A stretch of DNA of 64,000 bases from Desulfoglaeba alkanexedens ALDC (GTDB lineage: Bacteria > Desulfobacterota > Syntrophobacteria > Syntrophobacterales > DSM-9756): positions 124,001 through 188,000 of the forward strand of contig NZ_CP040098.1 of assembly GCF_005377625.1 (NCBI RefSeq). Reading direction: 5' to 3'. Below are positions 1 to 64,000 of the stretch, one piece after another (positions within the stretch are counted from its first letter, which is position 1; every line of letters begins with the position of its first letter). Below the pieces are notes generated by a model, which saw nothing but the letters and a program-made list of their open reading frames with translations, was not told the origin of the DNA and ran no database searches. The translations under genes were made by a program, and so were the position numbers.

Positions 1-1
1 T

Positions 2-826
2 TCCGACCTCAAAAAATATCTTGAAAAGAACGACGTGGACTTTGTCTACATCGCCCTGCCCATGCGGGCCGAAGGCAAGATTCATGATATCCTGCAAAAC
101 TGCCGCACCCTGGGGGCGCGGCTTTTCCTGGTGCCGGATCTTTACGCCTTCCGCATTTTGAACACCCGGCTGGAGCGGCTGGGGTCGATGATGCTGCTGG
201 ATTTCAACCCCGAGTCGGGCCGCAAGCGGCTCTTCGATGTGGCCTTCTCGTTGCTGGTGATCCTTTGCAGCCTGCCGTTGACCCTGCCCATCGCCTTGCT
301 GATCAAGCTGAACGACCGGGGGCCGGTCTTCTACGGCCACCGGCGCATCACGGTCTCCGGCCGCGAGTTCAAGTGCCTGAAGTTTCGCACCATGTGCGTC
401 GATGCCGACCGCAAGCTGGAAGAGATCCTGGAGAGGGATCCGGAGGCGCGGCGGGAGTGGGCGCAGACCTTCAAGCTGAAGAACGATCCCCGCGTGACCT
501 GGTTGGGGCGCTTTCTGCGCAAGACCAGCCTGGACGAGCTGCCCCAGTTTATCAATGTGCTGAAGGGGGAAATGAGCGTGGTGGGGGCCCGGCCCATCGT
601 GCACAAGGAGCTGTGCGAGTATTATCGCGAAAACGGCGGGATCTACTGCTCCATCAAGCCGGGGATCACTGGGCCGTGGCAGATCGGCAAGCGCAGCGAC
701 ACCGAGGACTACCAGGAGCGCGTCGAGCTGGACACCTGGTATGCCGTCAACCGCAATTTCTGGCTGGATCTGAAGATCATCTGCCTGACCGTGGTCAAGG
801 TGCTTCGGGGTAGCGGGGCGTACTAG
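2..826 (+). CDS. Sugar transferase, C-terminal part (copy 1), cut by window edge
   Basis: The reading frame is open from base 2, so the gene begins left of the window. It encodes the C-terminal bacterial sugar transferase domain of a polyprenyl glycosylphosphotransferase (WbaP/EpsE type), which moves a sugar-1-phosphate onto undecaprenyl phosphate at the inner membrane to start exopolysaccharide repeat synthesis. A hydrophobic segment (LFDVAFSLLVILCSLPLTLP) precedes the catalytic domain with FKCLKFRTMCVDADRK, GRFLRKTSLDELPQF and GEMSVVGARP. The same sequence recurs at 9785-10610 with few changes. Unlike that copy, no frameshift is visible in the part present here. The exact sugar substrate cannot be read from sequence. 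Confidence 0.9.
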   Translation, partial: SDLKKYLEKNDVDFVYIALPMRAEGKIHDILQNCRTLGARLFLVPDLYAFRILNTRLERLGSMMLLDFNPESGRKRLFDVAFSLLVILCSLPLTLPIALLIKLNDRGPVFYGHRRITVSGREFKCLKFRTMCVDADRKLEEILERDPEARREWAQTFKLKNDPRVTWLGRFLRKTSLDELPQFINVLKGEMSVVGARPIVHKELCEYYRENGGIYCSIKPGITGPWQIGKRSDTEDYQERVELDTWYAVNRNFWLDLKIICLTVVKVLRGSGAY

Positions 827-947
827 ACGCAATGAGCCTCCTACTGCGGGATGGATGATTAGGTTTATTTAGATCCACAGATTACACAGATTTACACAGA
901 TAATTCTTTTTCTCGCGCAGAGGCGCAGAGGCGCAAAGAAAAAAAGG
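827..947. repeat. Composite dispersed repeat (ATCCACAGATT + CTCGCGCAGAGG families)
   Basis: A short GGATGATTAGG stretch is followed by ATCCACAGATTACACAGATT and then by TTCTTTTTCTCGCGCAGAGG with repeated GCAGAGGCGC. The same two-part composite recurs near 3356, 10665, 11880 and 13832, and with a broken second half near 16205 and 16700, so these two families have travelled together. The repeat directly truncates the transposase remnant that follows. Confidence 0.8.
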
Positions 948-1048
948 CGGCGCTTTCATGTTGTTGCCCGGGCGTCAGGATGATGGAGATCACGTTACTG
1001 TTGGCGTCGACTCGCAAATGCACTTTGGTAAGGGCGTTTTGGGTAAAA
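948..1048 (-). pseudogene. IS5-like transposase remnant (internal fragment)
   Basis: Read on the minus strand, about 30 codons give NALTKVHLRVDANSNVISII followed by LTPGQQHES. This matches the style of the DDE-domain region of IS5-family transposases, where TKIHL, LTPGQ and HD/HE motifs occur. There is no start, no C-terminal half and no inverted terminus. The fragment is cut by a CTCGCGC repeat on one side and runs into the EEP gene promoter region on the other. An almost identical fragment lies at 10732-10832 and the adjoining downstream part of a transposase lies at 15886-16000. Family assignment is by motif recognition only. Confidence 0.6.
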
Positions 1049-1073
1049 ACAAACCCGGTTTTCCCCTTTCTTT

Positions 1074-1925
1074 ATGATTTACAGACGCTACCTCCTGATT
1101 GTTGCGATTGCCACCTGCCTGGCCATCGGCATGGCCTGGGCCGTGCACCGGCCCGAGGCGGGCGGCGGCGGCTTTTCCGCCATGACCTTCAACGTGGGCG
1201 ATGCCAACCCGCGGCCGTTCCCGGTGGCCCGGACCGCGGCCTGCATCCTGGACGAAGGCCGGCCGGATATTCTGTTCTTGCAGGAAGTGCCCGGCGGCCG
1301 GGCCAGGGCCGAGCTTTTGGAAGCCTTGGGGTATCCGCACGCGGCCGGGGCGCAGGCCAAGTCCGGGAAACTGGCCGGGCTGATGGTGCTATCGCTTTAT
1401 CCCATCGGAGAAACGCGGGAGATCGAGCTGCCCAGCGACGGCAGAGGCTCCGGCGCGCTGTGCGCCGTGCTCGACATCGATGGCGAAAGAGTGCTGGCTT
1501 GCTCGGTGCATCTGGACGAGGTGGATCCCAAGGTCCGCAACGCCGAGGGGCAGGTGGTCTTTTCCGCGCGCCAGGCATTGGATTCCATCTACGCCGAGCT
1601 TTTCAGCGACACCGTGCGCACCGCTGCGGTCAAGGTCCTGGGGGCGGCCGTCGCCCACGCCGGCATGCCGGTGATCCTGGCCGGCGATTTCAACACCGTG
1701 CCGGTATCGCGCACCATCCGCCACGTGAGCGCCCGATACCGGGATGTGCTCTGGCCCGGGGTGGGCTGGTTTCAAGGCACCTATCACAAGATCGCTTTTC
1801 CGCTGAACCCCCGCATCGATTACATCTTTGTCTCCCAACGGATTGCGGTGGACCAGGCCCGGGTGCTGGCCCGCAGCGCCGGGGATCATTTCCCGGTCAG
1901 GGCGGCATTGAAGAAAAGCGCATAA
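1074..1925 (+). CDS. Endonuclease/exonuclease/phosphatase family protein, membrane-anchored (copy 1)
   Basis: A 283-residue protein with an N-terminal hydrophobic anchor (about residues 6-24) followed by an EEP fold. Family motifs are in order: MTFNVGD (metal-binding Asn40), FLQEV, SVHLDEVD, ILAGDFNTVP, NPRIDYIFV and GDHFPVRA, the last carrying the Asp-His pair. EEP proteins hydrolyse phosphodiester or phosphomonoester bonds; the substrate here is unknown. Presence beside exopolysaccharide genes and the anchor suggest a periplasmic or membrane-surface role rather than DNA repair, but that is inference. A near-identical copy sits 9784 bp downstream (10858-11709), differing at scattered residues and at the C-terminal end. 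Confidence 0.85.
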   Translation: MIYRRYLLIVAIATCLAIGMAWAVHRPEAGGGGFSAMTFNVGDANPRPFPVARTAACILDEGRPDILFLQEVPGGRARAELLEALGYPHAAGAQAKSGKLAGLMVLSLYPIGETREIELPSDGRGSGALCAVLDIDGERVLACSVHLDEVDPKVRNAEGQVVFSARQALDSIYAELFSDTVRTAAVKVLGAAVAHAGMPVILAGDFNTVPVSRTIRHVSARYRDVLWPGVGWFQGTYHKIAFPLNPRIDYIFVSQRIAVDQARVLARSAGDHFPVRAALKKSA

Positions 1926-1926
1926 G

Positions 1927-2201
1927 ACGAATTCCTTGTGTTGCGCGGCGAGATGAGCCTGGTGGGCCCGCGGCCGCCGATTCCGGCCGAGGTGGCGCAA
2001 TACGAAACCTGGCAGCGCCGGCGCCTGTCGATGAAGCCGGGGCTCACGTGCATCTGGCAGACCACCCCGCGGCGCAACGAGGTTTCCTTCAAGGAATGGA
2101 TGAAGATGGACCTGGCCTACATCGACAACTGGAGCCTGAGGCTGGATTTCAAGATCCTGGCGCGCACGGCTCTGGTGGTGCTGTTGGGGTATGGGCGGTA
2201 A
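1927..2201 (+). pseudogene. Second-type sugar transferase, C-terminal fragment
   Basis: Immediately after the stop of the EEP gene an open frame gives VLRGEMSLVGPRPPIP, then the MKPGLTCIWQT and WMKMDLAYIDNWSL motifs and a terminal LGYGR. This is the C-terminal 85-90 residues of a WcaJ/EpsL-like sugar transferase distinct from the gene at 2-826 (GPRP instead of GARP). The 5' two thirds, including the membrane segments, are absent and there is no ribosome-binding site, so it is a remnant. Shorter derivatives of the same fragment occur at 11713-11861 and 16001-16169. Confidence 0.75.
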
Positions 2202-2223
2202 AAAATAAAAAATTTACAGAAGA

Positions 2224-2637
2224 TCACGAAGGAAACGAGATGAATACATGATTTGGATGAGTCCCTGAGGGAACTGACTTCGTCAGGGATGATTCGCTAC
2301 GCGAAGGATGACTGACTTCGTCAGGGATGATCCCTTCGGGATTGGATGATTAGGATGATTAGGATGGCGCCTTCGGCATTACTGACTTCGTCAGGGATGA
2401 TTAGGATGATCCCTTCGGGATTGGATGATCCCTGCGGGACGGATGATTCGCTTCGCGAAGGATGATTTGGATGATTTGGATGGCGCCTTCGGCGCGGGAT
2501 GAATGCCTTCGGCGGGATGATTTGGATGATCCCTTCGGGATGGATGATTAGGATGACTGACTTCGTCAGGGATGACTTGGATGAGTCCCTTCGGGATTGG
2601 AGGATTCGCTTTGCGAAGGATGATTAGGCTTTTAAAC
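2224..2637. repeat. GGATGATTAGG array with short TTCG-loop hairpins
   Basis: The stretch between the fragment above and the HEPN gene has no gene. It is an array of GGATGATT or GGATGATTAGGATGA words separated by tiny palindromes whose loop is usually TTCG: CCCTTCGGG, GCGCCTTCGGCGC, CGCTTCGCG, TGCCTTCGGCA and CTGACTTCGTCAG. The stems differ in sequence but stay paired. The same family is found at 11950-12035 and 12481-12690. Short open frames in it are only translations of the repeat. Confidence 0.85.
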
Positions 2638-2665
2638 AGATTGACATCCACATCGTGAGGGAAAT

Positions 2666-3061
2666 GTGGACAAACACGAAATTCTCCAATACTGGATCGA
2701 GAGTTCGGACACCGATTTCAGTGCTATGGAGCATCTATTCGAAAAAGCAGATTATGCTTGGGCATTGTTTGTCGGGCATCTTGTCCTAGAAAAGCTCATC
2801 AAAGCTTGGTACGTTCACAATGTCGGAATAAATCCGCCGTTCATCCATGATCTTGTGCGGTTGGCAGAGAAGGCCGATTTAGCGCTCAGTGAAGGTCAAA
2901 AGGATATTCTGGACACCGTTTCCACGTTCAACCTGCGTGCGTGTTATGACGATTACAAAAGGGAATTTCATCGAAAATGCACACGTGATTTTACGAAAAA
3001 ATGGATGGATGAAATTCGAGGTATGAGAACATGGCTCAGAGAGAAGCTCCCGAAGCCGTAG
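2666..3061 (+). CDS. HEPN domain protein (HEPN/MNT pair)
   Basis: A 131-residue helical protein of the HEPN family (Pfam PF05168 type), starting at GTG 2666 with GTGAGGG just upstream. It overlaps the downstream nucleotidyltransferase gene by 31 bases, the usual arrangement of HEPN/MNT toxin-antitoxin modules in which HEPN is a ribonuclease toxin and MNT silences it by adding nucleotides. The central region FNLRACYDDYKREFH aligns with the conserved stretch of the family. However, the canonical R-X4-6-H ribonuclease motif is not obvious: Arg91 and His102 are too far apart. Toxin activity is therefore uncertain. A deletion scar of a second copy of this locus is at 13743-13866. Confidence 0.85.
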   Translation: MDKHEILQYWIESSDTDFSAMEHLFEKADYAWALFVGHLVLEKLIKAWYVHNVGINPPFIHDLVRLAEKADLALSEGQKDILDTVSTFNLRACYDDYKREFHRKCTRDFTKKWMDEIRGMRTWLREKLPKP

Positions 3062-3336
3062 TGAATTATGCCACACTTTTGAAGAGGACAATCCCACACG
3101 TCAAAAAGGTCCTCCTTTTCGGATCGTACGCCAAAGGAACGTACAAAGAAGACAGCGATCTGGACGTTGCGGTGATTGTCGAGACGATTGCCGATACCTT
3201 TGAAATGCAGGTGGATTTGATGAAACTCCGACGGAAGTTTGATACGCGCATTGAACCTCATCCCATCAGGGAAGCCGACTTTCATATGGCAAACCCCATC
3301 GCGAGAGAAGTTATGGAAAGCGGAATCGAAATATGA
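3031..3336 (+). CDS. MNT-type nucleotidyltransferase (antitoxin of HEPN/MNT pair)
   Basis: A 101-residue minimal nucleotidyltransferase of the MNT/Pol-beta superfamily. The motif GSYAKGTYKEDSDLDV carries the family signature GS-X10-DXD (Gly31-Ser32, Asp43, Asp45). In characterised HEPN/MNT systems this enzyme AMPylates the HEPN toxin. It starts inside the HEPN gene and is probably translationally coupled to it. The AT-richer base use of both genes differs from the GC-rich exopolysaccharide genes around them, suggesting import. The pair is bounded by direct repeats GATTGACATCCACA at 2639-2652 and 3352-3365. Confidence 0.9.
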   Translation: MAQREAPEAVVNYATLLKRTIPHVKKVLLFGSYAKGTYKEDSDLDVAVIVETIADTFEMQVDLMKLRRKFDTRIEPHPIREADFHMANPIAREVMESGIEI

Positions 3337-3344
3337 GCTTTGAG

Positions 3345-3640
3345 GCGCTGGGATTGACATCCACAGATTACACAGATTAACACAGATAATTCTTTTTCTC
3401 GCGCGGAGGCGCAGGGACGCAGAGAAAAAAATGGGATGATTAGGATGACTTGGATGATTTGGAGGCGGCTGGGGGCGGAGATGGGCGGTGCAGGGGGATT
3501 TTCTTTTTAAATCCACTTCTTTTTCTCGTGCAGATTTTTCTCGCGCAGAGACGCAGAGGCGCAGAGAAAAGATAACGATATCATGTTTTAAAAACTTGGC
3601 GTCTCTGCGGCTTGGCGCGAGGAAATGTTTGATGTATTGG
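3345..3640. repeat. Mixed repeats: ATCCACAGATT, CTCGCGCAGAGG, GGATGATT
   Basis: There is no gene in this 330-base gap. It begins with ATCCACAGATTACACAGATT, then CTCGCGCGGAGGCGCAGG, a GGATGATTAGGATGA piece, and finally an imperfect inverted repeat from about 3535 (TTTCTCGCGCAGAGACGC) to 3630 (GCGTCTCTGCGGCTTGGCGC). Confidence 0.75.
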
Positions 3641-3666
3641 GGTGAAGGATATGATTTCGCGAAGGC

Positions 3667-4797
3667 TTATTGAATAAACTGCAAATAGTTGTCCCGGTGT
3701 ATGACTTCGAAAGTGGCATTGGGGTAGGCGTTTACCCAATCCTTGGGCGCGTGGAGCGTGCGGCGTTTCCATTTGATCTCAAAACCTGAGAGGGTTCCGT
3801 GGCGTTCTTCAACCAAGTCGATTTCCTTTTTGTCGTATGTCCTCCAGAAGTAGGCGTTCGCGGACTGGCCCAGATATTCCTGCTTTTTCAACCGTTCCAC
3901 GATCACATAGTTTTCCCATAGCGCCCCGGTGTCGTCACGAATCTCCAATGGATTGAAGTTGTTGATCAAGGCGTTGCGAACGCCGTTATCATAGAAATAA
4001 TAGCGTTGATTCTTGACGATTTCCTTGCGCAGGTTCCGGCTGAATCCGCTCCGCCTGAAGATGATAAAGACCTTTTCCAGAAGATCCAGATACCGCTCAA
4101 CCGTATTTTTGCTCATACCCAACTGCTTTCCCAACTCCGCGAGCGAGACTTCGTTGCCGATTTGAAAGGCCAGGAGCTGGACCAGGCGCTGCAATTTGTC
4201 AGCGTGCCGGATCCCTTCCAGTTGAAGAATATCCTTGAACAAATAGGATGAAACCAGTTCGCGCAGGTAGCTTTGGCGTTCGGTGTTGCCGCGGAGGAGG
4301 ATCACTTCCGGGTATGAGCCGTAGATGAGCCGTGCATCGAGATTGGCTTTGGTTTGGTGAGGTTTCTCCATGTGGGCGATCTCCATTTGCGCCAGAGGGA
4401 GAAGTTTCAAGACCCTTTTTCTGCCGGTTAATGGCTCGCCGATGTCTTTGGCGAGGTCGAACGAGGAAGAGCCCGTGGCGATGATACGAAGCGAGGGGAT
4501 GGTATCCACGATGATTTTAAGGTTTCGGCCGACCTGGTTGATGTACTGGGCCTCGTCCACAATAAGGATGGCGTGATTTCCCACAAAATCCCTGAGTTTT
4601 TCGGTGGACTGGCTCTCCAGGTATTCACGGATCACGATATCGTCGCCGTTCACAAACAGGACTTCCTCGGGGATGGATTCGAGGTACTTTTTAAGAAGTG
4701 TGGTCTTGCCCACCCGGCGGGGGCCGTAGATAACCACGACCTTGCCCGGCGTGACGGCCTCTTTCAAATTGGCGAGTTGTCTCTGTGGGATATACAC
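3667..4797 (-). CDS. AAA+ ATPase with C-terminal DUF4143 (archaeal-type ATPase family)
   Basis: A 376-residue protein. The N-terminal P-loop is VVVIYGPRRVGKTTLL (Walker A), Walker B is AILIVDEAQY, and sensor-like IIATGSSSFDL follows. The middle holds a winged-helix-like segment (VSLAELGKQLGMSKNTVERY) and the C-terminal DUF4143 region carries DLVEERHGTLSGFEIKWKRR, which resembles a restriction-nuclease-like fold with acidic and Glu-X-Lys residues. Members are common, usually orphan, accessory genes of unknown function in bacteria and archaea. The start is GTG 4797 with GGAGGGG in front. It stands alone, transcribed against its neighbours, with repeat families on both sides. Confidence 0.9.
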   Translation of the reverse strand: MYIPQRQLANLKEAVTPGKVVVIYGPRRVGKTTLLKKYLESIPEEVLFVNGDDIVIREYLESQSTEKLRDFVGNHAILIVDEAQYINQVGRNLKIIVDTIPSLRIIATGSSSFDLAKDIGEPLTGRKRVLKLLPLAQMEIAHMEKPHQTKANLDARLIYGSYPEVILLRGNTERQSYLRELVSSYLFKDILQLEGIRHADKLQRLVQLLAFQIGNEVSLAELGKQLGMSKNTVERYLDLLEKVFIIFRRSGFSRNLRKEIVKNQRYYFYDNGVRNALINNFNPLEIRDDTGALWENYVIVERLKKQEYLGQSANAYFWRTYDKKEIDLVEERHGTLSGFEIKWKRRTLHAPKDWVNAYPNATFEVIHRDNYLQFIQ

Positions 4798-4873
4798 GAT
4801 GCCCCTCCATTTTTGTTTTAAATAACGACCTGCATACTGACTGAAATATGATAAATACGGTCAGTTTGTCAAC

Positions 4874-4990
4874 CTTAATTGACATCCACAGATTACACAG
4901 ATTTACACAGATGAATAGGTCAAGGAATCAAGGGGTTTGATGGAAAAGCCGATAATCCGTGGCCATCGGTGAAATCTGTGGACAGGGATC
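4874..4990 (+). repeat. ATCCACAGATT-family unit supplying the start of the GxxExxY gene
   Basis: The unit opens with ATCCACAGATTACACAGATT, passes through GATGAATAGGTC and GTTTGATGGAAAAGCC, and ends with GTGGCCATCGGTGAAATCTG. The ends are imperfect inverted repeats (ATCCACAGATT / AAATCTGTGGA). The last GTG of the unit is the start codon of the gene at 4969. Full units also occur at 5400-5520, 5529-5650 and 5651-5765. Confidence 0.8.
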
Positions 4991-5343
4991 AGCGGACATA
5001 CGCCATTATCGGGGCCGCCATGGAGGTGCATCGGGAGTTGGGTCCCGGTTTTCTGGAAGCGGTTTACCAGGCGGCCATGGAGATGGAACTGACGTTGAGG
5101 GACATCCCTTTCCGCTCTCAACCGCAAGTCGCCGTTCAATACAAAGGCCGCGATCTGGACAAGGTGTATCAGCCGGACCTGATATGCTTTGGGGAAATTA
5201 TTGTGGAGCTCAAGGCCCTGTCCAACTTATCCGGGACCGAGGAGGCTCAGATGATCAATTACTTGAAGGCCACAGGGATGAAGGTGGGTTTGTTGATCAA
5301 CTTCGGTGGGCCATCGCTGAAATACAGGCGCTTTGTGTATTAA
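4969..5343 (+). CDS. GxxExxY family protein, PD-(D/E)XK-like (copy A)
   Basis: A 124-residue protein with the defining motif GPGFLEAVY (G-X2-E-X2-Y) after YAIIGAAMEVHRELG. It then has a nuclease-like core QPDLICFGEIIVELKAL (Asp ... Glu-X-Lys) and the C-terminal YLKATGMKVGLLINFG. The family (PDDEXK_3) is widespread and of unknown function. The start codon (GTG 4969, alternative GTG 4978) and the first codons (KSVD) are part of the flanking repeat, and ATCCACAG repeats resume nine bases after the stop. A second, about 90 percent identical copy is at 17673-18038 in opposite orientation. No ribosome-binding site is obvious, so the start is uncertain. Confidence 0.85.
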   Translation: MKSVDRDQRTYAIIGAAMEVHRELGPGFLEAVYQAAMEMELTLRDIPFRSQPQVAVQYKGRDLDKVYQPDLICFGEIIVELKALSNLSGTEEAQMINYLKATGMKVGLLINFGGPSLKYRRFVY

Positions 5344-5351
5344 GGAGTCAT

Positions 5352-5768
5352 CCACAGATCACAGATTACGTAGATTGGCATCCACAGATTACGTAGATTG
5401 GCGTCCACAGATTACACAGATTTACACAGATGAATAGGTCGAGGAATAGGTCGAGGAATCAAAAGTGGTTTGATGGAAAAGCCGATAATCTGTGGCCATC
5501 GGTGAAATCCGTGGACAAAGATCAACAGATTTACATCCACAGATTACACAGATTTACACAGATGAATGGATCGAGGAATAGATGGAGGAATCAAGGGGCT
5601 TGATGGGAAATTTGATAATCTGTGGCCATCGGTGAAATCTGTGGACAAAGATCCACAGATTACACAGATTTACACAGATGAATAGGTCGAGGAATAGGTC
5701 GAGGCATCAAGTGGTTTGATGGAAAAGCCGATAATCTGTGGCCATCGGTGAAATCCGTGGATAGGGGT
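5352..5768 (+). repeat. Tandem array of ATCCACAGATT-family units
   Basis: Short truncated pieces (ATCCACAGATTACGTAGATT twice) are followed by three full units of about 115-130 bases. Each runs from ATCCACAGATTACACAGATT to GAAATCCGTGGACAAAGATC. Each unit ends with the codons GTG AAA TCY GTG GAY that begin the GxxExxY gene, here without the rest of that gene. The last unit abuts the glycosyltransferase gene and gives it an alternative upstream in-frame GTG. Confidence 0.85.
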
Positions 5769-5789
5769 GCGGGGGTGAATCCAGGCAAG

Positions 5790-6989
5790 ATGAAAATTCT
5801 CGTCAATGACCATGCGGGGCATCCGTTCCAGGTGCAGTTGAGCCGGGCATTGGCCGGTCGCGGTCACGAGGTGCGGCATTCTTTTACCGCTCAGTTGCAA
5901 ACCCCGCGGGGGGCGCTGGAGCGAAGGGAAGCCGACCCGACAAATCTGGATTTTTTTCCCATCGTGCTTTCAAGGCCGTTCAGCCGCTACGGGCTGCTGG
6001 AGCGGGCGCGGCAGGAAAACGAGCTTGGGCGCAAGCTCAGCGCCGCGGCAAGGCGGTTCCATCCGGATGTGGTCGTTTCCGCCAATACGCCCCTGGGGGC
6101 GCAGGCCATGCTGGCCAAAGAGTGCCGGAAAATGGGTACCGGGTTCGTGTTCTGGCTGCAGGATCTCTTGGGGGTGGGCATCCGCAACAACCTTGAAAAG
6201 AAGCTGCCGGTCCCCGGGAAGGTGGTGGGGCGGATGTACATCGGCCTGGAGCACCGGCTGCTCCGGCAGAGCGAGGCGGTGGTGGCCATCACCGAGGATT
6301 TTGTGCCCATCTGCCGCAAGGCGGGCGTTGCGCCGGAGCGCATTCACGTGGTGGAAAACTGGGCGCCGCTGGATGAAGTGGGGGTGGTGGAAAAGGAGAA
6401 CCCGTGGTCCAGGGCGCACGGGCTGGACGGGACCTTCAACTTCATCTACTCGGGCACGCTGGGCATGAAGCACAATCCGCGGCTGCTGCTGGACCTGGCC
6501 CGGGCGTTTGCCGGGGAGAAGCAGGTGCGCGTCGTGGTGATCAGCGAGGGTCTGGGTGCGGGGTTCTTGAAGGAGCAAAAGGAAAAGCCGGGGCTGGACA
6601 ACCTGGTGCTGATGGGCTTCCAGCCATTCGAGCAGGTGCCTCTCGTTCAGGGGGCCGCCGACGTGCTGGTGGCTATTTTGGAGCCGGACGCCGGGGTGTT
6701 CGCCGTGCCGTCCAAGGTGCTCACCTACCTGTGCGCCCGGCGGCCGCTGCTGCTGGCGGTGCCGCCGGAAAACCTGGCGGCCCGGATCGTCAGCGGCCAA
6801 GGGGCGGGCATCGTGGCGGCGCCCGGGGACGGGGAGGCTTTCATCGATGGCGCCAGGCGCTTGTGGCGAGATGCCGATCTGCGGCAAAAGATGGCCGCAA
6901 ACGGCCGCCGATATGCCGAAAAGACCTTCGACATCGAGCGCATCGCCGACCGCTTCGAAGGGATCATCCAAGGGGCGAAGAGAAAGTAA
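5790..6989 (+). CDS. Glycosyltransferase family 4 protein (WcaI-like)
   Basis: A predicted 399-residue cytoplasmic or membrane-associated glycosyltransferase of GT-B fold that would add a sugar to the lipid-linked exopolysaccharide unit. The N-terminal Rossmann half starts MKILVNDHAGHPFQ, with ITEDFVPICRKAGV in the middle. The C-terminal half has FIYSGTLGMKHNP and LEPDAGVFAVPSKVLTY, the region that binds the nucleotide sugar in GT4 enzymes. I chose ATG 5790, because an in-frame GTG 14 codons upstream lies wholly inside the ATCCACAGATT repeat and the added residues (KSVDRGAGVNPGK) are repeat-derived. Donor and acceptor are unknown. A 130-base decayed copy of its middle lies at 15059-15193. Confidence 0.88.
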   Translation: MKILVNDHAGHPFQVQLSRALAGRGHEVRHSFTAQLQTPRGALERREADPTNLDFFPIVLSRPFSRYGLLERARQENELGRKLSAAARRFHPDVVVSANTPLGAQAMLAKECRKMGTGFVFWLQDLLGVGIRNNLEKKLPVPGKVVGRMYIGLEHRLLRQSEAVVAITEDFVPICRKAGVAPERIHVVENWAPLDEVGVVEKENPWSRAHGLDGTFNFIYSGTLGMKHNPRLLLDLARAFAGEKQVRVVVISEGLGAGFLKEQKEKPGLDNLVLMGFQPFEQVPLVQGAADVLVAILEPDAGVFAVPSKVLTYLCARRPLLLAVPPENLAARIVSGQGAGIVAAPGDGEAFIDGARRLWRDADLRQKMAANGRRYAEKTFDIERIADRFEGIIQGAKRK

Positions 6990-7216
6990 CCACGAAGGCA
7001 CGAAGGGCACGAGGAAAGAGAGTAAAATTAACAACTTCGTGTACTTCGTGACTTTGTGGTTGTATTCAAAAAACCTGTGAGAGGCATGATCGGGGTGAAG
7101 GTAAAGAAACCACGAAGGCACGAAGGGCACGAGGAAAGAATTTATGACTAAGGTCTTTGTGTACTTCGTGTCTTTGTGGTTTTATATTTGAACCACGAAG
7201 GCACAAAGGGCACGGC
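6989..7216. repeat. AACCACGAAGGCACGAAG palindromic repeats
   Basis: Two units each start with AACCACGAAGGCACGAAGGG and end with a loosely complementary CTTCGTGACTTTGTGGTT (6989-7065 and 7108-7188). A third half unit is at about 7191-7215. The intervening sequence is AT-rich. No gene is seen up to the NYN start. Confidence 0.8.
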
Positions 7217-7406
7217 GGTAAAATATCTCAATGATTATTTATAGTTGAAGACTTTTCTGCGGGCAAGGGGGATGAAGCAATAAAAATTTGGTTGACGGCC
7301 TGGTTATTTCTGACTATTTATTTTGTCAGAGTACCCGCTGGCAGCATGCTGCCGGTTCAAAGGCCGTGAGGGAAACCTCGTGGCCTTTGCTTTTTCTGGA
7401 GATGGC

Positions 7407-8027
7407 GTGAGAACGATCGGCTATGTGGACGGGTTCAACCTGTACTATCGTGCCTTGAAAGGAACACCATATAAGTGGCTGGATTTGAATAAAATGCTTT
7501 CTCGTATCCTGAAAAAGGAAAACAGGTTGGTCGGGATACGATATTTCACAGCCATGGTGACCGGGCGGATTGACCCCGATCAGCCAAGAAGGCAAAGAAC
7601 CTATCTGAATGCTCTGGAAACGCTCCCCGGTCTCACCGTTCACTTGGGCACCTTCTTGGCAAAATCCACCAAAAGGCCTCTTTCGGGTTCAAATCCTCGG
7701 CAATTCGTCAGTATCGACAGTTTCGAAGAAAAGGGCTCCGACGTAAATCTGGCATCTTACCTTGTCCACGATGGCTGGCGGGACATGTATGACGTGGCAG
7801 TGGTCGTAACCAGCGATACCGACTTGATAACTCCCATCGAATTGGTCATCCGAGATCTGAAAAAACCGGTTGGCATCATCTCCCCCAGCATTCCTTGCCC
7901 GAAGGGGTTGGCCCAAGTGGCCAGTTTCGTCCGTCATATCCGAAAGGCGGATTTGAAAAATTGCCAATTCCCGGCAAGTTTTACTAATGCGCAGGGAAAA
8001 CGGATTACACAGCCCAGGGGCTGGTGA
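7407..8027 (+). CDS. NYN domain protein (PIN-like RNase fold)
   Basis: A 206-residue protein beginning VRTIGYVDGFNLYYRAL, the classical first acidic motif of NYN/DUF88 domains. Further acidic motifs are SFEEKGSDVNLASYLVHDG and VVTSDTDLITPI, which complete the PIN/FLAP-like metal site. The C-terminal end has IISPSIPCPKGLAQVASFVR. NYN proteins are predicted ribonucleases. The start is GTG 7407 with TGGAGATGGC upstream, preferred to the longer frame from TTG 7323 whose first 28 residues are not family-like. The gene lies between inverted halves of the CCACGAAGGCACGAAG repeat (7191-7215 and 8083-8108). Confidence 0.85.
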   Translation: MRTIGYVDGFNLYYRALKGTPYKWLDLNKMLSRILKKENRLVGIRYFTAMVTGRIDPDQPRRQRTYLNALETLPGLTVHLGTFLAKSTKRPLSGSNPRQFVSIDSFEEKGSDVNLASYLVHDGWRDMYDVAVVVTSDTDLITPIELVIRDLKKPVGIISPSIPCPKGLAQVASFVRHIRKADLKNCQFPASFTNAQGKRITQPRGW

Positions 8028-8069
8028 ATTGCTATGGAATGTTTGTGAAATGAGGATCGACGACACGCT

Positions 8070-8196
8070 TATGATGAAGGGCTTTGTGTTCTTTGTGTCT
8101 TTGTGGTTTTTATTTGAACCACGAAGACACGAAGGACACGAAGAAAAATATATGAAAAAAACTTTGTGCTCTTTGTGTCTTTGTGGTTCCAAATTA
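8070..8196. repeat. CCACGAAGACACGAAG palindromic repeats downstream of the NYN gene
   Basis: A right-hand half (TTTGTGTCTTTGTGGTT), a full AACCACGAAGACACGAAGGA unit and another TTTGTGTCTTTGTGGTT end are packed into 120 bases. They are inverted relative to the repeat on the left of the NYN gene. The last one ends 15 bases before the ribosome-binding site of the epimerase gene. Confidence 0.8.
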
Positions 8197-8212
8197 GAAA
8201 GGAGTATTCAGA

Positions 8213-9169
8213 ATGAAGACGGCGTTGGTTTGTGGAGCGGGTGGTTTTATCGGCAGTCACATGGTCAGAAGGCTGAAGGATGAAGGCTACTGGGTGCGGG
8301 GCGTGGATCTGAAGTTTCCCGAGTTCTGGGAAACCGTTGCCGACGATTTCGTCATCGGCGATCTGCGCGAGCAGGATCTGTGCCGGCGGATCGTGGACCG
8401 GCGCTTCGACGAGGTGTATCAGTTCGCCGCCGACATGGGCGGCGCCGGGTACGTCTTCACCGGCGTTCATGACGCCGACATCATGCACAACTCGGCCCAG
8501 ATCAACCTCAACATGCTCGATGTTTGCCACAAGCGCAACGTCAAGCGCATCTTCTATTCCTCCTCGGCCTGCATCTACCCCGAGTACAACCAGCTCGACC
8601 CGGACAACCCCAACTGCGCCGAGGACAGCGCCTACCCTGCCCAACCGGACAGCGAGTACGGCTGGGAGAAGCTCTTCAGCGAGCGCATCTACCTTGCCTA
8701 CCAGCGCAACAAAGGCATGGAGGTGCGCATCGCGCGCTTCCACAATATGTTCGGCCCCTACGGCTCCTGGAAGGACGGCAAGGAAAAGGCGCCGGCGGCC
8801 ATGTGGCGCAAGGTGGCCATGGCCCCGGACGGCGGCGAGATCGAGATTTGGGGCGACGGCAAGCAGACCCGTTCCTTCCTGTATATCGACGAGTGCCTCG
8901 ACGGCGTGCTGCGCCTGACGCGCTCGGACTGGAGCGGGCCGGTGAACATCGGCTCCGACGAGATGGTGACGATCGACCAGTTGGCCGACATGGCCATGGA
9001 GATCGCCGGCAAGAAGCTCGCCAAGAAGCACATCGACGGCCCGCTGGGGGTGCGCGGGCGCAACTCCGACAACCGGCTCATCCAAGAAAAACTCGGCTGG
9101 CGCCCGAGCCGGCCGCTTCGCGAAGGGCTGGAGAAGACCTACCGCTGGATCGCGGCCCAGGTGGGATAA
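8213..9169 (+). CDS. NAD-dependent epimerase, GDP-mannose 3,5-epimerase-like
   Basis: A 318-residue extended short-chain dehydrogenase/reductase. The N-terminal GAGGFIGSH binds NAD; FAADMGGAGYVFTGVH and SSSACIYPEYNQ closely follow plant GDP-mannose 3,5-epimerase, and EYGWEKLFSE contains the catalytic Tyr-X3-Lys. RSFLYIDECLDGVLRL and a C-terminal LGWRPSRPLREGL complete the family pattern. The enzyme would make GDP-L-galactose or a related GDP-sugar for the exopolysaccharide. AAAGGAG lies nine bases before ATG 8213. It is followed 15 bases later by the sugar transferase gene, so the two probably form one transcript. The exact stereochemistry is inferred from motif likeness only. Confidence 0.88.
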   Translation: MKTALVCGAGGFIGSHMVRRLKDEGYWVRGVDLKFPEFWETVADDFVIGDLREQDLCRRIVDRRFDEVYQFAADMGGAGYVFTGVHDADIMHNSAQINLNMLDVCHKRNVKRIFYSSSACIYPEYNQLDPDNPNCAEDSAYPAQPDSEYGWEKLFSERIYLAYQRNKGMEVRIARFHNMFGPYGSWKDGKEKAPAAMWRKVAMAPDGGEIEIWGDGKQTRSFLYIDECLDGVLRLTRSDWSGPVNIGSDEMVTIDQLADMAMEIAGKKLAKKHIDGPLGVRGRNSDNRLIQEKLGWRPSRPLREGLEKTYRWIAAQVG

Positions 9170-9184
9170 AAGGAGTCGATTGTC

Positions 9185-10610
9185 ATGCTGAAGGGGAAAA
9201 GACCATCTCTCAGAGAATCGAGCCCTTTTCTGATGCCTTTTCTGCGCCTGTTGGACGCCGGGTTGGTGGTGCTGACGCTCTATTCCATCGTGGTGCTGTA
9301 CGTCGGTCAGTGGGGTGACCAGTACACCGATCTGGCCGTCGCCGCCTTCGGCATGACCCTGCTGGTGTTCCATTACGCGGATCTCTATCGGCCATGGCGG
9401 GGGCAGAGCTTTATCAGCGAGTTTAGCGTCCTTTGCACGGCCTGGGTCATCGAGGTCGGGCTGGTGATGTTTCTGCTGTTCGTTTTCAAGCAGGGCCAGG
9501 TTTTTTCCCGCGCGGCGCTGCTCTCTTGGTTCGGGGCCGTGCCCATGGTCCTGTTCGTGGTGCATGTCTCCTTTCGCAAGATGCTCCGGTTGCTTCGGTC
9601 CAGCGGCAAGAACCTGCGCAGGGCGGTCATCGTGGGTGCCGGAGATCTCGGGTTCACCCTGGCGCGGCATATCGAAGCGGCCCCCTGGATCGGCATCCGG
9701 GTGATCGGTTTTTTTGACGACCGGAAAACCACCGCGGACCTGGCCGGCACGGCGCAGCGGGACCAAAACCATCCTGGGAACCGTTTCCGAGCTCAAAAAA
9801 TATCTTGAAAAGAACGACGTGGACTTTGTCTACATCGCCCTTCCCATGCGGGCCGAAGGCAAGATTCATGATATCCTGCAAAACTGCCGCACCCTGGGGG
9901 CGCGGCTTTTCCTGGTGCCGGATCTTTACGCCTTCCGCATTTTGAACACCCGGCTGGAGCGGCTGGGCTCGATGATGCTGCTGGATTTCAACCCCGAGTC
10001 GGGCCGCAAGCGGCTCTTCGATGTGGCCTTCTCGTTGCTGGTGATCCTTTGCAGCCTGCCGTTGACCCTGCCCATCGCCTTGCTGATCAAGCTGAACGAC
10101 GGGGGGCCGGTCTTCTACGGCCACCGGCGCATCACGGTCTCCGGCCGCGAGTTCAATTGCCTGAAGTTTCGCACCATGTGCGTCGATGCCGACCGCAAGT
10201 TGGCCGAGATCCTGGAGAGGGATCCGGCGGCGCGGCGGGAGTGGGCGCAGACCTTCAAGCTGAAGAACGATCCCCGCGTGACCTGGTTGGGGCGCTTTCT
10301 GCGCAAGACCAGCCTGGACGAGCTGCCCCAGTTCATCAACGTGCTGCGCGGCGAGATGAGCGTGGTGGGGGCCCGGCCCATCGTGCACAAGGAGCTGTGC
10401 GAGTATTATCGCGAAAACGGCGGGATCTACTGCTCCATCAAGCCGGGGATCACCGGGCCGTGGCAGATCGGCAAGCGCAGCGACACCGAGGACTACCAGG
10501 AGCGCGTCGAGCTGGACACCTGGTATGCCGTCAACCGCAACTTCTGGCTGGACCTGAAGATCATCTGCCTGACCGTGGTCAAGGTGCTTCGGGGTAGCGG
10601 GGCGTACTAG
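9185..10610 (+). pseudogene. Sugar transferase (copy 2), interrupted by a +1 frameshift
   Basis: The first frame (9185-9808) encodes a membrane N-terminus with about four hydrophobic segments and a nucleotide-binding-like VIVGAGDLGFTLARHI. The second frame (9714-10610) encodes the remainder and the catalytic domain (FNCLKFRTMCVDADRK, GEMSVVGARP). The frames meet near 9755-9768, where DDRKTTADLAG would continue into GTKTILGTVSELKKYL if one base were removed. Together they make a normal approximately 475-residue polyprenyl glycosylphosphotransferase. AAAGGAG precedes ATG 9185. The shift is either a true inactivating mutation, tolerated because copy 1 exists, or an assembly/sequencing error in a duplicated region. 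Confidence 0.85.
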
Positions 10611-10731
10611 ACGCAATGAGCCTCCTACTGCGGCATGGATGATTAGGTTTATTTAGATCCACAGATTACACAGATTTACACAGATAATTCTTTTTCTCGC
10701 GCAGAGGCGCAGAGGCGCAAAGAAAAAAAGG
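10611..10731. repeat. Composite dispersed repeat (second copy)
   Basis: Equivalent to 827-947: GGATGATTAGG, ATCCACAGATTACACAGATT and CTCGCGCAGAGGCGCAGAGG. It belongs to the 2-kb duplication. Confidence 0.8.
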
Positions 10732-10832
10732 CGGCGCTTTCATATTGTTGTCCGGGCGTCAGGATGATGGAGATCACGTTACTGTTGGCGTCGACTCGCA
10801 AATGCACTTTGGTAAGGACGTTTTGGGTAAAA
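10732..10832 (-). pseudogene. IS5-like transposase remnant (second copy)
   Basis: Counterpart of 948-1048 with a few base changes (one changes GQQ to GQQ-like DNN context). It has no start or terminal repeats and is truncated by the CTCGCGC repeat exactly as in copy 1, showing that the truncation preceded the duplication. Confidence 0.55.
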
Positions 10833-10857
10833 ACAAACCCGGTTTTTCCCTTTCTTT

Positions 10858-11709
10858 ATGATTTACAGACGCTACCTCCTGATTGTTGCGATTGCCACCT
10901 GCCTGGCCATCGGCATGGCCTGGGCCGTGCACCGGCCCGAGGCGGGCGGCGGCGGCTTTTCCGCCATGACCTTCAACGTGGGCGATGCCAACCCGCGGCC
11001 GTTCCCGGTGGCCCAAACCGCGGCCTGCATCCTGGAGGATGGCCGGCCGGATATTCTCTTCTTGCAGGAAGTGCCCGGAGGCCGGGCCAGGGCCGAGCTT
11101 TTGGAAGCCTTGGGGTATCCGCACGCGGCCGGGGCGCAGGCCAGGTCCGGGAAACTGGCCGGGCTGATGGTGCTATCGGTTTATCCCATCGGAGAAACGC
11201 GGGAGATCGAGCTGCCCAGCGACGGCAGAGGCTCCGGCGCGCTGTGCGCCGTGCTCGACATCGATGGCGAAAGAGTGCTGGCCTGCTCGGTGCATCTGGA
11301 CGAGGTGGATCCCAAGGTCCGCAACGCCGAGGGGCAGGTGGTCTTTTCCGCGCGCCAGGCATTGGATTCCATCTACGCCGAGCTTTTCACCGACACCGTG
11401 CGTACCGACGCGGTCAAGGCCCTGGGGGCGGCCGTCGCCGACGCTGGCATGCCGGTGATCCTGGCCGGCGATTTCAACACCGTGCCGGTATCGCGCACCA
11501 TCCGCCACGTGACCGCCCGATACCGGGATGTGCTCTGGCCCGGGGTGGACTGGTTTCAAGGCACTTATCACAAGATCGCTTTTCCGCTGAACCCGCGCAT
11601 CGATTACATCTTTGTATCCCCCCGGATCGCGGTGGACCAGGCCCGGGTGCCGCCCCGCAGCGCCGGGGATCATTTCCCGGTGAGGGCGGCATTGAAGAAA
11701 GGCGCATGA
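10858..11709 (+). CDS. Endonuclease/exonuclease/phosphatase family protein, membrane-anchored (copy 2)
   Basis: A 283-residue near-duplicate of the protein at 1074-1925, with the same N-terminal anchor and all EEP motifs intact (MTFNVGD, FLQEV, SVHLDEVD, LAGDFNTVP, NPRIDYIFV, GDHFPVRA). Differences are scattered (for example PPRSAGDH instead of LARSAGDH, and a C-terminal KKGA). Most third-position bases are identical, so the duplication is recent relative to the divergence of the neighbouring repeats. Both copies look functional. Confidence 0.85.
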   Translation: MIYRRYLLIVAIATCLAIGMAWAVHRPEAGGGGFSAMTFNVGDANPRPFPVAQTAACILEDGRPDILFLQEVPGGRARAELLEALGYPHAAGAQARSGKLAGLMVLSVYPIGETREIELPSDGRGSGALCAVLDIDGERVLACSVHLDEVDPKVRNAEGQVVFSARQALDSIYAELFTDTVRTDAVKALGAAVADAGMPVILAGDFNTVPVSRTIRHVTARYRDVLWPGVDWFQGTYHKIAFPLNPRIDYIFVSPRIAVDQARVPPRSAGDHFPVRAALKKGA

Positions 11710-11712
11710 CAC

Positions 11713-11861
11713 GAACTCCTTGTGCTGCGCGGCGCAACGAGGTTTCCTTCAAGGAATGGATGAAGATGGACCTGGCCTACATCGACAACTGGAGCCTGGG
11801 GCTCGATTTCAAGATCCTGGCGCGCACGGGCCTGGTGGTGGTTTTGGGGTATGGGCGGTAA
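11713..11861 (+). pseudogene. Second-type sugar transferase remnant with 124-bp internal deletion
   Basis: Counterpart of 1927-2201, but the segment between two CGCGGCG words (1944-1950 and 2068-2074 in copy 1) is missing. This removes GEMSLVGPRP and shifts the frame; only RNEVSFKEWMKMDLAYIDNW and the terminal GYGR remain readable. Deletion between short direct repeats explains it. Confidence 0.75.
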
Positions 11862-11876
11862 GGGACAACTGCGGGT

Positions 11877-12040
11877 TAGATCCACAGATTACACAGATTT
11901 ACACAGATAATTCTTTTTCTCGGGCAGAGGCGCAGAGGCGCAGTGAAAAAAATAGAATGATTTGGATGATTAGGATGGCGCCTGCGGCGCTGGATGAATG
12001 CCTGCGGCATGGATGATTTGGATGATTGGCATGGGTGAGG
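11877..12040. repeat. ATCCACAGATT + CTCGCGC composite, then GGATGATT hairpin array (left side)
   Basis: Composite repeat at 11878-11948 is followed by GGATGATTAGGATGG, GCGCCTGCGGCGC and TGCCTGCGGCA hairpins. Here the loop is TGCG instead of TTCG. The array ends eight bases before the start of the four-helix-bundle gene. Confidence 0.8.
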
Positions 12041-12047
12041 CATATTG

Positions 12048-12476
12048 ATGCAAGATGAGGTTTTGGAGAGGAATAAGAACCTGAATCGGGGGTTTCGGAA
12101 GCTGGAGGTTTGGAGAGAGGCTATTCAGCTTTATGGCTTTGAGAAGAAAGTCCTCGACAGTCTGAAAAAAATCTCGTTCAAGATAAAGGATCAGGTTTTG
12201 GATTCGGTGTTTTCTATCAGTTCCAACATTGCGGAAGGCTACTGCAGGAGGTCGATCAAGGAGTATATTCAGTTCATCAATGTGGCGTTGGGGTCTTGCG
12301 GGGAGAATTATTCGCAATTTTATGCCTTGTTGGAGTCAGGAGAGATCGGCAGGGCGGTTTTTGATGAGTTTGATGAGCGGCACCATCGGATTGAGAACAA
12401 GCTGATGAATCTGGCGAAGGCGCTCTCCAAGAAGATGAAGACGGGGCAGGATTGGGATTCGGATTACAAGGTTTGA
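12048..12476 (+). CDS. Four-helix-bundle (S23/IVP-type) protein
   Basis: A 142-residue all-helical protein with the family pattern NRGFRKLEVWREAIQLYGF, then DQVLDSVFSISSNIAEGYCR (SIxxNIAEG signature) and YIQFINVALGSCGENYSQ. The family takes its name from proteins encoded in 23S rRNA intervening sequences, but most members, like this one, are free-standing and of unknown function. ATG 12048 is preferred over TTG 12045; GGTGAGG lies upstream. The gene sits inside the GGATGATT/TTCG hairpin repeat, which resumes within 15 bases of its stop. Its AT-richer composition differs from the flanking exopolysaccharide genes. Confidence 0.88.
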   Translation: MQDEVLERNKNLNRGFRKLEVWREAIQLYGFEKKVLDSLKKISFKIKDQVLDSVFSISSNIAEGYCRRSIKEYIQFINVALGSCGENYSQFYALLESGEIGRAVFDEFDERHHRIENKLMNLAKALSKKMKTGQDWDSDYKV

Positions 12477-12480
12477 ACAA

Positions 12481-12695
12481 GTGGCTGCGGCACGGATGAT
12501 TCGCTTCGCGAAGGAATGCCTTCGGCATGGATGAGTCCCTTCAGGACGGATGATTTGGATGATTAGGATGGCGCCTTCGGCGCGGGATGATCCCTTCGGG
12601 ACGGATGATTTGGATGATTAGGATGGCGCCTTCGGCGCGGGATGATCCGTTCGGGATTGGATGATTCGCTTCGCGAAGGATGATTTGGAGGCCGC
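12481..12695. repeat. GGATGATT / TTCG hairpin array (right side of four-helix-bundle gene)
   Basis: Hairpins CGCTTCGCG, TGCCTTCGGCA, GCGCCTTCGGCGC and CCCTTCGGG alternate with GGATGATTTGGATGATTAGG. Two near-identical blocks (about 12545-12605 and 12601-12660) indicate recent tandem duplication. Confidence 0.85.
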
Positions 12696-12711
12696 TGGGG
12701 GCGGGGGCCGG

Positions 12712-12880
12712 GAAAAGATAAAATTCGAATATCCAAAACAATTTTCAAAATTCAAATAAAACAAATTAGAAACGGCAAAAGAAGATCTAAAGAGTTTTTT
12801 TGGTCATTGTTGTATTTGGTTATTCGAATTTGTTTTGAATTTCGATATTTGGATTTCGAATTTAAGTTTTTCGGCTTTAA
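12712..12880. repeat. AT-rich palindromic element
   Basis: An AT-rich block whose left arm (AAATTCGAATATCCAAAAC) is inverted at the right (ATTTGGATTTCGAATTTAAG), with TTTGTTTTGAATTTCG and its complement inside. No open frame or RNA gene is evident. It looks like a miniature inverted-repeat element and is only seen once in this window. Confidence 0.6.
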
Positions 12881-12911
12881 AGTTTTTGTTTTTCGTTAAT
12901 CTTTTACCCGC

Positions 12912-12940
12912 TTGACTTTGGTGCCTCGCAGGAATATGGT
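12912..12940 (+). promoter_or_regulatory. Possible sigma70-type promoter for the HicB gene
   Basis: TTGACT (12912-12917), 17-base spacer and TATGGT (12935-12940) lie about 35 bases before the HicB start. Seen by eye only. Confidence 0.4.
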
Positions 12941-12975
12941 TTTTAGTAATATGCTATCCGGAGGAGGATGTCAAA

Positions 12976-13197
12976 ATGAAATATACATTGCCAGTTGTTA
13001 TCGTCCGTCTGGAAAATGGTGACTATCTGGCAAGATGCGAGGACGTCAGGGCCACTGCCATCGGCGATACGCCCTCTGAGGCAGTTGCCAACCTGCGGGA
13101 GTCTATTGAACAGATTGAAAAGAAACGAGAATTAGTGTTTTCAGGCAGCCATACAGGGCCTATACGGGACTTTTCAAGGCAAAAAACAGAACTATAG
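12976..13197 (+). CDS. HicB-like antitoxin family protein (orphan)
   Basis: A 73-residue protein with the HicB N-terminal fold: KYTLPVVIVRLENGDYLARC, then GDTPSEAVANLRESIEQ. HicB proteins neutralise HicA ribonuclease toxins, but no HicA gene is adjacent here, so this is an orphan or related stand-alone protein. Strong Shine-Dalgarno GGAGGAGG precedes ATG 12976. The short tail SGSHTGPIRDF lacks the DNA-binding helix-turn-helix often found at the C-terminus of longer HicB proteins. Confidence 0.75.
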   Translation: MKYTLPVVIVRLENGDYLARCEDVRATAIGDTPSEAVANLRESIEQIEKKRELVFSGSHTGPIRDFSRQKTEL

Positions 13198-13278
13198 CCA
13201 TAATTAAAGTCTTTGACGGATATTGAAAATATTGTGATGATGCTCTATAATTAAAAAAATAGAAAAAAGGAGCACTTC

Positions 13279-13485
13279 ATGAATACGGGTCTGTTAGTTC
13301 TTTATACAGATAATGACGGCAGCCTCAAAGGGCTGCCAAAATTCCCACCAAACAAAAAGGTGGAGGTTTATTTTCGCATTACCGGCCCGATTGAAGCGCA
13401 ACGTCCTCCCCGACGCCTGCCCAATCCGGAGATAGCAGGAAAAATACTTATAAAAGGGGATGTTTTTGACACTTGCTGCCGTTGA
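13279..13485 (+). pseudogene. Antitoxin-like gene truncated by deletion
   Basis: AAGGAG precedes ATG 13279. Residues 1-61 (from MNTGLLVLYTDNDG, then KKVEVYFRI and IAGKILIKGD) resemble small antitoxins found before VapC genes, whose C-terminus normally reads IAGK-LGDI and continues for a few residues. Here the frame runs instead into the 3' end of a PIN-domain gene in the wrong frame and stops (FDTCCR). The family resemblance is by eye. Confidence 0.5.
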
Positions 13486-13615
13486 ACTTCCTGAACATCA
13501 TCGAGACCCGCAGGACAGACTTATGATCGCAACGGCATTAATCAATGATGCCAAATTGATGTCCGCCGATCAGAAGTTTCTTAAATATCAAGAAATTGTT
13601 AACAATTTGTTGTAA
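13466..13615 (+). pseudogene. PIN-domain (VapC-type) toxin, C-terminal remnant
   Basis: About 49 codons read LAAVELPEHHRDPQDRLMIA followed by TALINDAKLMSADQKF and a TAA stop. This is the C-terminal third of PIN toxins, with the HHRDPQDR-type acidic motif and SAD. The N-terminal two thirds are missing and the fragment is fused out of frame to the antitoxin gene at about 13462-13470. One deletion therefore removed the end of the antitoxin and most of the toxin. Confidence 0.75.
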
Positions 13616-13742
13616 CCCCACCAAAGCGGACAGCCCTTTGTGCTTTTTCAGAAGGGTCTTATTGGATCCGTAAAGGCCTCGTCTTGCATACCACCGCAGA
13701 CATCATCCACGTCGCACAAGACGTGCGCCTGCCGGCCCAGAA

Positions 13743-13866
13743 TCGAGAGTTAGGACACCCATTTCAGTGCTATGGAGCATCTATTCGAAAGCGGAATCCA
13801 AATATGAGCTTTGAGGCGCTGGGATTGACATCCACAGATTACACAGATTTACACAGATAATTCTTT
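13743..13866 (+). pseudogene. Deletion scar of a second HEPN/MNT locus
   Basis: The stretch TCGAGAGTTAGGACACCC through CTATTCGAAA matches the 5' part of the HEPN gene (from about 2697). It is joined directly to GCGGAATCCAAATATGAG, matching the last bases of the MNT gene and its downstream flank, including GATTGACATCCACAG and the following repeats. The join falls at GAAA, present at both ends of the missing 575 bases (2741-2744 and 3316-3319 in the intact locus). Confidence 0.85.
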
Positions 13867-13937
13867 CATCGCCCCAGAAATGCTCAATTATATGGATTTA
13901 GATCATGCGACAACTACCCTGACACAGGGGGTTGGTC

Positions 13938-14231
13938 TCATTTCCTAACTGCATCTAATTCCTTTTTAATATCCTCTGCAAGCCAATGCCTCACCAATGT
14001 CTGATAGGGCATAGCCTTCATGGTGGCGAGCTTCTTAATTGCCTGAACATGAAGTGGATCCAACTTAATTGAGATGTTCTTCAGTTTTCTTTTACGCTTC
14101 CCTGTGATGATGTCCTGACGAATGTCGTCTTGCAGGCTAAAGGTAACGGGCTCTTCCGTGATCTCATCCAGGATATTCTCCTGATCGTAGTATTCAGCCC
14201 AAGTTTTTCGAGTTGTTTGTTCGGTTTTCAT
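13938..14231 (-). CDS. brnA: BrnA-type antitoxin
   Basis: A 97-residue protein whose C-terminal half is a ribbon-helix-helix domain (KNISIKLDPLHVQAIKKLAT ... MPYQTLVRHWL), typical of CopG/BrnA antitoxins, which bind DNA and neutralise the partner. The N-terminal half is acidic and probably wraps the toxin. It starts three bases after the stop of the BrnT gene, with AGGAGCTAACC as ribosome-binding site, so the two form an operon (toxin first, as usual for BrnTA). Confidence 0.85.
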   Translation of the reverse strand: MKTEQTTRKTWAEYYDQENILDEITEEPVTFSLQDDIRQDIITGKRKRKLKNISIKLDPLHVQAIKKLATMKAMPYQTLVRHWLAEDIKKELDAVRK

Positions 14232-14233
14232 GG

Positions 14234-14506
14234 TTAGCTCCTGCGTTTCTTATAGTATTGCAATTCTGCACGGGACATGTCCCAGCCTGTAAACGCCCGG
14301 ACAATGCCCTTGGGTTTTAGCTCGAATATAATTGTTAGATACCGCCCGTCAAATGTAGGTCCAAAAACGGCATAATGCCCTTGTTTTGTCTTTCTAAAAA
14401 AGGGTTTGTTGGCGAAGACCTCTTCTGCTTCCTCCGGAGTAACGCCGTGGCCGAGTTGGAGATGCAGGGCATTGCCTTCATCCCATTCGAAATCATTAAT
14501 TCTCAA
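14234..14506 (-). CDS. brnT: BrnT family ribonuclease toxin
   Basis: A 90-residue protein with the BrnT pattern: FEWDEGNALHLQLGHGVTPE, EEAEEVFANKPFF, GRYLTIIFELK and the C-terminal AFTGWDMSRAELQYYKKR. BrnT toxins are RelE-fold ribonucleases that cut RNA and inhibit translation. The start is TTG 14506 behind AAGGAGATC, a weak start codon that may keep toxin levels low. A stretch of GTTCCTAGATATACAAAG upstream may hold the promoter. Confidence 0.9.
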   Translation of the reverse strand: MRINDFEWDEGNALHLQLGHGVTPEEAEEVFANKPFFRKTKQGHYAVFGPTFDGRYLTIIFELKPKGIVRAFTGWDMSRAELQYYKKRRS

Positions 14507-14645
14507 AAAACGATCTCCTTGTTCCTAGATATACAAAGTATTACCTGATTGATGAAATTTGTCAAGTTGAAATATACATTCCGCAGTCATGTCGTTGATT
14601 AGTGGCGTAATTCAGCAATTCCCGCATTCGGCCCTGATTGTGGGG

Positions 14646-14750
14646 TCATGCGATTAGCTTGATGCATATGGGGTGTTGCCCCGCAATGTTATTCATGAAG
14701 GTGGTTGCCCCCTGTGTCAGGGTGGTTGTCGTTATGATCTGATCCAAGGA
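14646..14750 (-). pseudogene. Possible PIN-domain C-terminal remnant
   Basis: On the minus strand the end of an open frame reads SLDQIITTTTLTQGATTFMN and ends PICIKLIA, which resembles the DAIQ-ATAL-GA-FLTND and KVI ending of PIN proteins. A shorter similar stretch, on the plus strand, lies at about 13895-13945. The rest of the frame is repeat-derived. This is a weak call. Confidence 0.3.
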
Positions 14751-14844
14751 GTAAACATGTCCTGTAGTATACACAAATTTCGGTAGATGATTCATCAGGG
14801 GGTTGATGACGTTTTGGCGAAGGTTGATGGGGGCACGGAGCTTG

Positions 14845-15045
14845 GGAACGAGGGGAATTCTTTTTCTCGCGCAGAGGCGCACAGAAAAGCTTTGGGGCGC
14901 TAAAAACCCTTGGCGGCTTGGCGCGAGGAAATCTTTCGTGTCGTCTTGGCGCGAGGAAGGTAGATGAATAGATGGTTCAATCAAGGCGTTTGATGGAAAA
15001 TCCGATCATCTGTGGCCATCGCTGGAATCTGTGGACAGGGATACC
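14845..15045. repeat. CTCGCGC inverted repeat and truncated ATCCACAG-family unit
   Basis: TTCTTTTTCTCGCGCAGAGG faces CTTGGCGGCTTGGCGCGAGG (14853-14930). From about 14960 the 3' part of an ATCCACAG-family unit follows (GTTTGATGGAAAATCC, GTGGCCATCGCTGGAATCTG, GTGGACAGGG). Apart from the weak remnant above, the gap 14507-15197 holds no gene I can recognise. Confidence 0.7.
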
Positions 15046-15058
15046 GGGCTGAATACGT

Positions 15059-15193
15059 TACTCGGGCACACTGGGCATGAAGCACAATCCCCGGCTGCTG
15101 GTGAACCTGGCCCGGGCGTTTGCCGGGGAGAGGCAGGTGCGCGTCGTGGCGATCAGCGAGGGCCCGGGGGGCAGGATTCCTGAAGGAGCGACA
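15059..15193 (+). pseudogene. Decayed fragment of the GT4 glycosyltransferase
   Basis: About 130 bases match 6449-6580 with roughly 90 percent identity (codons for YSGTLGMKHNPRLL and LARAFAGE). The fragment starts after a truncated ATCCACAG-family unit, mirroring the position of such a unit upstream of the intact gene, and breaks off in frame-shifted sequence before the DUF2442 gene end. Confidence 0.8.
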
Positions 15194-15197
15194 GAAG

Positions 15198-15696
<499 letters not shown>

Positions 15697-15885
15697 GTTG
15701 CAAATATAGGATAATCCGCATGTTGGTGCAAGGGGTTTTCGGGAGGACGGCGAGATCGCCAAAAACCATGCGGCCCAATGGCAGGGTGAGACGGACGGGG
15801 ACCGGGGATGGAGGCGGAAGACGGATAACGCAAGAAAGTTATTTCATCCGATCCAATCATACTTACAACCATAAGAGTATAATGC

Positions 15886-16000
15886 CTATGTACCACATAC
15901 GATTCTGCGAGGCGGCTTCTTGGGACGCCCCCTGCCGTTGCGTTTGACGGCTGCTTGATCCATCAAGTCCTTGAAGACGGTGCTTTCATGTTATTGTCCG
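15886..16000 (-). pseudogene. IS5-like transposase remnant (downstream part)
   Basis: On the minus strand the frame GQ-stop-HESTVFKDLMDQ continues as AAVKRNGRGRPKKPPRRIV and ends at TAG. The GRGRP-PRR-V pattern is typical of the central to C-terminal region of IS5-family transposases. It overlaps the remnants at 948-1048 and 10732-10832 at GQ-HES, so the three pieces together reconstruct a longer stretch of one transposase. It joins the EEP 3' end at 16000/16001. Confidence 0.65.
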
Positions 16001-16169
16001 ATTGAAGAAAGGCGCATGACACGAACTCCTTGTACTGCGCGGCGCAACGATGTTTCCTTCAAGCAATGGATGCAGATGGACCTGGCCTACAGACAGCTGG
16101 AGCCTGGGGCTCGATTTCAGGATCCTGGTGGGAACGGCCCTCGTGGTGCTGTTGCGGTATGGGAGATAA
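16001..16169 (+). pseudogene. Fused remnant: EEP 3' end and sugar transferase tail (third copy)
   Basis: ATTGAAGAAAGGCGCATGAC matches the last codons of EEP copy 2 (KKGA, stop). It is followed by the sugar transferase tail with the same CGCGGCG deletion as 11713-11861, so it descends from copy 2 rather than copy 1. Further substitutions and small indels (TACAGACAGCTGG for TACATCGACAACTGG) show decay. A composite ATCCACAGATT repeat follows at 16205. Confidence 0.8.
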
Positions 16170-16240
16170 GGCACAACTGCGGGATGGATGATTAGGTACA
16201 TTTAGATCCACAGATTACACAGATTTACACAGATAAGGTC
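16170..16240. repeat. GGATGATTAGG and ATCCACAGATT repeat
   Basis: Short GGATGATTAGG piece and ATCCACAGATTACACAGATT, matching the sequence after copies 1 and 2 of the duplication. It ends just before the VanZ ribosome-binding site. Confidence 0.75.
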
Positions 16241-16262
16241 GATATTATGGAGGGGGGGATTA

Positions 16263-16637
16263 ATGGACACGCTGACCGGTTTATACGGCAGGCACAGTAG
16301 AGTGTTGCAGACGGCAGGCAGGGGCACCCTGGTGGTGCTGCTCGCATGTATGCCATGGGCGATGTTGTCGCCGCAGGCCAGTCCGCCTTCTCACTGGGCC
16401 GGGTGGATGCACGTGGGGGCGGTGGCGATGTTGTCTGTGCTAGCCTATGTGAGCTTTGCGTCTCTGTGGAGCCGGGCCGGAGCCGTGATGTTTGTGTTTG
16501 CATACAGCGGCTTGATGGAGCTGTTGCAGCATTTTTCGGCGGGGCGCACCGGGTCATGGGAAGATCTCGGGATGAACGGGGTTGGGGTATTGATCGGGGT
16601 GGCGTTGGTGAAATGGGCAATGATGCGTGCGGTTTGA
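16263..16637 (+). CDS. VanZ family membrane protein
   Basis: A 124-residue protein with four predicted hydrophobic segments: GTLVVLLACMPWAML, HVGAVAMLSVLAYVSF, AGAVMFVFAYSGLMELLQ and DLGMNGVGVLIGVALV. The SGLMELLQHF and DLGMNGVGVLIG pattern is the VanZ-like core (usually E-LQ ... D---N--G---G). Function is unknown; such proteins occur beside exopolysaccharide and exosortase loci. GGAGGGGGGATT precedes ATG 16263. No exosortase gene is visible here. Confidence 0.85.
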   Translation: MDTLTGLYGRHSRVLQTAGRGTLVVLLACMPWAMLSPQASPPSHWAGWMHVGAVAMLSVLAYVSFASLWSRAGAVMFVFAYSGLMELLQHFSAGRTGSWEDLGMNGVGVLIGVALVKWAMMRAV

Positions 16638-16745
16638 TGGAAAAGCCGATCATCTGTGTCCACCGGTGAAATCTGTGGACAAAGATCAACAGCTTGACAT
16701 CCACAGATTACACAGACCATTCTCTTTCTCGCGCGGAGGCGCAGA
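16632..16745. repeat. Truncated ATCCACAG-family unit followed by CTCGCGC repeat
   Basis: GTTTGATGGAAAAGCCGATC, GTGAAATCTGTGGACAAAG, ATCCACAGATTACACAGA and CTCGCGCGGAGGCGCAG in order. The VanZ stop codon lies within the repeat, and the repeat ends seven bases before the phosphatase start. Confidence 0.8.
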
Positions 16746-16752
16746 GAAGACC

Positions 16753-17544
16753 ATGGTTGATCTTCACACGCACATTCTTCCCGGTATCGACGACGGGGCG
16801 CGGTCGTGGCACGAGGCGCTGGACATGGCCCGGGCCGCCGCGGACGACGGCATCACCGTGATGGTGGCCACTCCGCACTGGCACCGGGGCGTCTACGAAA
16901 ACGGCCGAAAACGCATCCTTTCCATGACGGAAAAGCTCAACGAGCTGCTGGACCGGCATCGCATCGCACTTCAGGTGCTCCCGGGCGCTGAACTGCGCAT
17001 CCACCCCATGATCCCCCACGGCATCCGCTCCGGCCGCCTCATGACCTTAAACGACGGCCGCCGTTACGCCTTGCTGGAATTCCCCCCGGAGGTCCTTCCC
17101 CAAAACCTCAACGCCTTCTTCTTCGAACTTCAGAACCAAGGCGTCACGCCGGTGATCGCCCACCCCGAACGGCACCCCGAGGTGATGCGCCGCCCCGAAC
17201 ACCTTACCGACTGGATCCGATGCGGCGTGATCCTCCAGATCACCGCCCAAGGTCTCCTGGGGGGAATGGGAAAGGACATTCAGCGGTTCACCATCCACAT
17301 GCTGGAAAACCGACTCGCCCACGTCATCGCCTCCGACACCCACGGGCTGAAAAACCGCCCGCCGAAGCTTTTGGAAGCCTTTCGGTTCGCGTCGGAGATC
17401 GTGGGCGAGGAAGCGGCGCGGGAACTGGTCCTGGACATCCCGGGACGGCTGGTCAAGGGCGAACCCTACGAACCGCCGGCGCCCCCTCTCCAGCAGCGAA
17501 AGCCGCCCCTTTGGCGCCGGCTCCTGCGAGGACGTTCCCGATGA
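16753..17544 (+). CDS. CpsB/YwqE-type PHP-fold tyrosine phosphatase
   Basis: A 263-residue PHP-family protein beginning MVDLHTHILPGIDDGARS, the metal-binding H-X-H motif of CpsB/CapC/YwqE phosphatases. MVATPHWHRGVYEN, VLPGAELRI, VIAHPERHPEV and ASDTHGLKNRPP supply the remaining metal ligands. It would dephosphorylate the tyrosine autokinase at 22070-24364, controlling polysaccharide polymerisation. I chose ATG 16753; the upstream in-frame extension is repeat-derived. The C-terminal tail is basic and proline-rich (PPLQQRKPPLWRRLLRG), possibly for membrane association. Confidence 0.92.
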   Translation: MVDLHTHILPGIDDGARSWHEALDMARAAADDGITVMVATPHWHRGVYENGRKRILSMTEKLNELLDRHRIALQVLPGAELRIHPMIPHGIRSGRLMTLNDGRRYALLEFPPEVLPQNLNAFFFELQNQGVTPVIAHPERHPEVMRRPEHLTDWIRCGVILQITAQGLLGGMGKDIQRFTIHMLENRLAHVIASDTHGLKNRPPKLLEAFRFASEIVGEEAARELVLDIPGRLVKGEPYEPPAPPLQQRKPPLWRRLLRGRSR

Positions 17545-17565
17545 TTGTCAAGATAAATGAGGCAC

Positions 17566-17662
17566 GTCCGCTGATGTTTGTCCACAGCTTTAGATCCACA
17601 GATTACACAGATTACACAGATTATCTGTGTAATCTGTGTAATCTGTGGATGTAAACTTGTGG
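17566..17662. repeat. ATCCACAG palindrome with GxxExxY 5' remnant; left inverted repeat of copy B
   Basis: GTCCGCTGATGTTTGTCCAC (17569-17588) is the complement of the first codons of a lost GxxExxY gene. A perfect palindrome built of ATCCACAGATTACACAGATT and its complement follows (17592-17650). Bases 17640-17662 match the complement of 18035-18057 with one mismatch out of 23. Confidence 0.85.
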
Positions 17663-17672
17663 TCCTGTGAGT

Positions 17673-18038
17673 TTAATACACAAAGCGCCTGTATTGCAGC
17701 GATGGCCTACCGAAGTTGAGCAGCACACCCACCTTCAGCCCTGCGGCCCTCAGGTAATTGATCATTTGAGCCTCCTCGGTGCCGGATAAGCTGGACAGGG
17801 CCTTGATCTCCACAATAATTTCCCCAAAGCATATCAGGTCCGGCTGGTACACCTTATCCAGATCGCGGCCTTTGTATTGAACTGTGACCTGCGGTTGAGA
17901 GCGGAAAGGGATGTCCCTCAACGCCAGTTCCATCTCCATGGCCGCCTGGTAGACCGCTTCCAGAAAACCGGGACCCAACTCCCGATGTACTTCCATGGCA
18001 GCCCCGATAATGGCGTATGTCCGCTGATCTTTGTCCAC
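17673..18038 (-). CDS. GxxExxY family protein, PD-(D/E)XK-like (copy B)
   Basis: A 121-residue counterpart of 4969-5343 with the same GPGFLEAVY, QPDLICFGEIIVEIKAL and VGVLLNFG motifs; differences include YLRAAGLKVG. I place the start at GTG 18038 (VDKDQRTYAI), matching the conserved start region of copy A; an in-frame ATG at 18071 lies in repeat DNA. Its start codon overlaps the right arm and its stop lies 10 bases from the left arm of a 23-base inverted repeat, so ORF plus repeats form a compact unit of about 420 bases. Function unknown. Base substitutions relative to copy A are mostly silent or conservative. Confidence 0.85.
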   Translation of the reverse strand: MDKDQRTYAIIGAAMEVHRELGPGFLEAVYQAAMEMELALRDIPFRSQPQVTVQYKGRDLDKVYQPDLICFGEIIVEIKALSSLSGTEEAQMINYLRAAGLKVGVLLNFGRPSLQYRRFVY

Positions 18039-18200
18039 AAGTTTAGATCCACAGATTACACAGATAGCCACAGATTATTGGATTTGCTTCTTGTTCCCAA
18101 GGTGGAGCTTGGGAACGAGGGGAAAATCCCCCTCCCCTTTAAACTCAATAGCCGCCGGCTCCTTCATCTGTGTAATCTGTGTAATCTGTGGATATAAAAC
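18035..18200. repeat. Right inverted repeat of copy B, plus TTCCCAAG and ATCCACAG pieces
   Basis: 18035-18057 is the right arm (CCACAAGTTTAGATCCACAG). A TTGTTCCCAAGGTGGAGCTT element follows at 18090, and the stretch ends with TGTAATCTGTGTAATCTGTG just after the stop of the Wza-type gene. Confidence 0.8.
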
Positions 18201-18204
18201 GGTG

Positions 18205-19236
18205 TTATTGCGGCGGCGGGGTATAGCCGATGCCCATCAGGCCCATGCCGAGGTTCAGGCGCAGGCCGTAGAGCATCGCCTCAAAGGTACTGGTTTCCAC
18301 GAACACCACGTCGCGGTCCCGGACGGTCATTTCCTGGGCCTTTCCATTCTGGATGTCGTTCAGGCTGAGCTGCACCACTTCCCGGGAACCTCCCGGCATA
18401 TAACGGACCAGCTTGATGTTCCCTTCGCTGGCGGTAGTCCTCAAGCCCCCTGCTTCCACAATGGCTTGCTGCACCGTCATTTCCCTCCTGATGGGATAGG
18501 CCCCGGGTTCGCGCACCGCCCCGTCCACGTAGACCATTCTCGCCTCAGGCACGAAAATCACGTCCCCCGGAAGGATTTCCAGATTCAACTCGGAATGGCC
18601 TTCTTCGATGAGTTGGTCCAGGTCGACGAGGTAGGTATCCGGCCGCTCCGGGTTCTCACCCTTGCGACGGATCTGCACCGTGCGGCCGGCTGTCTCCGAC
18701 AGGCCGCCGGCAAGCGCCAGGGCGTCCAGCAGCCGCTGGCGGGCCGGGTAGTCGAAGGAACCGGATTTCTCCACCGCTCCCAGGACCGTGATCTTGCCGC
18801 CGAACCGTTCTTTGACGAAGATGCTCACGTGGGGATCCTGGAGATACTTTTCGCGGTAGAGGTCTTCGATGAGCTGCTCGGCGTTCACTGTGGTCAGGCC
18901 TTTCACTTCAACCGACCCCAAAAGCGGCAGCGTCACGAAGCCTCGGGCTCCGATCCGCACCTCGCTGTTGAGTTCCGGCGCCTCGAAGACGGACACCTGG
19001 ATCAGGTCGCCTTCGTTCAGGATGTAGTCCTGGAATTCCGGTGCACCGCCCGCTGAAGCGAAAAGCTTGGCGTTCAGTTCCTCAATCGCTTTGCTTTCCG
19101 GATCCGTTTGGGCCATCACCGCATCCAGCGTGGTGGTGGGTTTAAGTCCCCCCGTGGTGCACCCGTAGAGACCGATCAGAACGGCGGCGACCAGCGCCCA
19201 CCCCCACGCGCGCTTCCTGTCGAGGTTTCCTTTCAT
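18205..19236 (-). CDS. Wza-type polysaccharide export lipoprotein
   Basis: A 343-residue outer-membrane polysaccharide export protein. The signal peptide ends in a lipobox LYGC (Cys26). The Poly_export domain begins YILNEGDLIQVSVFEAPELN and is followed by SLBB segments (KITVLGAVEKSGSF, RMVYVDGAVREPGAYPI). The C-terminal part has RDRDVVFVETST. It would form the periplasmic and outer-membrane channel working with the Wzc-type kinase at 22070. It is transcribed away from the ligase and kinase genes, together with or after the FecR gene. GAAAAGAGGC precedes ATG 19236. Confidence 0.92.
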   Translation of the reverse strand: MKGNLDRKRAWGWALVAAVLIGLYGCTTGGLKPTTTLDAVMAQTDPESKAIEELNAKLFASAGGAPEFQDYILNEGDLIQVSVFEAPELNSEVRIGARGFVTLPLLGSVEVKGLTTVNAEQLIEDLYREKYLQDPHVSIFVKERFGGKITVLGAVEKSGSFDYPARQRLLDALALAGGLSETAGRTVQIRRKGENPERPDTYLVDLDQLIEEGHSELNLEILPGDVIFVPEARMVYVDGAVREPGAYPIRREMTVQQAIVEAGGLRTTASEGNIKLVRYMPGGSREVVQLSLNDIQNGKAQEMTVRDRDVVFVETSTFEAMLYGLRLNLGMGLMGIGYTPPPQ

Positions 19237-19366
19237 CCGGCGTGCCTCTTTTCACGGTTTACGACCGCGGTGGGTTCCGCCGAAGCCGGGGAACCCCCAA
19301 AATAGAGAAGCGGTGGCGCGCCGAGCGCGACACCGCACGTCATACCTTCCTCAGAAGCGGGCGGTC

Positions 19367-20080
19367 CTACTGCAGGCCGCTGGGCGTGGAGGGGCTCACA
19401 TCATCGTCGTCGTCATCGTCGTTCATGTTTTCCACAGCGATCGCACCGGTCACGATGGCCGCCGCCCCAACACCCGCCGCTATGGCCGCCTTGGTGGTCC
19501 CGCTCAACCCCTCGGCGGCGACGGCTTCACCCTCTTCCGCCGGAGCAAACTCACTGGAGGCCAGCCGGATTTCCGCGCCCGGAGAAAGCACCTGGGAGCC
19601 GTTTCGGCTCGCCACCTTCAGCGTCCCTTCATGGAGCGCGAGCCGCGTTTCGTTTTCCGTAACGATAAGGCTTCCACGCACCATGCTTCCGGTATCGGCG
19701 GAAAAGACCGCATCCTCGAATCGGACCACGTCATGGGGCGTTCGGAACGTCACCAGGTCGGCATCGGAACGCATGGCAAAGTCCAGGCGCCCGGACTTCA
19801 CGCTCACGTCCCAGCGGTCGGCGCCTTCGCTCACCGCAAAAACCGCCTGATCGTGGGCGACCATCTGCACGCCTTCCATCTGCACCAGGCATCGGCCGTT
19901 GCAGAGCAACTGAAGCCCGTCCGGAACCGGCATCTCGGACTGGATCCGCCGGACTTCCCGGCCGTTTTCGAGAACACTCATCGTCCCGTTGGGACGCATC
20001 ACAGCTCCCGCCCAAGCCCCCGCGGGCAACACCAGGAGCCCCACCAACGCCCATACCACCACTGTTCTCGCGACTTTCAT
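19367..20080 (-). CDS. Secreted FecR-domain protein with poly-Asp C-terminus
   Basis: A 237-residue protein from ATG 20080, preceded by AAAAAAGGAGGAGGAA. A signal peptide (VVVWALVGLLVLPAGAWAGA) precedes a FecR-like beta domain (VMRPNGTMSVLENGREV, VSVKSGRLDFAMRS, VTENETRLALHEGTLKV, SQVLSPGAEIRL). A hydrophobic segment (KAAIAAGVGAAAIVTGAIAV) is followed by a run of eight aspartates and a short tail. Such proteins occur in exopolysaccharide loci; the role is unknown. The acidic tail might bind calcium, but that is speculation. The longer frame to 20218 adds residues not typical of the family. Confidence 0.82.
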   Translation of the reverse strand: MKVARTVVVWALVGLLVLPAGAWAGAVMRPNGTMSVLENGREVRRIQSEMPVPDGLQLLCNGRCLVQMEGVQMVAHDQAVFAVSEGADRWDVSVKSGRLDFAMRSDADLVTFRTPHDVVRFEDAVFSADTGSMVRGSLIVTENETRLALHEGTLKVASRNGSQVLSPGAEIRLASSEFAPAEEGEAVAAEGLSGTTKAAIAAGVGAAAIVTGAIAVENMNDDDDDDDVSPSTPSGLQ

Positions 20081-20150
20081 TTCCTCCTCCTTTTTTAGGT
20101 TATCCTCCGAACGTTTTAAGCGACCCGCCACCCCATGCATTGGAAAGGCC

Positions 20151-20179
20151 TTGACAACGTATTTGAGATTACGTATTGC
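20151..20179 (+). promoter_or_regulatory. Possible promoter for the ligase/polymerase gene
   Basis: TTGACA (20151-20156), 17-base spacer and TATTGC (20174-20179) lie 90 bases upstream of the O-antigen ligase start, in the divergent gap with the FecR gene. By eye only. Confidence 0.4.
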
Positions 20180-20266
20180 AAGGCTCAGTTTGCGTGTCAA
20201 GAAGAAAATATCCTGCAAAGGCTCGAGGCGTCGGCGGTATATCCTGAAAAAGTTGAGTGAAGTCGA

Positions 20267-21727
20267 ATGTCATGGATTTTTCGTTCAGGAGCGGAGCCCC
20301 GTCTCGAAACAGGGCGACCGGAACCACGCGACCCGACGCGGGAACCGAAGCCGGCCGCATCGGCGGCGGTTCGGAGCGAATGGGTGCTCCTGGGCGGGTC
20401 CGCGGCGCTGATGCTGCTTTTCTTCGGCGGCTCGCACCCCGCGTTTTGGGCGCCCGTTTGCGGCGTTTTCCTGGTGGCGGCCGCCGGGTTCACTCTGGCG
20501 GGGAAGATCACCTTCCGACTCCCGAACCGCCGGTGGGCGGCCCTTCTCGTGGGCCTTCCGTGCATCCCGCTTCTTCAGAGCATCCCGCTTCCCGAAGGGC
20601 TCCTCCAGGGGATCAGCCCGACCCGGGCCGCGTGGCTCTTTCAGGCCGAGAAAACGGCGGGGATCGGGCAGGCGCCGGCCGCCCTTTCCTACCTATCTTG
20701 GGACACGGTCTTCATCGGGGGACTGTGGTTCTTTTTCGCCGCCTACGCCCTGCTGCTGGCACGCACCTTGGACCGGTCGCGTGAGGAGCGCGCTCGGATC
20801 ATTCGGTTTTTCTTCGTCCTCGCGGTGTTCCAGGCGGCTTACGGGATCATCCAGGTCCTGATCCCGTCCGTGGGGGTGCTCTGGGGCACGGACCGTTCTT
20901 ATCGGGGCTTCGCCCGCGGGACCTTCATCAATCGGAACAACTACGCGGCGTTTCTCGGACTGCTGTGGCCGGTGCTTCTGGCCTACACGCTGAAGCTCCC
21001 CGGGGGCCGCCGGGGGAACCGACGGCAAATCCAGGACGAAAGGCGCCAGCAAAGGCTCTTTTTCGGGTTCCTCACCGGCCTGGTGCTTCTAGCCCTGGTC
21101 TTTTCCGCTTCCCGCGCCGGCATCCTATCGACCCTTATTGCTTCCACCCTTTTTCTGAGCCTGGCCGGAACCCGCCGAAAGGAGCCTCTCGTGGCCGTTG
21201 TCGGCTGCTGGGTCGTCCTTCTCGCCTACGGGGCGGTCATCGGCTTCGACGGCATTCTCACGCGGTTCGACCGACTGGAATCCGACACGCCGGGACGCTT
21301 CCGCATCTGGCGCGACACGTGGACCCTGATCCAGGACCATCCCTGGACCGGGATCGGCTTGGGCTCGTTCCAGGAGGTCTTTCGGGTCTACCAGACCCAT
21401 CTCCCGGAATTCAGCTTCGCCCGGCACGCTCACAACGACTACCTGCAGTGGATCGCCGAACTGGGATGGCCGCTGGGCCTTGCGTGGATCGCCCTGCTCT
21501 GGGGCTTCTGGCTCCGGAACGCCCGCCGGATCCTCGCGCTCCGCCGGAACCCCGGTCGGGCGGACCCCACCGTGGCCGCGGGTTGCCTCGCCGGCATGGC
21601 GGCGTTCCTTCTCCACGCCTGGGTCGATTTCCCGTTCCAGATGGCCGCCAACGTCTTGACGCTCATCGCCGTCATGACGCTCCTGCGCGCGGAAGTCAGA
21701 CATCAGACGATAGACTTTAAACGATAG
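20267..21727 (+). CDS. O-antigen ligase / polysaccharide polymerase (Wzy/WaaL family)
   Basis: A 486-residue polytopic membrane protein with roughly 10-12 hydrophobic segments (for example WVLLGGSAALMLLFFGG, LAGMAAFLLHAWVDFPFQMA). The Wzy_C signature lies in the large periplasmic loop: GTFINRNNYAAFLGLLWPVL and, later, WTGIGLGSFQEVFRVYQ with HAHNDYLQWIAELG. This domain polymerises or ligates lipid-linked glycans in the periplasm. It is upstream of the tyrosine kinase gene, separated by a repeat block. Its last codons (TIDFKR) lie next to the heptamer repeats. Whether it acts as polymerase or ligase cannot be told. Confidence 0.9.
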   Translation: MSWIFRSGAEPRLETGRPEPRDPTREPKPAASAAVRSEWVLLGGSAALMLLFFGGSHPAFWAPVCGVFLVAAAGFTLAGKITFRLPNRRWAALLVGLPCIPLLQSIPLPEGLLQGISPTRAAWLFQAEKTAGIGQAPAALSYLSWDTVFIGGLWFFFAAYALLLARTLDRSREERARIIRFFFVLAVFQAAYGIIQVLIPSVGVLWGTDRSYRGFARGTFINRNNYAAFLGLLWPVLLAYTLKLPGGRRGNRRQIQDERRQQRLFFGFLTGLVLLALVFSASRAGILSTLIASTLFLSLAGTRRKEPLVAVVGCWVVLLAYGAVIGFDGILTRFDRLESDTPGRFRIWRDTWTLIQDHPWTGIGLGSFQEVFRVYQTHLPEFSFARHAHNDYLQWIAELGWPLGLAWIALLWGFWLRNARRILALRRNPGRADPTVAAGCLAGMAAFLLHAWVDFPFQMAANVLTLIAVMTLLRAEVRHQTIDFKR

Positions 21728-21897
21728 ACTTTAGACTTTAGACTTTAGACTTTAGACTTTAGACTTTAGACTTTAGACTTTAGACTTTAGACTTTAGACT
21801 TTAGACTTTAGACTTTAGACTTTAGACTTTAGACTTTAGACTTTAGACTTTAGACTTTAGACTTTAGACTTTAGACAATAGACAATAGACAATAGAG
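21719..21897. repeat. Period-7 tandem repeat, 21 exact TTTAGAC copies
   Basis: From 21730 to 21876 the heptamer TTTAGAC is repeated 21 times without a mismatch, bordered by GATAGAC on the left and three AATAGAC-type units on the right. Variants of the same heptamer occur at 25143-25196, 28104-28150, 50906-51285 and 58519-58692. Confidence 0.95.
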
Positions 21898-22050
21898 TAT
21901 TTCTCTGCGCCTTTGCGTGTCTGCGCGAGACATTTTTCCCCTCGTTCCCAAGCTCTGGTTTGGGAGCGGGATCAATCGAAGCTGGAGCTTCTGCACAGCT
22001 GTGTTCCCAAGCTGGAGCTTGGGAACAAGGTGAACCCTGAACCCTGAACC
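21898..22050. repeat. CGCGAGACATTTTTCC, TTCCCAAGCTGGAGCTTGGG and CCCTGAA repeats
   Basis: A CTGCGCCTTTGCG piece, two TTCCCAAGC palindromes and two to three copies of the heptamer GAACCCT fill the gap before the kinase gene. Confidence 0.8.
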
Positions 22051-22069
22051 GTGCCCACGAGGTCCCAAG

Positions 22070-24364
22070 ATGGAATCGTTCGAATCTCAGGAGCCCAGAG
22101 ACCGCCGGGACCCCCCGGTCCCGGCCCCGGTGAGCGAATCCAGCCGGCTGCCGTCCACCGAGCTTCGAGAACCGGTCCCGGAGTTCGAAGAATCCGTGGA
22201 TTTGCGGGACTACATCGAGGTGATCCTCAGGCGGAAATGGCTAGTGGCCACCTTCCTGATGGTCGTCTTCGTGACGACGCTAATCGTGAGCCTGACCATG
22301 ACGCCGATTTTCAAGGGCGAGGCGCGCCTGGAGGTGAGCCCGCAGGAGGCGAATGTGACGAAGTTCGAAGACCTCGTCGCCAACCAGCTCCAGACCCGGG
22401 AATTCATGCAGACCCAGGTCTCGCTGCTGCAGAGCCAGTCTCTGGCGCAGCGGGTGATCGACCGACTGCAGCTCCAAAACCATCCGGCCTTCAATCCGGA
22501 AATCACCTCCGATGAAGACGGCGTGCTGACCACTTGGAAGAAGACAGTCCGGGGATGGCTCTCCTTCGGGGAAGACGAGCCCCCGGATGAGACGCTGAAA
22601 CGGCTGAAGACGGAGAAGGCCGTGCTGGGGCGTTTCAGCGAAAGCCTTTCCGTTCAGCCCGAACGGGACACCACGATCATCAACATCGCCTTCTCCAGTG
22701 AAGACCCGCAAGTGGCCCGGGACGCCGCCAACACGTTGGTGCAGGAGTTCGTGAGCTGGCAGATGGACAAGAAGCTGAACGCCGCGACCTCAGCCAAGGA
22801 GCAACTGGAAAAACAGCTGGAAGTGGCGCGCATTCAGCTGGAAAAGGCGGAAGAAGAACTGAACGCCTTCGCCAAGAAGGCGGGCATCGTGTCCCTGGAC
22901 ACCCGGCTCAACCTGGTCTACCGGCAGCTGGAAGAAGTGAACTCGGCGCTCGCGGGCGCGGAATCGGAACGGGTCGCCCGCGAATCCCTCTACCGCCAGG
23001 CCATGACGGCCGGACCGGATTCGCTCCCGGCGGTCATCGATAACGAGGTGATCCAGGAGCTCCGCACACAGTACATCGACTACCTGGGCCAGTACGAAGA
23101 ACTGAAAACCGTCTACAAGGACGAATACCCGAAGGTCAAGATCATTGTGGCCAGGATGACCGACATTCAGCAGAAGATCGAGGGGGAACAGCAGCGGATC
23201 GTTGACTCGCTTAAAAACGCTTACCTGGCGGCCCTCAAGCAGGAAGAAGCCCTGCGGTCGGCGGCCGAAGAGAAAAAGGCCGAGGCCATGGCGCTCAACG
23301 AGAAGGCCACCCAGTACAACATCCTGGCCCGCGAAGTGGAAACCAACAAGCAGATTTTTCAAAGCCTCCTGGAGCGCACCAAGGAAATCGACGCCAACGT
23401 GGGCTCTGAAATCAGCAACATCCAGGTGGTCGACTACGCCGTGCTGCCCCTGGAACCCTACAAGCCCAACGTGCAGCTGAACCTGCTCCTCGCGTTGGTC
23501 CTCGGAGTCATGGGCGGCGTCGGCCTGGCTTTCCTGCTGGAGTACCTGGATAACACCGTGAAGCGCATCGACGAGATTTCCGATCGCTTCAAGATTCCGG
23601 TCCTGGGCGTCATTCCCGAAGCGGAGGCACGGGAAACGCCTCAGCTGGATTTCCTGGTTCGCGAACAGCCCCGTTCCAGCTTCTCGGAATCCATCCGAAC
23701 CACCAAGGTGTCCATCCAGCTTTCCAGCGGCTGCGAACGGCCCCTCAAGTCCTTGGTGATCACCAGCACCAACGTGGGAGAAGGCAAGACCACCTTGGCC
23801 ACCAACCTGGCTATCGCCTTCGCCTCGGAAGAAAAGGTGCTCATCCTGGACGCCGACCTCCGCCGCCCCCGCCTCCACAAGGTCTTCAGCCGAAACGGCA
23901 AGGACAAGGGGCTCAGCCAGTTCCTCACCGGCATGTGCGACGTGAAGCAGATCATCCAGAAGACCGACATCCCCAATCTGTTTTTCATCCCTTCGGGACC
24001 CATCTCGCCCAACCCCGCGGAACTGCTGGCCTCCAGCCGCATGCGCAAGCTCTTGGAAAGCCTGAACACCTACTTCGACCGCATCATCATCGACGCGCCG
24101 CCCTTCGCCGGGTTCGCCGACGTGCTGGTGCTCGGAAACCACGCCGACGGCGTCATCCTCCTGAGCACCCTCGGCGTCACCCATCGCGAGGCGCTCAGGA
24201 TCTTCCGAAAGAGCCTGCTGAACGTGAAAGGCAACCTGCTGGGGACCATTGTGAACAAGATGGACGTGAGTCACCACCACGGATATTATTACAAATATTA
24301 CAAATACTATCATTATGGGTACCGATACGGCGATGAACACCGGGCTTTGCCGAAAAGTGAATAA
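22070..24364 (+). CDS. Wzc/GumC-type polysaccharide co-polymerase and tyrosine autokinase
   Basis: A 764-residue inner-membrane protein. A Wzz domain lies between two membrane segments (about residues 57-77, KWLVATFLMVVFVTTLIVSL, and 470-492), with a long coiled-coil periplasmic region. The cytoplasmic BY-kinase domain has Walker A NVGEGKTTLATNLA (about 568-580), Walker A' VLILDADLRRPRLH, Walker B RIIIDAPPF, and a C-terminal tyrosine cluster (YYYKYYKYYHYGYRYG) that is autophosphorylated. It controls chain length and export with the Wza-type protein and is expected to be reset by the CpsB-type phosphatase. No good Shine-Dalgarno is visible; the start ATG 22070 follows repeat DNA. Confidence 0.95.
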   Translation: MESFESQEPRDRRDPPVPAPVSESSRLPSTELREPVPEFEESVDLRDYIEVILRRKWLVATFLMVVFVTTLIVSLTMTPIFKGEARLEVSPQEANVTKFEDLVANQLQTREFMQTQVSLLQSQSLAQRVIDRLQLQNHPAFNPEITSDEDGVLTTWKKTVRGWLSFGEDEPPDETLKRLKTEKAVLGRFSESLSVQPERDTTIINIAFSSEDPQVARDAANTLVQEFVSWQMDKKLNAATSAKEQLEKQLEVARIQLEKAEEELNAFAKKAGIVSLDTRLNLVYRQLEEVNSALAGAESERVARESLYRQAMTAGPDSLPAVIDNEVIQELRTQYIDYLGQYEELKTVYKDEYPKVKIIVARMTDIQQKIEGEQQRIVDSLKNAYLAALKQEEALRSAAEEKKAEAMALNEKATQYNILAREVETNKQIFQSLLERTKEIDANVGSEISNIQVVDYAVLPLEPYKPNVQLNLLLALVLGVMGGVGLAFLLEYLDNTVKRIDEISDRFKIPVLGVIPEAEARETPQLDFLVREQPRSSFSESIRTTKVSIQLSSGCERPLKSLVITSTNVGEGKTTLATNLAIAFASEEKVLILDADLRRPRLHKVFSRNGKDKGLSQFLTGMCDVKQIIQKTDIPNLFFIPSGPISPNPAELLASSRMRKLLESLNTYFDRIIIDAPPFAGFADVLVLGNHADGVILLSTLGVTHREALRIFRKSLLNVKGNLLGTIVNKMDVSHHHGYYYKYYKYYHYGYRYGDEHRALPKSE

Positions 24365-24403
24365 GAGCTTGTCCAGAAACAAGTTCATCAGGGGATCGAC
24401 CCG

Positions 24404-24512
24404 GTTTTCCGTCAAGGCGTCGGGCGGGTGTTCCGTCAAGAGGTCGGGCGGGTGTTCCGTTATTGGTAGGAGCGGGCTTGACCGCGACCTGTAAAACCGG
24501 CAATGCGGCGTT
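24404..24512. repeat. GTAGGAGCGGGCTTGACCGC-type repeat
   Basis: TTCCGTCAAG words repeat with GTCGGGCGGGTG, then GGTAGGAGCGGGCTTGACCG and CTGTAAAACCGGCAATGC. Related copies are at about 44575-44630, 47163-47240, 47664-47690 and 58310-58350. The core resembles Pseudomonas-type REP elements by eye. Confidence 0.7.
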
Positions 24513-24526
24513 GGCCCCGGATCGCT

Positions 24527-24567
24527 TTCCCCTCCCCCTTGATGGGGGAGGGCTAGGGTGGGGGTGA
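24527..24567. repeat. Left inverted repeat of the DUF559 cassette
   Basis: TTTCCCCTCCCCCTTGATGG through GGGTGGGGGTGA. Its complement aligns imperfectly with 24911-24951, which covers the 3' end of the DUF559 gene. Confidence 0.75.
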
Positions 24568-24574
24568 TTTAGGG

Positions 24575-24994
24575 TTGAGCAAAAACATAACTCCGACGGC
24601 CAAAACCCTTAGAAAGAGATTGACAGACGCAGAACGTCTTTTATGGACACATTTAAGAGCAAAACAGCTTGAAGGGCTCAAATTTAGAAGACAAGCGCCA
24701 ATTGGTAAATATATTGCGGATTTTGTTTGTCACGAGAAACGCATAGTCATAGAGGTTGATGGCGGACAGCATTCGCTAAACAAAGACAGAGACAGGGAAA
24801 GAGACAACTGGTTTAAGGAGCAGGGGTATAAGGTTTTAAGGTTCTGGAACAATGAAGTTCTAACAAATATCGTAGGGGTATTGGAAGTAATAAGGGAGAA
24901 CTGTTTATGTCACCCTCCCCTTAATCCCCTCCCATCAAGGGAGGGGAAAGTGGTTTGTGACCCTCCCATCAAGGGAGGGGAAAGGAATTTGTGA
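24575..24994 (+). CDS. DUF559 (VSR-like PD-(D/E)XK) protein
   Basis: A 139-residue protein. TAKTLRKRLTDAERLLWTHL and GLKFRRQAPIGKYIADFVCH are followed by the nuclease-like core KRIVIEVDGGQHSLNKDRDR and GYKVLRFWNNEVLTNI, the standard DUF559 order. The fold is that of the very-short-patch-repair nucleases, but the function is unknown. Start TTG 24575 (SKNITPTAKT). The family domain ends near residue 112; the last 25 or so residues (NPLPSREGK, CDPPIKGGE) are translated from the flanking GGGAGGGG repeat, so the repeat supplies the C-terminus and stop. The gene is much more AT-rich than its neighbours. Confidence 0.87.
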   Translation: MSKNITPTAKTLRKRLTDAERLLWTHLRAKQLEGLKFRRQAPIGKYIADFVCHEKRIVIEVDGGQHSLNKDRDRERDNWFKEQGYKVLRFWNNEVLTNIVGVLEVIRENCLCHPPLNPLPSREGKVVCDPPIKGGERNL

Positions 24995-25055
24995 CCCTCC
25001 CATCAAGGGAGGGGAAAGGAATTTGTGGGACTCCCAGCAAGGGAGGGGAGTCTAC
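24907..25055. repeat. CCCTCCCATCAAGGGAGGGG repeat, tandem, right side of DUF559
   Basis: Two exact 34-base units beginning GTGACCCTCCCATCAAGGGA, plus diverged copies before and after, so the palindrome CCCTCCCATCAAGGGAGGGG is present three times in 110 bases. Confidence 0.85.
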
Positions 25056-25139
25056 CCACTTGAAATGAGAAAGACTCAAAAAAAGGGCTTGGGTGCAGAA
25101 CTTTTGAAACGAAAGTGTGAAGGAGTCCGCAGCCAGAGC

Positions 25140-25196
25140 ACTGATGTCTAATGTCTAATGTCTAAAATCTAAAGTCTAATGTCTAATGTCTAACGA
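25140..25196. repeat. GTCTAAT/GTCTAAA heptamer array abutting a start codon
   Basis: Seven to eight heptamers (GTCTAAT, GTCTAAA, ATCTAAA) run up to the ATG of the next gene; only GTCTAACGA separates the last units from the start, so no Shine-Dalgarno is present there. Confidence 0.85.
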
Positions 25197-26399
25197 ATGA
25201 AGCCACCATTGAGGAAGCGGATCGCGTGGAGTGTGCTTTTGGCCGGCCTTGGCGTGGTGCTGGGCGGGTACGGGCTGTTGCGCTACCAGGTCGGTACGAG
25301 AAACATTGACTTCGCTCTGAACCACGCGTCTGCGCGCCTTTTCCCTCAGACGTGGCTGTGGGAAGGTCACCGGTACTTCTACGACCGGCTGGACCCGGAA
25401 GGGGCGGCCGATGCCTACAGGCAGGCCGTCGCCCGCCACAACGTGTATATTGAGGCCTGGTTTTCGCTGGCCAAGGCCGAAATCGCCCTGGGACACCGGG
25501 AGGCCGCCTCGAAGATGCTCCAGGTTCTGTCAAGTTCGCTTGCCGAGGTGAGCACCTGGAAGTGGCAGGAATGTTTGGTGGCCTTTGATCTGAAGGAAGA
25601 TCAAACCTTGGAGTCCGCCTTCAACTTCATCCTTGAGCGCATGCCGCGGAAGGTCCGCGATGCCTGTTTTTTGGCTCGCCAGTACTGGGGGAGCTGGGCC
25701 GCCGTGGCCCATCATGTGCGGCCTGCCAACGAACCGGTCCTGTTGCAGGAACTGATCGCCGGCAGAGAACTGGACGCGGCCCGTGAGTTGTGGGATCGCA
25801 TGGATCGGAGCGGGCGGCCTCCGGAAAGGGCGCTCACGTTCCGCCTCTGCCACGCGCTGCTCCACAACCAGCAGATTCCGGACGCCAAAGCCGTTTGGAA
25901 CCGGGAGACCGGAATTCGCCGTCCCCGGGTGCACAACGGGAGCTTCGAAGAAGAACCGTTGAACCTTGCCTTCGGCTGGAGGCTCGCGAAGCACCCCGAC
26001 GTGGCGGTCGAACGCACCCCGACGGAATCCTTCGACGGTCGTTTCAGCATCCATGTGCGTTTTCTCGGAACAGCGAACGTCCACTTCCACCACGTGACCC
26101 AGATCCTCCCGGTCGATCCCGGCGCCGCCTACCGCTTGCGGTTTGCCCGCAAGTCCCGGGGCCTCACAACCGACCAGGGCGTGAGTGTGGAAGTCTTCGG
26201 TTACGCCTGCAAGGGACTGTACCGGTCGAGCGATCCCGTTCTGGGCACACAGCCGTGGACCGTGGAAAGCCTCGAATTCCAGGTGCCGGAAGGGTGCGAG
26301 GCGGTGGCCGTGCGGCTTCGCCGGAGAGAAAGCCTTAAATTCGACAGCAAGATCCTGGGAGACTACTGGCTCGACAGCGTGAGCCTCGAACCGACATGA
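25197..26399 (+). CDS. Membrane-anchored TPR protein with C-terminal carbohydrate-binding-like domain
   Basis: A 400-residue protein I do not recognise as a named gene. An N-terminal membrane anchor (IAWSVLLAGLGVVLGGYGLL) is followed by tetratricopeptide-like helices (GAADAYRQAVARHNVYIEAW, FSLAKAEIALGHREAASKML). The C-terminal 150 residues (RVHNGSFEEEPLNLAFGWRL ... DYWLDSVSLEP) read like a galactose-binding jelly roll: NGSFE at the start and D-V-L at the end are typical. It follows the ligase and kinase genes and overlaps the DnaJ-domain gene by ATGA, so it probably acts in the same envelope polysaccharide system. Function inferred from context only. Confidence 0.75.
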   Translation: MKPPLRKRIAWSVLLAGLGVVLGGYGLLRYQVGTRNIDFALNHASARLFPQTWLWEGHRYFYDRLDPEGAADAYRQAVARHNVYIEAWFSLAKAEIALGHREAASKMLQVLSSSLAEVSTWKWQECLVAFDLKEDQTLESAFNFILERMPRKVRDACFLARQYWGSWAAVAHHVRPANEPVLLQELIAGRELDAARELWDRMDRSGRPPERALTFRLCHALLHNQQIPDAKAVWNRETGIRRPRVHNGSFEEEPLNLAFGWRLAKHPDVAVERTPTESFDGRFSIHVRFLGTANVHFHHVTQILPVDPGAAYRLRFARKSRGLTTDQGVSVEVFGYACKGLYRSSDPVLGTQPWTVESLEFQVPEGCEAVAVRLRRRESLKFDSKILGDYWLDSVSLEPT

Positions 26400-28090
26400 C
26401 ACCTCATGCAACGCAAAACGAACTGCCCTCGCTGGACGACCTCCTGAAGGCGATCGCCGAGCACGAAGGCGTCGATGAGCTGGTGATACACGTGGCGGCC
26501 GACCGGCGCCTGCTGGACCAGCTGGAGGCGGCTTACGCCCTCATGGGCCGGCGACGGATGGACGCCGGCATTCACCTGGCTTCCCTGTGCCGGCGGCATG
26601 GGGTGCCCCCGTCCTATTTCGAAGAGCGGGTGAGGGTCCTGGTCCACGTCCTCAACCTGGCCCCGCAACCCGATGACCTCTACGGGATCCTGGGGCTGAA
26701 ATCGGATGCGTCCCAGGAGGAGGTCAAACGGGCGTTCCGCAGGCTGAGCCGGCAGTGGCACCCGGACGTCAATCCGGGCCGGCCGGAAGCCGCCGAATCC
26801 TTTATGAAGATCCATCAGGCCTATCAGGTCTTGGGCGACCCCGACCTGCGGCGGCACTATGACCGGCAAAGTCGAGTCCCGGTGCCGAAGGACCCCGGCC
26901 GGGGCGGATCCGCGGAAGCCCCGAACCGCCGTTCCAGGCGCTGGTCCCGGCACTTCGGCTACCCGGTGGCGGCGCTCGTGGCCCTGCTTCTCGCGGTGAC
27001 CCTCATGGGCGACTTTCAAGGGTTCCTGACCCGGCGCTACTATGCCGGAAAGAGCACCTCCCGAAAGCCCGCAACCGAACCCGCGGCGGCTCCAGCAGCG
27101 GCTCCCACGGCGGCTCCCCCGGGAGTCGCCGAACAGGCCGCGCCCGCACCCCGGAAGGGGAATCCCCCGCCGGCCGTAACGCCTTCCCCGCAGGGGCTCT
27201 CCGTGCTCCTCCATCCCCTGGAGACTGCGAGCGAAGACCTGGGGCGGGACCTCAACGTACGGGTTCCCGCCGATACCCGGCCGGCCGAGGCTGACACTCG
27301 GCCCGCCGAAAAGCCCTCGCCCGAAGAAGGCTCTAAGCCCGCCCGCATCGCCAACGCTTCGTTCAACGAACCGGCGGGGCGGACGCCGGCGCTTGGCGGG
27401 CCCCCGGCACCGCCGAATGCGGCTCCGCCGCCTGAACCGAATCGGGAGCCGGAAACGGCGCCTGGATCCGCCCCGGCGGGACCACCTCACAGCCGACTGA
27501 AGGAGCCGGAAAAGCCGGAGCGGCCGAGGCGTGTAGTCGAAGCGCCGAGGCGTGTAGTCGAAGCGCCGAAGCGTGAAGTCGAAAGTCCGGCCCCCGAGCC
27601 CCCATCCAGAAGCGGCGGAACGGTTTCCGCGGAAGCCGAACCTGCCGCCTCACCGAAGGCCGCCGCCGGCCGTTCCGATGCCGCGCCGCCGCCCCTTATT
27701 TCCGTGGAAACGACGGAAGCGCACATCTCTTCGTTTCTGGACCGCTACTGCCGTACGTTTTCCCGCATGGATCTGGAAGGCTTCCTGAATCTCTTCACAC
27801 CGGACGCCCGCGAAAACGGCAAGCTCATTGGAAGCCTCCGTTCCCAGTACGAAAGGAACTTCGCTCGCACCGAACAGCTTGCCTACCGCATCCGGCTGGA
27901 GCGCTGGAGCTATTCCAGGGACACGATTCGTGTCACCGGCCGCTTCGACCTCGTGGCCCTGTTTCATGACCACTCCGGGGTCCATTCCGACGGCCGGGTG
28001 ATCCTTTCCCTGGTACCCCACCGAGAAGGTTTCCGCGTGGCGTCCCTGGAGTACACCTTTCTCCACAGCGAAAAGATCAAGCGGGAGTGA
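26396..28090 (+). CDS. Membrane DnaJ-domain protein with Pro/Ala-rich linker and NTF2-like C-terminus
   Basis: A 564-residue multidomain protein. A helical N-terminus (about 1-90) leads to a J domain (about 95-160) with the essential HPD in RLSRQWHPDVNPGRPE. A membrane segment follows (YPVAALVALLLAVTLMG, about 185-205). Next comes a linker of about 240 residues rich in Pro, Ala and Glu with short repeats (RPAEADTRPAE, RRVVEAPRRVVEAPKREVE), and a C-terminal SnoaL/NTF2-like domain (HISSFLDRYCRTFSRMDLEG, VTGRFDLVALFHDHSG). It probably recruits Hsp70 to the membrane. The upstream gene overlaps by four bases. J proteins with this architecture next to exopolysaccharide genes are unusual. Confidence 0.85.
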   Translation: MTPHATQNELPSLDDLLKAIAEHEGVDELVIHVAADRRLLDQLEAAYALMGRRRMDAGIHLASLCRRHGVPPSYFEERVRVLVHVLNLAPQPDDLYGILGLKSDASQEEVKRAFRRLSRQWHPDVNPGRPEAAESFMKIHQAYQVLGDPDLRRHYDRQSRVPVPKDPGRGGSAEAPNRRSRRWSRHFGYPVAALVALLLAVTLMGDFQGFLTRRYYAGKSTSRKPATEPAAAPAAAPTAAPPGVAEQAAPAPRKGNPPPAVTPSPQGLSVLLHPLETASEDLGRDLNVRVPADTRPAEADTRPAEKPSPEEGSKPARIANASFNEPAGRTPALGGPPAPPNAAPPPEPNREPETAPGSAPAGPPHSRLKEPEKPERPRRVVEAPRRVVEAPKREVESPAPEPPSRSGGTVSAEAEPAASPKAAAGRSDAAPPPLISVETTEAHISSFLDRYCRTFSRMDLEGFLNLFTPDARENGKLIGSLRSQYERNFARTEQLAYRIRLERWSYSRDTIRVTGRFDLVALFHDHSGVHSDGRVILSLVPHREGFRVASLEYTFLHSEKIKRE

Positions 28091-28100
28091 TAAGAAAGGC

Positions 28101-28250
28101 CAGACTTTAGACTTTAGACCTTAGACCTTAGACCTTAGACCTTAGACCTTAGACTTGCTTCTTGTTCCCAAGCTCCAGCTTGGGAACAAGGTGGAAACTT
28201 GAAACTTGAAACTTGAAACTTGAAACTTGAAACTTGAAACTTGAAATAGG
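28101..28250. repeat. Heptamer arrays TTAGACC and CTTGAAA, with TTCCCAAGCTCCAGC
   Basis: About six TTTAGAC/CTTAGAC heptamers, one TTCCCAAGCTCCAGCTTGGG palindrome and about seven CTTGAAA heptamers (28196-28246). Two unrelated heptamers of the same period lie side by side. Confidence 0.9.
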
Positions 28251-28257
28251 AGGCTTT

Positions 28258-28497
28258 ATGAAAACCGTCGGAGCCTATGAGGCAAAAACACACTTGACCC
28301 AACTTTTGGAGTGTGTTGCCAAGGGTGAGAAAATAACGATTACAAAACACGGCGTGCCCGTGGCAATCCTGCAACCCGCCGATTCGTCGAAAAGGATGCC
28401 CGTGCGCGAGGTCATCGATCAGTTGAAGCGGTTTCGAAGCGGCCGCCGCCTCGACGGGCTTTCAATCCGCGACATGATCGAGGAAGGAAGGCGCTGA
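28258..28497 (+). CDS. Phd/YefM-family antitoxin
   Basis: A 79-residue protein from ATG 28258 with TAGGAGGC upstream: MKTVGAYEAKTHLTQLLECV, then ITKHGVPVAILQP, the standard Phd/YefM DNA-binding fold, and a charged helical C-terminus (LKRFRSGRRLDGLSIRDMIEEG) that would bind the toxin. It overlaps the PIN toxin gene by one base (TGATG), giving coupled translation. The complex normally represses its own promoter. Confidence 0.92.
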   Translation: MKTVGAYEAKTHLTQLLECVAKGEKITITKHGVPVAILQPADSSKRMPVREVIDQLKRFRSGRRLDGLSIRDMIEEGRR

Positions 28498-28928
28498 TGC
28501 CCGCACGGTTTGTCGTCGACAATTCCGTGGTCATGGCGTGGTGCTTCGAGGACGAGGGCGACGGTTACGCTGAGGCTGTCCTCGAAAGCCTCGATTCTGC
28601 GGAGGCTTTCGTACCCGCCATCTGGCCGCTTGAGGTGGGCAATGTTCTGCTTGCGGCTGAAAGGAGAAAGCGACTCACCCAGGCTGCGGTCGTGCGCTTT
28701 CTCGCTCTTTTGGGCGGATTGCCCGTCACGGTGGAGCAAGAAACTCCCGAGCGGATGCTCAAGGAGATTGTTTCACTCGCGCGACAACAAGGACTCTCCA
28801 CCTATGACGCCTCTTACCTGGACCTCGCTATGAGGTTCGACCTCCCCATCGCCACACTGGGCGCATCCCTCGTAAAAGCCGCAGAAAAATGCAAAGTGCC
28901 GGTCTTTGACCCGGCTCGCGCCCGCTGA
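28497..28928 (+). CDS. vapC: PIN-domain ribonuclease toxin (VapC family)
   Basis: A 143-residue PIN protein. Acidic residues of the metal site are Asp8 (ARFVVDNSV), Glu46 (WPLEVGN) and Asp104 (STYDASYLDLA), with Asp109 nearby. VapC toxins cleave tRNA or rRNA loops and are held inactive by the upstream antitoxin. Complete length and intact motifs suggest the module is functional, in contrast to the broken PIN pieces at 13466 and perhaps 14646. Confidence 0.92.
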   Translation: MPARFVVDNSVVMAWCFEDEGDGYAEAVLESLDSAEAFVPAIWPLEVGNVLLAAERRKRLTQAAVVRFLALLGGLPVTVEQETPERMLKEIVSLARQQGLSTYDASYLDLAMRFDLPIATLGASLVKAAEKCKVPVFDPARAR

Positions 28929-28959
28929 CCAATTGGCGCGGCAAACACCGGCCTTATTC

Positions 28960-29190
28960 CGTGGAATTCTATTTCCCCTCCCCTTGTGGGAGGGGATTAA
29001 GGGGAGGGGGGAAAGGGGGATTTTCCGTGGAATTCTATTTCCCCTCCCCTTGTGGGAGGGGATTAAGGGGAGGGGAATGTAACTGATTGGCATACGTTAA
29101 TTTTCTCACCCTCACCCCAACCCTCTCCCATCAAGGGAGAGGGGGATTGCTTCTTGTTCCCAAGCTCCAGCTTGGGAATAAGCTGGAAAG
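28960..29190. repeat. CCCCTCCCCTTGTGGGAGGG repeats and TTCCCAAGC element
   Basis: Two direct copies of a 70-base unit (TTCCGTGGAATTCTATTTCC, then CCCCTCCCCTTGTGGGAGGG and GATTAAGGGGAGGGG), then TCACCCTCACCCCAACCCTC with ATCAAGGGAGAGGG, and TTCCCAAGCTCCAGCTTGGG. There is no gene in the 307 bases before aroC. Confidence 0.85.
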
Positions 29191-29235
29191 GCACCCCATT
29201 GTGGGAGCGGCGCCCTCGGCGCGATGAGCAAACGT

Positions 29236-30303
29236 TCATCGGTGCTTCAGCCGGTAGGGATACGGAAAGAGCATGAAGTCTGCCAGGGTCAGCAAAACCA
29301 TGGCTTCGCAGACCGGAACGATCCGCGGAACGGCGGAGACGTCGTGGCGGCCGCCGATCCGGATCGTTCGGGGCGTTCCGTCCCGGTCGACCGTCGCCTG
29401 TTCCTTGGAGATGGAAGGGATGGGTTTCACGGCCACCCGGACCACCAGTTCCATGCCGCTTGAAAGGCCTCCCAGGACGCCTCCCGCGTGGTTTGACGCG
29501 TAGCCTTCCCGGGTCACCGGATCGTTGTTTTCGCTTCCCCTCTTTCGCGCAGCCTGAAAACCGGAACCGATTTCCACGCCTTTCACGGCGCCGATGGAAA
29601 AGAGGGCGGCGCCGAGGCGGGCGTCCAGCTTGTCGAAAACGGGTTCGCCGAGTCCGGGCGGCAGGCCCCAGGCGACCACTTCCACGACTCCTCCCAGGGA
29701 ATCCCCTTCGCTTCGAACCTGCGCGACCAGTTCTTCCATGGCTTGGGCGGCTTTGGGGTCGGGGCAGAAAAAGGGGTTTTCGTCCGCCCGGTCCAAGTCC
29801 ATGGCCCCGCGGTCACAGGCCACCGATCCCAGGGCCAGCGTGTAGCCTCGGACTCTCACGCCCTCCCCTTCCAGGAACCTTCGGGCCACGGCGCCCGCGG
29901 CAACCCGCCCCACGGTCTCTCGAGCCGAACTCCTTCCGCCCCCCCGCCAGTCCCGAAAGCCGTACTTCTGTTCGAAGGTCCGGTCGGCATGACCCGGCCG
30001 GTAGGTCTTGGCGAGTTCATTGTAGTCCCGGCTTCGGACGTCATGGTTTCTCACCATGAGGCTGATGGGGGTTCCGGTGGTGCGGCCTTCGAAGACGCCG
30101 GAAAGGATTTCCACTCGGTCCGGTTCTTTTCGAGGTGAAGCGAAACGGCCGCCGGGGCGGCGGCGGTCCAGATCGTGCTGAACGTCTTCCGGGGCGAGGC
30201 TGATCCCGGGCGGGCATCCGTCGATCACGGCCCCTACGGCGGGACCGTGGGATTCGCCCCAGGTGGTGACCCGAAAAAGTTTCCCAAAGGTGTTTCCCGG
30301 CAT
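29236..30303 (-). CDS. aroC: Chorismate synthase
   Basis: A 355-residue enzyme converting 5-enolpyruvylshikimate-3-phosphate to chorismate, the last step of the shikimate pathway, using reduced FMN. Family signatures are present: [20 protein letters not shown] near the N-terminus, [20 protein letters not shown] in the centre and [14 protein letters not shown] near the C-terminus. Length is normal. GGAGATTTTACC precedes ATG 30303. It is a single gene, divergent from clpS, with repeats downstream. Confidence 0.97.
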
Positions 30304-30385
30304 GGTAAAATCTCCAGTAGGCTGAGGCGCGGCTCCTCCGCGGGGACCGTCCCCGCGGCTTGACTCTTCGCCTCAAAACGTTATT

Positions 30386-30413
30386 TTGTCAATTAACGGC
30401 CACGCATTATAGG
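30386..30413 (+). promoter_or_regulatory. Possible clpS promoter
   Basis: TTGTCA (30386-30391), 16-base spacer and TATAGG (30408-30413) in the divergent aroC/clpS gap, about 55 bases before the clpS start. Confidence 0.45.
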
Positions 30414-30467
30414 AAACGTCACGCGTCACCTGAAGGACCAAATAGCACGGTACGGGGAGTGTTCGGC

Positions 30468-30782
30468 ATGAGTGAACATGATCCCGAATTTCGCGAGGAA
30501 TTCGAAGAAGGCATCCAGGAAGACCTGGACGAACCGCCCCTGTTCAAGGTGCTCCTTCACAACGACGATTATACCACCATGGAGTTCGTAGTGGAGATCC
30601 TGGAGAAGGTGTTTTACAAGACGCCTTCCGAAGCCACTCAGATCATGCTCCATGTCCACCGGAACGGCGTCGGCCTTTGCGGCGTGTATCCCGGGGAGGT
30701 GGCGGAAACCAAGGTCGAGGTGGTTCACCACCTGGCCCGAAAAAACGGCTTTCCCCTGAAATGCAGCATGGAGAAGGCCTGA
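30468..30782 (+). CDS. clpS: ClpS adaptor of ClpAP
   Basis: A 104-residue adaptor that delivers N-degron substrates to ClpA. The core [20 protein letters not shown] contains Asn32, Asp33 and Met38, and [16 protein letters not shown] contains His64, the residues that bind the N-terminal amino group and side chain of substrates. The acidic N-terminal extension is the arm that engages ClpA. The start is ATG 30468; a longer frame upstream is not conserved. It lies 13 bases before clpA, so the two are co-transcribed. Confidence 0.97.
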
Positions 30783-30795
30783 AACAGAGGGTTCC

Positions 30796-33090
30796 ATGAT
30801 CAGTCGTGAGTTGGAAATGGTGTTTTCCGCTGCGGTGCGGGAAGCCAAGCTGCGGCGGCACGAGTTTTTCACCCTGGAGCATATCCTTTACGCGCTCCTC
30901 CACGACGTAACGGGTCGTGAAATTCTTTACCACTGCGGGGCGCTGATCGGAGAGCTTAAGGACAAGCTCGAGCGGTTCCTGAACGAAAGATTGGAAGTGC
31001 TCCCGGAGAAGGTGGAACAGGACCCCATCCAGACCCTCGCCGTCCAGCGGGTGCTTCAGCGCGCCATCCTGCACGTCCAGAGCGCGGAAAAGAAGCAAGT
31101 GGACGCCGGCGACGTGCTGGCCGCCATGTTCTACGAAGACGATTCCCACGCGGTCCATTTCCTCAAGTCCCAGGGAGTCACGCGGCTGGATGTGCTGGAA
31201 TACATCACGCACCGAGTGTCGAAGGCCGAGGAGACTTCCTTGCGGGAGGCGCCCCGTTCGGGGGCGTCGCTGGCGCCGCGTCAGCCGCAGCCGGGCCAGA
31301 AGAGTTCCGCCCTGGATCTGTACACTGTGAACCTAAACGAACGCGCCGCCCAGGGCCTCATCGACCCGCTCATCGGCCGGGAATCGGAGATCATGCGCAC
31401 CCTCCAGATCCTCGGGCGCCGCACCAAGAACAACCCCATCTTCGTGGGGGACCCCGGGGTTGGAAAGACCGCCATCGCGGAAGGACTGGCTCTCAAGATC
31501 CATCAGGGACAGGTTCCGGAAAGTTTCCGCGGCGTCGAAATATTCGCTCTGGACATGGGGGCGCTCCTTGCTGGCACCAAGTTCCGGGGGGACTTCGAAG
31601 CCCGCCTCAAGGCGGTCATCAACGAAATGAGGGAAAAACCCGGAGCCGTTCTCTTTATCGACGAAATCCACACGGTGGTGGGAGCGGGCGCGACCAGCGG
31701 CGGTTCCATGGACGCGTCGAACATCCTGAAGCCGGTGCTGGCTTCCGGGGCGCTTCGCTGCATCGGGTCCACCACCTACGAGGAATACAAGAACCATTTC
31801 GAAAAGGACCGCGCTTTGAGCCGGCGTTTCCAGAAGGTGGAAATCAGCGAACCGACGGTGGAAGAAACCTACCAGATTCTCAAGGGATTGAAATCCTATT
31901 ACGAAGAACACCACGGCGTCCGCTACACCGTCCCGGCGCTCAAGGCGGCTGCGGAACTTTCCGCTCGACACATCAACGACCGGTACCTTCCCGACAAGGC
32001 CATCGACGTGATCGACGAGGCGGGGGCGAGCCTGCTGTTGAAGGAGGACCGGCGGGTGCGCCACGTGGTGAGCCCCCGGGACATTGAAGCGGTGGTGGCT
32101 CGGATGGCGAAGATCCCGCCTCGCACGGTTTCTTCGTCGGACCAGCTGCGCCTCCAGGCTCTGGAAGACGAGCTGAAGTCCGTGGTTTTCGGTCAGGATG
32201 CGGCCATCAAGTCGCTGGTTACCGCCATCAAGCGATCCAGGGCGGGCCTGCGCGTGCCCGACCGCCCCATCGGTTCCTTCCTCCTCATCGGGCCGACCGG
32301 CGTGGGCAAAACCGAACTGGCCAAGCAGCTGGCTCAGACCCTGGGCGTGCACTTCCTCCGCTTCGACATGAGTGAGTACATGGAAAAGCACACCGTGGCG
32401 CGCCTCATCGGAGCGCCGCCGGGCTACATCGGCTTCGACCAGGGAGGGCTGCTCACCGACGCCATCCGAAAGTACCCCTATTCGGTGCTCCTCATGGACG
32501 AAATCGAAAAGGCACACCCGGATCTTTTCAGCATTCTCCTCCAGGTGATGGACTACGCGACCCTTACCGACAACAACGGCAAGAAGGCCGATTTTCGAAA
32601 CGTGATCCTGCTCATGACCTCCAACGCGGGGGCGAGGGAAATGAGCCTGTCGTCCATCGGGTTCGGGGCGGGACAGGCCCAGGACGACCGCACGGCCAAG
32701 GGGCTCAAGGCGGTGGAAAAGCTCTTCAGCCCCGAATTCCGCAACCGCTTGGACGGCATCATCGCCTTCAGCGGTCTGACCCGAGACATCATGGAACGGG
32801 TGGTGGATAAATTCCTTCGCGAGCTGGAGCAGCAGCTTTCCGAACAGAAGATCACTCTGGAGCTGACACCGGCGGCCCGCCGCTGGCTTGCCGAAAACGG
32901 CTACGATCCGGCCTTCGGAGCGCGTCCCTTGGCGCGGCTGGTTCAGAGGGAAATCAAGGACCCGCTGGCGGACGAAATCCTTTTCGGGCGCCTCAAGACC
33001 GGCGGGCACGTGGTCATCGATCGCCCGGCGGAAGGCGAAGGAGACGCACCGGCGATCCAGACCGAGAACTTCCGCTTCGATTTCCGCTGA
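30796..33090 (+). CDS. clpA: ClpA, ATPase of the ClpAP protease
   Basis: A 764-residue Hsp100 unfoldase with the ClpA N domain, two AAA+ modules (Walker A GDPGVGKTAIAEGLA at about residue 218 and [15 protein letters not shown] at about 499; Walker B VLFIDEIHTV and VLLMDEIEKA) and a C-terminal D2 small domain. The ClpP-docking loop is SIGFGAG. It unfolds proteins and feeds them to ClpP, which is not in this window. With clpS and aat it forms a cluster for N-degron degradation. Confidence 0.97.
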   Translation: MISRELEMVFSAAVREAKLRRHEFFTLEHILYALLHDVTGREILYHCGALIGELKDKLERFLNERLEVLPEKVEQDPIQTLAVQRVLQRAILHVQSAEKKQVDAGDVLAAMFYEDDSHAVHFLKSQGVTRLDVLEYITHRVSKAEETSLREAPRSGASLAPRQPQPGQKSSALDLYTVNLNERAAQGLIDPLIGRESEIMRTLQILGRRTKNNPIFVGDPGVGKTAIAEGLALKIHQGQVPESFRGVEIFALDMGALLAGTKFRGDFEARLKAVINEMREKPGAVLFIDEIHTVVGAGATSGGSMDASNILKPVLASGALRCIGSTTYEEYKNHFEKDRALSRRFQKVEISEPTVEETYQILKGLKSYYEEHHGVRYTVPALKAAAELSARHINDRYLPDKAIDVIDEAGASLLLKEDRRVRHVVSPRDIEAVVARMAKIPPRTVSSSDQLRLQALEDELKSVVFGQDAAIKSLVTAIKRSRAGLRVPDRPIGSFLLIGPTGVGKTELAKQLAQTLGVHFLRFDMSEYMEKHTVARLIGAPPGYIGFDQGGLLTDAIRKYPYSVLLMDEIEKAHPDLFSILLQVMDYATLTDNNGKKADFRNVILLMTSNAGAREMSLSSIGFGAGQAQDDRTAKGLKAVEKLFSPEFRNRLDGIIAFSGLTRDIMERVVDKFLRELEQQLSEQKITLELTPAARRWLAENGYDPAFGARPLARLVQREIKDPLADEILFGRLKTGGHVVIDRPAEGEGDAPAIQTENFRFDFR

Positions 33091-33135
33091 TCCCGCTCCC
33101 GGCCGGCGCTCCCGCGCTTTTCGGCGTTGACGATC

Positions 33136-33822
33136 ATGCCCGTCTACCGGATGTCCGAAAGCCTCGATTTTCCCTCGCCCCACGACGCCGAACCCGACGG
33201 CCTGCTCGCCGTCGGAGGCGACCTGAGCCCGCCCAGGCTTCTCTTGGCCTATTGCCACGGGATCTTTCCGTGGTACTCGCAGGCCACGCCGATTCTCTGG
33301 TGGTCACCCGATCCCCGGCTGGTCCTCTTTCCCGAAGAACTGAAGATCGCTAAGAGCCTCCAACGCGTGGTGCGAAAGGGACGTTTCACGGTCACCTTCG
33401 ATCGCGACTTCGGCGGCGTGATCCGCGCTTGCGCCGCCGTACGCCGCCGCCAGGGCGAAGGCACTTGGCTGGTTCCCGAAATGATCCTGGCCTACAGCCG
33501 GCTCCATGAACTGGGTTATGCCCATTCCGTGGAAAGCTGGTTCGAAGGGCGGCTCGTGGGCGGCCTCTACGGGGTGGCTCTGGGACGGGTCTTTTTCGGC
33601 GAATCCATGTTCACCACCGTACCCGACGCCTCCAAGGTGGCCTTCGTTCACCTGGTGGACCGGCTCACCGACTGGGGCTTCGAAATGATCGATTGCCAGG
33701 TGACCACGCACCACCTCCAGCGCTTCGGCGCCCGCGAGATCTCCCGATCCGACTTCCTGAGCCGGCTTCGGCGCGCCGTGAACGTCCCGCCTCCCCGCGG
33801 AGCCTGGGGACCCGCTCCGTAA
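33136..33822 (+). CDS. aat: Leucyl/phenylalanyl-tRNA-protein transferase
   Basis: A 228-residue enzyme that attaches Leu or Phe from aminoacyl-tRNA to proteins with N-terminal Lys or Arg, creating the primary N-degrons that ClpS recognises. Typical motifs: AVGGDLSPPRLLLAYCHGIF, ILWWSPDPRLVLFPEEL, HSVESWFEGRLVGGLYGVAL and FFGESMFTTVPDASK. The start is ATG 33136; the upstream TTG is less likely. The gene lies 45 bases behind clpA and is likely in the same operon. Confidence 0.96.
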   Translation: MPVYRMSESLDFPSPHDAEPDGLLAVGGDLSPPRLLLAYCHGIFPWYSQATPILWWSPDPRLVLFPEELKIAKSLQRVVRKGRFTVTFDRDFGGVIRACAAVRRRQGEGTWLVPEMILAYSRLHELGYAHSVESWFEGRLVGGLYGVALGRVFFGESMFTTVPDASKVAFVHLVDRLTDWGFEMIDCQVTTHHLQRFGAREISRSDFLSRLRRAVNVPPPRGAWGPAP

Positions 33823-34039
33823 GGGAGCGATCCGGCACCGGAAATCTTCCCAAATTTATCGTACCCATGGGTGGGGACTTGTGTTAGAAATCCGGCCTTG
33901 CGGTGGATTTCCGCCGAAAGGCCCGCAGCAATCAAAAAATCACGCAGGAACCGCCCTTGACGGGTTCCGTGAGGTTCTTCCCATCAGAACGGGAGGGCTC
34001 TGAACCGTTCGTTTCGTTTTTTGAGGAGGTCGAAGCGCC

Positions 34040-35293
34040 ATGGCCCTTGTTGTTCAAAAATACGGCGGCACGTCGGTCGCCACCGTGGAACGGATCCGTT
34101 CCGTGGCTCACCGGGTCATCGACAGGAAGAAGCAGGGCGACGACCTGGTAGTGGTCCTTTCCGCCCGTGCGGGCGACACGGACAACCTGCTGAAGCTGGC
34201 CCGCGAGATGAGCCCCCGCCCGGACCCGCGGGAGCTGGACGTGCTCCTGGCCACGGGAGAACAGATCACGATCGCTCTTTTCAGCATGGCCGTGAAGGAC
34301 CTGGGCTACGAGGCGATTTCCATGACCGGATACCAGGCGGGAATCATCACCGACCACACTCACGGCGGCGCCCGCATCAACTGGATCGAAACGCTTCCGA
34401 TCATGGAAAAGCTCCGTGAAGGCAAGATCGTCGTGGTGGCGGGCTTCCAGGGCTACGACGACGAAGGAAACATCACGACCCTGGGCCGTGGCGGCTCCGA
34501 CACGACGGCCGTCGCCCTCGCGGCGGCCCTCAAGGCGGACGTGTGCGAAATCTACACGGACGTTGAAGGCGTATTCACTACGGACCCCAACGTCTATTCC
34601 AAGGCGCGCAAGCTCAAAAGAATCAGCTACGAAGAGATGCTCGAGATGGCCAGCATGGGGGCCAAGGTGCTGCATCTCCGTTCGGTGGAATTCGCCATGA
34701 AGTACAATGTGCCCATCCTCGTGGGTTCGTCGTTCACCGACGCGCCGGGAACGCTGGTCACCAGGGAGGAACCGGAAATGGAAAGGGTCGTCGTATCAGG
34801 CATCACGTACAACAAGAACGAAGCGCGGATCACCGTCGCCGATGTTCCCGACGTGCCTGGAATGGCCTACAGGCTTTTCAAGCCCATCGCCGACCACGGG
34901 ATCAACGTGGACATGATCATCCAGGGGCAGGGCGGCGTGCCGGGCCGGGCCAACATCTCCTTCACGGTGCCCAAGCCCGATTACGAAGAAGCGATCCGGC
35001 TGACGGAAACCATCGCCCGGGAAATGGGGGCGGGCCCCGTCCACGGCAACCCGCACATCGCAAAGATTTCCATCATCGGCGTCGGCATGCGGAGCCATAC
35101 CGGAGTGGCCGGCCGCATATTCGAAACGCTGGCCCGGGAAAACATCAACATCATGATGATCAGCACCTCGGAAATCAAGCTTTCGTGCGTGATCGACGAA
35201 AAGTACACGGAACTGGCGGTCCGGGTGCTCCACGATGCCTTCGAGCTCCACAAGGACCCGCAAGGACACATGGCCGTGAAGGAGGAAAGCTGA
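34040..35293 (+). CDS. lysC: Aspartate kinase
   Basis: A 417-residue monofunctional aspartokinase, catalysing the first step of the lysine, threonine and methionine branch. The kinase domain starts LVVQKYGGTSVATVER; FQGYDDEGNITTLGRGGSDT and CEIYTDVEGVFTTDPN are substrate and ATP regions. Two C-terminal ACT domains (SGITYNKNEARITVADVPDV; ISIIGVGMRSHTGVAGRIFE) give feedback control by lysine and/or threonine. GAGGAGG precedes ATG 34040. It is separated from the dap genes (58715 onward). The 217-base leader contains small hairpins, but I see no convincing lysine riboswitch. Confidence 0.97.
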   Translation: MALVVQKYGGTSVATVERIRSVAHRVIDRKKQGDDLVVVLSARAGDTDNLLKLAREMSPRPDPRELDVLLATGEQITIALFSMAVKDLGYEAISMTGYQAGIITDHTHGGARINWIETLPIMEKLREGKIVVVAGFQGYDDEGNITTLGRGGSDTTAVALAAALKADVCEIYTDVEGVFTTDPNVYSKARKLKRISYEEMLEMASMGAKVLHLRSVEFAMKYNVPILVGSSFTDAPGTLVTREEPEMERVVVSGITYNKNEARITVADVPDVPGMAYRLFKPIADHGINVDMIIQGQGGVPGRANISFTVPKPDYEEAIRLTETIAREMGAGPVHGNPHIAKISIIGVGMRSHTGVAGRIFETLARENINIMMISTSEIKLSCVIDEKYTELAVRVLHDAFELHKDPQGHMAVKEES

Positions 35294-35309
35294 CGTCGGC
35301 GCTCAGGGC

Positions 35310-35600
35310 GGGACCGGCCGGGTTTGAGTTTCGGTGCGTTTCGCTTCATTTTCGGTGCGTTTCGCTTCGCTTCACGCACCCTACGGGCCGGCATTTCGAT
35401 TTCGGTGCGTTTCGCTTCGCTTCACGCACCCTACAGGCTCAGGGCGGGACCGGCCGGGTTTGGGTTTCGGTGCGTCTTGCTTCATTTTCGGTGCGTTTCG
35501 CTTCGCTTCACGCACCCTACGGGCCGGTATCTCGATTTCGGTGCGTTTCGCTTCGCTTCACGCACCCTACGCCTTCACGCACCCTACGGCTGCCGGCGAT
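35310..35600. repeat. GGTGCGTTTCGCTTCGCTTC palindrome, about five copies
   Basis: Elements of the form GGTGCGTTTCGCTTCGCTTC followed by ACGCACCCTAC, whose ends GGTGCGT and ACGCACC pair. Full copies end near 35395, 35435, 35522 and 35572; larger blocks of about 130 bases (GGGCGGGACCGGCCGGGTTT) are themselves duplicated. Confidence 0.9.
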
Positions 35601-35607
35601 CAGGGCC

Positions 35608-35640
35608 AACGGTAGGGGCGGGTTTGAAACCCGCCCCTAC
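35608..35640. repeat. GTAGGGGCGGGTTTGAAACC palindrome
   Basis: A near-perfect palindrome of about 29 bases beginning GTAGGGGCGGGTTTG and ending with its complement. Further copies are at 36528-36556 and 36600-36628. Confidence 0.9.
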
Positions 35641-35893
35641 CTTCCCCTCGTTCCCAAGCTCCAGCTTGGGAACGGCATGCCCGGGAAGCTCCAGCTTCGC
35701 CTCGCTTTCCCCTCGTTCCCAAGCTCCAGCTTGGGAACGGCATGCCCGGCAAGCTCCAGCTTCGCCTCGCTTTCCCCTCGTTCCCAAGCTCCAGCTTGGG
35801 AACGGCATGCCCGGGAAGCTCCAGCTTCGCCTCGCTTTCCCCTCGTTCCCAAGCTCCAGCTTGGGAACGGCATGCCCGGCAAGCTCCAGCGTT
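35641..35893. repeat. Tandem TTCCCAAGCTCCAGCTTGGG units, 61-base period
   Basis: Four tandem units of about 61 bases, each with CCCCTCGTTCCCAAGCTCC, the palindrome TTCCCAAGCTCCAGCTTGGG and GGCATGCCCGGCAAGCTCC. An uninterrupted reading frame through them is a by-product, not a gene. Confidence 0.92.
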
Positions 35894-35922
35894 GTCTAAT
35901 GTCTGATGCTACGGAGGCGTGC

Positions 35923-36444
35923 ATGTCGAAAGGGTTGTTGCTGGTGTTTACGGGAGACGGCAAGGGAAAGACGACGGCTGCCCTCGGAACCGCCCTTCGG
36001 GCCGCCGGCCACGGCATGAACGTTCTGATCCTCCAGTTCATCAAGGGATCGTGGCATTACGGGGAATTGGACGCCGTGAAACGACTGGAAACCGTGACCC
36101 TGAGGACCCTGGGATCCGGCTTCACCTGGCAAAAGGAAAACCTGGACGAAGACCGCCGCCTGGCCCGCGAAGGCTGGCGGCAGGCCCGCGAAGCCGTCCT
36201 GTCCGGCCGATACGACCTGGTGATCCTCGACGAGCTGAACATCGCTTTGAGCTACGGACTCCTGGAAACCGAACCCGTCGTCCAGAGCCTGCAACGGCGC
36301 CCGGAACACGTCCACGTCATCGTGACGGGCCGGAACGCTCCGGAAGCCCTGGTGGCCGCCGCCGACACGGTGACTGAAATGACGGCCGTCAAGCACCACT
36401 TCAGGGATCAGAAGATCCCGGCTCAGAAGGGCATCGAATTCTGA
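35923..36444 (+). CDS. cobO: Cob(I)yrinic acid a,c-diamide adenosyltransferase
   Basis: A 173-residue CobO/BtuR-type ATP:corrinoid adenosyltransferase that makes adenosylcobalamin. The P-loop GDGKGKTTAALGTALRAAG, ILQFIKGSWHYGELDA, YDLVILDELNIALSYG and the C-terminal KHHFRDQKIPAQKGIEF are all typical. GGAGGC lies before ATG 35923. A much longer in-frame ORF upstream is pure repeat translation. No cobalamin riboswitch is apparent, because the leader is filled with repeats. It stands alone here. Confidence 0.96.
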   Translation: MSKGLLLVFTGDGKGKTTAALGTALRAAGHGMNVLILQFIKGSWHYGELDAVKRLETVTLRTLGSGFTWQKENLDEDRRLAREGWRQAREAVLSGRYDLVILDELNIALSYGLLETEPVVQSLQRRPEHVHVIVTGRNAPEALVAAADTVTEMTAVKHHFRDQKIPAQKGIEF

Positions 36445-36526
36445 TCCTTTTAGAGGCGTTGCCTCCAACCCATCGGCCCGAGGGCGGGCCTCCTACAGGC
36501 GCCCCAATCCCCTCGTTCCCAAGATC

Positions 36527-36632
36527 GTAGGGGCGGGTTTGAAACCCGCCCCTACCTGGCCGCCTTGCGGACCTTCGTGTGTGGAATGTTGGGTGGATCG
36601 TAGGGGCGGGTTTGAAACCCGCCCCTACTTTG
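36527..36632. repeat. Two GTAGGGGCGGGTTTGAAACC palindromes
   Basis: Palindromes at 36528-36556 and 36600-36628 fill the gap between convergent genes and could act as bidirectional terminators, though no T-run follows. Confidence 0.85.
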
Positions 36633-36641
36633 CGGACCGCC

Positions 36642-37421
36642 TCAACCGGCACGGGAGGAAAGGATGAGGGTCTCGCCGCCTTCCGGCATGAAGGCCCAAA
36701 GCCCTTCCGCGCTCTTCAACATGCCGTGGATTTCCGCCGTTTTTTCCCGCCGTTCGTCCCGCTGCACGTGCACCACGGCCAGGCGGCGCGCCCGGGCGGA
36801 ACGGGCCGCATCCAGGCTTCCGGCCACCGTGCCGTGGCCCTCCGCCGGTTCCCGGACATGGAAGGCCTCGTGGATCATGAGGTCGCATCCTTCGGCCAGC
36901 CGCAGGGTTTCCGCCGTAGGACGCCCGTCCCCGCTGTAAAAGACCGTCCAGCCTCCGGCTTCCAACCGCAGGGACAGGTTGCGCCGCCCGTGCTCGCTTT
37001 CGGCGGCCCGCCAGTCGAACCCGGAAATCCGTTCGTCGCTTCCGGGCTCCATTTCTACGGTTTCCAGGGCGTAGGTGAGCTTTCGCCCGAAACCGGGGTA
37101 AGCGAAATCCAGGGCCTGTTCCGCGATGTCCCGAATGCCGCTCTGACCGACGATTTTCAGCGGCCGGCGTCGCTTCATTTCCCAGAAGCGAAGGAGCAGA
37201 AGCGGCAGCCCCATGAAGTGGTCGCCGTGGAAGTGAGATATCCAGACGGCGTCCAGCGCTTCCGGGTCCGCCACCCGCTTCCAGTAGGCGTGAGGGACGG
37301 TGAAGCCGCAGTCACAAAGCACCGACCGTTCCCGTCCGGAAAGAACCGTTTCCACGAGCACGCTGGTGTTCGGGTGCGCGGAGTCACAGGCTTCGCCCAC
37401 TCCCAGGAAGGTGATGCGCAT
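36642..37421 (-). CDS. Metallo-beta-lactamase-fold hydrolase (RNase Z-like)
   Basis: A 259-residue hydrolase from ATG 37421 (MRITFLGVGEACDSAHPNTS). The zinc motif is SHFHGDHFMGLPLLL; further ligands are in EHGRRNLSLRLE, VFYSGDGRPTAETL and the C-terminal AVVHVQRD. The order resembles RNase Z and arylsulfatase-like enzymes, but the exosite arm of true tRNase Z is not obvious, so the substrate is unknown. The longer frame to 37442 adds MERRIHP, which is less likely. It is convergent with cobO and divergent from efp. Confidence 0.85.
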   Translation of the reverse strand: MRITFLGVGEACDSAHPNTSVLVETVLSGRERSVLCDCGFTVPHAYWKRVADPEALDAVWISHFHGDHFMGLPLLLLRFWEMKRRRPLKIVGQSGIRDIAEQALDFAYPGFGRKLTYALETVEMEPGSDERISGFDWRAAESEHGRRNLSLRLEAGGWTVFYSGDGRPTAETLRLAEGCDLMIHEAFHVREPAEGHGTVAGSLDAARSARARRLAVVHVQRDERREKTAEIHGMLKSAEGLWAFMPEGGETLILSSRAG

Positions 37422-37478
37422 GGGATGAATCCTCCTTTCCAAGGGACCTCCGGAGTCCCGCCCGCCGGGTCGATGGGC

Positions 37479-37508
37479 TTGACCGGCTCCGTTTTCTGCC
37501 GGTATAGT
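37479..37508 (+). promoter_or_regulatory. Probable efp promoter
   Basis: TTGACC (37479-37484), 18-base spacer and TATAGT (37503-37508), 115 bases before the efp start. By eye only. Confidence 0.45.
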
Positions 37509-37623
37509 GCAGCCGCTCGACCGAGAAATCCACCGGCCGCCGGCGTCCTATCGGACACGGTAAGGCGGCATTCCAACGAACGGAAAGATATCCGCACTGA
37601 CGCGATAAAGAAAGGACCATGGC

Positions 37624-38205
37624 ATGGGCGCCGTATTGACCTCGAGTGATCTTCGCAAGGGCCTCAAGCTGGAAATCGACGGGGAACCCTATGTCATCGT
37701 GGATTTCGAATTTTCGAAGCCCGGCAAGGGACAGGCCCTCTACCGGTGCCGCCTCCGCAACATGGTCACCGGCGTTCAGTTCGACCGCACCTACCGGTCC
37801 GGCGACAAGCACACGGCCGCCGACCTGGACGAACGGAAGATGGAATATCTTTACAAGGAAGGCGATCATTATTGTTTCATGAACACGGAAAGTTTCGAGC
37901 AGATTGAACTGAACGAAGCGGCGGTGGGCGACGCCAAGAATTTCCTCACCGAAAACCTGGTGGTGGACATGCTCTTTTTCAAGGACACCCCCATCGGCAT
38001 CACGCTTCCCAATTTCGTGGAACTCCCCGTGGTGAAGGCCGACCCCGGCGTGAAGGGCGACACGGCCTCCGGAGCCACCAAGCCCGTGACCCTTTCGACC
38101 GGCTACGAAGTGCAGGTGCCGCTTTTTATCGAAGAAGGCGACATCTTGAAGCTGGACACTCGAACGGGAGCCTACGTGGAACGGATTAAGAGCAGCGGGT
38201 CATGA
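37624..38205 (+). CDS. efp: Translation elongation factor P
   Basis: A 193-residue EF-P that relieves ribosome stalling at polyproline. Three beta-barrel domains are visible. The tip of domain I is FEFSKPGKGQALYRCRLRN with Lys35 at the site that is beta-lysylated in EpmA-type bacteria. The C-terminal ITLPNFVELPVVKADPGVKG and TGYEVQVPLFIEEGDILKLD are standard. The stop overlaps the epmA start (ATGA), a strong sign that EpmA modifies this EF-P. Confidence 0.97.
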   Translation: MGAVLTSSDLRKGLKLEIDGEPYVIVDFEFSKPGKGQALYRCRLRNMVTGVQFDRTYRSGDKHTAADLDERKMEYLYKEGDHYCFMNTESFEQIELNEAAVGDAKNFLTENLVVDMLFFKDTPIGITLPNFVELPVVKADPGVKGDTASGATKPVTLSTGYEVQVPLFIEEGDILKLDTRTGAYVERIKSSGS

Positions 38206-39128
38206 GCGAATTGGAACGGCTGGCCGCCGGGCGGCCGTATCTGGAACAGCGCTGCCGCATCGTTTACGCGATGCGGCGTTTCTTTCTGGAATCGGGGTTC
38301 CTCGAGGTTCAAACGCCGCTTCGGACCGCCGCTCCGGCCCCGGAACGGCACATCGAACCCTTCGCCTCCGAAGATCGGTTTCTCATCACCAGCCCCGAAC
38401 TGCACATGAAGCGGATGCTGGCGGCCGGCTACGAACGGATTTTCCAGATCGGGCCGGTCTTTCGAAAAGGCGAACGCGGACGGCGCCATCATCCGGAGTT
38501 CACGATGATCGAATGGTACCGGCGCGACGCGGACTACCGGGACCTGCAGCAGGACTGCCGGGCTCTCATCACGTGGATCTGTGAGTCGACGGGCCGAAGG
38601 TCGGGTTTTTTCTACGGGGAAACCCGCCTCGCCGTTTCCGGCGATTGGCCGGTCCACACGGTGCGATCCGCCTTTCTCCAATGGGCCGGCTGGGATCCGG
38701 TGGCCGCCTTCGATCCCGAACGCTTCGACCGGGACCTGGTGGAAACGGTGGAACCTCACCTGGGCTTTCCCCTGCCGGCCTTCCTCACCGACTACCCCGC
38801 GGAACAGGCCGCCCTGGCGCGGCTCAAATCAAACGATCCGAGGATCGCCGAACGGTTCGAACTGTACTGGGCCGGAGTGGAACTGGCCAACGGCTTTTCC
38901 GAACTCACCGACCCCGTGGAACAACGAAAGCGCTTCCTGCAGGTGGTGGAAGAGCGCGAAAGGGCCCGCGCGGCCCGGCCGCCGATGCCCGAAGCGTTCC
39001 TGGAGAGCCTGGAAAGGATGCCGCCTCGGTGTGCCGGCATCGCCTTGGGCGTCGATCGGCTTGTCATGGTGCTCTGCGGCGTCCGCAGCCTCGACCAGGT
39101 GGTGGCCTTTCCGCCGGAAGAAGCGTGA
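38202..39128 (+). CDS. epmA: EF-P lysyltransferase EpmA (GenX/PoxA)
   Basis: A 308-residue paralogue of class II lysyl-tRNA synthetase lacking the anticodon-binding domain. It attaches (R)-beta-lysine to EF-P. Motif 2 is GPVFRKGERGRRHHPEFTMI and motif 3 is GIALGVDRLVMVLCGV; LITSPELHMKRMLAAGYERI is also diagnostic. In the best studied system EpmB (a lysine 2,3-aminomutase) supplies beta-lysine; no epmB lies in this window. Co-translation with efp is indicated by the four-base overlap. Confidence 0.96.
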   Translation: MSELERLAAGRPYLEQRCRIVYAMRRFFLESGFLEVQTPLRTAAPAPERHIEPFASEDRFLITSPELHMKRMLAAGYERIFQIGPVFRKGERGRRHHPEFTMIEWYRRDADYRDLQQDCRALITWICESTGRRSGFFYGETRLAVSGDWPVHTVRSAFLQWAGWDPVAAFDPERFDRDLVETVEPHLGFPLPAFLTDYPAEQAALARLKSNDPRIAERFELYWAGVELANGFSELTDPVEQRKRFLQVVEERERARAARPPMPEAFLESLERMPPRCAGIALGVDRLVMVLCGVRSLDQVVAFPPEEA

Positions 39129-39341
39129 CGGCCCGCGCCTTCCGGCTTCAGCGGAGGAGCATGTACCGGGTGCCGGGCTGCTCGGCCGGAATGATTTCAA
39201 GCCCGTATCAAACCCCTGGCTGATCCATGCGCGCACTCTATGACCGTGGCGTCGTCATTGACGCACGGGAGCAAATGTGATAGTGAACTTCGTTCATAGT
39301 TCATTGTTTTCAATGCATTTTCCCCTTCTCAAGGATCATCC

Positions 39342-41045
39342 ATGGCTCAGCCGAAACGCGTCCTCCTGCTGCTTTGCTTGGTTTGTGCCGCTATCGGCGG
39401 TTGTGCGCCTCTTCAAAGGCAGCCGCCGCCGGCTCCCGACCGGCCCGTCGTCCTGGACCGCGCCCGCTCCGAAGCCTACGCTTCGTACCTGTTAGCGCAA
39501 TACTACCTGAGCGTCAACGAAACGGAAAAGGCTGTGGCGGCCTACGAAGCGGCTCTACAGCACGACCCGGAGTCGCCCACGCTGCTCACGGAACTTTCCA
39601 CGCTCTATATCCGGCTGGGCGACATCGAGAAGGCCCTGGAGGCGGCGGTCAAGGCCACCGAAGTGGATCCCACCCACGAAGAAGCGTTCCTCCTCTTGGG
39701 AAGGCTGTACGCGGGGCTGGGGCAAAATCGCAAGGCCATCGAGGCCTACCGGCACGTGATCGAGATGAACCCGGCCAACGCCGACGTGTACCTGCTCCTG
39801 GGGACGCTATACGCTCAGGAAGGCCGGTTCAACGAAGCGCTGAAAACCCTGGATCGGCTGCGCCTGCTGCTGCCCGACAACCCGCTCGCCGCCTACTATC
39901 GCGCTCGTATCTTCCTGGACATGAAGTTTTACGACCAGGCGGAAGCCGCCTACCAGGAAGTGCTGGAACTGAGCCCCACCTTTGAGAATGGCTTGCTGGA
40001 CCTGGCCTACATCTATGAAGTGACCGATCGGTTTCGGGAGGCGGAGGAAACGTATCTTCGGATTTTGAGCTTTAAGCCGACAAGCGTCGAGGCGCGCGTG
40101 CAGCTCGGAAACCTTTACATGAGGCAGCGGCAGTACGACAAGGCCTTGGAACAGTTCGACATCCTTTCGCGGCGGAACGCTTCGGACCTGGAAAGCCGGC
40201 TCAAGATCGGGATCATCCACCTCCAGCAGGGAGAATTGGAACGGGCCGTCGAAGATTTCAACGCGCTGCTCCGAGATCGGCCGCAATACGACCAGGCGCT
40301 CTATTACCTGGGAACCACCTACGAAGAACAGGGGAACCTTCAGGAAGCGCTGGTCAATTTCCGAGCCATCGCCAAGGATTCCCCACTCTGGCCCAACGCC
40401 CAGATCCGGCTGGCTGTGCTGTTTTCGAAGATGGAAGACCACCGTTCGGGCATCGAATGCCTGCGCCAGGCGATCGCGGAACGGCCCGAAGAGCAGGACT
40501 TCTACCTCTACCTGGCGTTCCTCCTGGAAGAAACCAAGGACTACGCGGGCGCGCTCGACGTCCTGAACCAAGGGCTGGAACGTTCGCCCGAAGACGTGGA
40601 ACTTTTGTTTCGGAAGGCCGTCGTCCTCGACCGCCTGGACAGAAAGGACGAAGCCATCCAGGTGATGCAGAAGATCCTGAGCCTGGACCCGGAAAACGCC
40701 GGGGCCCTCAACTACATCGGCTACACCTACGCCGACCGCGGCATCCGCCTGCAGGAGGCCAAGACTCTGATCGAAAGGGCCCTCGCCCGGGAACCCGAAG
40801 ACGGCTACATCATGGACAGCCTGGCGTGGGTGTATTTCAAAATGGGGGAATACAAAAAGGCGCTCGAGATCATGCTCGAAGCCCTGCGGCGGGTTCCCGA
40901 CGACCCCGTCATGTTGGAACACCTGGGGGACATCTACCGCGCCCTCGGAAGACCGCAGGACGCCCGCGAAGCTTATGAGCGGGCCATCGAAAACGGCCAC
41001 CAGGAACCGGAAGCCGTCCGGAAGAAGATGGAAGGATCGGTGTGA
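39342..41045 (+). CDS. Outer-membrane TPR lipoprotein
   Basis: A 567-residue lipoprotein: signal VLLLLCLVCAAIGGC with the lipid-modified Cys21. The rest is about 13-14 tetratricopeptide repeats with regular spacing (for example AVAAYEAALQHDPESPTLL, AIEAYRHVIEMNPANADVY, ALEIMLEALRRVPDDPVML). Such proteins scaffold envelope complexes. The downstream lipoprotein gene starts five bases after its stop, suggesting a functional pair at the outer membrane. The specific partner is unknown. The region 39129-39341 upstream holds no gene; a TGAACTTCGTTCA hairpin lies near 39282. Confidence 0.9.
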   Translation: MAQPKRVLLLLCLVCAAIGGCAPLQRQPPPAPDRPVVLDRARSEAYASYLLAQYYLSVNETEKAVAAYEAALQHDPESPTLLTELSTLYIRLGDIEKALEAAVKATEVDPTHEEAFLLLGRLYAGLGQNRKAIEAYRHVIEMNPANADVYLLLGTLYAQEGRFNEALKTLDRLRLLLPDNPLAAYYRARIFLDMKFYDQAEAAYQEVLELSPTFENGLLDLAYIYEVTDRFREAEETYLRILSFKPTSVEARVQLGNLYMRQRQYDKALEQFDILSRRNASDLESRLKIGIIHLQQGELERAVEDFNALLRDRPQYDQALYYLGTTYEEQGNLQEALVNFRAIAKDSPLWPNAQIRLAVLFSKMEDHRSGIECLRQAIAERPEEQDFYLYLAFLLEETKDYAGALDVLNQGLERSPEDVELLFRKAVVLDRLDRKDEAIQVMQKILSLDPENAGALNYIGYTYADRGIRLQEAKTLIERALAREPEDGYIMDSLAWVYFKMGEYKKALEIMLEALRRVPDDPVMLEHLGDIYRALGRPQDAREAYERAIENGHQEPEAVRKKMEGSV

Positions 41046-41049
41046 CGCC

Positions 41050-41856
41050 GTGCGCTTTTTCCGACCCACGAGACGGGTGATCACGGCTCTGGCCGTGGTG
41101 CTCCTTGCGGCGGCGGCATGCCGGCCGTACCGGCCGCCCGTTCCAGTTCCGGAGCCGCGAGCGGTGTCGCCGGAAGCCTGGATCCAGGCCTTTGAACGGC
41201 GCACCCGCGGACTCGACCGCTACCAGGCGATCTACCGCGTCCGCCTGCAACCGGAAGCGGAACGCACGGTTTCGCTGCAGGTGGTCGTTTCCGGGCAACT
41301 GCCGGAGCGCTTCCGGATCGAGGCGCGAAATACCTTCGGGCAGACGGCGGGGGTGGTGGCCGTCGGGCCGAGGGGCTCCGGCGTCTGGCTCTCGTCGGAA
41401 AACACCCTCTACCTGGCCCGAGATGGAACGACGATCCTGAAAGGACTTCTCGGGATTTCCATGGACCCGGCCCTCCTGGGGCACCTCCTGGCGGGCTGCC
41501 TTCCTCTGGAAGACCTCAAACGGGCTCGTTTCCGCGAAACCGTGCCGAACCGCGGCCGCCTTGAGGTGAAAGACCGGGACGGAGCGGTTCGAATCGCTTG
41601 GGACGTCGGGCTGAACCCGCCGCTGATCTACGGAGCGTCCGTTCCGGAGCCGCCGCAGGCGTTGGTCGCCCACTTCGATCCGGCCGTTTCGCCGGACCCG
41701 GAGCAAGTCCCGGAAAACCTCCGCATCATGAGCTCGCGCTGGGTACTGGAAGCAAAGCGGGTCCAGTTTCAGAAGGTGGAATCCTTTCCCCCGGGCCACT
41801 TCGCGCCGCCTTCGCCGAAGGGCGCCCGCCGCGTCCTGCTGGACGAAAGGCCATGA
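41050..41856 (+). CDS. LolB-like outer-membrane lipoprotein
   Basis: A 268-residue lipoprotein from GTG 41050; lipobox LAAAAC (Cys24). The mature part, with WIQAFERRTRGLDRYQAIYR, FRIEARNTFGQTAGVVAVGP and GVWLSSENTLYLARDG, is beta-rich and resembles the LolB/LolA-like DUF4292 fold, which handles lipoproteins or lipids. The resemblance is by eye. It is the second gene of a likely operon TPR lipoprotein - this gene - Mut7-C protein; its stop overlaps the next start by ATGA. Confidence 0.75.
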   Translation: MRFFRPTRRVITALAVVLLAAAACRPYRPPVPVPEPRAVSPEAWIQAFERRTRGLDRYQAIYRVRLQPEAERTVSLQVVVSGQLPERFRIEARNTFGQTAGVVAVGPRGSGVWLSSENTLYLARDGTTILKGLLGISMDPALLGHLLAGCLPLEDLKRARFRETVPNRGRLEVKDRDGAVRIAWDVGLNPPLIYGASVPEPPQALVAHFDPAVSPDPEQVPENLRIMSSRWVLEAKRVQFQKVESFPPGHFAPPSPKGARRVLLDERP

Positions 41857-42326
41857 ACGCTTCTCGGAATTCCCGCAGATTTGTGGTTGATAGCATGCTG
41901 GGGAACGTGGCAAAATGGTTACGAGTCTTGGGCTTTGACACTGCTTCCGCTTCCATCCGCACGCTGGATCAGTTGGAGCGGTTTCGGAAGGAAGGCCGTA
42001 CGGCCATCACACGGGCCACCCGATGGCGGAGTCGTGCGGGGGTGGTTTTCCTGGAAGCCGATGAACCGGACGCCCAACTCCGGGAAGTGGTGTCACGGCT
42101 CGCTATTCGGCTCGACGAGGTGGACCTCCTGAGCCGATGCCTGGAGTGCAACGAACCGCTGGAACCGGTCGAACAAGCGGAAGTCCTGGGCCGCGTTCCG
42201 GAATTTGTCGCCCGCACCGAGACGTCCTTTTCCCGCTGCCCCAAGTGCGGACGGATTCTTTGGCCGGGCAGCCACGTGGTGCGGATGCAGGCCCGGCTGC
42301 GGGACATGCTGGGGTGGTCACTGTGA
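41853..42326 (+). CDS. Mut7-C RNase domain protein with zinc ribbon
   Basis: A 157-residue protein. FVVDSMLGNVAKWLRVLGFD is the classic Mut7-C N-terminal PIN-like motif, with Asp13 as first acidic ligand. The C-terminal half has a Cys4 zinc ribbon (RCLECNEPL ... RCPKCGRILWPGSH). In canonical members a GRTLLTRD motif supplies the other acidic residues; here that region reads GRTAITRATRWRSRAG, so the usual Asp is replaced and activity may be lost. Mut7-C proteins are predicted RNases of unknown role. It overlaps the previous lipoprotein gene by four bases. Confidence 0.88.
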   Translation: MNASRNSRRFVVDSMLGNVAKWLRVLGFDTASASIRTLDQLERFRKEGRTAITRATRWRSRAGVVFLEADEPDAQLREVVSRLAIRLDEVDLLSRCLECNEPLEPVEQAEVLGRVPEFVARTETSFSRCPKCGRILWPGSHVVRMQARLRDMLGWSL

Positions 42327-42349
42327 GCGAGGTTCAAAAGGAGGACAAT

Positions 42350-42775
42350 ATGCCGGGAGTCGTCGACAGCATAGTCAATCTGGGTAAGAAATGCGTTTAC
42401 TGCGCCATGGAATGCGCCGCAATCGTCTATCACTGGAACATGCGGATGCTCCGAACCCGCTTGAAGAAGCTGAGCCAGTCTTCGGTGCACAAAGATATGA
42501 AGAAGGCCTACGGAGACCTGGGCGCGGAAGTGTTCGCTCTGTACAAGCAGGGCGTTACGGACATCGTCAATCAGCCGGCCGTGACCAACCAGCTGCGGAG
42601 AGTGGAACGGGCCGAAGCCAAGGTGATGGAGGCGGAAAACGCCGCCCAGACCATTCGGGAAGATTACGAACGCAAGAAGCAGGCGGTGAAGGACGCCTAC
42701 CGCGCCAAGAGGGCCGCCGTGGGCGGCCGCCGGGGTCCGTCGTCCGGCGGGCAAGGCGCTTCGGAAGACGAGTAG
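42350..42775 (+). CDS. Small coiled-coil protein with Cys-rich N-terminus, unknown
   Basis: A 141-residue protein I do not recognise. AAAAGGAGG precedes ATG 42350. The N-terminus contains KKCVYCAMECAAIVYHW (three cysteines in eight residues). The middle (HKDMKKAYGDLGAEVFALYK) and the long helix QLRRVERAEAKVMEAENAAQ to YERKKQAVKDAYRAKRA are strongly coiled-coil. The tail is Gly/Ser-rich and acidic. It follows the Mut7-C gene by 23 bases and probably ends the operon. Cytoplasmic or membrane-peripheral location is possible; there is no signal peptide. Confidence 0.7.
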   Translation: MPGVVDSIVNLGKKCVYCAMECAAIVYHWNMRMLRTRLKKLSQSSVHKDMKKAYGDLGAEVFALYKQGVTDIVNQPAVTNQLRRVERAEAKVMEAENAAQTIREDYERKKQAVKDAYRAKRAAVGGRRGPSSGGQGASEDE

Positions 42776-42849
42776 TGCCTTACTCCTGAGTTACTGTCAC
42801 AAAAAAACAAGAAAATCTCTTTGCGTTTTTGCGTCTTTGCGCGAGATAT

Positions 42850-43433
42850 TTTTCCCCTCGTTCCCAAGCTCCAGCTCGCGAACGGGCTCAATCTAAGCTG
42901 GAGCTTCTGCACAACTGTGTTCCCAAGCTGGAGCTTGGGAACAAGGTGAAATATTTGATGTCGAATTCTATTTCCCCTCCCCTTGTGGGAGGGGATTAAG
43001 GGGAGGGGGGATCTTCCCCTCGTTCCCAAGCTCCAGCTCGGGAACAGGCTCAATCGAAGCTGGAGCTTCTGCACAACTGTGTTCCCAAGCTGAAGCTTGG
43101 GAACAAGGTGAAATATTTGATGTCGGATTCTATTTCCCCTCCCCTTGTGGGAGGGGATTAAGGGGAGGGGGGATCTTCCCCTCGTTCCCAAGCTCCAGCT
43201 TGGGAACGGGCTCAATCGAAGCTGGAGCTTCTGCACAACTGTGTTCCCAAGCTGGAGCTTGGGAACAAAGTGAAATATTTGATGTCGAATTCTATTTCCC
43301 CTCCCCTTGTGGGAGGGGATTAAGGGGAGGGGGGATCTTCCCCTCGTTCCCAAGCTCCAGCTTGGGAACGGGCTCAATCGAAGCTGGAGCTTCTGCACAA
43401 CTGTGTTCCCAAGCTGGAGCTTGGGAACAAGGT
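42850..43433. repeat. 162-base composite tandem repeat, about 3.5 copies
   Basis: Each unit joins CCCCTCGTTCCCAAGCTCC, GAAGCTGGAGCTTCTGCAC, AAGCTGGAGCTTGGGAAC, AATATTTGATGTCGAATTC and CCCCTCCCCTTGTGGGAGGG with GATTAAGGGGAGGGG. Equivalent points recur at 43011, 43173 and 43335, exactly 162 bases apart. Because 162 is divisible by three, a long spurious frame crosses it. There is no gene in the 723-base gap. Confidence 0.93.
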
Positions 43434-43498
43434 GGAAATCTCTTTGCGTCTTTGCGCGAGACATTTTGGTTGCGGCCATCCGCATTAGATGCCTCGAT

Positions 43499-44044
43499 TC
43501 AGTCGATAGGCGCGCCGCATTCGGTAGGGTCGCCTTGGATCTTGGCGAGGGCGTGAGGGAGCGCGGGCAGGATCACTTCCAGGTTTTCCACCGCGCCCTT
43601 GGGACTCCCGGGAAGGTTCACGATCAAGGTGCGCCGGCGGATCCCCGCCAAGGCGCGGGAAATCATGGCGTGCGGGGTCTTGGCGAGGCTCGCCGCCCGC
43701 ATGGCTTCCGCCATGCCGGGCACGGTCTTTTCCAGCACGGCGGCCGTGCCTTCCGGCGTCACGTCCCGCGGAGCGACCCCGGTTCCCCCGGTGGTGAGCA
43801 CCAGCGCGACGGAGCGTTCATCGGAGAGCGTTCGAAGCGCGTGCGAAACGGCCGGGGCTTCGTCGGGAACCAGAACCCGCTCGACCACCTGGTAGCCTGC
43901 TTCCACGAGCCTCGCTTCCAAGGCATCGCCCGAGCGGTCTTCCCGTTCGCCGCGAAATCCCCTGTCGCTCACCGTAACGACGGCCGCCGTTCGATCGTGG
44001 TCCACGGCATTTGCTCTGGTCTGCAAGGTGACGTCCTTCCTCAT
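43499..44044 (-). CDS. Molybdenum cofactor biosynthesis protein, MogA/MoaB family
   Basis: A 181-residue MoCF-fold protein: AAVVTVSDRGFRGEREDRSG, ALVLTTGGTGVAPRDVTPEG, then RTLIVNLPGSPKGAVENLEV. These are the signature motifs of MogA/MoaB, which adenylylates molybdopterin before metal insertion. The start is ATG 44044, overlapping the stop of the upstream gene by four bases (ATGA). Whether it is MogA or MoaB in function cannot be decided. Confidence 0.92.
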   Translation of the reverse strand: MRKDVTLQTRANAVDHDRTAAVVTVSDRGFRGEREDRSGDALEARLVEAGYQVVERVLVPDEAPAVSHALRTLSDERSVALVLTTGGTGVAPRDVTPEGTAAVLEKTVPGMAEAMRAASLAKTPHAMISRALAGIRRRTLIVNLPGSPKGAVENLEVILPALPHALAKIQGDPTECGAPID

Positions 44045-44475
44045 TTTTTCCGGATCAACTGGCGGTTGGCCGCCTGAGTCACGACGCTCGCCACCGACTT
44101 GCTCCTGGCGATGACCTTCAGGTCCGTGGGGTGAAGCGTGCCTACGAACTTCACCGAGACGCCGATGGGCGTCTTGGGGTTCTTCACCAGAGCCAGCCGG
44201 ACGGGATAGAGCTTGATCCATTCGCGGTTGGCGGCGATTTTTCGAAGCACGTCGTCGGAAACGCTTCGCGACTGGGCGATACCCACCACTTCGCTCTGGG
44301 TGAGTTTCGGGTTGTCGAGAATGGCGAGCTGCACCGCCCGGTTGCTGTCCAGGATGAGAAGGGTCCGGGCTTCTTTGCCTCCCGTCATGGCCAGCCGCAC
44401 CTTTTGCGGGATCGTGAGCTCTTTGATCCGCTGAGCGGCGGATTCCCGCCTTTCAGGCTTATCGTCTTCGGGCAT
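44041..44475 (-). CDS. Conserved hypothetical, helical-repeat protein
   Basis: A 144-residue protein: RIKELTIPQKVRLAMTGGKE, ARTLLILDSNRAVQLAILDN, SRSVSDDVLRKIAANREWIK and VRLALVKNPKTPIGVSVKF. Repeating L-N-P/N-R units indicate an alpha-solenoid similar to leucine-rich-repeat-variant proteins. I recall this family as conserved in Deltaproteobacteria without assigned function. It is translationally coupled to the MogA/MoaB gene downstream. No signal peptide. Confidence 0.78.
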   Translation of the reverse strand: MPEDDKPERRESAAQRIKELTIPQKVRLAMTGGKEARTLLILDSNRAVQLAILDNPKLTQSEVVGIAQSRSVSDDVLRKIAANREWIKLYPVRLALVKNPKTPIGVSVKFVGTLHPTDLKVIARSKSVASVVTQAANRQLIRKK

Positions 44476-44559
44476 GGGGACCTCTCACCAAAAGGGCCGC
44501 CGCGGCCGGTCCCGCCCCTGCGGCCCGGCCGCCTGCTGTTAGAATCCGACGAACCGTAT

Positions 44560-44938
44560 ACCCTGTAGGAACCGGCTTGCCGGCGATCCAGGTCAACGCG
44601 GCATTGCCGGTTTTACGGGTCGCGGGCTCATTGACATAAATTTTCTCACCCTCACCCCAACCCTCTCCTATCAAGGGAGAGAGGGATTGTTGCATCTTGT
44701 TCCCAATCTGGTGCTTGGGAACGAGGGAAAAATTATTTCCCCTCCCCTTGTGGGAGGGGATTAAGGGGAGGGGGATGTAACTCATTGACATACGTTGATT
44801 TCATCACCCTCACCCCAACCCTCTCCTATCAAGGGAGAGAGGGATTGTTGCATCTTGTTCCCAATCTGGTGCTTGGGAACGAGGGCGAAATTCTATTTCC
44901 CCTCCCCTTGTGGGAGGGGATTAAGGGGAGGGGGAAGA
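44560..44938. repeat. ACCCTCTCCTATCAAGGGAG / TTCCCAATCTGGTGCTTGGG block, duplicated
   Basis: A block of about 155 bases (TCACCCTCACCCCAACCCTC, TTGTTCCCAATCTGGTGCTT, CCCCTCCCCTTGTGGGAGGG) occurs twice, near 44645 and 44803. A CCGTAAAACCGG-type piece lies at 44575-44630. No gene is seen between 44476 and 45028. Confidence 0.88.
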
Positions 44939-45028
44939 GGGGGATTTTTTTCATCGCGGCGGGGGCGCCGTTCCTTCAAGAACAAGGCACTACCATCACG
45001 CGCAAAAGAAAAGGCCGAGCCGTGGAAG

Positions 45029-47107
45029 CTATTCCTGTTCCTTCTTGGACGCTTCGATGATTTTTTCCTGCAGGTGAGCCGGCACTTCTTCGTAATGAGA
45101 AAACTTCACGGTGAACATGCCCCGGCCGGCGGTCATGGAGCGGAGATCGGGCGCGTATTTCAGGACTTCCGCCAGCGGCACCTGGGCCCGAACGATCTGC
45201 TTGTTGCCCTCGGTGTCCATCCCCTGGACCTTGCCGCGGCGCGCATTGAGGTCGCCGATCACGTCGCCCATGCAGTCGTCGGGAACGGTGATTTCCATTT
45301 GCACGATGGGTTCCAGCAGAGTGGGCTTAGCCTCGGCCACGGCCTTCTTGAAGGCCATGGATCCTGCGATCTTGAAGGCCATTTCCGAAGAATCCACCGG
45401 GTGGTAGGACCCGTCCACCAGGTCCACCTTGAAATCGATGACCGGATAGCCGGCGAGGACCCCTTCGCGGGCCGCTTCCACGATGCCCTTTTCCACCGCC
45501 GGTATGTACTGCTTGGGAATCACGCCGCCGACGATCTTGTCCACGAACTGGAAACCTTCGCCGCGCGGCAGCGGTTCCATTTCGATCCAGCAGTCCCCGT
45601 ACTGGCCGCGGCCGCCCGTCTGCTTCTTATAGCGGCCCTGCACGCGCGCCTTCCCCTTGATGGTTTCCTTGTAAGGAACCTTGGGCGTCTTCAGGTTGAC
45701 TTCCACGCCGAACTTGCGTTTGAGCTTTTCCACGGTGAGTTCCACGTGGGTTTCGCCCATGCCCGAAAGGATCATTTCTTTGGTCTCTTCGTTCCGTTCG
45801 AGCTTCAGGGCCAGGTCTTCCTCCATCAGGCGGCCGAGCGACGCGAAGATCTTTTCCTCATCGCCGCGGCTCTTGGGTTCGATGGCGAGCGAATAGATGG
45901 CGCCGGGCAGTTCGACCCGGGGATAGACGATGGGGTTCTTTTCATCGCAGAGCGTGTCGCCGGTGGTGGTTTCCTTCAGCTTGGCCACGGCCACCACTTC
46001 CCCCGGTACCGCCCGTTCCACGGGTTCCTGGCTCTTGCCCTTGATGCGCAGCAGGTTCCCGAACCGTTCCTTCACCTCTTTCGTGGCGTTGTAGACGGTC
46101 ATGTCGGCCGTGATGACGCCGGAAAACACGCGCATGACCGAAAGTCGCCCGGCGTAGGGATCGCTGATGGTCTTGATGACCTGTCCGCTGAAGGGCGCAT
46201 CGGGATCGGGCGGACGGATTTCTTCCTTGTCTCCGGAGGGGGACTTGCCCTTTCGGGGTTCGCGGTCCAAGGGCGACGGAAAGCAGGTGACGATGGCGTC
46301 CAAAAGCGGTTGGATCCCGATGTTTCCGGTTCCGGAACCGCACGCGATGGGGACCAGCTTGCCGGAAATCACGGCGCTTCGAAGGCCTTTCTTCAGGTCG
46401 TCGAGCGACAGCTCCTCGCCTTCCAGGTAGCGTTCCAGCAGTTCGTCGGTGCCTTCGGCGATGTTTTCGATGAGTTCCTCCCGGTATCGGTCGGCCATGT
46501 CCCGGACATCCGCCGGAATGTCCTCCACATCGAAGGTCCCGCTGTCTCCCTTGGAGTAGATGTAGGCTTTGCCGGTCAGTATGTCGGCCACTCCCCTGAA
46601 GTCTTCCGCCGATCCGATGGGGACCAGCAGCGGAACGCACCGACTGCCGAACACTTTTCGGATGCCCTCCACGGTGCCAGGAAAGTCGGCCCGCTCCCGG
46701 TCCATCTTGCTCACGAAAAACATCTTGGGAAGCCCGATTTCGTCGGCGAATTTCCAGACCTTTTCCGTCTGGACGCGCACACCGTCGATGGCGTCCACCA
46801 CCACCAGAGCCGCATCCGCCCCCTGGAGGGAACTCTTGGTTTCCGCGATGAAATTGAAGTCTCCAGGGGTGTCGATGAGGGTGAGCAGGTGTTTCTGCCA
46901 CGTCAGGGTATTGAAGGCGGTGCTGATGGTGATCTTTCGGCTGATCTCTTCCGGCTCGAAATCCATGATCGACGTATTGTCATCGACCTTTCCCAGCCGC
47001 GTGTTTTCACCCGCGTCGAAGAGCATGGCTTCCGCGAGGGAGGTCTTCCCCGCGCCTCCGTGGGAAATGATCGCGAACGTTCTCACCTTGGCGACACTGT
47101 CTTTCAT
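45029..47107 (-). CDS. Elongation factor G paralogue (EF-G2 type)
   Basis: A 692-residue translational GTPase from ATG 47107 with AAGGAAGC upstream. All five EF-G domains are present: P-loop FAIISHGGAGKTSLAEAMLF (G1), LLTLIDTPGDFNF (G3), FVSKMD in place of NKMD (G4), domain IV with GGRGQYGDCWIEMEP, and C-terminal GRGMFTVKFSHYEEVP. The P-loop (HGGAGKTS rather than HVDAGKTT) and the SKMD G4 motif mark it as a non-canonical paralogue, not the str-operon fusA; such EF-G2 proteins have been linked to recycling or stress translation. It stands alone, surrounded by repeats. Confidence 0.92.
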   Translation of the reverse strand: MKDSVAKVRTFAIISHGGAGKTSLAEAMLFDAGENTRLGKVDDNTSIMDFEPEEISRKITISTAFNTLTWQKHLLTLIDTPGDFNFIAETKSSLQGADAALVVVDAIDGVRVQTEKVWKFADEIGLPKMFFVSKMDRERADFPGTVEGIRKVFGSRCVPLLVPIGSAEDFRGVADILTGKAYIYSKGDSGTFDVEDIPADVRDMADRYREELIENIAEGTDELLERYLEGEELSLDDLKKGLRSAVISGKLVPIACGSGTGNIGIQPLLDAIVTCFPSPLDREPRKGKSPSGDKEEIRPPDPDAPFSGQVIKTISDPYAGRLSVMRVFSGVITADMTVYNATKEVKERFGNLLRIKGKSQEPVERAVPGEVVAVAKLKETTTGDTLCDEKNPIVYPRVELPGAIYSLAIEPKSRGDEEKIFASLGRLMEEDLALKLERNEETKEMILSGMGETHVELTVEKLKRKFGVEVNLKTPKVPYKETIKGKARVQGRYKKQTGGRGQYGDCWIEMEPLPRGEGFQFVDKIVGGVIPKQYIPAVEKGIVEAAREGVLAGYPVIDFKVDLVDGSYHPVDSSEMAFKIAGSMAFKKAVAEAKPTLLEPIVQMEITVPDDCMGDVIGDLNARRGKVQGMDTEGNKQIVRAQVPLAEVLKYAPDLRSMTAGRGMFTVKFSHYEEVPAHLQEKIIEASKKEQE

Positions 47108-47159
47108 TGCGCTTCCTTTCTGTCTGTGAAGGCGGGCGGGCGCCGAATGTGAACCCCCC

Positions 47160-47560
47160 GGGTTTTCCGTCAAGGGGCCGCTCGGGTTTTCCGTTATCGG
47201 TAGGATCGGCCTTGGCCGCGACCCGTAAAACCGGTGGTAGCGTAGAAAATAATAGAGCTACTATATTGATGCTAAATCCTATTTCCCCTCCCCTTGTGGG
47301 TCGGCAGATCCCACTGGGTGCAGATATTTTGCTTCTTGTTCCCAAGCTCCAGCTTGGGAACACAACTGTGCAGAAGCTCCAGCTTCGGTGAGGCCGTTCC
47401 CAAGCCGGAGCTTGGGAACGAGGGGAAAGACCACTTCGAGACCCTGGCGAGATCCCTAGAAAGACAGCGCGTTTCAGCTGTAGCAGGAGGGAAGCTGGAG
47501 CTTCCCGCGCAGGGCGTTCCCAAGCCGGAGCTTGGGAACGAGGGGAAACGGAGCTGATGC
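47160..47560. repeat. Repeats downstream of xerC region: GGTAGGATCGGCCTTGGCCG and TTCCCAAG families
   Basis: TTCCGTCAAGGGGCCGCTCG with GTAGGATCGGCCTTGGCC and GACCCGTAAAACCGG (47163-47240), then four TTCCCAAGCNNNAGCTTGGG palindromes (47338-47545), arranged in convergent pairs. Confidence 0.85.
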
Positions 47561-47574
47561 GCTTGCTGCTTCAA

Positions 47575-47765
47575 AGCCATCAGGATCTACCTCAGAGGGT
47601 CACCCTGGATGTCGTTTAAAAGATCCGCACCCAACCTCTTTGCGTAAGGTCTCCACTTTAGAACGCTGCCAAACCGGCAATGCAGCGTTGATTCTGATCG
47701 CCGGCAAGTAGGGGCGCAGCGCCGCTGCGCCCCTACTTGCCGTTCGCGAACCGCCCCTACGCGAA
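47575..47765. repeat. GCGTAAGGTCTCC segment and GTAGGGGCGCAGCGCCGCTG palindrome
   Basis: A piece (ATCTACCTCAGAGGGTCACC ... AAAAGATCCGCACCC) is also found inverted at about 50990-51045, linking the flanks of xerC-hslVU. A palindrome GTAGGGGCGCAGCGCCGCTG lies at 47709-47737. No gene is seen in 47108-47950. Confidence 0.75.
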
Positions 47766-47874
47766 AAAACGCACACGAGACCAGCCAATAGCCTGATATG
47801 CCGGGAAAAACGCAAGGCATGACACTAATGGAATCCCGAAAGGAAAGTCAAGTAAATTCTCGGGGAGTTTCTCG

Positions 47875-47903
47875 TTGATTTCCACTTAAAATCCTAGTAT
47901 TTG
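47875..47903 (+). promoter_or_regulatory. Possible xerC-hslVU promoter
   Basis: TTGATT (47875-47880), 17-base spacer and TATTTG (47898-47903), followed by TAAAAT. About 48 bases before ATG 47951. Weak match. Confidence 0.3.
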
Positions 47904-47950
47904 CTAAAATTTCCTTTGATGGGTCTTCGGGATTGTTGTAGGTTTGTTAC

Positions 47951-48913
47951 ATGATGACCGGCCGTGACGATAGCCTTTCGCTTTTGTTCGACGACGCGGT
48001 GGACGCGTTTCTGGTTCACCTGCGTTCCGAACGCGGTGCCAGCCCGGAAACGCTTCGGGCCTACGCGGGGGACCTGGCTCAGTTTCGGGCGTTCCTTGCG
48101 GAAGGCCGCGGGGGGGATGGGCGGCTGGAGTTGCGCCCGGACGTGGAAGATGTTCGGCGGTTCGCCCACAGGTTGTACGAGACGGTGGAGCGGGCGAGCC
48201 AGAGCCGGAAGCTGTCCACTTTGAGGTCGTTTTTCCGTTTCCTGGAGGAGAATGGATGGATCGAAGGCAACCCGGCCGGGGCGATTCCCGGACCCAAGCT
48301 GAAGGTCGGGATTCCGGCTTATTTTTCCGTGGACCACATGGTTCAGCTGCTGGAGGCGCTCAGAAAGCGCGCCGATCGGCCCGGCAGTTCCTGGACGGCC
48401 CGGCGCAACCGGGCGCTGTTCGAGACCCTCTATTCCACGGGGGTTCGGGTGAGCGAACTGGTCGCCCTGGATGGATCTCATGTGGACTTTCAGCAGGAAC
48501 TGGTTCGGGTGCGAGGCAAAGGAGCTAAAGAGCGGCTGGTTCCCATCGGGGATACGGCGCTCCGGGCCCTTTCGGAATATCTGGAGGCGTTGAGGGCTCA
48601 GCTTCCCGGCGTTGACCCGGTACAAGGAGCGCTTTTCAGGAACGCCCGGGGCGGGCGCCTGTCCGCCCGTTCGGTCCGGCGGATCCTTTGCGGAGAACTC
48701 GAGCGGGCGGGGTTTTGGCAGCACCTGTCGCCTCACGGCATCCGCCACAGTTTCGCGACGCATCTTCTCAACAGCGGAGCGGACCTTCGGAGCATCCAGG
48801 AGATGCTCGGCCACGCCGGACTTTCCACGACTCAGCGCTACACGCACGTTCATTTCGACAAGTTGGCGGCCGTCTACGACGCGGCTCACCCGAGAAGCCG
48901 CAAGGGCAAGTGA
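47951..48913 (+). CDS. xerC: Tyrosine recombinase XerC
   Basis: A 320-residue site-specific recombinase that resolves chromosome dimers at dif with XerD. The N-terminal SAM-like domain (VDAFLVHLRSERGASPETLR) is followed by the catalytic domain: first Arg in LYSTGVRVSELVALDG, Lys in RVRGKGAKERLVPIG, HGIRHSFATHLLNSGAD (His-X2-Arg), LGHAGLSTTQRYTHV with the Tyr nucleophile. ATG 47951 or 47954 could start it. It is the first gene of xerC-hslV-hslU, an order shared by several bacterial groups including Bacillus (codV-codW-codX). The product could be XerD-like, but the neighbourhood favours XerC. Confidence 0.94.
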   Translation: MMTGRDDSLSLLFDDAVDAFLVHLRSERGASPETLRAYAGDLAQFRAFLAEGRGGDGRLELRPDVEDVRRFAHRLYETVERASQSRKLSTLRSFFRFLEENGWIEGNPAGAIPGPKLKVGIPAYFSVDHMVQLLEALRKRADRPGSSWTARRNRALFETLYSTGVRVSELVALDGSHVDFQQELVRVRGKGAKERLVPIGDTALRALSEYLEALRAQLPGVDPVQGALFRNARGGRLSARSVRRILCGELERAGFWQHLSPHGIRHSFATHLLNSGADLRSIQEMLGHAGLSTTQRYTHVHFDKLAAVYDAAHPRSRKGK

Positions 48914-48922
48914 AAGGAACCC

Positions 48923-49501
48923 ATGAAACCGATCGACTCTTTGGATGATGGCCCGGCGGTTGCGGGGCCGTCCAGGGTCCGGAGCACCACCATTCTCACC
49001 GTGTGCCGGAACGGAAAGGTGGTCATGGCCGGAGACGGCCAGGTGACCGTCGGCGACACCATCATGAAGCATCAGGCTCGAAAAGTCCGGAAGATGTACC
49101 ACGACAAGATCCTCGCCGGCTTTTCGGGAGCCACGGCCGACGCCTTCACGCTGTTCGAACGGCTGGAAGGGAAGCTCGACCAGTACAGCGGGAACCTGAC
49201 CCGCGCGGCCGTGGAACTGGCCAAGGACTGGCGGCTCGACCGCGCCCTGCGGCGCCTGGAAGCGCTCCTCATCGCCGCGGATCGCGAACAGTGCCTGGTC
49301 TTGAGTGGAAGCGGCGACGTGATCGAGCCCGACGACGGGCTGGCCGCCGTGGGCTCCGGAGCTCCCTACGCCCTGGCGGCCGCGCGGGCCCTCACCGCGC
49401 ACACCGATCTTCCCCTCCGCACCCTGGTGGAAGAATCCATGAAGATCGCCGCGTCCATCTGTATCTACACCAACCACGTTTTCACGGTGGAGGAGTTGTA
49501 G
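48923..49501 (+). CDS. hslV: HslV peptidase subunit of HslUV protease
   Basis: A 192-residue proteasome-beta-like peptidase that forms the core of HslUV (ClpYQ). The conserved mature N-terminus [20 protein letters not shown] starts at Thr22, which would be the catalytic nucleophile; [20 protein letters not shown] and [14 protein letters not shown] follow. Unlike E. coli HslV, where Thr is right after Met, 21 residues ([20 protein letters not shown] and a Ser) precede it. AAAGGAA is correctly spaced from ATG 48923, and no closer start codon exists, so cleavage of a propeptide is needed. It lies ten bases after xerC. Confidence 0.95.
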
Positions 49502-49505
49502 CCTC

Positions 49506-50879
49506 ATGCAGCAGCCGCTCACGCCCGCGGAAATCGTTTCCGAACTGGACAAGTACATCATCGGCCAGAAGGACGCCAAGCGCATGGTGGCCATCGCGCT
49601 TCGCAACCGGTGGCGCCGCCAGCAGGTCCCGGAACACCTCCGCGACGAAATCACCCCGAAAAATATCATCATGATCGGCCCGACGGGCGTCGGCAAGACG
49701 GAAATCGCGCGGCGCCTGGCTCGGCTCGCCCAGTCGCCGTTTCTCAAGATCGAGGCCAGCAAATTCACCGAAGTGGGCTACGTGGGTCGCGATGTGGAAT
49801 CCATGATCCGGGACCTCACGGAACTGGCCGTGAGCATGGTTCGCTCGGAAGAAATGGAAGCCGTCAAGGTGAAGGCGGAAGAAATCGCCGAAGAAAAGCT
49901 CCTGGACATCCTGCTTCCGCCGCGGCGGCAGGCGGCGCTCCCGACCGCCTCTTCGGAATCCGAGGACCTGGAAGTCGCTCAGGAGACGTCCAGCAAGGCC
50001 GACAACACGCGGGAAAAACTCCGGAAACTCCTCCGCGACGGGTCTCTGGACGACCGTTACGTGGAAATCGACGTGCCCGACCGGACGCTTCCCATGATCG
50101 AAATCTTCGCCGGTGCCGGCCTTGACGAGATGGACTACGGACTGCGCGAGATGCTCGGCGGCATGCTTCCCAAGCGGACCAAGCGGCGGAAGGTGAAGAT
50201 CCCCGAAGCCCGGGAACTGCTCATCCAGGAAGAATCTCAGCGGCTCATCGACATGGAACGCGTGATCAAGTCGGCCATCGAACGCGTGGAACATTCGGGG
50301 ATCATCTTCCTCGATGAAATCGACAAGATCGCCGGGAGGGAATCGGGCAAGGGCCCGGACGTTTCGCGGGAAGGCGTGCAGCGCGACCTGCTTCCCATCG
50401 TGGAAGGTTCCACGGTGACCACCAAGTACGGCATGGTGCGCACCGACCACATCCTGTTCATCGCCAGCGGGGCCTTCCATATCGCCAAGCCCGCCGACCT
50501 CATCCCGGAACTCCAGGGGCGGTTTCCCATCCGCGTGGAACTCCGTTCGCTCAACAAGGAGGACTTTATCCGCATCCTGAAGGAACCCGAAAACGCGCTC
50601 ATCCTCCAGTACCGGGCGCTCCTTAAAACCGAGGAAGTGGAACTGGTGTTCGAAGACGAAGCCATCGACGAGATCGCCGAAATCGCCTTCCAGGTGAATT
50701 CCCGGACGGAAAACATCGGGGCCCGCCGGCTGCACACCATCATGGAGAAGCTGCTTTCGGACGTATCCTTCAATGCGCCGGAGCTGCAAGGGCGCACCAT
50801 ACGGATCACCCGCGAATACGTCCGGGAGACCCTCCAGGAAATCATCCGCGATGAAGACCTGAGCCGCTACATCCTTTAG
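49506..50879 (+). CDS. hslU: HslU ATPase subunit of HslUV protease
   Basis: A 457-residue AAA+ unfoldase that feeds substrates to Hsl[21 protein letters not shown] opens the protein; Walker A is [15 protein letters not shown] (about residue 58), pore motif GYVG in [18 protein letters not shown] domain from about 110 to 240 and Walker [13 protein letters not shown]. The C-terminal DLSRYIL is the tail that inserts into HslV. Begins five bases after hslV. Confidence 0.97.
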
Positions 50880-50903
50880 GAGCGCACCCGACTATGATGA
50901 GAA

Positions 50904-51285
50904 AGGCTAGACTTTAGACCTTAGACATTAGACTTTAGACCCTAGACTTTAGACATTAGAGATTACAGTCTGAGGTCTAATGTCTGATGGGTGCGGATCT
51001 TTTAGAACGACATCCAGAGTAACCCTCTGAGGTAGATCCAGATGGCCCTGAAGCAGCAAGTGCATCAGCTCCGTTTCCCCTCGTTCCCAAGCTCCAGCTT
51101 GGGAACGGGCTCACCGAAGCTGGAGCTTCTGCACAGTTGTGTTCCCAAGCTGGAGCTTGGGAACAAGAAGCAAAAGATCTGCACCCATGTCTGAAGTCTG
51201 AAGTCTGAGGTCTAATGTCTGAGGTCTAATGTCTAATGTCTGAGGTCTGATGTCTAAAGTCTGAGGTCTAATGTCTAAAGATGAG
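50904..51285. repeat. Heptamer arrays, TTCCCAAG palindromes; overlaps argB start
   Basis: TTTAGAC-type heptamers (50906-50990), a segment GGGTGCGGATCTTTTAGAAC also seen inverted near 47620, two TTCCCAAG palindromes, and GTCTGAA/GTCTAAT/GTCTGAG heptamers (51187-51281). The heptamer ATGTCTAAAG continues into the first codons of argB. Confidence 0.88.
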
Positions 51286-52215
51286 GACGCCACCGACATG
51301 ATACACGAGAAGGCCCGACTGCTGATCGAAGCCCTGCCCTACATCCGTCGCTTTTCCGGGAAAACGGTGGTCATCAAGTACGGCGGTCACGCCATGAAGG
51401 ACGAGGAACTCAAGGGCAGCTTCGCTCAGGACATCGTCCTCATGAAATACATCGGGATACACCCCGTGGTGGTTCATGGTGGCGGGCCGCAGATCGGGCG
51501 CATGCTCGAACGCCTCGGGAAAAAGAGCGACTTCCTGGGCGGAATGCGGGTGACCGACGAAGACACCATGGACATCGTGGAAATGGTCCTGGTGGGCAAG
51601 GTGAACAAGGAAATCGTCACCCTCATCAACCGCCACGGCGGCCGCGCCATAGGGCTCAGCGGCAAAGACGGCCGGCTCATCGAAGCCCGCAAGCTGCACC
51701 TTTTCCGCTACCAGGGGGACGACCGGCCGCCGGAAATCCTCGACCTCGGGCTTGTGGGCGAAGTGGCGCGGATCAACGTGGAAATCCTTAGAATCCTTGA
51801 AAAGAGCAACCTGATCCCGGTGGTGGCTCCGGTGGGCGTCGGGAAAAGCGATGAAACCTACAACATCAACGCGGATTTGGTGGCGGGGCGGATCGCCGGC
51901 GCACTGCGCGCAGAAAAGCTCATCCTCATGACTGATGTTCAGGGGGTCTTGGATGCCGACGGCCGCCTCGTTTCCAGCCTGACCGTCGCCGAAGCGGCGG
52001 ACCTCCTCCAAGACGACGTGCTCAAGGGCGGCATGATCCCGAAGGTGCAGTGCGCCATCGACGCCGTGCAGGCGGGCGTGCAAAAGGTACACATCGTGGA
52101 CGGCCGTCTCCCCCACAGCGTGCTGCTGGAACTCTTTACGGACGCGGGAATCGGAACGGAAATCGTGAAACGAACGGGCGGTTCAAGACCCGGGGAGGAG
52201 GAATCGGATTCATGA
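51271..52215 (+). CDS. argB: N-acetylglutamate kinase
   Basis: A 314-residue amino-acid kinase that phosphorylates N-acetylglutamate, the second step of arginine synthesis. [60 protein letters not shown] and VTDVQG-like [13 protein letters not shown] are typical. The ORF starts ATG 51271 ([10 protein letters not shown]) inside a heptamer repeat; ATG 51298 (MIHEKARLL) is the likelier conserved start, but neither has a good Shine-Dalgarno. The stop overlaps the argD start by ATGA. Confidence 0.96.
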
Positions 52216-53408
52216 AGGGAGACCTCTTTTCGCATTGCAGAACACACATCTGCGACACCTACGCGCGGCATCCGGTGCTGTTCGAACGCGGGAAGGGCTG
52301 TCGGCTCTGGGACGCTGAAGGCAGGGAATACCTGGATTTTCTGGCGGGCATCGCGGTCTGCAACCTGGGGCACTGCCACCCGGAAGTGACCCGGGCGCTG
52401 TGCGAACAGGCGGACAGGCTGGTGCACGTTTCGAATCTTTTCTACACGCGCCCCCAGGCGGAACTGGCGGAGGCGCTCTGCGCGCGTTCCTTCGCCGACC
52501 GGGTCTTTTTCGCCAACAGCGGCGCCGAAGCCAACGAAGCGGCGATCAAGCTGGCCCGCAAATACAGCCTGGAGCGCTACGGCCCCGGGCGGTTCCACGT
52601 GATCACCATGAAGAATTCGTTTCACGGGCGGACCCTCGCCACCCTTTCGGCCACGGGACAGGAAAAGATACAGAAGGGGTTCGAACCGCTGGTGGAAGGG
52701 TTCCGGATCGTGGACTTCAATTCCGTGGAGGCGGTGGAACGGGCCGTGGACGAACGAACCTGCGCGGTCCTGGTGGAACCCGTTCAGGGCGAAGGCGGCG
52801 TCCGGTTTCCTGATCCCGGCTACCTCGAAGGGCTCAAGGCCCTGTGCCGCGAACGGGACCTGCTGCTTATCTTCGACGAAGTCCAGGTGGGGATGGGACG
52901 CACCGGGACGCTCTTCGCCCATCAGAGGGAAGGCGTCACGCCGGACGTGATGACACTGGCCAAGGCCCTGGGAAACGGGCTTCCCATCGGAGCCATGCTG
53001 GCCACCGAAGAGGCGGCCCGAGCCTTCAGCCCGGGTTCCCACGCGTCCACCTTCGGGGGAACGCCCCTGGTTTGCGCCGTCGCCCGGCGAGTTCTCGAGA
53101 TCATCAGCGAACCGGCGTTCCTGCAACGGGTGGACGAGGTCGGACGGAAGGCCTTGGAAAAGCTCAAGGGGCTCCAGGCCCGCCATCCGGCGTTCGTGAA
53201 AGAGGTCCGCGGCCGCGGCCTCATGCTGGGCATCGAACTCACCTTCCCCGGTTCCGACGTGGTCGGACAGTGTCTGGAACGGGGCTTCGTGATCAACTGC
53301 ACCCACGACACCGTCCTCAGGCTGGTGCCTCCGCTGGTGATCGAAGAAGAAGCCTTCGACCCGCTCATCGAAACCCTGGACTCCCTCTTGAAGGAAAAGG
53401 CGGCATGA
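52212..53408 (+). CDS. argD: Acetylornithine aminotransferase
   Basis: A 398-residue PLP-dependent class III aminotransferase making N-acetylornithine; it may also act on succinyl-DAP in other species, but DapL makes that unnecessary here. [60 protein letters not shown] and [20 protein letters not shown] (PLP lysine in AKALG) are diagnostic. Four-base overlaps with argB and argF show tight coupling. Confidence 0.96.
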
Positions 53409-54322
53409 AACGGGACCTGCTGACGCTTTGGGATCTCACCGCGGACGAAATAAGGCGGCTGCTCCATCGGGCGCACGCCGTAAAGCGCTCATGGAAGGAA
53501 GGAAACCTCGAGCCCACCCTGGCGCGAAAGACCCTCGGCCTGCTCTTCACCAAGCCGTCGACGCGAACGCGGGTCTCTTTCGAAGCGGCCATGCATCGGC
53601 TGGGAGGCTGCTGCACGTTTCTCACGTCCCGGGACACGCAGCTTTCCCGGAAGGAACCGCTTTCGGACACGGCCCGGGTGCTTTCGCGCTACCTGGACGC
53701 CCTGGTGGTCCGGACCTACGCCCAGGAAGACGTGGAGACGCTCGCCCGGTACGCCGCCATTCCCGTCATCAACGGACTCACGGACCTCTGCCACCCGTGC
53801 CAGGTCCTGAGCGACCTCATGACCGTGGAAGAAGCCCGGGGATCCCTGGAAAACCTCCACGCCGCCTGGATCGGAGACGGAAACAACGTGGCCCATTCCT
53901 GGATCGCGGCCGCCGCAAGGCTCGGGTTCACCCTGACCCTCGCCTGCCCGGACGGCTACCTCCCCCAGGCCGCCGTCCTGGAACGGGCCCGATCGGAAGG
54001 CCAAGGCACGGTGCGGCTTGGTTCCGATCCGAAGGAAGCGGTGGCTGGGGCCGACGTGATCAATACGGACGTCTGGGCCAGTATGGGCCAGGAAGCCGAG
54101 GCGGCCGAACGGAAGCGGATCTTTGCGCCCTTCCAGGTGAACGCGGCGCTCCTGGAAACCGCTCCGCCCCATGCGCTTGTGCTCCATTGCCTTCCCGCGC
54201 ACCGCGGCGAAGAAATCACCGACGACGTCCTGGAAGGACCCCGGTCGGTGGTCTTCGACCAGGCGGAAAACCGCTTACACCTCCAGGCGGCTCTCCTGGA
54301 ATGGCTCATCACGGGCGCCTGA
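53405..54322 (+). CDS. argF: Ornithine carbamoyltransferase
   Basis: A 305-residue enzyme joining ornithine and carbamoyl phosphate to citrulline. LLFTKPSTRTRVSFEAAMHR contains the carbamoyl-phosphate loop STRTR. HPCQVLSDLMTVEE, DVINTDVWASMGQEAEA and LHCLPAHRGEEITDDVLEG (ornithine-binding HCLP) match the family. It starts within the argD stop (ATGA). Confidence 0.97.
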   Translation: MKRDLLTLWDLTADEIRRLLHRAHAVKRSWKEGNLEPTLARKTLGLLFTKPSTRTRVSFEAAMHRLGGCCTFLTSRDTQLSRKEPLSDTARVLSRYLDALVVRTYAQEDVETLARYAAIPVINGLTDLCHPCQVLSDLMTVEEARGSLENLHAAWIGDGNNVAHSWIAAAARLGFTLTLACPDGYLPQAAVLERARSEGQGTVRLGSDPKEAVAGADVINTDVWASMGQEAEAAERKRIFAPFQVNAALLETAPPHALVLHCLPAHRGEEITDDVLEGPRSVVFDQAENRLHLQAALLEWLITGA

Positions 54323-54406
54323 GCCTCGGGCCCCGTTTCGCCCACGATGTTCGAAGACCCAAACCCCTACAGAACCGTTGCAGGCACAAGGAGACCCTCG
54401 AGGACC

Positions 54407-55618
54407 ATGAAAGTCGAAAAAGTTGTGCTCGCCTACTCCGGAGGACTGGACACATCGATCATCCTGAAATGGCTCATCCAGACCTACGACTGCCAGGTGG
54501 TGGCCTACGCCGCGGACCTGGGCCAGGGGGAGGAACTGGACGGGATCGAGGCCAAGGCGCTGAAAACCGGCGCGGTCAAGGCCCGCGTCGAAGACCTCCG
54601 GGAAGCGTTCGTCCGTGACTTTGTGTTTCCGGCCTATCGGGCCAACGCCATCTATGAGGGCCAGTACCTTCTGGGAACGTCCATCGCCCGCCCGCTCATC
54701 GCCAAGCGCCAGGTGGAAATCGCCGCGGAAGAAGGGGCGGACGCGGTGAGCCACGGAGCGACGGGGAAAGGAAACGACCAGGTCCGATTCGAGCTCACCT
54801 ACATGGCCCTCAACCCCGCCCTGAAGATCATCGCTCCGTGGCGCGAATGGGACTTCAAGTCCCGGCAGTCCCTGGTGGATTTCGCCGCGAAGCACGGAAT
54901 CCCCGTCCCCGTGACCCGTGAGAAGCCCTACAGCTGCGATCGGAACATGTTGCACATCAGCTACGAAGGCGGCGTGCTGGAAGACCCGTGGCGGGAACCC
55001 GATCCGGGCATGTTCGTGCTGACGGCGGATCCCGAGGCCGCCCCGGATCGGCCGGAAGTCATCGAAATCGATTTCGAACGCGGCGACCCGGTGGCGGTGA
55101 ACGGGGAGCGCCTGTCTCCGGCGGCCCTGCTTAGGCGGCTGAACGCATTGGGCGGAAAGCACGGCATCGGGCGCGCCGACGTGGTGGAAAGCCGCTTTGT
55201 GGGCATGAAGTCCCGGGGGGTCTACGAAACCCCCGGCGGCACCCTGCTTCAGGCCGCCCACCGCGCAGTGGAATCGATCACCATGGACCGGGAAGTCATG
55301 CACATCCGCGATTCTCTCATTCCCAAGTACGCGCAATTGATCTACAACGGCTTCTGGTACGCGCCGGAAAGGGAACTCCTCCAGGGCATGATCGATCTCG
55401 CCCAGGAAAACGTCTGGGGTACCGCCCGGCTCAAACTCTACAAGGGCGCCTGCACAGTGATCGGGCGGAAGTCGGACCGTTCGCTCTACGAACCCAGCTT
55501 CGCCACCTTCGAGGAAGACGACGTGTACGATCAGAGCGACGCCACAGGCTTTATCCGCCTTCAGGCCCTCCGCCTGAAGATCGCCTCACGGGTGCGCCGC
55601 CGGGCGGCCCGCCGCTGA
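54407..55618 (+). CDS. argG: Argininosuccinate synthase
   Basis: A 403-residue enzyme condensing citrulline and aspartate with ATP. The N-terminal [20 protein letters not shown] is the PP-loop; [20 protein letters not shown] and ENMWGTAR-like [20 protein letters not shown] follow. ATG 54407 is preferred over ATG 54347, because [13 protein letters not shown] is the usual N-terminus; GGAGACC lies upstream. Confidence 0.97.
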
Positions 55619-55755
55619 AGGCGCCGAACGCCGGAACCCGGCTCCGGCCGGATTCCCGCGGCACCCGTGCGCGAGATGTCGCACGCGACTTTTCGAACCA
55701 GAACACGAAGGGGTGGGAACTACGCATGGTTCAAAACAGGCACGAGGACAGGCAT

Positions 55756-57168
55756 ATGGCCGAGAAGTTGTGGCAGGGCCGCTTCGAGCAGCCGACCAAC
55801 CGGATGGTGGAAGAATACACCGCTTCCATCCATTTCGACTCCCGGCTTTACCGTTACGACATTCAAGGCAGCATCGCCCACTGCCGCATGCTGGCGGACT
55901 GCGGCATCATTTCCCACGACGAAGCGTCCCTCATCGTTCAAGGCTTGGGGGAAATCCTTCGGGAAATCGAGCGCGGTGAACTGAAGCTCGAAGCATCGCA
56001 GGAAGACATCCACATGGCCGTCGAACACCGCCTCATGCAGAAAATCGGGGAAGTGGGAGGCAAGCTTCACACCGCTCGGAGTCGAAACGATCAGATCGCT
56101 CTCGATATGCGGCTCTACATGCGCGACGTCATCCAACACTGCCGGAAACTGCTCGTCGACGTCCAGGAATCCATTCTGGTCCTGGTCAAACAGCACCTGG
56201 GTGTGGTCATGCCCGGCTTCACCCATCTGCAGCACGCTCAGCCGGTGCTCCTGTCTCACCACCTGATGGCCTATTATGAAATGTTCGGCAGAGACGACGA
56301 AAGGCTGGCCGAATGCCACCGGCGCACCAACGTGATGCCGCTTGGAAGCGCCGCGCTGGCCGGCACCACCTTCCCCATCGACATGGAACGCACCGCCCGG
56401 TACCTCAACTTCCCGAAAGTGATCCGAAACAGTATCGACGCAGTGAGCGACCGCGACTTCCTCATCGAATTCTGCGCCGCCGCCGCTCTGGTGATGGCGC
56501 ACGTGAGCCGCCTCGCCGAGGAATTGATCCTGTGGTCCTCCACGGAATTCGGCTACGTCACCATGAGCGACGCCTTCTGCACGGGTTCGAGCATCATGCC
56601 GCAGAAGAAGAATCCTGACATTCCGGAACTGATGCGCGGTAAGACCGGCCGCGTCTACGGGAACCTCATGGCGCTGCTTACCCTCGTCAAAGGCCTGCCT
56701 CTGGCTTACAACCGGGACCTCCAGGAAGACAAGGAAGCCGTCTTCGACACCGTGGACACGGTGGTTCAGACCCTTTCGGTGTTGAGTAAGCTGCTTCCGG
56801 AACTCCGGTTCGATCGCGAGCGCATGAAGGAAATGGCCGCGCAGGGCTTCACGCTGGCCACAGACCTGGCCGATTACCTGGTGAGCCGTGGGGTTCCCTT
56901 CCGCAAGGCCCACCACGTCATCGGACAGCTGGTGCAGTACTGCCTTCAAAAGGACAAGGATTTGCGGGACTGCACCGTGGAGGAGCTGAAGCAGTTTCAC
57001 AAAGCGTTCGACGTAGACGTCTTCCTGTTGCTGGATGTGGCGACGGCCGTGGACCAGCGCCTGTCTCAGGGCGGGACGGCGACGTCGCGTGTGGAAGAAG
57101 CCGTTCAGCGGGCCGAAGCGGAGCTTGCGGCCAGGAAAAAGGCATTGACAAACGGCGCGAACGTGTGA
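55756..57168 (+). CDS. argH: Argininosuccinate lyase
   Basis: A 470-residue fumarase-superfamily lyase producing arginine and fumarate. AEKLWQGRFEQPTNRMVEEY, HTARSRNDQIALDMRLYMRD, GFTHLQHAQPVLLSHHLMAY and the signature GSSIMPQKKNPDIPELMRGK (catalytic Ser loop) are present. ATG 55756 is the usual start; a ten-codon upstream extension to 55726 is possible. The last gene of argBDFGH. The 137-base gap after argG holds no gene. Confidence 0.97.
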   Translation: MAEKLWQGRFEQPTNRMVEEYTASIHFDSRLYRYDIQGSIAHCRMLADCGIISHDEASLIVQGLGEILREIERGELKLEASQEDIHMAVEHRLMQKIGEVGGKLHTARSRNDQIALDMRLYMRDVIQHCRKLLVDVQESILVLVKQHLGVVMPGFTHLQHAQPVLLSHHLMAYYEMFGRDDERLAECHRRTNVMPLGSAALAGTTFPIDMERTARYLNFPKVIRNSIDAVSDRDFLIEFCAAAALVMAHVSRLAEELILWSSTEFGYVTMSDAFCTGSSIMPQKKNPDIPELMRGKTGRVYGNLMALLTLVKGLPLAYNRDLQEDKEAVFDTVDTVVQTLSVLSKLLPELRFDRERMKEMAAQGFTLATDLADYLVSRGVPFRKAHHVIGQLVQYCLQKDKDLRDCTVEELKQFHKAFDVDVFLLLDVATAVDQRLSQGGTATSRVEEAVQRAEAELAARKKALTNGANV

Positions 57169-57209
57169 CTTTGAAACGGTCGTCTCACTCACGAAAGGTG
57201 CCTATCGAA

Positions 57210-58292
57210 ATGATCGTCGACGGTCGAACGTTTCCATCGCCATTACGCCGGGTTGTCCTGGTTTCCCTGGTGGTTTTGATGCTGAGCGCTTGCGGCAAGA
57301 AAACGCCCCCCAAGCCGATCGCCGAGGTGCCCCCGCCGGTCGTGGAAGGGTTCACGGCCGAAGTTTCGGGCGGGCGCGTGCTGCTGGAATGGTCCGTGAC
57401 CCGTGAGAGGGGCGATAAGGCGGCGGCCCCCGATGAGCGGCTCATCATCCAGCGCTCGCTGGTCCAGTGGAAGGACCGCCAATGCCGGGAATGTCCGCCG
57501 CTCGCGCTGCACCAGGTGGCGGACCTCAACCCCAAGTCCCCTGCGCCTGCGGTGCTGGAAGATGGCCGGTACCGGTGGGCCGACCGCAACGTGGCGCTGG
57601 GAGAAGTCTACCGCTACCAGATCGCTTTGGTGGAACGCGGCGGGCGGGCGCTTTCGGTTTCGCCGCCCCTTCATGTGTGGATGATGGAACCGCCTCCGGC
57701 TCCGGCCGCTCTTTCGGCCGTGGCGGAGCTTCGAGGGATCATGCTTAAGTGGAAGGACCCGGGGGGGATCGAACCGGCGCTGGCTCAAGGCGCGACCATC
57801 GCCTACCGGGTGGAACGGTGGGACCCCGAGAAAGAGTGGGTGCCGCTGAGCCGGACACCGGTGCGTGGAAACGGCTACCTGGATGCGCAGGTGGATGTGG
57901 GCGCCATGCACAAGTACCGAGTCACTTCGCTTTATGAAGCGGGAGACGCCCTTGTTTACGGAAATTCAGCCGAAATCGAAGTGATCGCGGCCCCGGAAGC
58001 CGTTGCTCCGCCGCCTCCCGAGACCGTCTGGATCATCCCTCACGGGGGCAGTCTCGAGGTCTATTGGTCGGAATCGGTCCAGGGGGTGGGCGGCTACCAT
58101 GTGTACCGGAAGCAAGGCCGGGAGATCACCCGCCTGACCGCCCAGCCGGTCGCTGGCCCGCCTTTTGTGGACGCCGCCGTGGAGAAGAACGAGGTTTACC
58201 TTTACGCCGTGTCGTGTGTGAGTTCCGGAGCTTCTCAGCGGGAAGGCCTGCTTTCCAAGTGGGTCGAGATTCGAAACGTGTCGTTCGATTAG
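57210..58292 (+). CDS. Lipoprotein with fibronectin type III-like domains
   Basis: A 360-residue predicted lipoprotein. The signal PLRRVVLVSLVVLMLSAC ends at Cys28, followed by GKKTPPKPIAEVPPPVV (typical LptM/lipoprotein-linker style). Three beta-sandwich FN3-like modules follow (VSGGRVLLEWSVTRERGDKA; LRGIMLKWKDPGG; GGSLEVYWSESVQGVGGYHV), the last ending YLYAVSCVSSGASQREG. Function unknown; similar proteins follow argH and precede lysA in related genomes, as I recall. ATG 57210 has GAAAGG upstream; a GTG at 57165 overlapping the argH stop is an alternative and would couple translation. Confidence 0.82.
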   Translation: MIVDGRTFPSPLRRVVLVSLVVLMLSACGKKTPPKPIAEVPPPVVEGFTAEVSGGRVLLEWSVTRERGDKAAAPDERLIIQRSLVQWKDRQCRECPPLALHQVADLNPKSPAPAVLEDGRYRWADRNVALGEVYRYQIALVERGGRALSVSPPLHVWMMEPPPAPAALSAVAELRGIMLKWKDPGGIEPALAQGATIAYRVERWDPEKEWVPLSRTPVRGNGYLDAQVDVGAMHKYRVTSLYEAGDALVYGNSAEIEVIAAPEAVAPPPPETVWIIPHGGSLEVYWSESVQGVGGYHVYRKQGREITRLTAQPVAGPPFVDAAVEKNEVYLYAVSCVSSGASQREGLLSKWVEIRNVSFD

Positions 58293-58309
58293 AGGCCGTC
58301 ATGGAAAGT

Positions 58310-58515
58310 CCTTCCGGGCGATCCGGGCCAACGCGGCATGGCCGGTTTCCACCTTGTTCCCAAGCCGGAGCTTGGCAACGAGGGGAAAATGTCTCGCGCA
58401 AAGGCGCAAAGAGATTCCATCTTGTTTCCAAGCTCCAGCTTGGGAACACAACTGTGCAGAAGCTCCAGCTTCGATTCCCATGAGGCCGCTCCCAAGCCGG
58501 AGCTTGGAAACGACC
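58310..58515. repeat. GGCCAACGCGGCATGGCCGG and TTCCCAAG family palindromes
   Basis: CATGGCCGGTTTCCACC, then TTCCCAAGCCGGAGCTTGG, CTCGCGCAAAGGCGCAAAG, TTTCCAAGCTCCAGCTTGGG and CTCCCAAGCCGGAGCTTGG. These are arranged as convergent pairs around a CTCGCGC piece. Confidence 0.85.
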
Positions 58516-58518
58516 GGA

Positions 58519-58692
58519 TGTCTAGACTTCAGACTGTAGACTGTAAAGTCTAAAGTCTGATGTCTAAAGTCTGATGTCTAAAGTCTGATGTCTAAAGTCT
58601 GATGTCTAAAGTCTGATGTCTAAAGTCTGATGTCTAAAGTCTGATGTCTAAAGTCTGATGTCTAAAGTCTGATGTCTAAAGTCTGATGTCTC
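58519..58692. repeat. 14-base alternating heptamer array (GTCTAAA GTCTGAT)
   Basis: GTCTAAA and GTCTGAT alternate about ten times with no mismatch from about 58546 to 58690, then lysA begins 23 bases later behind GGCAGCGGAGACGCC. This differs from the homogeneous TTTAGAC array at 21730 in having a doublet unit. Confidence 0.93.
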
Positions 58693-58714
58693 ACTCTTAG
58701 GCAGCGGAGACGCC

Positions 58715-59977
58715 ATGCACCATTTCCACTACCGCGACGGTGAGCTCTTCTGTGAGGACATCCCCCTGACGCGGATGGTCGAAGAACTGGGGACGCCCTG
58801 CTACGTCTACAGTCATGCCACCTTGCGGCATCATTTCGAGGTCTTCGACGGCGCCTTCGCGCCAATGGATCATCTCACCTGCTTTTCCGTGAAAGCAAAC
58901 TCCAACCTGGCGGTCCTCAGCCTTCTCGGCAAACTGGGCGGCGGCGTGGACATCGTGTCCGGGGGGGAGCTGTTTCGGGCGCGCCGCGCGGGAATTCCTC
59001 CGGAACGGATCGTGTATTCGGGGGTTGGAAAAACGAGGGAAGAAATCGACGCGGCCGTGGGTCAGGGCATCTTGATGTTCAACATCGAGTCGTCCCAGGA
59101 ACTGGAAGCGTTGAACGCCCGCGCCGAGGCGCTGGGCCGGCGCGCTAGGATCGCCCTTCGCGTGAACCCGGACGTGGATCCCAAGACGCACCCGTACATC
59201 ACCACCGGCATGCAGTCCAACAAGTTCGGGATCGATGTGGAAACGGCGATCAAGGAATACCGGCGAGCCGCCTCGTTTCCTCACCTGGACATCGTGGGCG
59301 TGGATTGCCACATCGGCAGCCAGCTCACGGACGTGGCGCCATTCGTGGACGCCCTGGAACGGTTGAAGACGCTGATCGGGCGGCTTCGGGAAATCGGAAT
59401 CGCCGTGAAGTACCTGGACCTGGGCGGCGGCCTGGGCATCACCTACGACCGGGAAACGCCGCCGCACCCCGAAGAATACGCCGGGGCCGTCATGGAGCGG
59501 CTGAAGGGCCTGGACGGCACCCTCATTTTGGAACCGGGGCGCGTGATCGTCGGAAACGCCGGGATTTTGGTCACCCGCGTCCTGTACACCAAGCAGACGG
59601 TCAGCAAGAACTTCGTCATCGTGGACGCCGGAATGAACGACCTGATCCGGCCCAGCCTTTACGGTTCCTATCACCACATTCAGCCGGTCCGGGACGAGGG
59701 GCGGGACACGCATGTTGTGGACGTGGTGGGACCCATCTGTGAATCTTCCGATTTTCTCGCTCGAGACCGGGAACTTCCCATGGTGAAACCGGGGGATCTG
59801 CTGGCGGTGATGAGCGCCGGGGCGTACGGGTTCACCATGGCGTCCAATTACAACAGCCGGCCGCGCCCGCCCGAGGTGCTGGCCCACGGCACCCATTACC
59901 ACGTGATCCGTCGGCGGGAAACCTGGAAAGACCTGGTGGCGCTGGAATTCGTTCCGGATTTTTTGAAGCGGTCATGA
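58715..59977 (+). CDS. lysA: Diaminopimelate decarboxylase
   Basis: A 420-residue PLP enzyme, fold type III, converting meso-DAP to lysine. The PLP lysine is Lys60 in LTCFSVKANSNLAVLSL. HIGSQLTDVAPFVDALERL, DLGGGLGITYDRETPPHPEE, EPGRVIVGNAGILVTRVLYT and the C-terminal VMSAGAYGFTMASNYNSRPR complete the family pattern. It is the first gene of lysA-dapF-dapA-dapB-dapL; genes are separated by 20-70 bases, so an operon is likely. The promoter region is largely heptamer repeat. Confidence 0.97.
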   Translation: MHHFHYRDGELFCEDIPLTRMVEELGTPCYVYSHATLRHHFEVFDGAFAPMDHLTCFSVKANSNLAVLSLLGKLGGGVDIVSGGELFRARRAGIPPERIVYSGVGKTREEIDAAVGQGILMFNIESSQELEALNARAEALGRRARIALRVNPDVDPKTHPYITTGMQSNKFGIDVETAIKEYRRAASFPHLDIVGVDCHIGSQLTDVAPFVDALERLKTLIGRLREIGIAVKYLDLGGGLGITYDRETPPHPEEYAGAVMERLKGLDGTLILEPGRVIVGNAGILVTRVLYTKQTVSKNFVIVDAGMNDLIRPSLYGSYHHIQPVRDEGRDTHVVDVVGPICESSDFLARDRELPMVKPGDLLAVMSAGAYGFTMASNYNSRPRPPEVLAHGTHYHVIRRRETWKDLVALEFVPDFLKRS

Positions 59978-60044
59978 ACCGGTGCGGCCCGCTGTGCGGA
60001 TGCCAGACGCGGGCGGAACCTGAAGATCAAGGGGGTGACGGTCG

Positions 60045-60896
60045 ATGGGCGGTACACTCTCCTTTCCTCTGCCCTTCACCAAGATGACGGGAAGCGGAAA
60101 CGATTTTATCATCGTGGACAACCGGGACCTGGGGATCGATACCGGGGACTGCCGGGAACTGGTTCGAAGCGCGTGCCGCCGGAAGTTTTCCGTCGGCGCG
60201 GACGGAATGATCTTTCTGGAAGACGATCCGGATGTGGATTTCCGGTGGCGCTTTTTCAATGCCGACGGGAGCGAGGCGGAGATGTGCGGCAACGGGGCGC
60301 GCTGCGTGGCCCGTTTCGCACGTGTCAAGAAGATCGTCCAAAATGACGTGTTGGCCTTTCGCACTCTGGCCGGCGTGATTGAAGCCGCGGTGATCGGAAG
60401 GCGGGTCAAGGTGAAGATGACCGCCCCGGAAGGCCTGGAGCGCGACGTCACGCTGACGGTTCGGGGGCGGCAGCTCACAATGGATTGCATCAACACGGGG
60501 GTCCCCCACGCGGTGATTCTCATGGAAACCGAAAAGGCGCTGGAAGGGGCCGACGTGTTCGATCTCGGGCGCGCCGTGCGGAGGCACGCCTGGTTTGAGC
60601 CGGCGGGAACCAACACGAACTTCGCCTACGTTCGAGGGCCGCAGGCCGTCATCGTCCGCACCTATGAACGGGGCGTGGAAGACGAAACCCTCGCCTGCGG
60701 AACCGGGGCCATCGCTTCGGTCCTGGCGGCGGCTTCCCGAGGCTTGGTTTCTTCCCCTGTGGAAGTGTTCACCCGAAGCGGCGAGACCCTCACCGTTCAT
60801 TTCCAGCATTCAGGATCCCGATTCCACGATGTTTTTCTTGAAGGCGACGCCAGAATCGTTTACGAAGGCCGGCTTTGGGACGAAACCCTGAGCTGA
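60045..60896 (+). CDS. dapF: Diaminopimelate epimerase
   Basis: A 283-residue racemase converting LL-DAP to meso-DAP for lysine and peptidoglycan. The two catalytic cysteines are in SEAEMCGNGARCVARFA (Cys81) and EDETLACGTGAIASVL (Cys218). TKMTGSGNDFIIVDNRD is the N-terminal signature. Begins ATG 60045 (GGGGGTG upstream) and ends 47 bases before dapA. Confidence 0.97.
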   Translation: MGGTLSFPLPFTKMTGSGNDFIIVDNRDLGIDTGDCRELVRSACRRKFSVGADGMIFLEDDPDVDFRWRFFNADGSEAEMCGNGARCVARFARVKKIVQNDVLAFRTLAGVIEAAVIGRRVKVKMTAPEGLERDVTLTVRGRQLTMDCINTGVPHAVILMETEKALEGADVFDLGRAVRRHAWFEPAGTNTNFAYVRGPQAVIVRTYERGVEDETLACGTGAIASVLAAASRGLVSSPVEVFTRSGETLTVHFQHSGSRFHDVFLEGDARIVYEGRLWDETLS

Positions 60897-60943
60897 GTCC
60901 CTCGGAAGATCCACTTTCGGAACGAGAGTACAAGGAGATTGTT

Positions 60944-61819
60944 ATGTTCACTGGGGCGTTTGTGGCCATTGTGACCCCTTTCAAGGACGGCCGCATCGAT
61001 GAAACCGCGCTTCGCGATCTGGTCGAATTCCAGATCGCAAACGGCAGTCACGGGATCGTACCCTGCGGCACCACGGGTGAATCCGCGACGCTCGCTTTCG
61101 AAGAACACGAGCGCGTAGTGGAAGTCGTGCTGGAACAGGTGAACGGGCGCGTCCCGGTGGTCGCGGGGACCGGTTCCAATAATACCGCCGAGGCCATCCG
61201 GTTGACCAAGCACGCCAAGGAATGCGGTGCGAACGGGGCGCTCATGATTTCGCCCTACTACAACAAGCCCACTCAGGAAGGGCTGTACCGGCATTTCAAA
61301 GCCGTGGCCGACAGCGTCGACATCCCCATCATCGTCTACAACATCCCGGGGCGGACCGCGGTCAACATAGAACCGGAAACCATCGCCCGGCTCGCCGAAA
61401 TCCCCAATATTGTCGGCGTCAAGGAAGCCACCGGGTCCATGAAACAGATCACGGACATCATCCGCCTGTGCGGGGACGACTTCACGGTGCTTTCCGGCGA
61501 AGACTACATCACGTTCCCGCTACTCGCCGTGGGCGGAAAGGGCGTCATTTCGGTGGTTTCCAACGTGGCGCCCAAGGACATGGCCGATCTGTGCACGCTT
61601 TACCTGGAAGGCAAGGTGCGGGAGGCCCGCGACCTTTACTACCGGGTCCTTCCTCTTTGCCACGCCCTTTTTTACGAAACCAACCCGGCCCCCGTGAAGG
61701 CGGCGCTCAAGATGATGGGAAAGATCGCCTCCGACGAAGTCCGGCTGCCGCTGGTTCCCATGCAGCCGGCCAACCGGGAGCGGCTGAAGAAGGTCATCGA
61801 AGACTATGGGCTCATTTAG
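60944..61819 (+). CDS. dapA: 4-hydroxy-tetrahydrodipicolinate synthase
   Basis: A 291-residue class I aldolase-type enzyme condensing aspartate semialdehyde and pyruvate. The Schiff-base lysine is Lys160 in IPNIVGVKEATGSMKQI; Tyr132 lies in IIVYNIPGRTAVNI; GIVPCGTTGESATL is the substrate loop. ATG 60944 behind AAGGAGATTGTT is a clear start. It is usually feedback-inhibited by lysine, although many bacteria with DapL vary in this. Confidence 0.97.
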   Translation: MFTGAFVAIVTPFKDGRIDETALRDLVEFQIANGSHGIVPCGTTGESATLAFEEHERVVEVVLEQVNGRVPVVAGTGSNNTAEAIRLTKHAKECGANGALMISPYYNKPTQEGLYRHFKAVADSVDIPIIVYNIPGRTAVNIEPETIARLAEIPNIVGVKEATGSMKQITDIIRLCGDDFTVLSGEDYITFPLLAVGGKGVISVVSNVAPKDMADLCTLYLEGKVREARDLYYRVLPLCHALFYETNPAPVKAALKMMGKIASDEVRLPLVPMQPANRERLKKVIEDYGLI

Positions 61820-61840
61820 CGGCCGGGACGGAGGCAAACG

Positions 61841-62653
61841 ATGCTACGAATCGCCGTGGCCGGCGTGGCAGGCCGCATGGGTTCGCGGATCGCCCAGCTG
61901 GTGGCGGAAGCCGAGGACCTGGAACTGGCGGGAGTTTTCGAGCGCCCCGATCACCCGCTGGTGGGCAAAGATGTCCGGGAGGCGGCGGGAGGCGCGGCGG
62001 CGGGGCGCGCCATCGCTTCCAGCATCGGCGAGGTGCTCGAAGGCTGCGACGTGGTGATCGACTTTACGAGCGCGCGATCGTCTTTGGAAAATCTGGAAGC
62101 GGCGGCGGCGGCGGGACGGCCGATGGTCATCGGATCTACGGGTTTTTCCCGGGACGACCTTTCCCGAGCCGCCGCACTGGCCGCCCGGATCCCCTGCGTG
62201 CTGGCCCCCAACATGAGCGTCGGGGTGAACGTACTCTTCAAGGTGGTCGCCGACGCGGCCAGGCTCCTGGGAACGGACTTCGACGTGGAAATCGTGGAAA
62301 CCCACCACCGGTTCAAAAAGGACGCGCCCAGCGGCACCGCACTAAAGCTGGCTCAGGTGATCGCCGAAGCCTTGAACCGTGACCTGGAAGCGGCGGGGGT
62401 TTTTTCCCGCCATGGGATGATCGGGGAACGGCCGAAGGACGCCATCGGGATCCAGACGCTTCGAGGCGGCGACATCGTGGGGGAACACACCGTCCTTTTC
62501 GCCGGGATGGGGGAGCGGATCGAAATCACGCACCGAGCCCACAGCCGCGACAACTTCGCCCGCGGCGCCCTCCAGGCGGCCCGATGGGTGGCGGCGCAGC
62601 CGCCCGGCCTCTACGACATGCAGCACGTCCTGGGTATCAAGACTCGGCTCTGA
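61841..62653 (+). CDS. dapB: 4-hydroxy-tetrahydrodipicolinate reductase
   Basis: A 270-residue NAD(P)H-dependent reductase. Nucleotide-binding [20 protein letters not shown], then [16 protein letters not shown], and the active-site [20 protein letters not shown] (His-His, Lys). The product, tetrahydrodipicolinate, is the substrate of DapL encoded next. The gap to dapA is 21 bases. Normal length and complete motifs. Confidence 0.97.
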
Positions 62654-62675
62654 AGAACCCGGAGGATCACAGTCC

Positions 62676-63848
62676 ATGTCCATGTCATTGCAATTTGCGA
62701 CTCGGTTGAAGCAACTCCCCCCCTACCTGTTCCAGGAAATCGACCGCCTGAAAGCCGAGCTCAAGGCAAAGGGCGTGGACGTCATCAACCTGGGCGTGGG
62801 CGATCCGGACCTGCCGACGCCCAAGCCCATCATCGAGCGGCTTAAGCAGGCCGCCGAAGACCCGGCCAATCACCAGTACCCGTCCTATTCGGGGATGGAC
62901 CGTTTCAAGCACAGCGTGGCCCGATGGTACGGCAAGCGCTTCGGCGTGGACTTGGACCCGGCGACGGAAGTGCTCACCCTCATCGGGTCCAAGGAAGGGA
63001 TCGCCCATCTTCCGCTGGCTTTTATCGACCCGGGGGACCTCGCCCTCGTGCCCAGCCCCGCCTACCCCGTCTACCACGCGGCCACCCTCTTCGCCGGTGG
63101 GGAATCCCACTACCTGCCCCTTTATCGGGAAAACGGCTTCCTGCCGAACCTGGACGCCGTCTCCGGCGACACGGCCCGCAGAACGAAGCTCCTGTTCATC
63201 AACTATCCCAACAATCCCACCGGCGCCGTCGCAGAACGCGACTTCTTCGAAAAAGTCGTTTCGTTCGCCCGGGAACACGGCGTCATCGTCTGCCACGACG
63301 CGGCTTATACGGAAATGGCCTTCGACGGCTATCGGCCCATGAGCTTCCTGGAAGTCCCGGGAGCCAAGGATGTGGGGATCGAGTTTCATTCGCTGTCCAA
63401 GACGTACAGCATGACCGGCTGGAGGCTGGGGTTCGCCGTAGGAAACGCCCGGGTGCTGGCCGGCCTGGGGCAGGTGAAAAGCAACGTGGATTCCGGCGCG
63501 TTCAACGCGATTCAGATCGCCGGGATCGAGGCGCTGGAAGGCGATCAGGGGTGCGTCGCCGAGATGCAGCGGGTCTACCAGGAACGCCGGGACGTGCTGG
63601 TGGCCGGGCTGCGGCGCGTGGGCCTGGACGTCGAGCCGCCCAAGGCGACCTTTTACGTGTGGTGCCCGACGCCCAAAGGGTATACGTCCGCCGAGTTCAC
63701 CGCGCGGCTTCTCAAGGAAGCCGGGATCGTCACGACCCCCGGCAGCGGCTTCGGCGAAGCCGGAGAAGGCTACATCCGCATGGCCCTCACCGTCACCAAG
63801 GAACGGATCGAGGAAGCAGTGGCGCGAATCGAAAAGCTTTCGCTTTGA
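62676..63848 (+). CDS. dapL: LL-diaminopimelate aminotransferase
   Basis: A 390-residue PLP aminotransferase, class I fold. [40 protein letters not shown] and [20 protein letters not shown] (PLP lysine in SLSKT) fit DapL, which converts tetrahydrodipicolinate directly to LL-DAP, bypassing the succinylase or acetylase steps. No dapD, dapC or dapE is seen in the window, and the position directly after dapB supports the assignment. The sequence alone could also fit a related LL-DAP/aspartate aminotransferase. ATG 62676 behind GGAGGATC. Confidence 0.93.
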
Positions 63849-63867
63849 AAGCGCACAGGATCCAGGC

Positions 63868-64000
63868 ATGCCTCTCGACAGGACCCGCCGTGAAAGGATT
63901 CCCGGGCCGCCGGCCGGCGCGGAGGAACTCAAGCCGAGGCTTCGCCGGGCGGCCGTGGGATTCGGAAGCAACCAGGGCGACCCGGCGGCGGCCTGCCTTC
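63868..64000 (+). CDS. folK: Start of folK-like pyrophosphokinase, cut by window edge
   Basis: From ATG 63868 the frame reads MPLDRTRRERIPGPPAGAEE and, after a few residues, AAVGFGSNQGDPAAACL to the end of the window. V-GLGSN-GD is the N-terminal signature of 2-amino-4-hydroxy-6-hydroxymethyldihydropteridine pyrophosphokinase (folate synthesis). The roughly 30 residues before it are longer than usual, and a GTG at 63955 or another start may be used. Only 44 codons are visible, so this remains a likely but partial call. Confidence 0.65.
   Translation, partial: MPLDRTRRERIPGPPAGAEELKPRLRRAAVGFGSNQGDPAAACL

What the first reader, a model, noticed from the sequence alone, without database searches (positions are those of the whole stretch)
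4874..5768. ATCCACAG-family units look like internally deleted GxxExxY elements that keep the gene's 5' end
Every full unit ends with the codons for (V)KSVD and often DKDQ, identical to the first codons of the GxxExxY gene, then switches into the next ATCCACAGATT. This is seen at 5505-5520, 5635-5650, 5748-5765, 15022-15045, 16668-16690 and, inverted, 17569-17588. So the repeats are not generic: they carry the translation start region of this one gene family, as MITEs carry ends of their parent transposon.
Basis: partly seen in the sequence, partly recalled or inferred. Interest (0 to 1): 0.68.

Follow-up and report, generated by a model that had tools for sequence, protein, structure and literature searches.

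The report
Nuclease gene with its own repeats
The ATCCACAG repeats are small hairpin-shaped leftovers of a short element built around a DNA-cutting gene (GxxExxY), and across many bacteria genes of this family lie between inverted repeats that change together with the protein, which suggests that this little-known gene family and some of the commonest unexplained intergenic repeats of environmental bacteria form one selfish system.

Summary
The units are real: about 100-116 bp, with imperfect inverted arms (ATCCACAGATTACACAG... / ...GAAATCTGTGGAC) that fold into hairpins. The KSVD codons are the right arm itself (AAATCTGTGGAC is the reverse complement of GTCCACAGATTT), so they do not by themselves show descent from the gene; two of the six cited junctions lead into unrelated genes. 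So the unit looks like an internally deleted copy that kept the 3' end, followed by the start of another copy. No single shared breakpoint. Wider result: 60% of 134 GxxExxY genes sit between inverted repeats of this style (5% with swapped flanks). Arm sequence tracks protein sequence while DNA outside the arms does not, and solo repeats co-occur with the gene (P about 1e-7 to 1e-9). This resembles REP/RAYT, with a Cas4/RecB-like PD-(D/E)XK nuclease. Mobilisation by the protein is inferred, not shown.

The parts
4884..4982 (+). palindromic unit U1: left arm 4884-4912, right arm about 4955-4982, directly upstream of and overlapping the start of GxxExxY gene 1
   Evidence: hairpin z -4.53
4969..5343 (+). 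GxxExxY gene 1 (TIGR04256 148 bits, PF13366 PDDEXK_3 141 bits), 124 aa from GTG; the true start may be the second GTG at 4978
5247..5323 (+). 3' part of gene 1 (QMINYLKATGMKVGLLINFGGPSLK codons) that matches the interior of the units
5350..5402 (+). two left-arm fragments directly after gene 1
5403..5516 (+). solo unit U2, followed by GTGGACAAAGATCA
5535..5646 (+). solo unit U3 (best match to the gene 3' end)
5651..5762 (+). solo unit U4; its right arm is read as the extended start of the glycosyltransferase ORF
14963..15037 (+). unit without left arm (right half only)
16206..16234 (+). left arm only
16631..16684 (+). unit without left arm, read as the extended start of the CpsB/CapC ORF
17594..17650 (+). 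perfect 27-bp-stem palindrome downstream of gene 2
   Evidence: z -12.8
17560..17593 (-). truncated GxxExxY start (GTGGACAAACATCAGCGGACGTGCC) after the palindrome
17673..18071 (-). GxxExxY gene 2 (TIGR04256 143 bits; 89% identical to gene 1); the ORF reads through the arm, likely start at GTG of VDKDQRTYA
18047..18193 (-). inverted arm pair upstream of gene 2

Best explanation
GxxExxY genes are the coding part of a widespread short element: a single small PD-(D/E)XK nuclease gene of about 360 bp between inverted arms of roughly 20-55 bp. Each arm is made of two or three degenerate repeats of 8-10 nt of the type CCACnGAnn. The ATCCACAG units of the window are the gene-less, hairpin-forming members of one such family. 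The unit itself looks like a copy that lost most of the gene by an internal deletion (left arm, then the gene's 3' end, then right arm), followed by the start codons of another copy. Inferred mechanism: the nuclease recognises its own arms, probably as hairpins or as a protein-bound inverted pair, cuts or trims them, and so spreads both the gene element and the solo units in trans, much as RAYT proteins are proposed to spread REPs. Shown here: flanking arms, protein-arm co-variation, co-occurrence of solo arms with the gene, three dispersed gene-bearing copies with different upstream flanks in one genome (L134), a conserved active site and a Cas4/RecB-like fold. Inferred: the cutting, the strand-transfer chemistry and the trans mobilisation.
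For: Inverted repeats flank GxxExxY genes: 29 of 40 exceed the 99th percentile of 382 control ORFs in the same loci; 60% of 134 loci score 28 or more against 5% with swapped flanks. Arm similarity follows protein identity: Spearman 0.31, 0 of 1,000 permutations, leaving out same-genome and >=90% pairs, while flanks just outside the arms do not follow it (-0.01); unlike GxxExxY genes in one genome do not share arms. Among 297 genomes of the phylum, CCACRGAT-type repeats (2 or more copies) occur in 24 genomes with the gene and 3 without, P 2e-9; CCACGAAG-type 21 and 2, P 1e-8. Units: hairpins; interior matches the gene 3' end, with U1, U3 and the copies at 747072 and 775793 beating all 2,022 other window segments and all 1,000 shuffles; codons 13-20 after the right arm. 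Dispersal: L134 holds three copies of a ~480-bp block, 96-97% identical, with unlike upstream flanks. Protein: D62, E72-x-K74 and Q86-xxx-Y90 conserved in 90-96% of 134 proteins; AlphaFold2 pLDDT 95, best PDB match 4ic1, Z 9.1, rmsd 3.6 over 98 residues.
Against: No empty site or target duplication was found, so insertion itself is not shown. About 40% of loci have no clear arm pair by this measure. The 3'-end match of the interior is gapped: weaker in U2 (1 segment, 3 shuffles as good), U4 (1 and 2) and 758171 (5 and 6), and not significant in 714502 and 806159 over the whole interior. Two genomes with 6 or more CCACRGAT-type repeats lack the gene at the threshold used (G205, G227). Co-variation could reflect joint inheritance of gene and arms without any recognition. 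Four-helix-bundle genes show a parallel flank pattern, so arms may be a general host or transposition feature rather than made by GxxExxY.
Confidence: 0.68

Rival explanations
1. GxxExxY is a passenger: arms and solo units are moved by another, unidentified machinery (for example a reverse transcriptase or host recombination acting on hairpins), and the gene merely rides between two arms.
For: A 125-residue nuclease alone would be an unusual transposase; four-helix-bundle genes (TIGR02436) are also flanked by inverted short-repeat arrays, of a different 7-nt style; some genomes hold repeats without the gene.
Against: Arm sequence follows GxxExxY sequence across genera while outside flanks do not, and repeat presence follows GxxExxY within both four-helix-bundle-positive and -negative genomes.
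Confidence: 0.2
2. One reading: the units are MITEs that kept the 5' end of the GxxExxY gene, with one shared breakpoint after codon 5-7.
For: KSVD(K)(D)(Q) follows in most full units; distal units even carry codons 13-20.
Against: KSVD is the inverted arm; breakpoints differ between copies; the gene piece inside the arms resembles the 3' end.
Confidence: 0.08
3. Arms are ordinary terminators or mRNA-stabilising hairpins around a horizontally moving gene, and similarity to the solo repeats is functional convergence.
For: Arms lie close to start and stop codons and form hairpins.
Against: Arms share one sequence style (repeats of CCACnGA type), pair upstream with downstream, and track protein sequence; control genes do not show this.
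Confidence: 0.04

Closest known systems
REP sequences / REPINs and RAYT (TnpA-REP) tyrosine transposases (PMC2817692)
   Same: Gene flanked by inverted palindromic repeats; solo doublets; gene and repeat coevolve; repeat number follows presence of the gene; repeats cluster near the gene; 3' ends of rayt genes captured between REPs, as seen in the units here.
   Different: RAYT is an HUH tyrosine enzyme of the IS200/IS605 line; GxxExxY is a PD-(D/E)XK nuclease. Arms here are repeats of 8-10 nt, and the families are found across many phyla.
MITEs of DNA transposons
   Same: Short, gene-less, terminal inverted arms, internal deletion of a gene-bearing parent.
   Different: No transposase of a known IS family; no target-site duplication found; arms are imperfect and sit about 12-26 bp inside the repeated block in L134.
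Cas4 / RecB-type PD-(D/E)XK exonucleases (e.g. 4ic1, lambda exonuclease, MGME1)
   Same: Fold and conserved residues D, E-x-K, Q-xxx-Y.
   Different: Only 124 residues; no conserved cysteines among the conserved columns; linked to its own repeats.
23S rRNA intervening sequences with S23/four-helix-bundle gene (PMC4990558)
   Same: Small gene inside complementary ends, called a selfish element.
   Different: Different protein family; located in rRNA; removed by RNase III.

Membership tests
GxxExxY / PF13366 PD-(D/E)XK family (the gene) | Score above curated cut-off and conserved active-site residues | tested here: met
   TIGR04256 148.5 and 143 bits (cut-off 35), PF13366 140.9 bits; D62, E72, K74 conserved in 93-96% of 134 proteins and present in gene 1
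MITE (the unit) | Short, gene-less, inverted terminal arms | tested here: met
MITE (the unit) | Derived from a gene-bearing parent by internal deletion | tested here: inconclusive
   interior matches gene 3' end significantly in four of nine copies, near the top in three, but with gaps and not in 714502 and 806159; no intact parent with both outer arms seen in this genome
MITE (the unit) | Target-site duplication / mobility by the parent transposase | not tested
   no empty sites compared
REP/RAYT system | Gene flanked by two inverted palindromic repeats | tested here: met
   (60% of loci)
REP/RAYT system | Gene and repeat coevolve; repeat number follows the gene | tested here: met
REP/RAYT system | Protein is an IS200/IS605-type tyrosine (HUH) enzyme, Pfam Transposase_17 | tested here: not met
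   only PF13366 hit; restriction-endonuclease-like fold. It works like the system but is not a member
Cas4 family | Conserved Fe-S cysteines | tested here: not met
   no cysteine among columns with 85% or more identity in 134 proteins
Cas4 family | CRISPR neighbourhood | not tested
   neighbourhoods were not searched for CRISPR arrays or cas genes

The most novel reading that the evidence does not exclude
GxxExxY proteins are the enzymes of a new class of short mobile elements: a lone Cas4/RecB-like nuclease spreads its own gene and many solo hairpin repeats in trans, which would explain a large share of the CCACGAAGGnnACGAAGG / ATCCACAGATTACACAGATT / CGCAGAGnCGCAGAG repeats seen throughout environmental genomes.
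Probability: 0.45. Interest if true: 0.85.

Novelty: new variant of a known kind. Interest (0 to 1): 0.7.

Why it matters
It gives a testable role to a very common protein family without known function (105 of 297 sampled genomes of this phylum carry it), and an origin to repeats that are common in metagenome-assembled genomes and are easily misread as N-terminal extensions of genes. If the nuclease moves its repeats, it would be a REP-like system with wholly different chemistry from RAYT.

Tried and rejected
Shared breakpoint after codon 5-7: breakpoints differ. KSVD as proof of gene origin: it is the inverted arm. Arm co-variation as evidence for RNA pairing: L059 and L073 differ concordantly on both arms, but the three copies in L134 do not, so not claimed. 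Distal tail ...GACAACTACCCTGACACAGGGG as part of the element: it occurs alone elsewhere. Rfam, PADLOC, PHROGs and phmmer against PDB sequences: nothing useful. First pattern search was mis-specified (forced 1-3 bases between the two boxes) and replaced. Literature: GxxExxY appears in two held papers; the one read mentions it in passing only; no held paper was found that links PDDEXK_3, TIGR02436 or GxxExxY to repeats, though subscription papers are not held.

Full report
What is there. The window is G000:C1:124001-188000 of a 3.37-Mb genome held as one contig. It holds two GxxExxY genes, at 4969-5343 (+) and 17673-18071 (-), 89% identical; a third copy in the genome lies at 1,773,185. ATCCACAGATT occurs 25 times in the window with up to one mismatch, 0.69 expected. 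Full units (5403-5516, 5535-5646, 5651-5762, and 4884-4982 in front of gene 1) have a left arm ATCCACAGATTACACAGATTTACACAGAT and a right arm ...GGCCATCGGTGAAATCTGTGGAC, which pair as an imperfect hairpin (z = -4.5; the palindrome at 17594-17650, z = -12.8).

The KSVD codons. AAATCTGTGGAC is the reverse complement of GTCCACAGATTT, the outer end of the left arm. Reading VKSVD at the end of a unit is therefore a consequence of its inverted arms. The same reading extends a glycosyltransferase ORF (5748) and a CpsB/CapC ORF (16627), which are unrelated genes. Of 35 left arms in the fetched stretches, 20 have a right arm. The KSVD argument therefore fails as stated.

Gene sequence beyond the arms. 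Units at 298 kb, 714-806 kb and 2.09 Mb continue past the right arm as GTGGACAAAGACATGATCGGGGCCGCCGTGGCGG or close variants. The last 23 bases match codons 13-20 of gene 1 at 20 of 23 positions. This is the only place in the whole window, both strands, with 19 or more matches, and 0 of 20,000 shuffles reached it. The first 32 bases of the 60-base tail occur essentially only behind units, while its second half occurs alone elsewhere. The gap relative to the gene is 15 nt and in frame. So these units do carry the start region of the gene, though outside the palindrome.

Gene sequence inside the arms. The interior GGCCATCG(G/C)TGAAAT matches the 3' coding end of gene 1 (15 of 15 in the copy at 806159, 14 of 15 in most). 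Elsewhere in the window it appears only in units and in the two genes. With gaps the match covers most of the interior and corresponds to QMINYLKATGMKVGLLINFGGPSLK. For U1, U3 and the copies at 747072 and 775793 no other window segment (2,022) and no shuffle (1,000) scores as high. For U2, U4 and 758171 it ranks near the top. For 714502 and 806159 the whole-interior score is not significant. I read the unit as left arm, gene 3' end, right arm, then the start of another copy. Capture of the 3' end of rayt genes between REPs has been reported for RAYT/REP (PMC2817692).

The general pattern. Flanks of GxxExxY genes from diverse phyla were fetched. In the first 40 testable loci, 29 have an upstream/downstream inverted repeat above the 99th percentile of 382 other ORFs in the same loci. 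In 134 loci, 60% score 28 or more against 5% when flanks are swapped between loci. The arms differ in sequence but share a style: two or three degenerate repeats such as CCACGAAG, CCACAGAG, CCACGGAT, CGCAAAGG, ACAGGAT, with internal period 8-10. Locus L153, from the same order as the window, is the cleanest case: TTTTAAACCACGAAGAGCACGAAGGACACGAAG|ATG...gene...TAA|CTCCTTCGTGCTCTTCGTGTCCTTCGTGGTTTAAAA, with a gene-less 102-bp copy 1.6 kb further on (z = -14.7). In L134 three copies of a ~480-bp block, 96-97% identical, have unrelated upstream flanks; two of them share further downstream sequence.

Gene and repeat go together. In 74 loci with clear arms, arm similarity rises with protein identity (0.26 below 40% identity, 0.44 at 60-70%, 0.67 at 70-90%) while 40 nt just outside the arms stay at background. 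The rank correlation excluding same-genome and near-identical pairs is 0.31 (0 of 1,000 permutations), and dissimilar GxxExxY genes of one genome do not share arms (first version). Across 297 genomes, two repeat types are strongly concentrated in genomes with the gene (P 1e-7 to 1e-9), and this holds within genomes with and without four-helix-bundle genes.

The protein. The model is confident (pLDDT 95). The best solved match is SSO0001 (4ic1; Z 9.1, rmsd 3.6, 98 residues; Foldseek E 3e-4), known to me as a Cas4 protein, followed by other restriction-endonuclease-like folds at lower Z, which the tool warns may be only a common arrangement. D62, E72-x-K74, Q86 and Y90 are conserved in 90% or more of 134 proteins, the motif set of RecB/Cas4 nucleases by established knowledge of that family. 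A published RT survey notes a gene reported as GxxExxY where another tool called cas4 (PMC8934634).

How it probably works. Shown: arms, pairing, co-variation, co-occurrence, dispersed copies. Inferred: the nuclease recognises cognate arms and cuts or trims them, and repair or replication restores the break using another copy, so that gene-bearing and gene-less copies spread. It works like RAYT/REP; by enzyme class it is not a member. The main rival is that the gene is a passenger of another machinery; the parallel pattern of four-helix-bundle genes with 7-nt arms keeps that open.

Limits. No empty sites, target duplications or experiments. Swapped-flank and ORF controls handle chance, but joint inheritance of gene and arms would also give co-variation. 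Genomes with the G prefix are unnamed, and many are draft assemblies. The literature held is open-access only.

Noticed in passing
window 12045-12476; loci L177-L206: Four-helix-bundle genes (TIGR02436) are flanked by inverted arrays of 7-nt repeats (TAGTGAC, CGTAAAT, GTTAGCA, GGTCGGG) in about half of 32 loci (arm period 7 in the 14 arms examined): a parallel but different element style. The window copy has direct GGATGATTTGGATGATTAGGATG repeats instead.
   Followed up: partly
window 873, 3359, 10657, 11880: Several left-arm-only copies are fused to a second repeat type (TTTCTCGCGCAGAGGCGCAGAGG), giving hybrid repeats of two arm families.
   Followed up: no
G000:C1:714000-806000: About 17 ATCCACAG left arms cluster in 92 kb that hold no detectable GxxExxY gene; several units share an 80-nt head (CGCGCTATCCTTGGACCATG...) and a tail, as a larger composite repeat.
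   Followed up: partly
window 5748-5790 and 16627-16752: Annotation trap: long ORFs of a glycosyltransferase and a CpsB/CapC gene extend upstream through the repeat; their real starts are probably the ATGs at about 5791 and 16753.
   Followed up: partly
G000:C1:1773185-1773526: Third GxxExxY gene has a different arm type (AACCACGGATGAACACGGATCAACACAGATT), matched by a 92%-identical protein with the same arms in another genome (L160).
   Followed up: yes
window 6990-7210: CCACGAAGGCACGAAGGGCACGAGG repeats: the arm type of other GxxExxY families, although none of this genome's GxxExxY genes carries it.
   Followed up: partly
distal units, e.g. G000:C1:775793: Units contain a short ORF (ATGGAAAATCC..ATCTGTGGCCATCGGTGA) whose stop overlaps the GTG of the KSVD reading (GTGA), which could couple translation.
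   Followed up: no

Follow-up and report, generated by a model that had tools for sequence, protein, structure and literature searches.

The locus described here raises the question of whether a small four-helix-bundle gene and the repeats that enclose it belong together. The gene is a member of the S23/IVP family, known since the 1990s, for which we know of no function. It lies in a window (the whole stretch of 64,000 nucleotides of Desulfoglaeba alkanexedens ALDC DNA that was analysed) between two arrays of short units and hairpins. The initial annotation had placed the gene inside a hairpin array, and this holds in outline, with membership of PF05635 and TIGR02436 on the protein side and GGATGATT units and hairpins on both sides of the gene. 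The features of the window are listed in Table 1.

Table 1. Gene, arms and gene-less arrays in the window (positions counted from its first nucleotide).
Feature	Position	Strand	Remarks
Left arm	11957..12027	+	GGATGATT-type units; two TGC triloop hairpins at 11978-11990 and 11998-12010
IVP/S23 four-helix-bundle gene	12045..12476	+	TTG start, ATG at 12048; 143 codons; PF05635, TIGR02436
Right arm	12481..12685	+	GGATGATT units, mostly TTC triloop hairpins; direct relative to left arm
Gene-less expanded array	2250..2632	+	Same units as window arms; copy A of the duplication; 15 triloop hairpins
Three-unit gene-less array	3434..3463	+	Within 3358-3480 of copy A
Gene-less heptamer array ATGTCTA/GTCTAAT	25144..25193	+	Unit as in right arm of IVP gene G000:C1:727237
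Gene-less heptamer array GAAACTT	28194..28246	+	Unit as in arms of IVP genes G000:C1:90002 and 727237
Gene-less heptamer array	51187..51276	+	GTCTAAT doublets at 51224-51241; about 227 nt after TAGACTT array at 50908-50960

In profile searches, the translated ORF matched PF05635 with E = 1.5e-18 (67.4 bits, cut-off 33.8) and TIGR02436, “four helix bundle protein”, with E = 9e-19 (67.7 bits, cut-off 24). No nuclease, recombinase or transposase domain was found by hmmscan, in which PF05635 was the sole match above cut-off and MC4 fell below threshold. The AlphaFold model of the protein is a helical bundle with four long helices (mean pLDDT 93.7). Its best match in the PDB according to Foldseek was Xcc0516 (2gsc; TMt 0.89–0.94), and BT_0352 (2rld) was also among the matches. 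Both entries list five chains, and a pentamer is thus seen in relatives of the window protein; Xcc0516 is described as a homopentamer (PMC4990558, there citing Lin 2006). The likeness to the Avd protein of DGRs is one of fold only (4dwl and 8ub-type chains, TMt 0.72–0.86, Foldseek E 0.14–0.6, identity 4–8%). The genome contains eight IVP genes in total. The subfamily of the window gene is rare, with relatives at E ≤ 1e-20 in four of the 344 other genomes searched (39–43% identity). The gene is not located inside a 23S rRNA gene: no rRNA match was present at 9500–14500 of the window, where the two Rfam matches with E of 1 or less both scored well under the gathering score, and none was found in 20 other IVP loci.

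The arrays on the two sides of the window gene are made of short tandem units of two kinds: GGATGA plus TTT/TTA-like bases (9 nt), and GGATGA plus a 13-nt hairpin (19 nt). In the right arm these form a composite period of 55 nt. The right array contains seven perfect triloop hairpins (stem ≥4) in 221 nt, compared to a mean of 0.63 and a maximum of 4 in 300 single-base shuffles and to a background of 1.28 per 221 nt at 14–60 kb of the window. Perfect stems adjoining the gene are GCGCC/GGCGC, ATGCC/GGCAT, TTCGC/GCGAA and TCCC/GGGA, with one overlapping GGGA-TGA-TCCC. The loops, originally taken for TTCG and TGCG tetraloops, are actually triloops, mostly closed by a C-G pair (C-TTC-G, C-TGC-G). 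A division of loop types by side was also proposed; it stands insofar as both left hairpins have TGC loops and the right hairpins mostly TTC, but the gene-proximal hairpin on the right (12481–12493, imperfect) has a TGC loop. Such a difference between the sides would fit separate homogenisation of each arm. The distances of 8 and 15 bases first given between array and gene had to be revised: on the left, 17 nt lie between the last GGATGATT and the TTG start and 20 nt between it and the ATG, and on the right, 4 nt separate the stop codon from the first hairpin and 17 nt from the first GGATGATT. As a whole, the right array folds no better than dinucleotide shuffles, either as DNA (bottom strand, z = −1.07) or as RNA (top strand, z = −0.50). 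A CRISPR or attC array was considered for the hairpins and dropped on reading, because the units are 9 or 19 nt long and lack constant-length spacers. Comparison of the two arms gave a direct score of 109 and an inverted score of 16, which equals the null; hence, terminal inverted repeats like those of an intervening sequence (IVS) are absent around the window ORF, and the downstream arm is not an inverted copy.

If the hairpins themselves were tied to the protein, they should recur at other IVP genes, the test by which the initial annotation proposed to be judged. Hairpins with a stem of at least 5 and a loop of 3–4 occurred at 0.52 per 250 nt near the gene versus 0.71 in distal sequence (143 flanks from many phyla, best 80 of at least 585 loci), and at 0.67 versus 0.79 within the phylum (57 flanks). 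There is no enrichment in either set, and this part of the earlier reading therefore fails. GGATGATT arrays were likewise absent from the other seven IVP genes of the genome. What most free-standing IVP genes do have is a pair of inverted tandem arrays of 7–8-mers. The suggested tie of the protein to its border repeats and to the hairpin-forming 23S IVS is thereby supported, as it also is by the Coxiella 23S IVS, in which a terminal inverted repeat of 28 bp is present and the S23p ORF is immediately preceded by heptamers whose copy number differs between strains (PMC4990558). Overall, the earlier interpretation is partly supported.

IVP matches were present in 154 of 296 genomes of the window's phylum. 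The loci compared are top-scoring rather than random: the best 30 were taken per search, and the best 80 of at least 585 for a many-phyla set, collected with a six-sequence profile from one genome per species and covering many bacterial phyla and one Methanophagales archaeon. Loci with short flanks were dropped before counting (L056 from the phylum IVP set, L093 from the PF13366 set, and L163, L166, L178 and L193 from the 80 GTDB loci). Among these top-scoring loci, the inverted-flank score reached 30 or more in 85 of 105 usable cases. For the many-phyla set (best 80 of at least 585), this was 62 of 76, with a median of 39.5 versus 17 for mismatched loci; 47 of the 76 lay above the 99th percentile of mismatched loci (37), seven scored below 24, and only nine reached 30 in the direct orientation, while the same inverted score was reached in none of 63 distal windows and in 2.6% of mismatched null pairs. 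In the phylum set (best 30), 23 of 29 usable loci reached 30, with a median of 36 versus 17. Few of the phylum loci (6 of 29) exceeded the 99th percentile of mismatched phylum loci, because unrelated loci often carry similar units; in the window's own genome, five of eight exceeded that of mismatched loci. The ParE control gave a median of 17 versus 17 and no score of 30 or more at 30 loci. Within the window's own genome, the inverted scores were 159, 156 and 99, then 33 and 30, then 22 and 18, and 16 for the window gene; L015, L017, L019 and L022 have long tandem heptamer arrays on both sides.

The inverted flanks correspond to tandem arrays. Within 250 nt, an array was present upstream, downstream and on both sides at 58, 61 and 49 of 76 many-phyla loci (best 80 of at least 585; distal, 17 of 139), at 25, 24 and 21 of 29 phylum loci (best 30; distal, 5 of 56) and at five, six and three of the eight loci in the window's genome (distal, 5 of 16), versus 0, 3 and 0 of 30 for ParE (distal, 1 of 55). 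The period was 7 in 102 of 119 many-phyla arms (best 80 of at least 585) and in 39 of 49 phylum arms, with 8 the next most common. IVP arms have a median of about 4.4 copies. Period-7 arms have a median length of 31 nt, and 47 of 159 measure 30–32 nt, equivalent to four periods plus a core; counted as whole units, four are present in 64 of the 159 arms, five in 25, two or three in 45, and six or more in 25. Some arms reach 20–45 copies, clearly lengthened by slippage.

The unit is private to each locus and common to both of its arms. Upstream and downstream units agreed, in the inverted frame, at 5.93 of 7 positions (71 loci), compared to 3.68 for mismatched loci, and identity of at least 6 of 7 was found for 50 true pairs versus 3 mismatched ones. 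Across loci, the units are not random (EM likelihood −1104, versus −1184 for the best of 25 letter-shuffled sets), and an AG core is the most constant part. Over 88 loci, closer proteins have closer units (Mantel r = 0.159, reached in 0 of 2000 permutations), although the arms diverge faster than the proteins, as in a protein pair with a normalised score of 0.98 that matches at 5 of 7 unit letters. A second family, PF13366 (GxxExxY), has three genes in the window genome. Its loci also have inverted flanks (median 36, 21 of 29 at 30 or more; best 30), with periods of 8–10 and about 2.7 copies. That another protein family goes with another period and copy number suggests that the unit is set by the protein or by machinery that it calls upon.

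How, then, does the window locus, with its direct arms, relate to this arrangement? All four relatives in its subfamily have upstream octamers (GGAATGAT, TGGAATAA, TGGAGTAA); L256 and L258 also have inverted copies downstream, L257 has a distant one, and TRF detected none in L255. GGATGATT looks like the octamer motif of the subfamily in a shortened and re-spaced form. From the octamers of the four relatives, which the window unit resembles, we read the window array as quite probably its element's own arm, expanded with hairpin-bearing units and direct on the right, and the hairpins then look like a local elaboration of an IVP arm. The competing view, that the GGATGA-hairpin array is a separate repeat family in which an IVP gene landed by chance, and that the octamer resemblance is accidental, is doubtful. 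It draws on the direct orientation of the arms, on the gene-less array copies nearby (2250–2632 and 3434–3463) and on the near confinement of the array to a duplicated segment: the exact pattern was found in 3 of 345 genomes, and five of seven matches lie in this segment. Direct-only arms, however, also occur at a second IVP locus (L164, direct 148, inverted 16), and GGA(A/G)TRR-type octamers are found upstream in all four relatives, which represent three families, while appearing unusual by eye at other IVP loci. Deletion also explains the gene-less copies: since the window arms are direct, the gene can be lost by recombination between the two, and solo arrays would remain.

The duplicated segment itself comprises positions 1–2200 and about 9785–11860 of the window, with the same genes in both copies when compared by eye. 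Three states of the array are present: three units, a long array without a gene, and an array with the gene. In the long gene-less array the loops are mixed (TTC, TGA, TAC, TGC and TTT). When the three-unit array and 11883–12700 are read side by side, their left flanks, with CACAGATTTA and GCGCAGAG arrays, are the same and their right flanks (GGAGGCSGCTGGGGGCGG) nearly so, by which the three-unit array is identified as the putative empty or collapsed form of the gene-bearing site. The order of events at the window site may also have been the reverse, with the array there before the gene.

The IVP loci are found at operon junctions. By reading of translations, the carA–carB junction holds L162 and L148, and the nuoC–nuoD junction L151 and L177 (as well as L160, L202 and L206, judged by similar flanks); L136 is located between pgk and pyk, L147 between dehydrogenase E1 and E2, and L142 before gmk. 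The orientation of the neighbours was determined with a codon-position score, which could be applied to 47 of 80 and 17 of 30 loci (33 and 13 were unscored). Both neighbours were in the sense of the IVP gene in 51 cases and both antisense in three, including L151, which is sense by reading. The ParE neighbours gave nine cases of both sense and none of both antisense among 12 scored, the upstream neighbour normally being the antitoxin; the sense bias alone is therefore not special to IVP. At 35 of 57 scorable loci, the start of the upstream array and the preceding stop codon are 10 nt apart or less, and at 14 of 51 the same is true for the end of the downstream array and the following start codon.

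An empty site was sought by joining the flanks of L177 (Bosea sp. OK403) at the nuoC–nuoD junction and searching 41 genomes of the genus. The junction was uninterrupted in 16 of them (15 full matches and one partial), with spacers of 3–15 nt that contain no heptamers, compared to 455 nt between the nuoC stop and the nuoD start in the L177 genome. Another 24 junctions in the genus look occupied; the 13 that were inspected (L241–L253) contain non-IVP sequence, GFA-like in 12 by reading, and we therefore claim a single IVP insertion at nuoC–nuoD. An 8-nt AGGCGAAG is found on both sides of this Bosea element, a single case that is only suggestive of a possible target-site duplication. With one query (L055), IVP matches were found in none of 50,697 phage records and in 36 of 72,556 plasmid records, mostly cyanobacterial.

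Arrays with the unit of an IVP arm also occur apart from any IVP gene. Three are present in the window (Table 1, last three rows); in the shuffled control for unit sharing in the window, 58 shuffled units matched an average of 0.07 arrays, with a maximum of 3. In the family of L162, Xanthomonadaceae/Lysobacteraceae, an IVP match was found in 108 of 247 genomes, as a single match in 85 of the 108. Reading of 70 Xanthomonadaceae IVP loci showed arms of GGGATTC/GGGAATC, in some rotation, at 27, and no array at three (L262, L325 and L327). Doublets of GGGAWTC, counted as GGGAWTCGGGAWTC in the 247 genomes, numbered at least 10 in 68 of 108 genomes with IVP versus 17 of 139 without (odds ratio 12.2, not corrected for phylogeny); two of these 17 had more than 260. 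Genomes whose IVP arms carry this unit hold more dispersed arrays: the median count of GGGAWTCGGGAWTC elsewhere was 149 in 27 genomes with matching arms versus 19 in 40 with other units (p = 2e-6, a comparison that ignores kinship and is blurred by genomes with several IVPs). Among 150 listed sites, pairs less than 400 nt apart were “+ then −” in ten cases and “− then +” in none, which is the orientation of IVP arms. Nine gene-less pairs that were read have 2–6 units per arm and an interior of about 20–115 nt; judged by eye, one (L334) looks intragenic. The pair search was made in Xanthomonadaceae, and the gene-less pairs are of the unit of this family.

Several known systems resemble parts of this picture. 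The 23S IVS of Leptospira and Coxiella, like the IVP loci, have a PF05635 ORF within inverted repeats, whereas the IVP loci are free-standing and have arms of tandem units. The RAYT/REPIN system is similar in that there is usually one gene per genome, with the unit in its flanks, and in its gene-less inverted doublets, the probable counterpart of the gene-less pairs seen in Xanthomonadaceae; putative transposition intermediates, from short reads with joined ends, are reported in its abstract (PMC3116915). It differs in its unit, a single palindrome in REPINs (PMC3116915) rather than a tandem heptamer, and in its protein, since IVP belongs to a pentameric family of four-helix bundles and is not a tyrosine (Y1) transposase. 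The unit at the 27 Xanthomonadaceae loci is the heptamer GGGAATC described in X. campestris, where Xcc has 186 arrays, most often of four units, and 70 convergent pairs (Rehm 2015, PMC4692102). These repeats lie between aligned ORFs, near stop codons, and a related heptamer, GGGGA(C/T)T, is found in Nostoc (PMC4692102). The terms S23, four-helix, xcc0516, transposase and RAYT are all absent from the main text of that article. In Geobacter metallireducens, fifteen of sixteen dispersed class 3 paired sites have five tandem heptanucleotides (PMC2700814), and IVP genes have been noted in cas loci (PMC3936711). A non-exhaustive literature search found no published link between S23/IVP genes and inverted heptamer arrays beyond the Coxiella heptamers.

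Starting from the observed inverted arms, private units, operon-junction sites, one empty junction, gene-less pairs in the same orientation and larger numbers of dispersed arrays where the IVP arms have their unit, we consider it on balance likely that compact elements of about 450 bp, whose spread the protein would help, carry the free-standing S23/IVP genes as cargo. Such an element would consist of an upstream arm of about four to five tandem 7–8-mers, the IVP ORF and a downstream arm in inverted copy. The homopentameric protein may recognise the repeated unit, with about five unit cores per arm for five subunits; a ring with five-fold symmetry would be well matched by an arm of four periods and a core, and the five heptanucleotides in Geobacter help this comparison. 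By analogy with RAYT/REPIN, the protein would help the arms to spread, in cis along with the gene and in trans in the form of gene-less pairs, perhaps by way of a single-stranded DNA or RNA hairpin intermediate, or together with a host factor. A requirement for expression from the operon, or a step at the RNA level, may underlie the sense bias. The 23S rRNA IVS would be elements of this kind that landed in rRNA, and the arms of the window gene would have been derived from a GGAATGAT-like octamer subfamily and turned into the 9-nt and 19-nt (GGATGA plus 13-nt hairpin) units.

Alternatively, the arms might act as RNA only, with the two inverted arms paired in a stem of about 31 bp, an RNase III substrate as in the 23S IVS, that insulates or processes the operon, or with the IVP ring binding its own leader in a TRAP-like autoregulation, while the elements spread by ordinary horizontal transfer. 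This we find rather unlikely. The operon-junction location and the sense bias of 51 versus 3 are in accord with it, as are the excision of the Coxiella IVS stem by RNase III (PMC4990558) and the transcription of most of the repeats described by Rehm 2015 (PMC4692102). The dispersed arrays of the same unit, dozens to hundreds in number, and the gene-less pairs nevertheless require a spreading mechanism, and a double-stranded RNA stem leaves unexplained both the tandem unit and its family-dependent period (7–8 for IVP, 8–10 for GxxExxY). It is improbable that the arms are G-quadruplexes or generic sites bound by a host regulator to which the IVP protein is unrelated, as could be supposed from the published G-quadruplex reading of the Xanthomonas and Nostoc repeats (PMC4692102) and from the “unidentified global regulator” to which the G. 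metallireducens paired sites, one class of which has the five heptanucleotides, were ascribed (PMC2700814): many units contain no run of three G (AGTGGTT, AGGCAAT, GTGAATA), each IVP locus has a unit of its own, and in Xanthomonadaceae the dispersed unit goes with that of the IVP arm. Hitch-hiking, in which the arrays arise in spacers by slippage and repeat-rich spacers are simply tolerated, or preferred, by IVP genes, is most improbable of all: heptamer arrays are common elsewhere in the window genome (5 of 16 distal windows) and slippage extends some arms to 20–45 copies, but the two arms of a locus match in the inverted frame, in other genomes, few distal windows have arrays (17 of 139 and 5 of 56), and the empty Bosea junctions are 3–15-nt spacers without heptamers.

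Returning to the protein-assisted element, a more far-reaching version can be put forward, tentatively: S23/IVP would be the unrecognised partner of scattered short tandem repeats, its pentameric ring reading about five 7–8-mers and dispersing the arms in cis and in trans, in a REPIN-like system whose protein is no known transposase and in which the protein family sets the period (7–8 for IVP, 8–10 for GxxExxY). If so, the 23S IVS with the Coxiella heptamers, the Xanthomonas and Nostoc heptamers, the Geobacter paired sites and the IVP genes in cas loci would be united. The window locus would be an odd side branch of this family, in which the arms became hairpin arrays and turned direct. The S23/IVP family would gain a biochemical partner in its own arms, which may be a source of the short repeats dispersed in some bacterial genomes, and experiments could address what causes short tandem repeats to spread in bacteria.

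Two segments of the window are copies of one segmental duplication, and a HEPN-MNT-like gene pair is found in the first of them, with its remnants in the second. The coordinates of these and other features are listed in the table. Two longer tandem repeat regions, with units of 65 nt (3.8 copies), 136 nt (2 copies) and 162 nt (3.6 copies), are also present.

Features of the window
Feature	Position	Remarks
Segmental duplication, two copies	1-3480; 9785-13870	glycosyltransferase-like gene, endonuclease/exonuclease/phosphatase-family gene, array region
HEPN-MNT-like pair	2666-3336	intact, by reading; first copy
HEPN-MNT-like pair remnants	near 13760-13810	fragments only; second copy
GxxExxY gene (PF13366, PD-(D/E)XK)	4969-5343
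GxxExxY gene (PF13366, PD-(D/E)XK)	17673-18071
Longer tandem repeats	35301-35890; 42852-43439	'AAGCTCCAGCTTGGGAA'-like palindromes at core

Short tandem arrays (e.g., CACAGATTA/ATCTGTGTA), often inverted, also bracket the GxxExxY genes, both in the window and at loci L074-L103. Their period of 8-10 and ≈2.7 copies differ, however, from those of the arrays at genes of the four-helix-bundle IVP family (7-8 and ≈4.4 copies).

At several IVP loci (L162, L263, L264, L268 and others), the IVP frame stays open across the heptamer arm and on into the region upstream of it, giving open frames of 150-548 aa. Since seven is not a multiple of three, the length of the arm may switch read-through or coupling. 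In genome G185 (contig C1, 3065483-3086641), five IVP matches with nearly equal scores lie inside 21 kb, all five with in-frame stops, perhaps representing a decayed local amplification.

The nuoC-nuoD junction holds an IVP element in Bosea sp. OK403 and other, non-IVP sequence in all 13 inspected relatives of genome G296 (L241-L253), GFA-like in 12 of them. This operon junction admits several different insertions. IVP genes are reported within cas loci (PMC3936711), e.g., between cmr3 and cmr2 in Pleurocapsa; those described there may be operon-junction insertions of the IVP-element kind, rather than CRISPR accessories.
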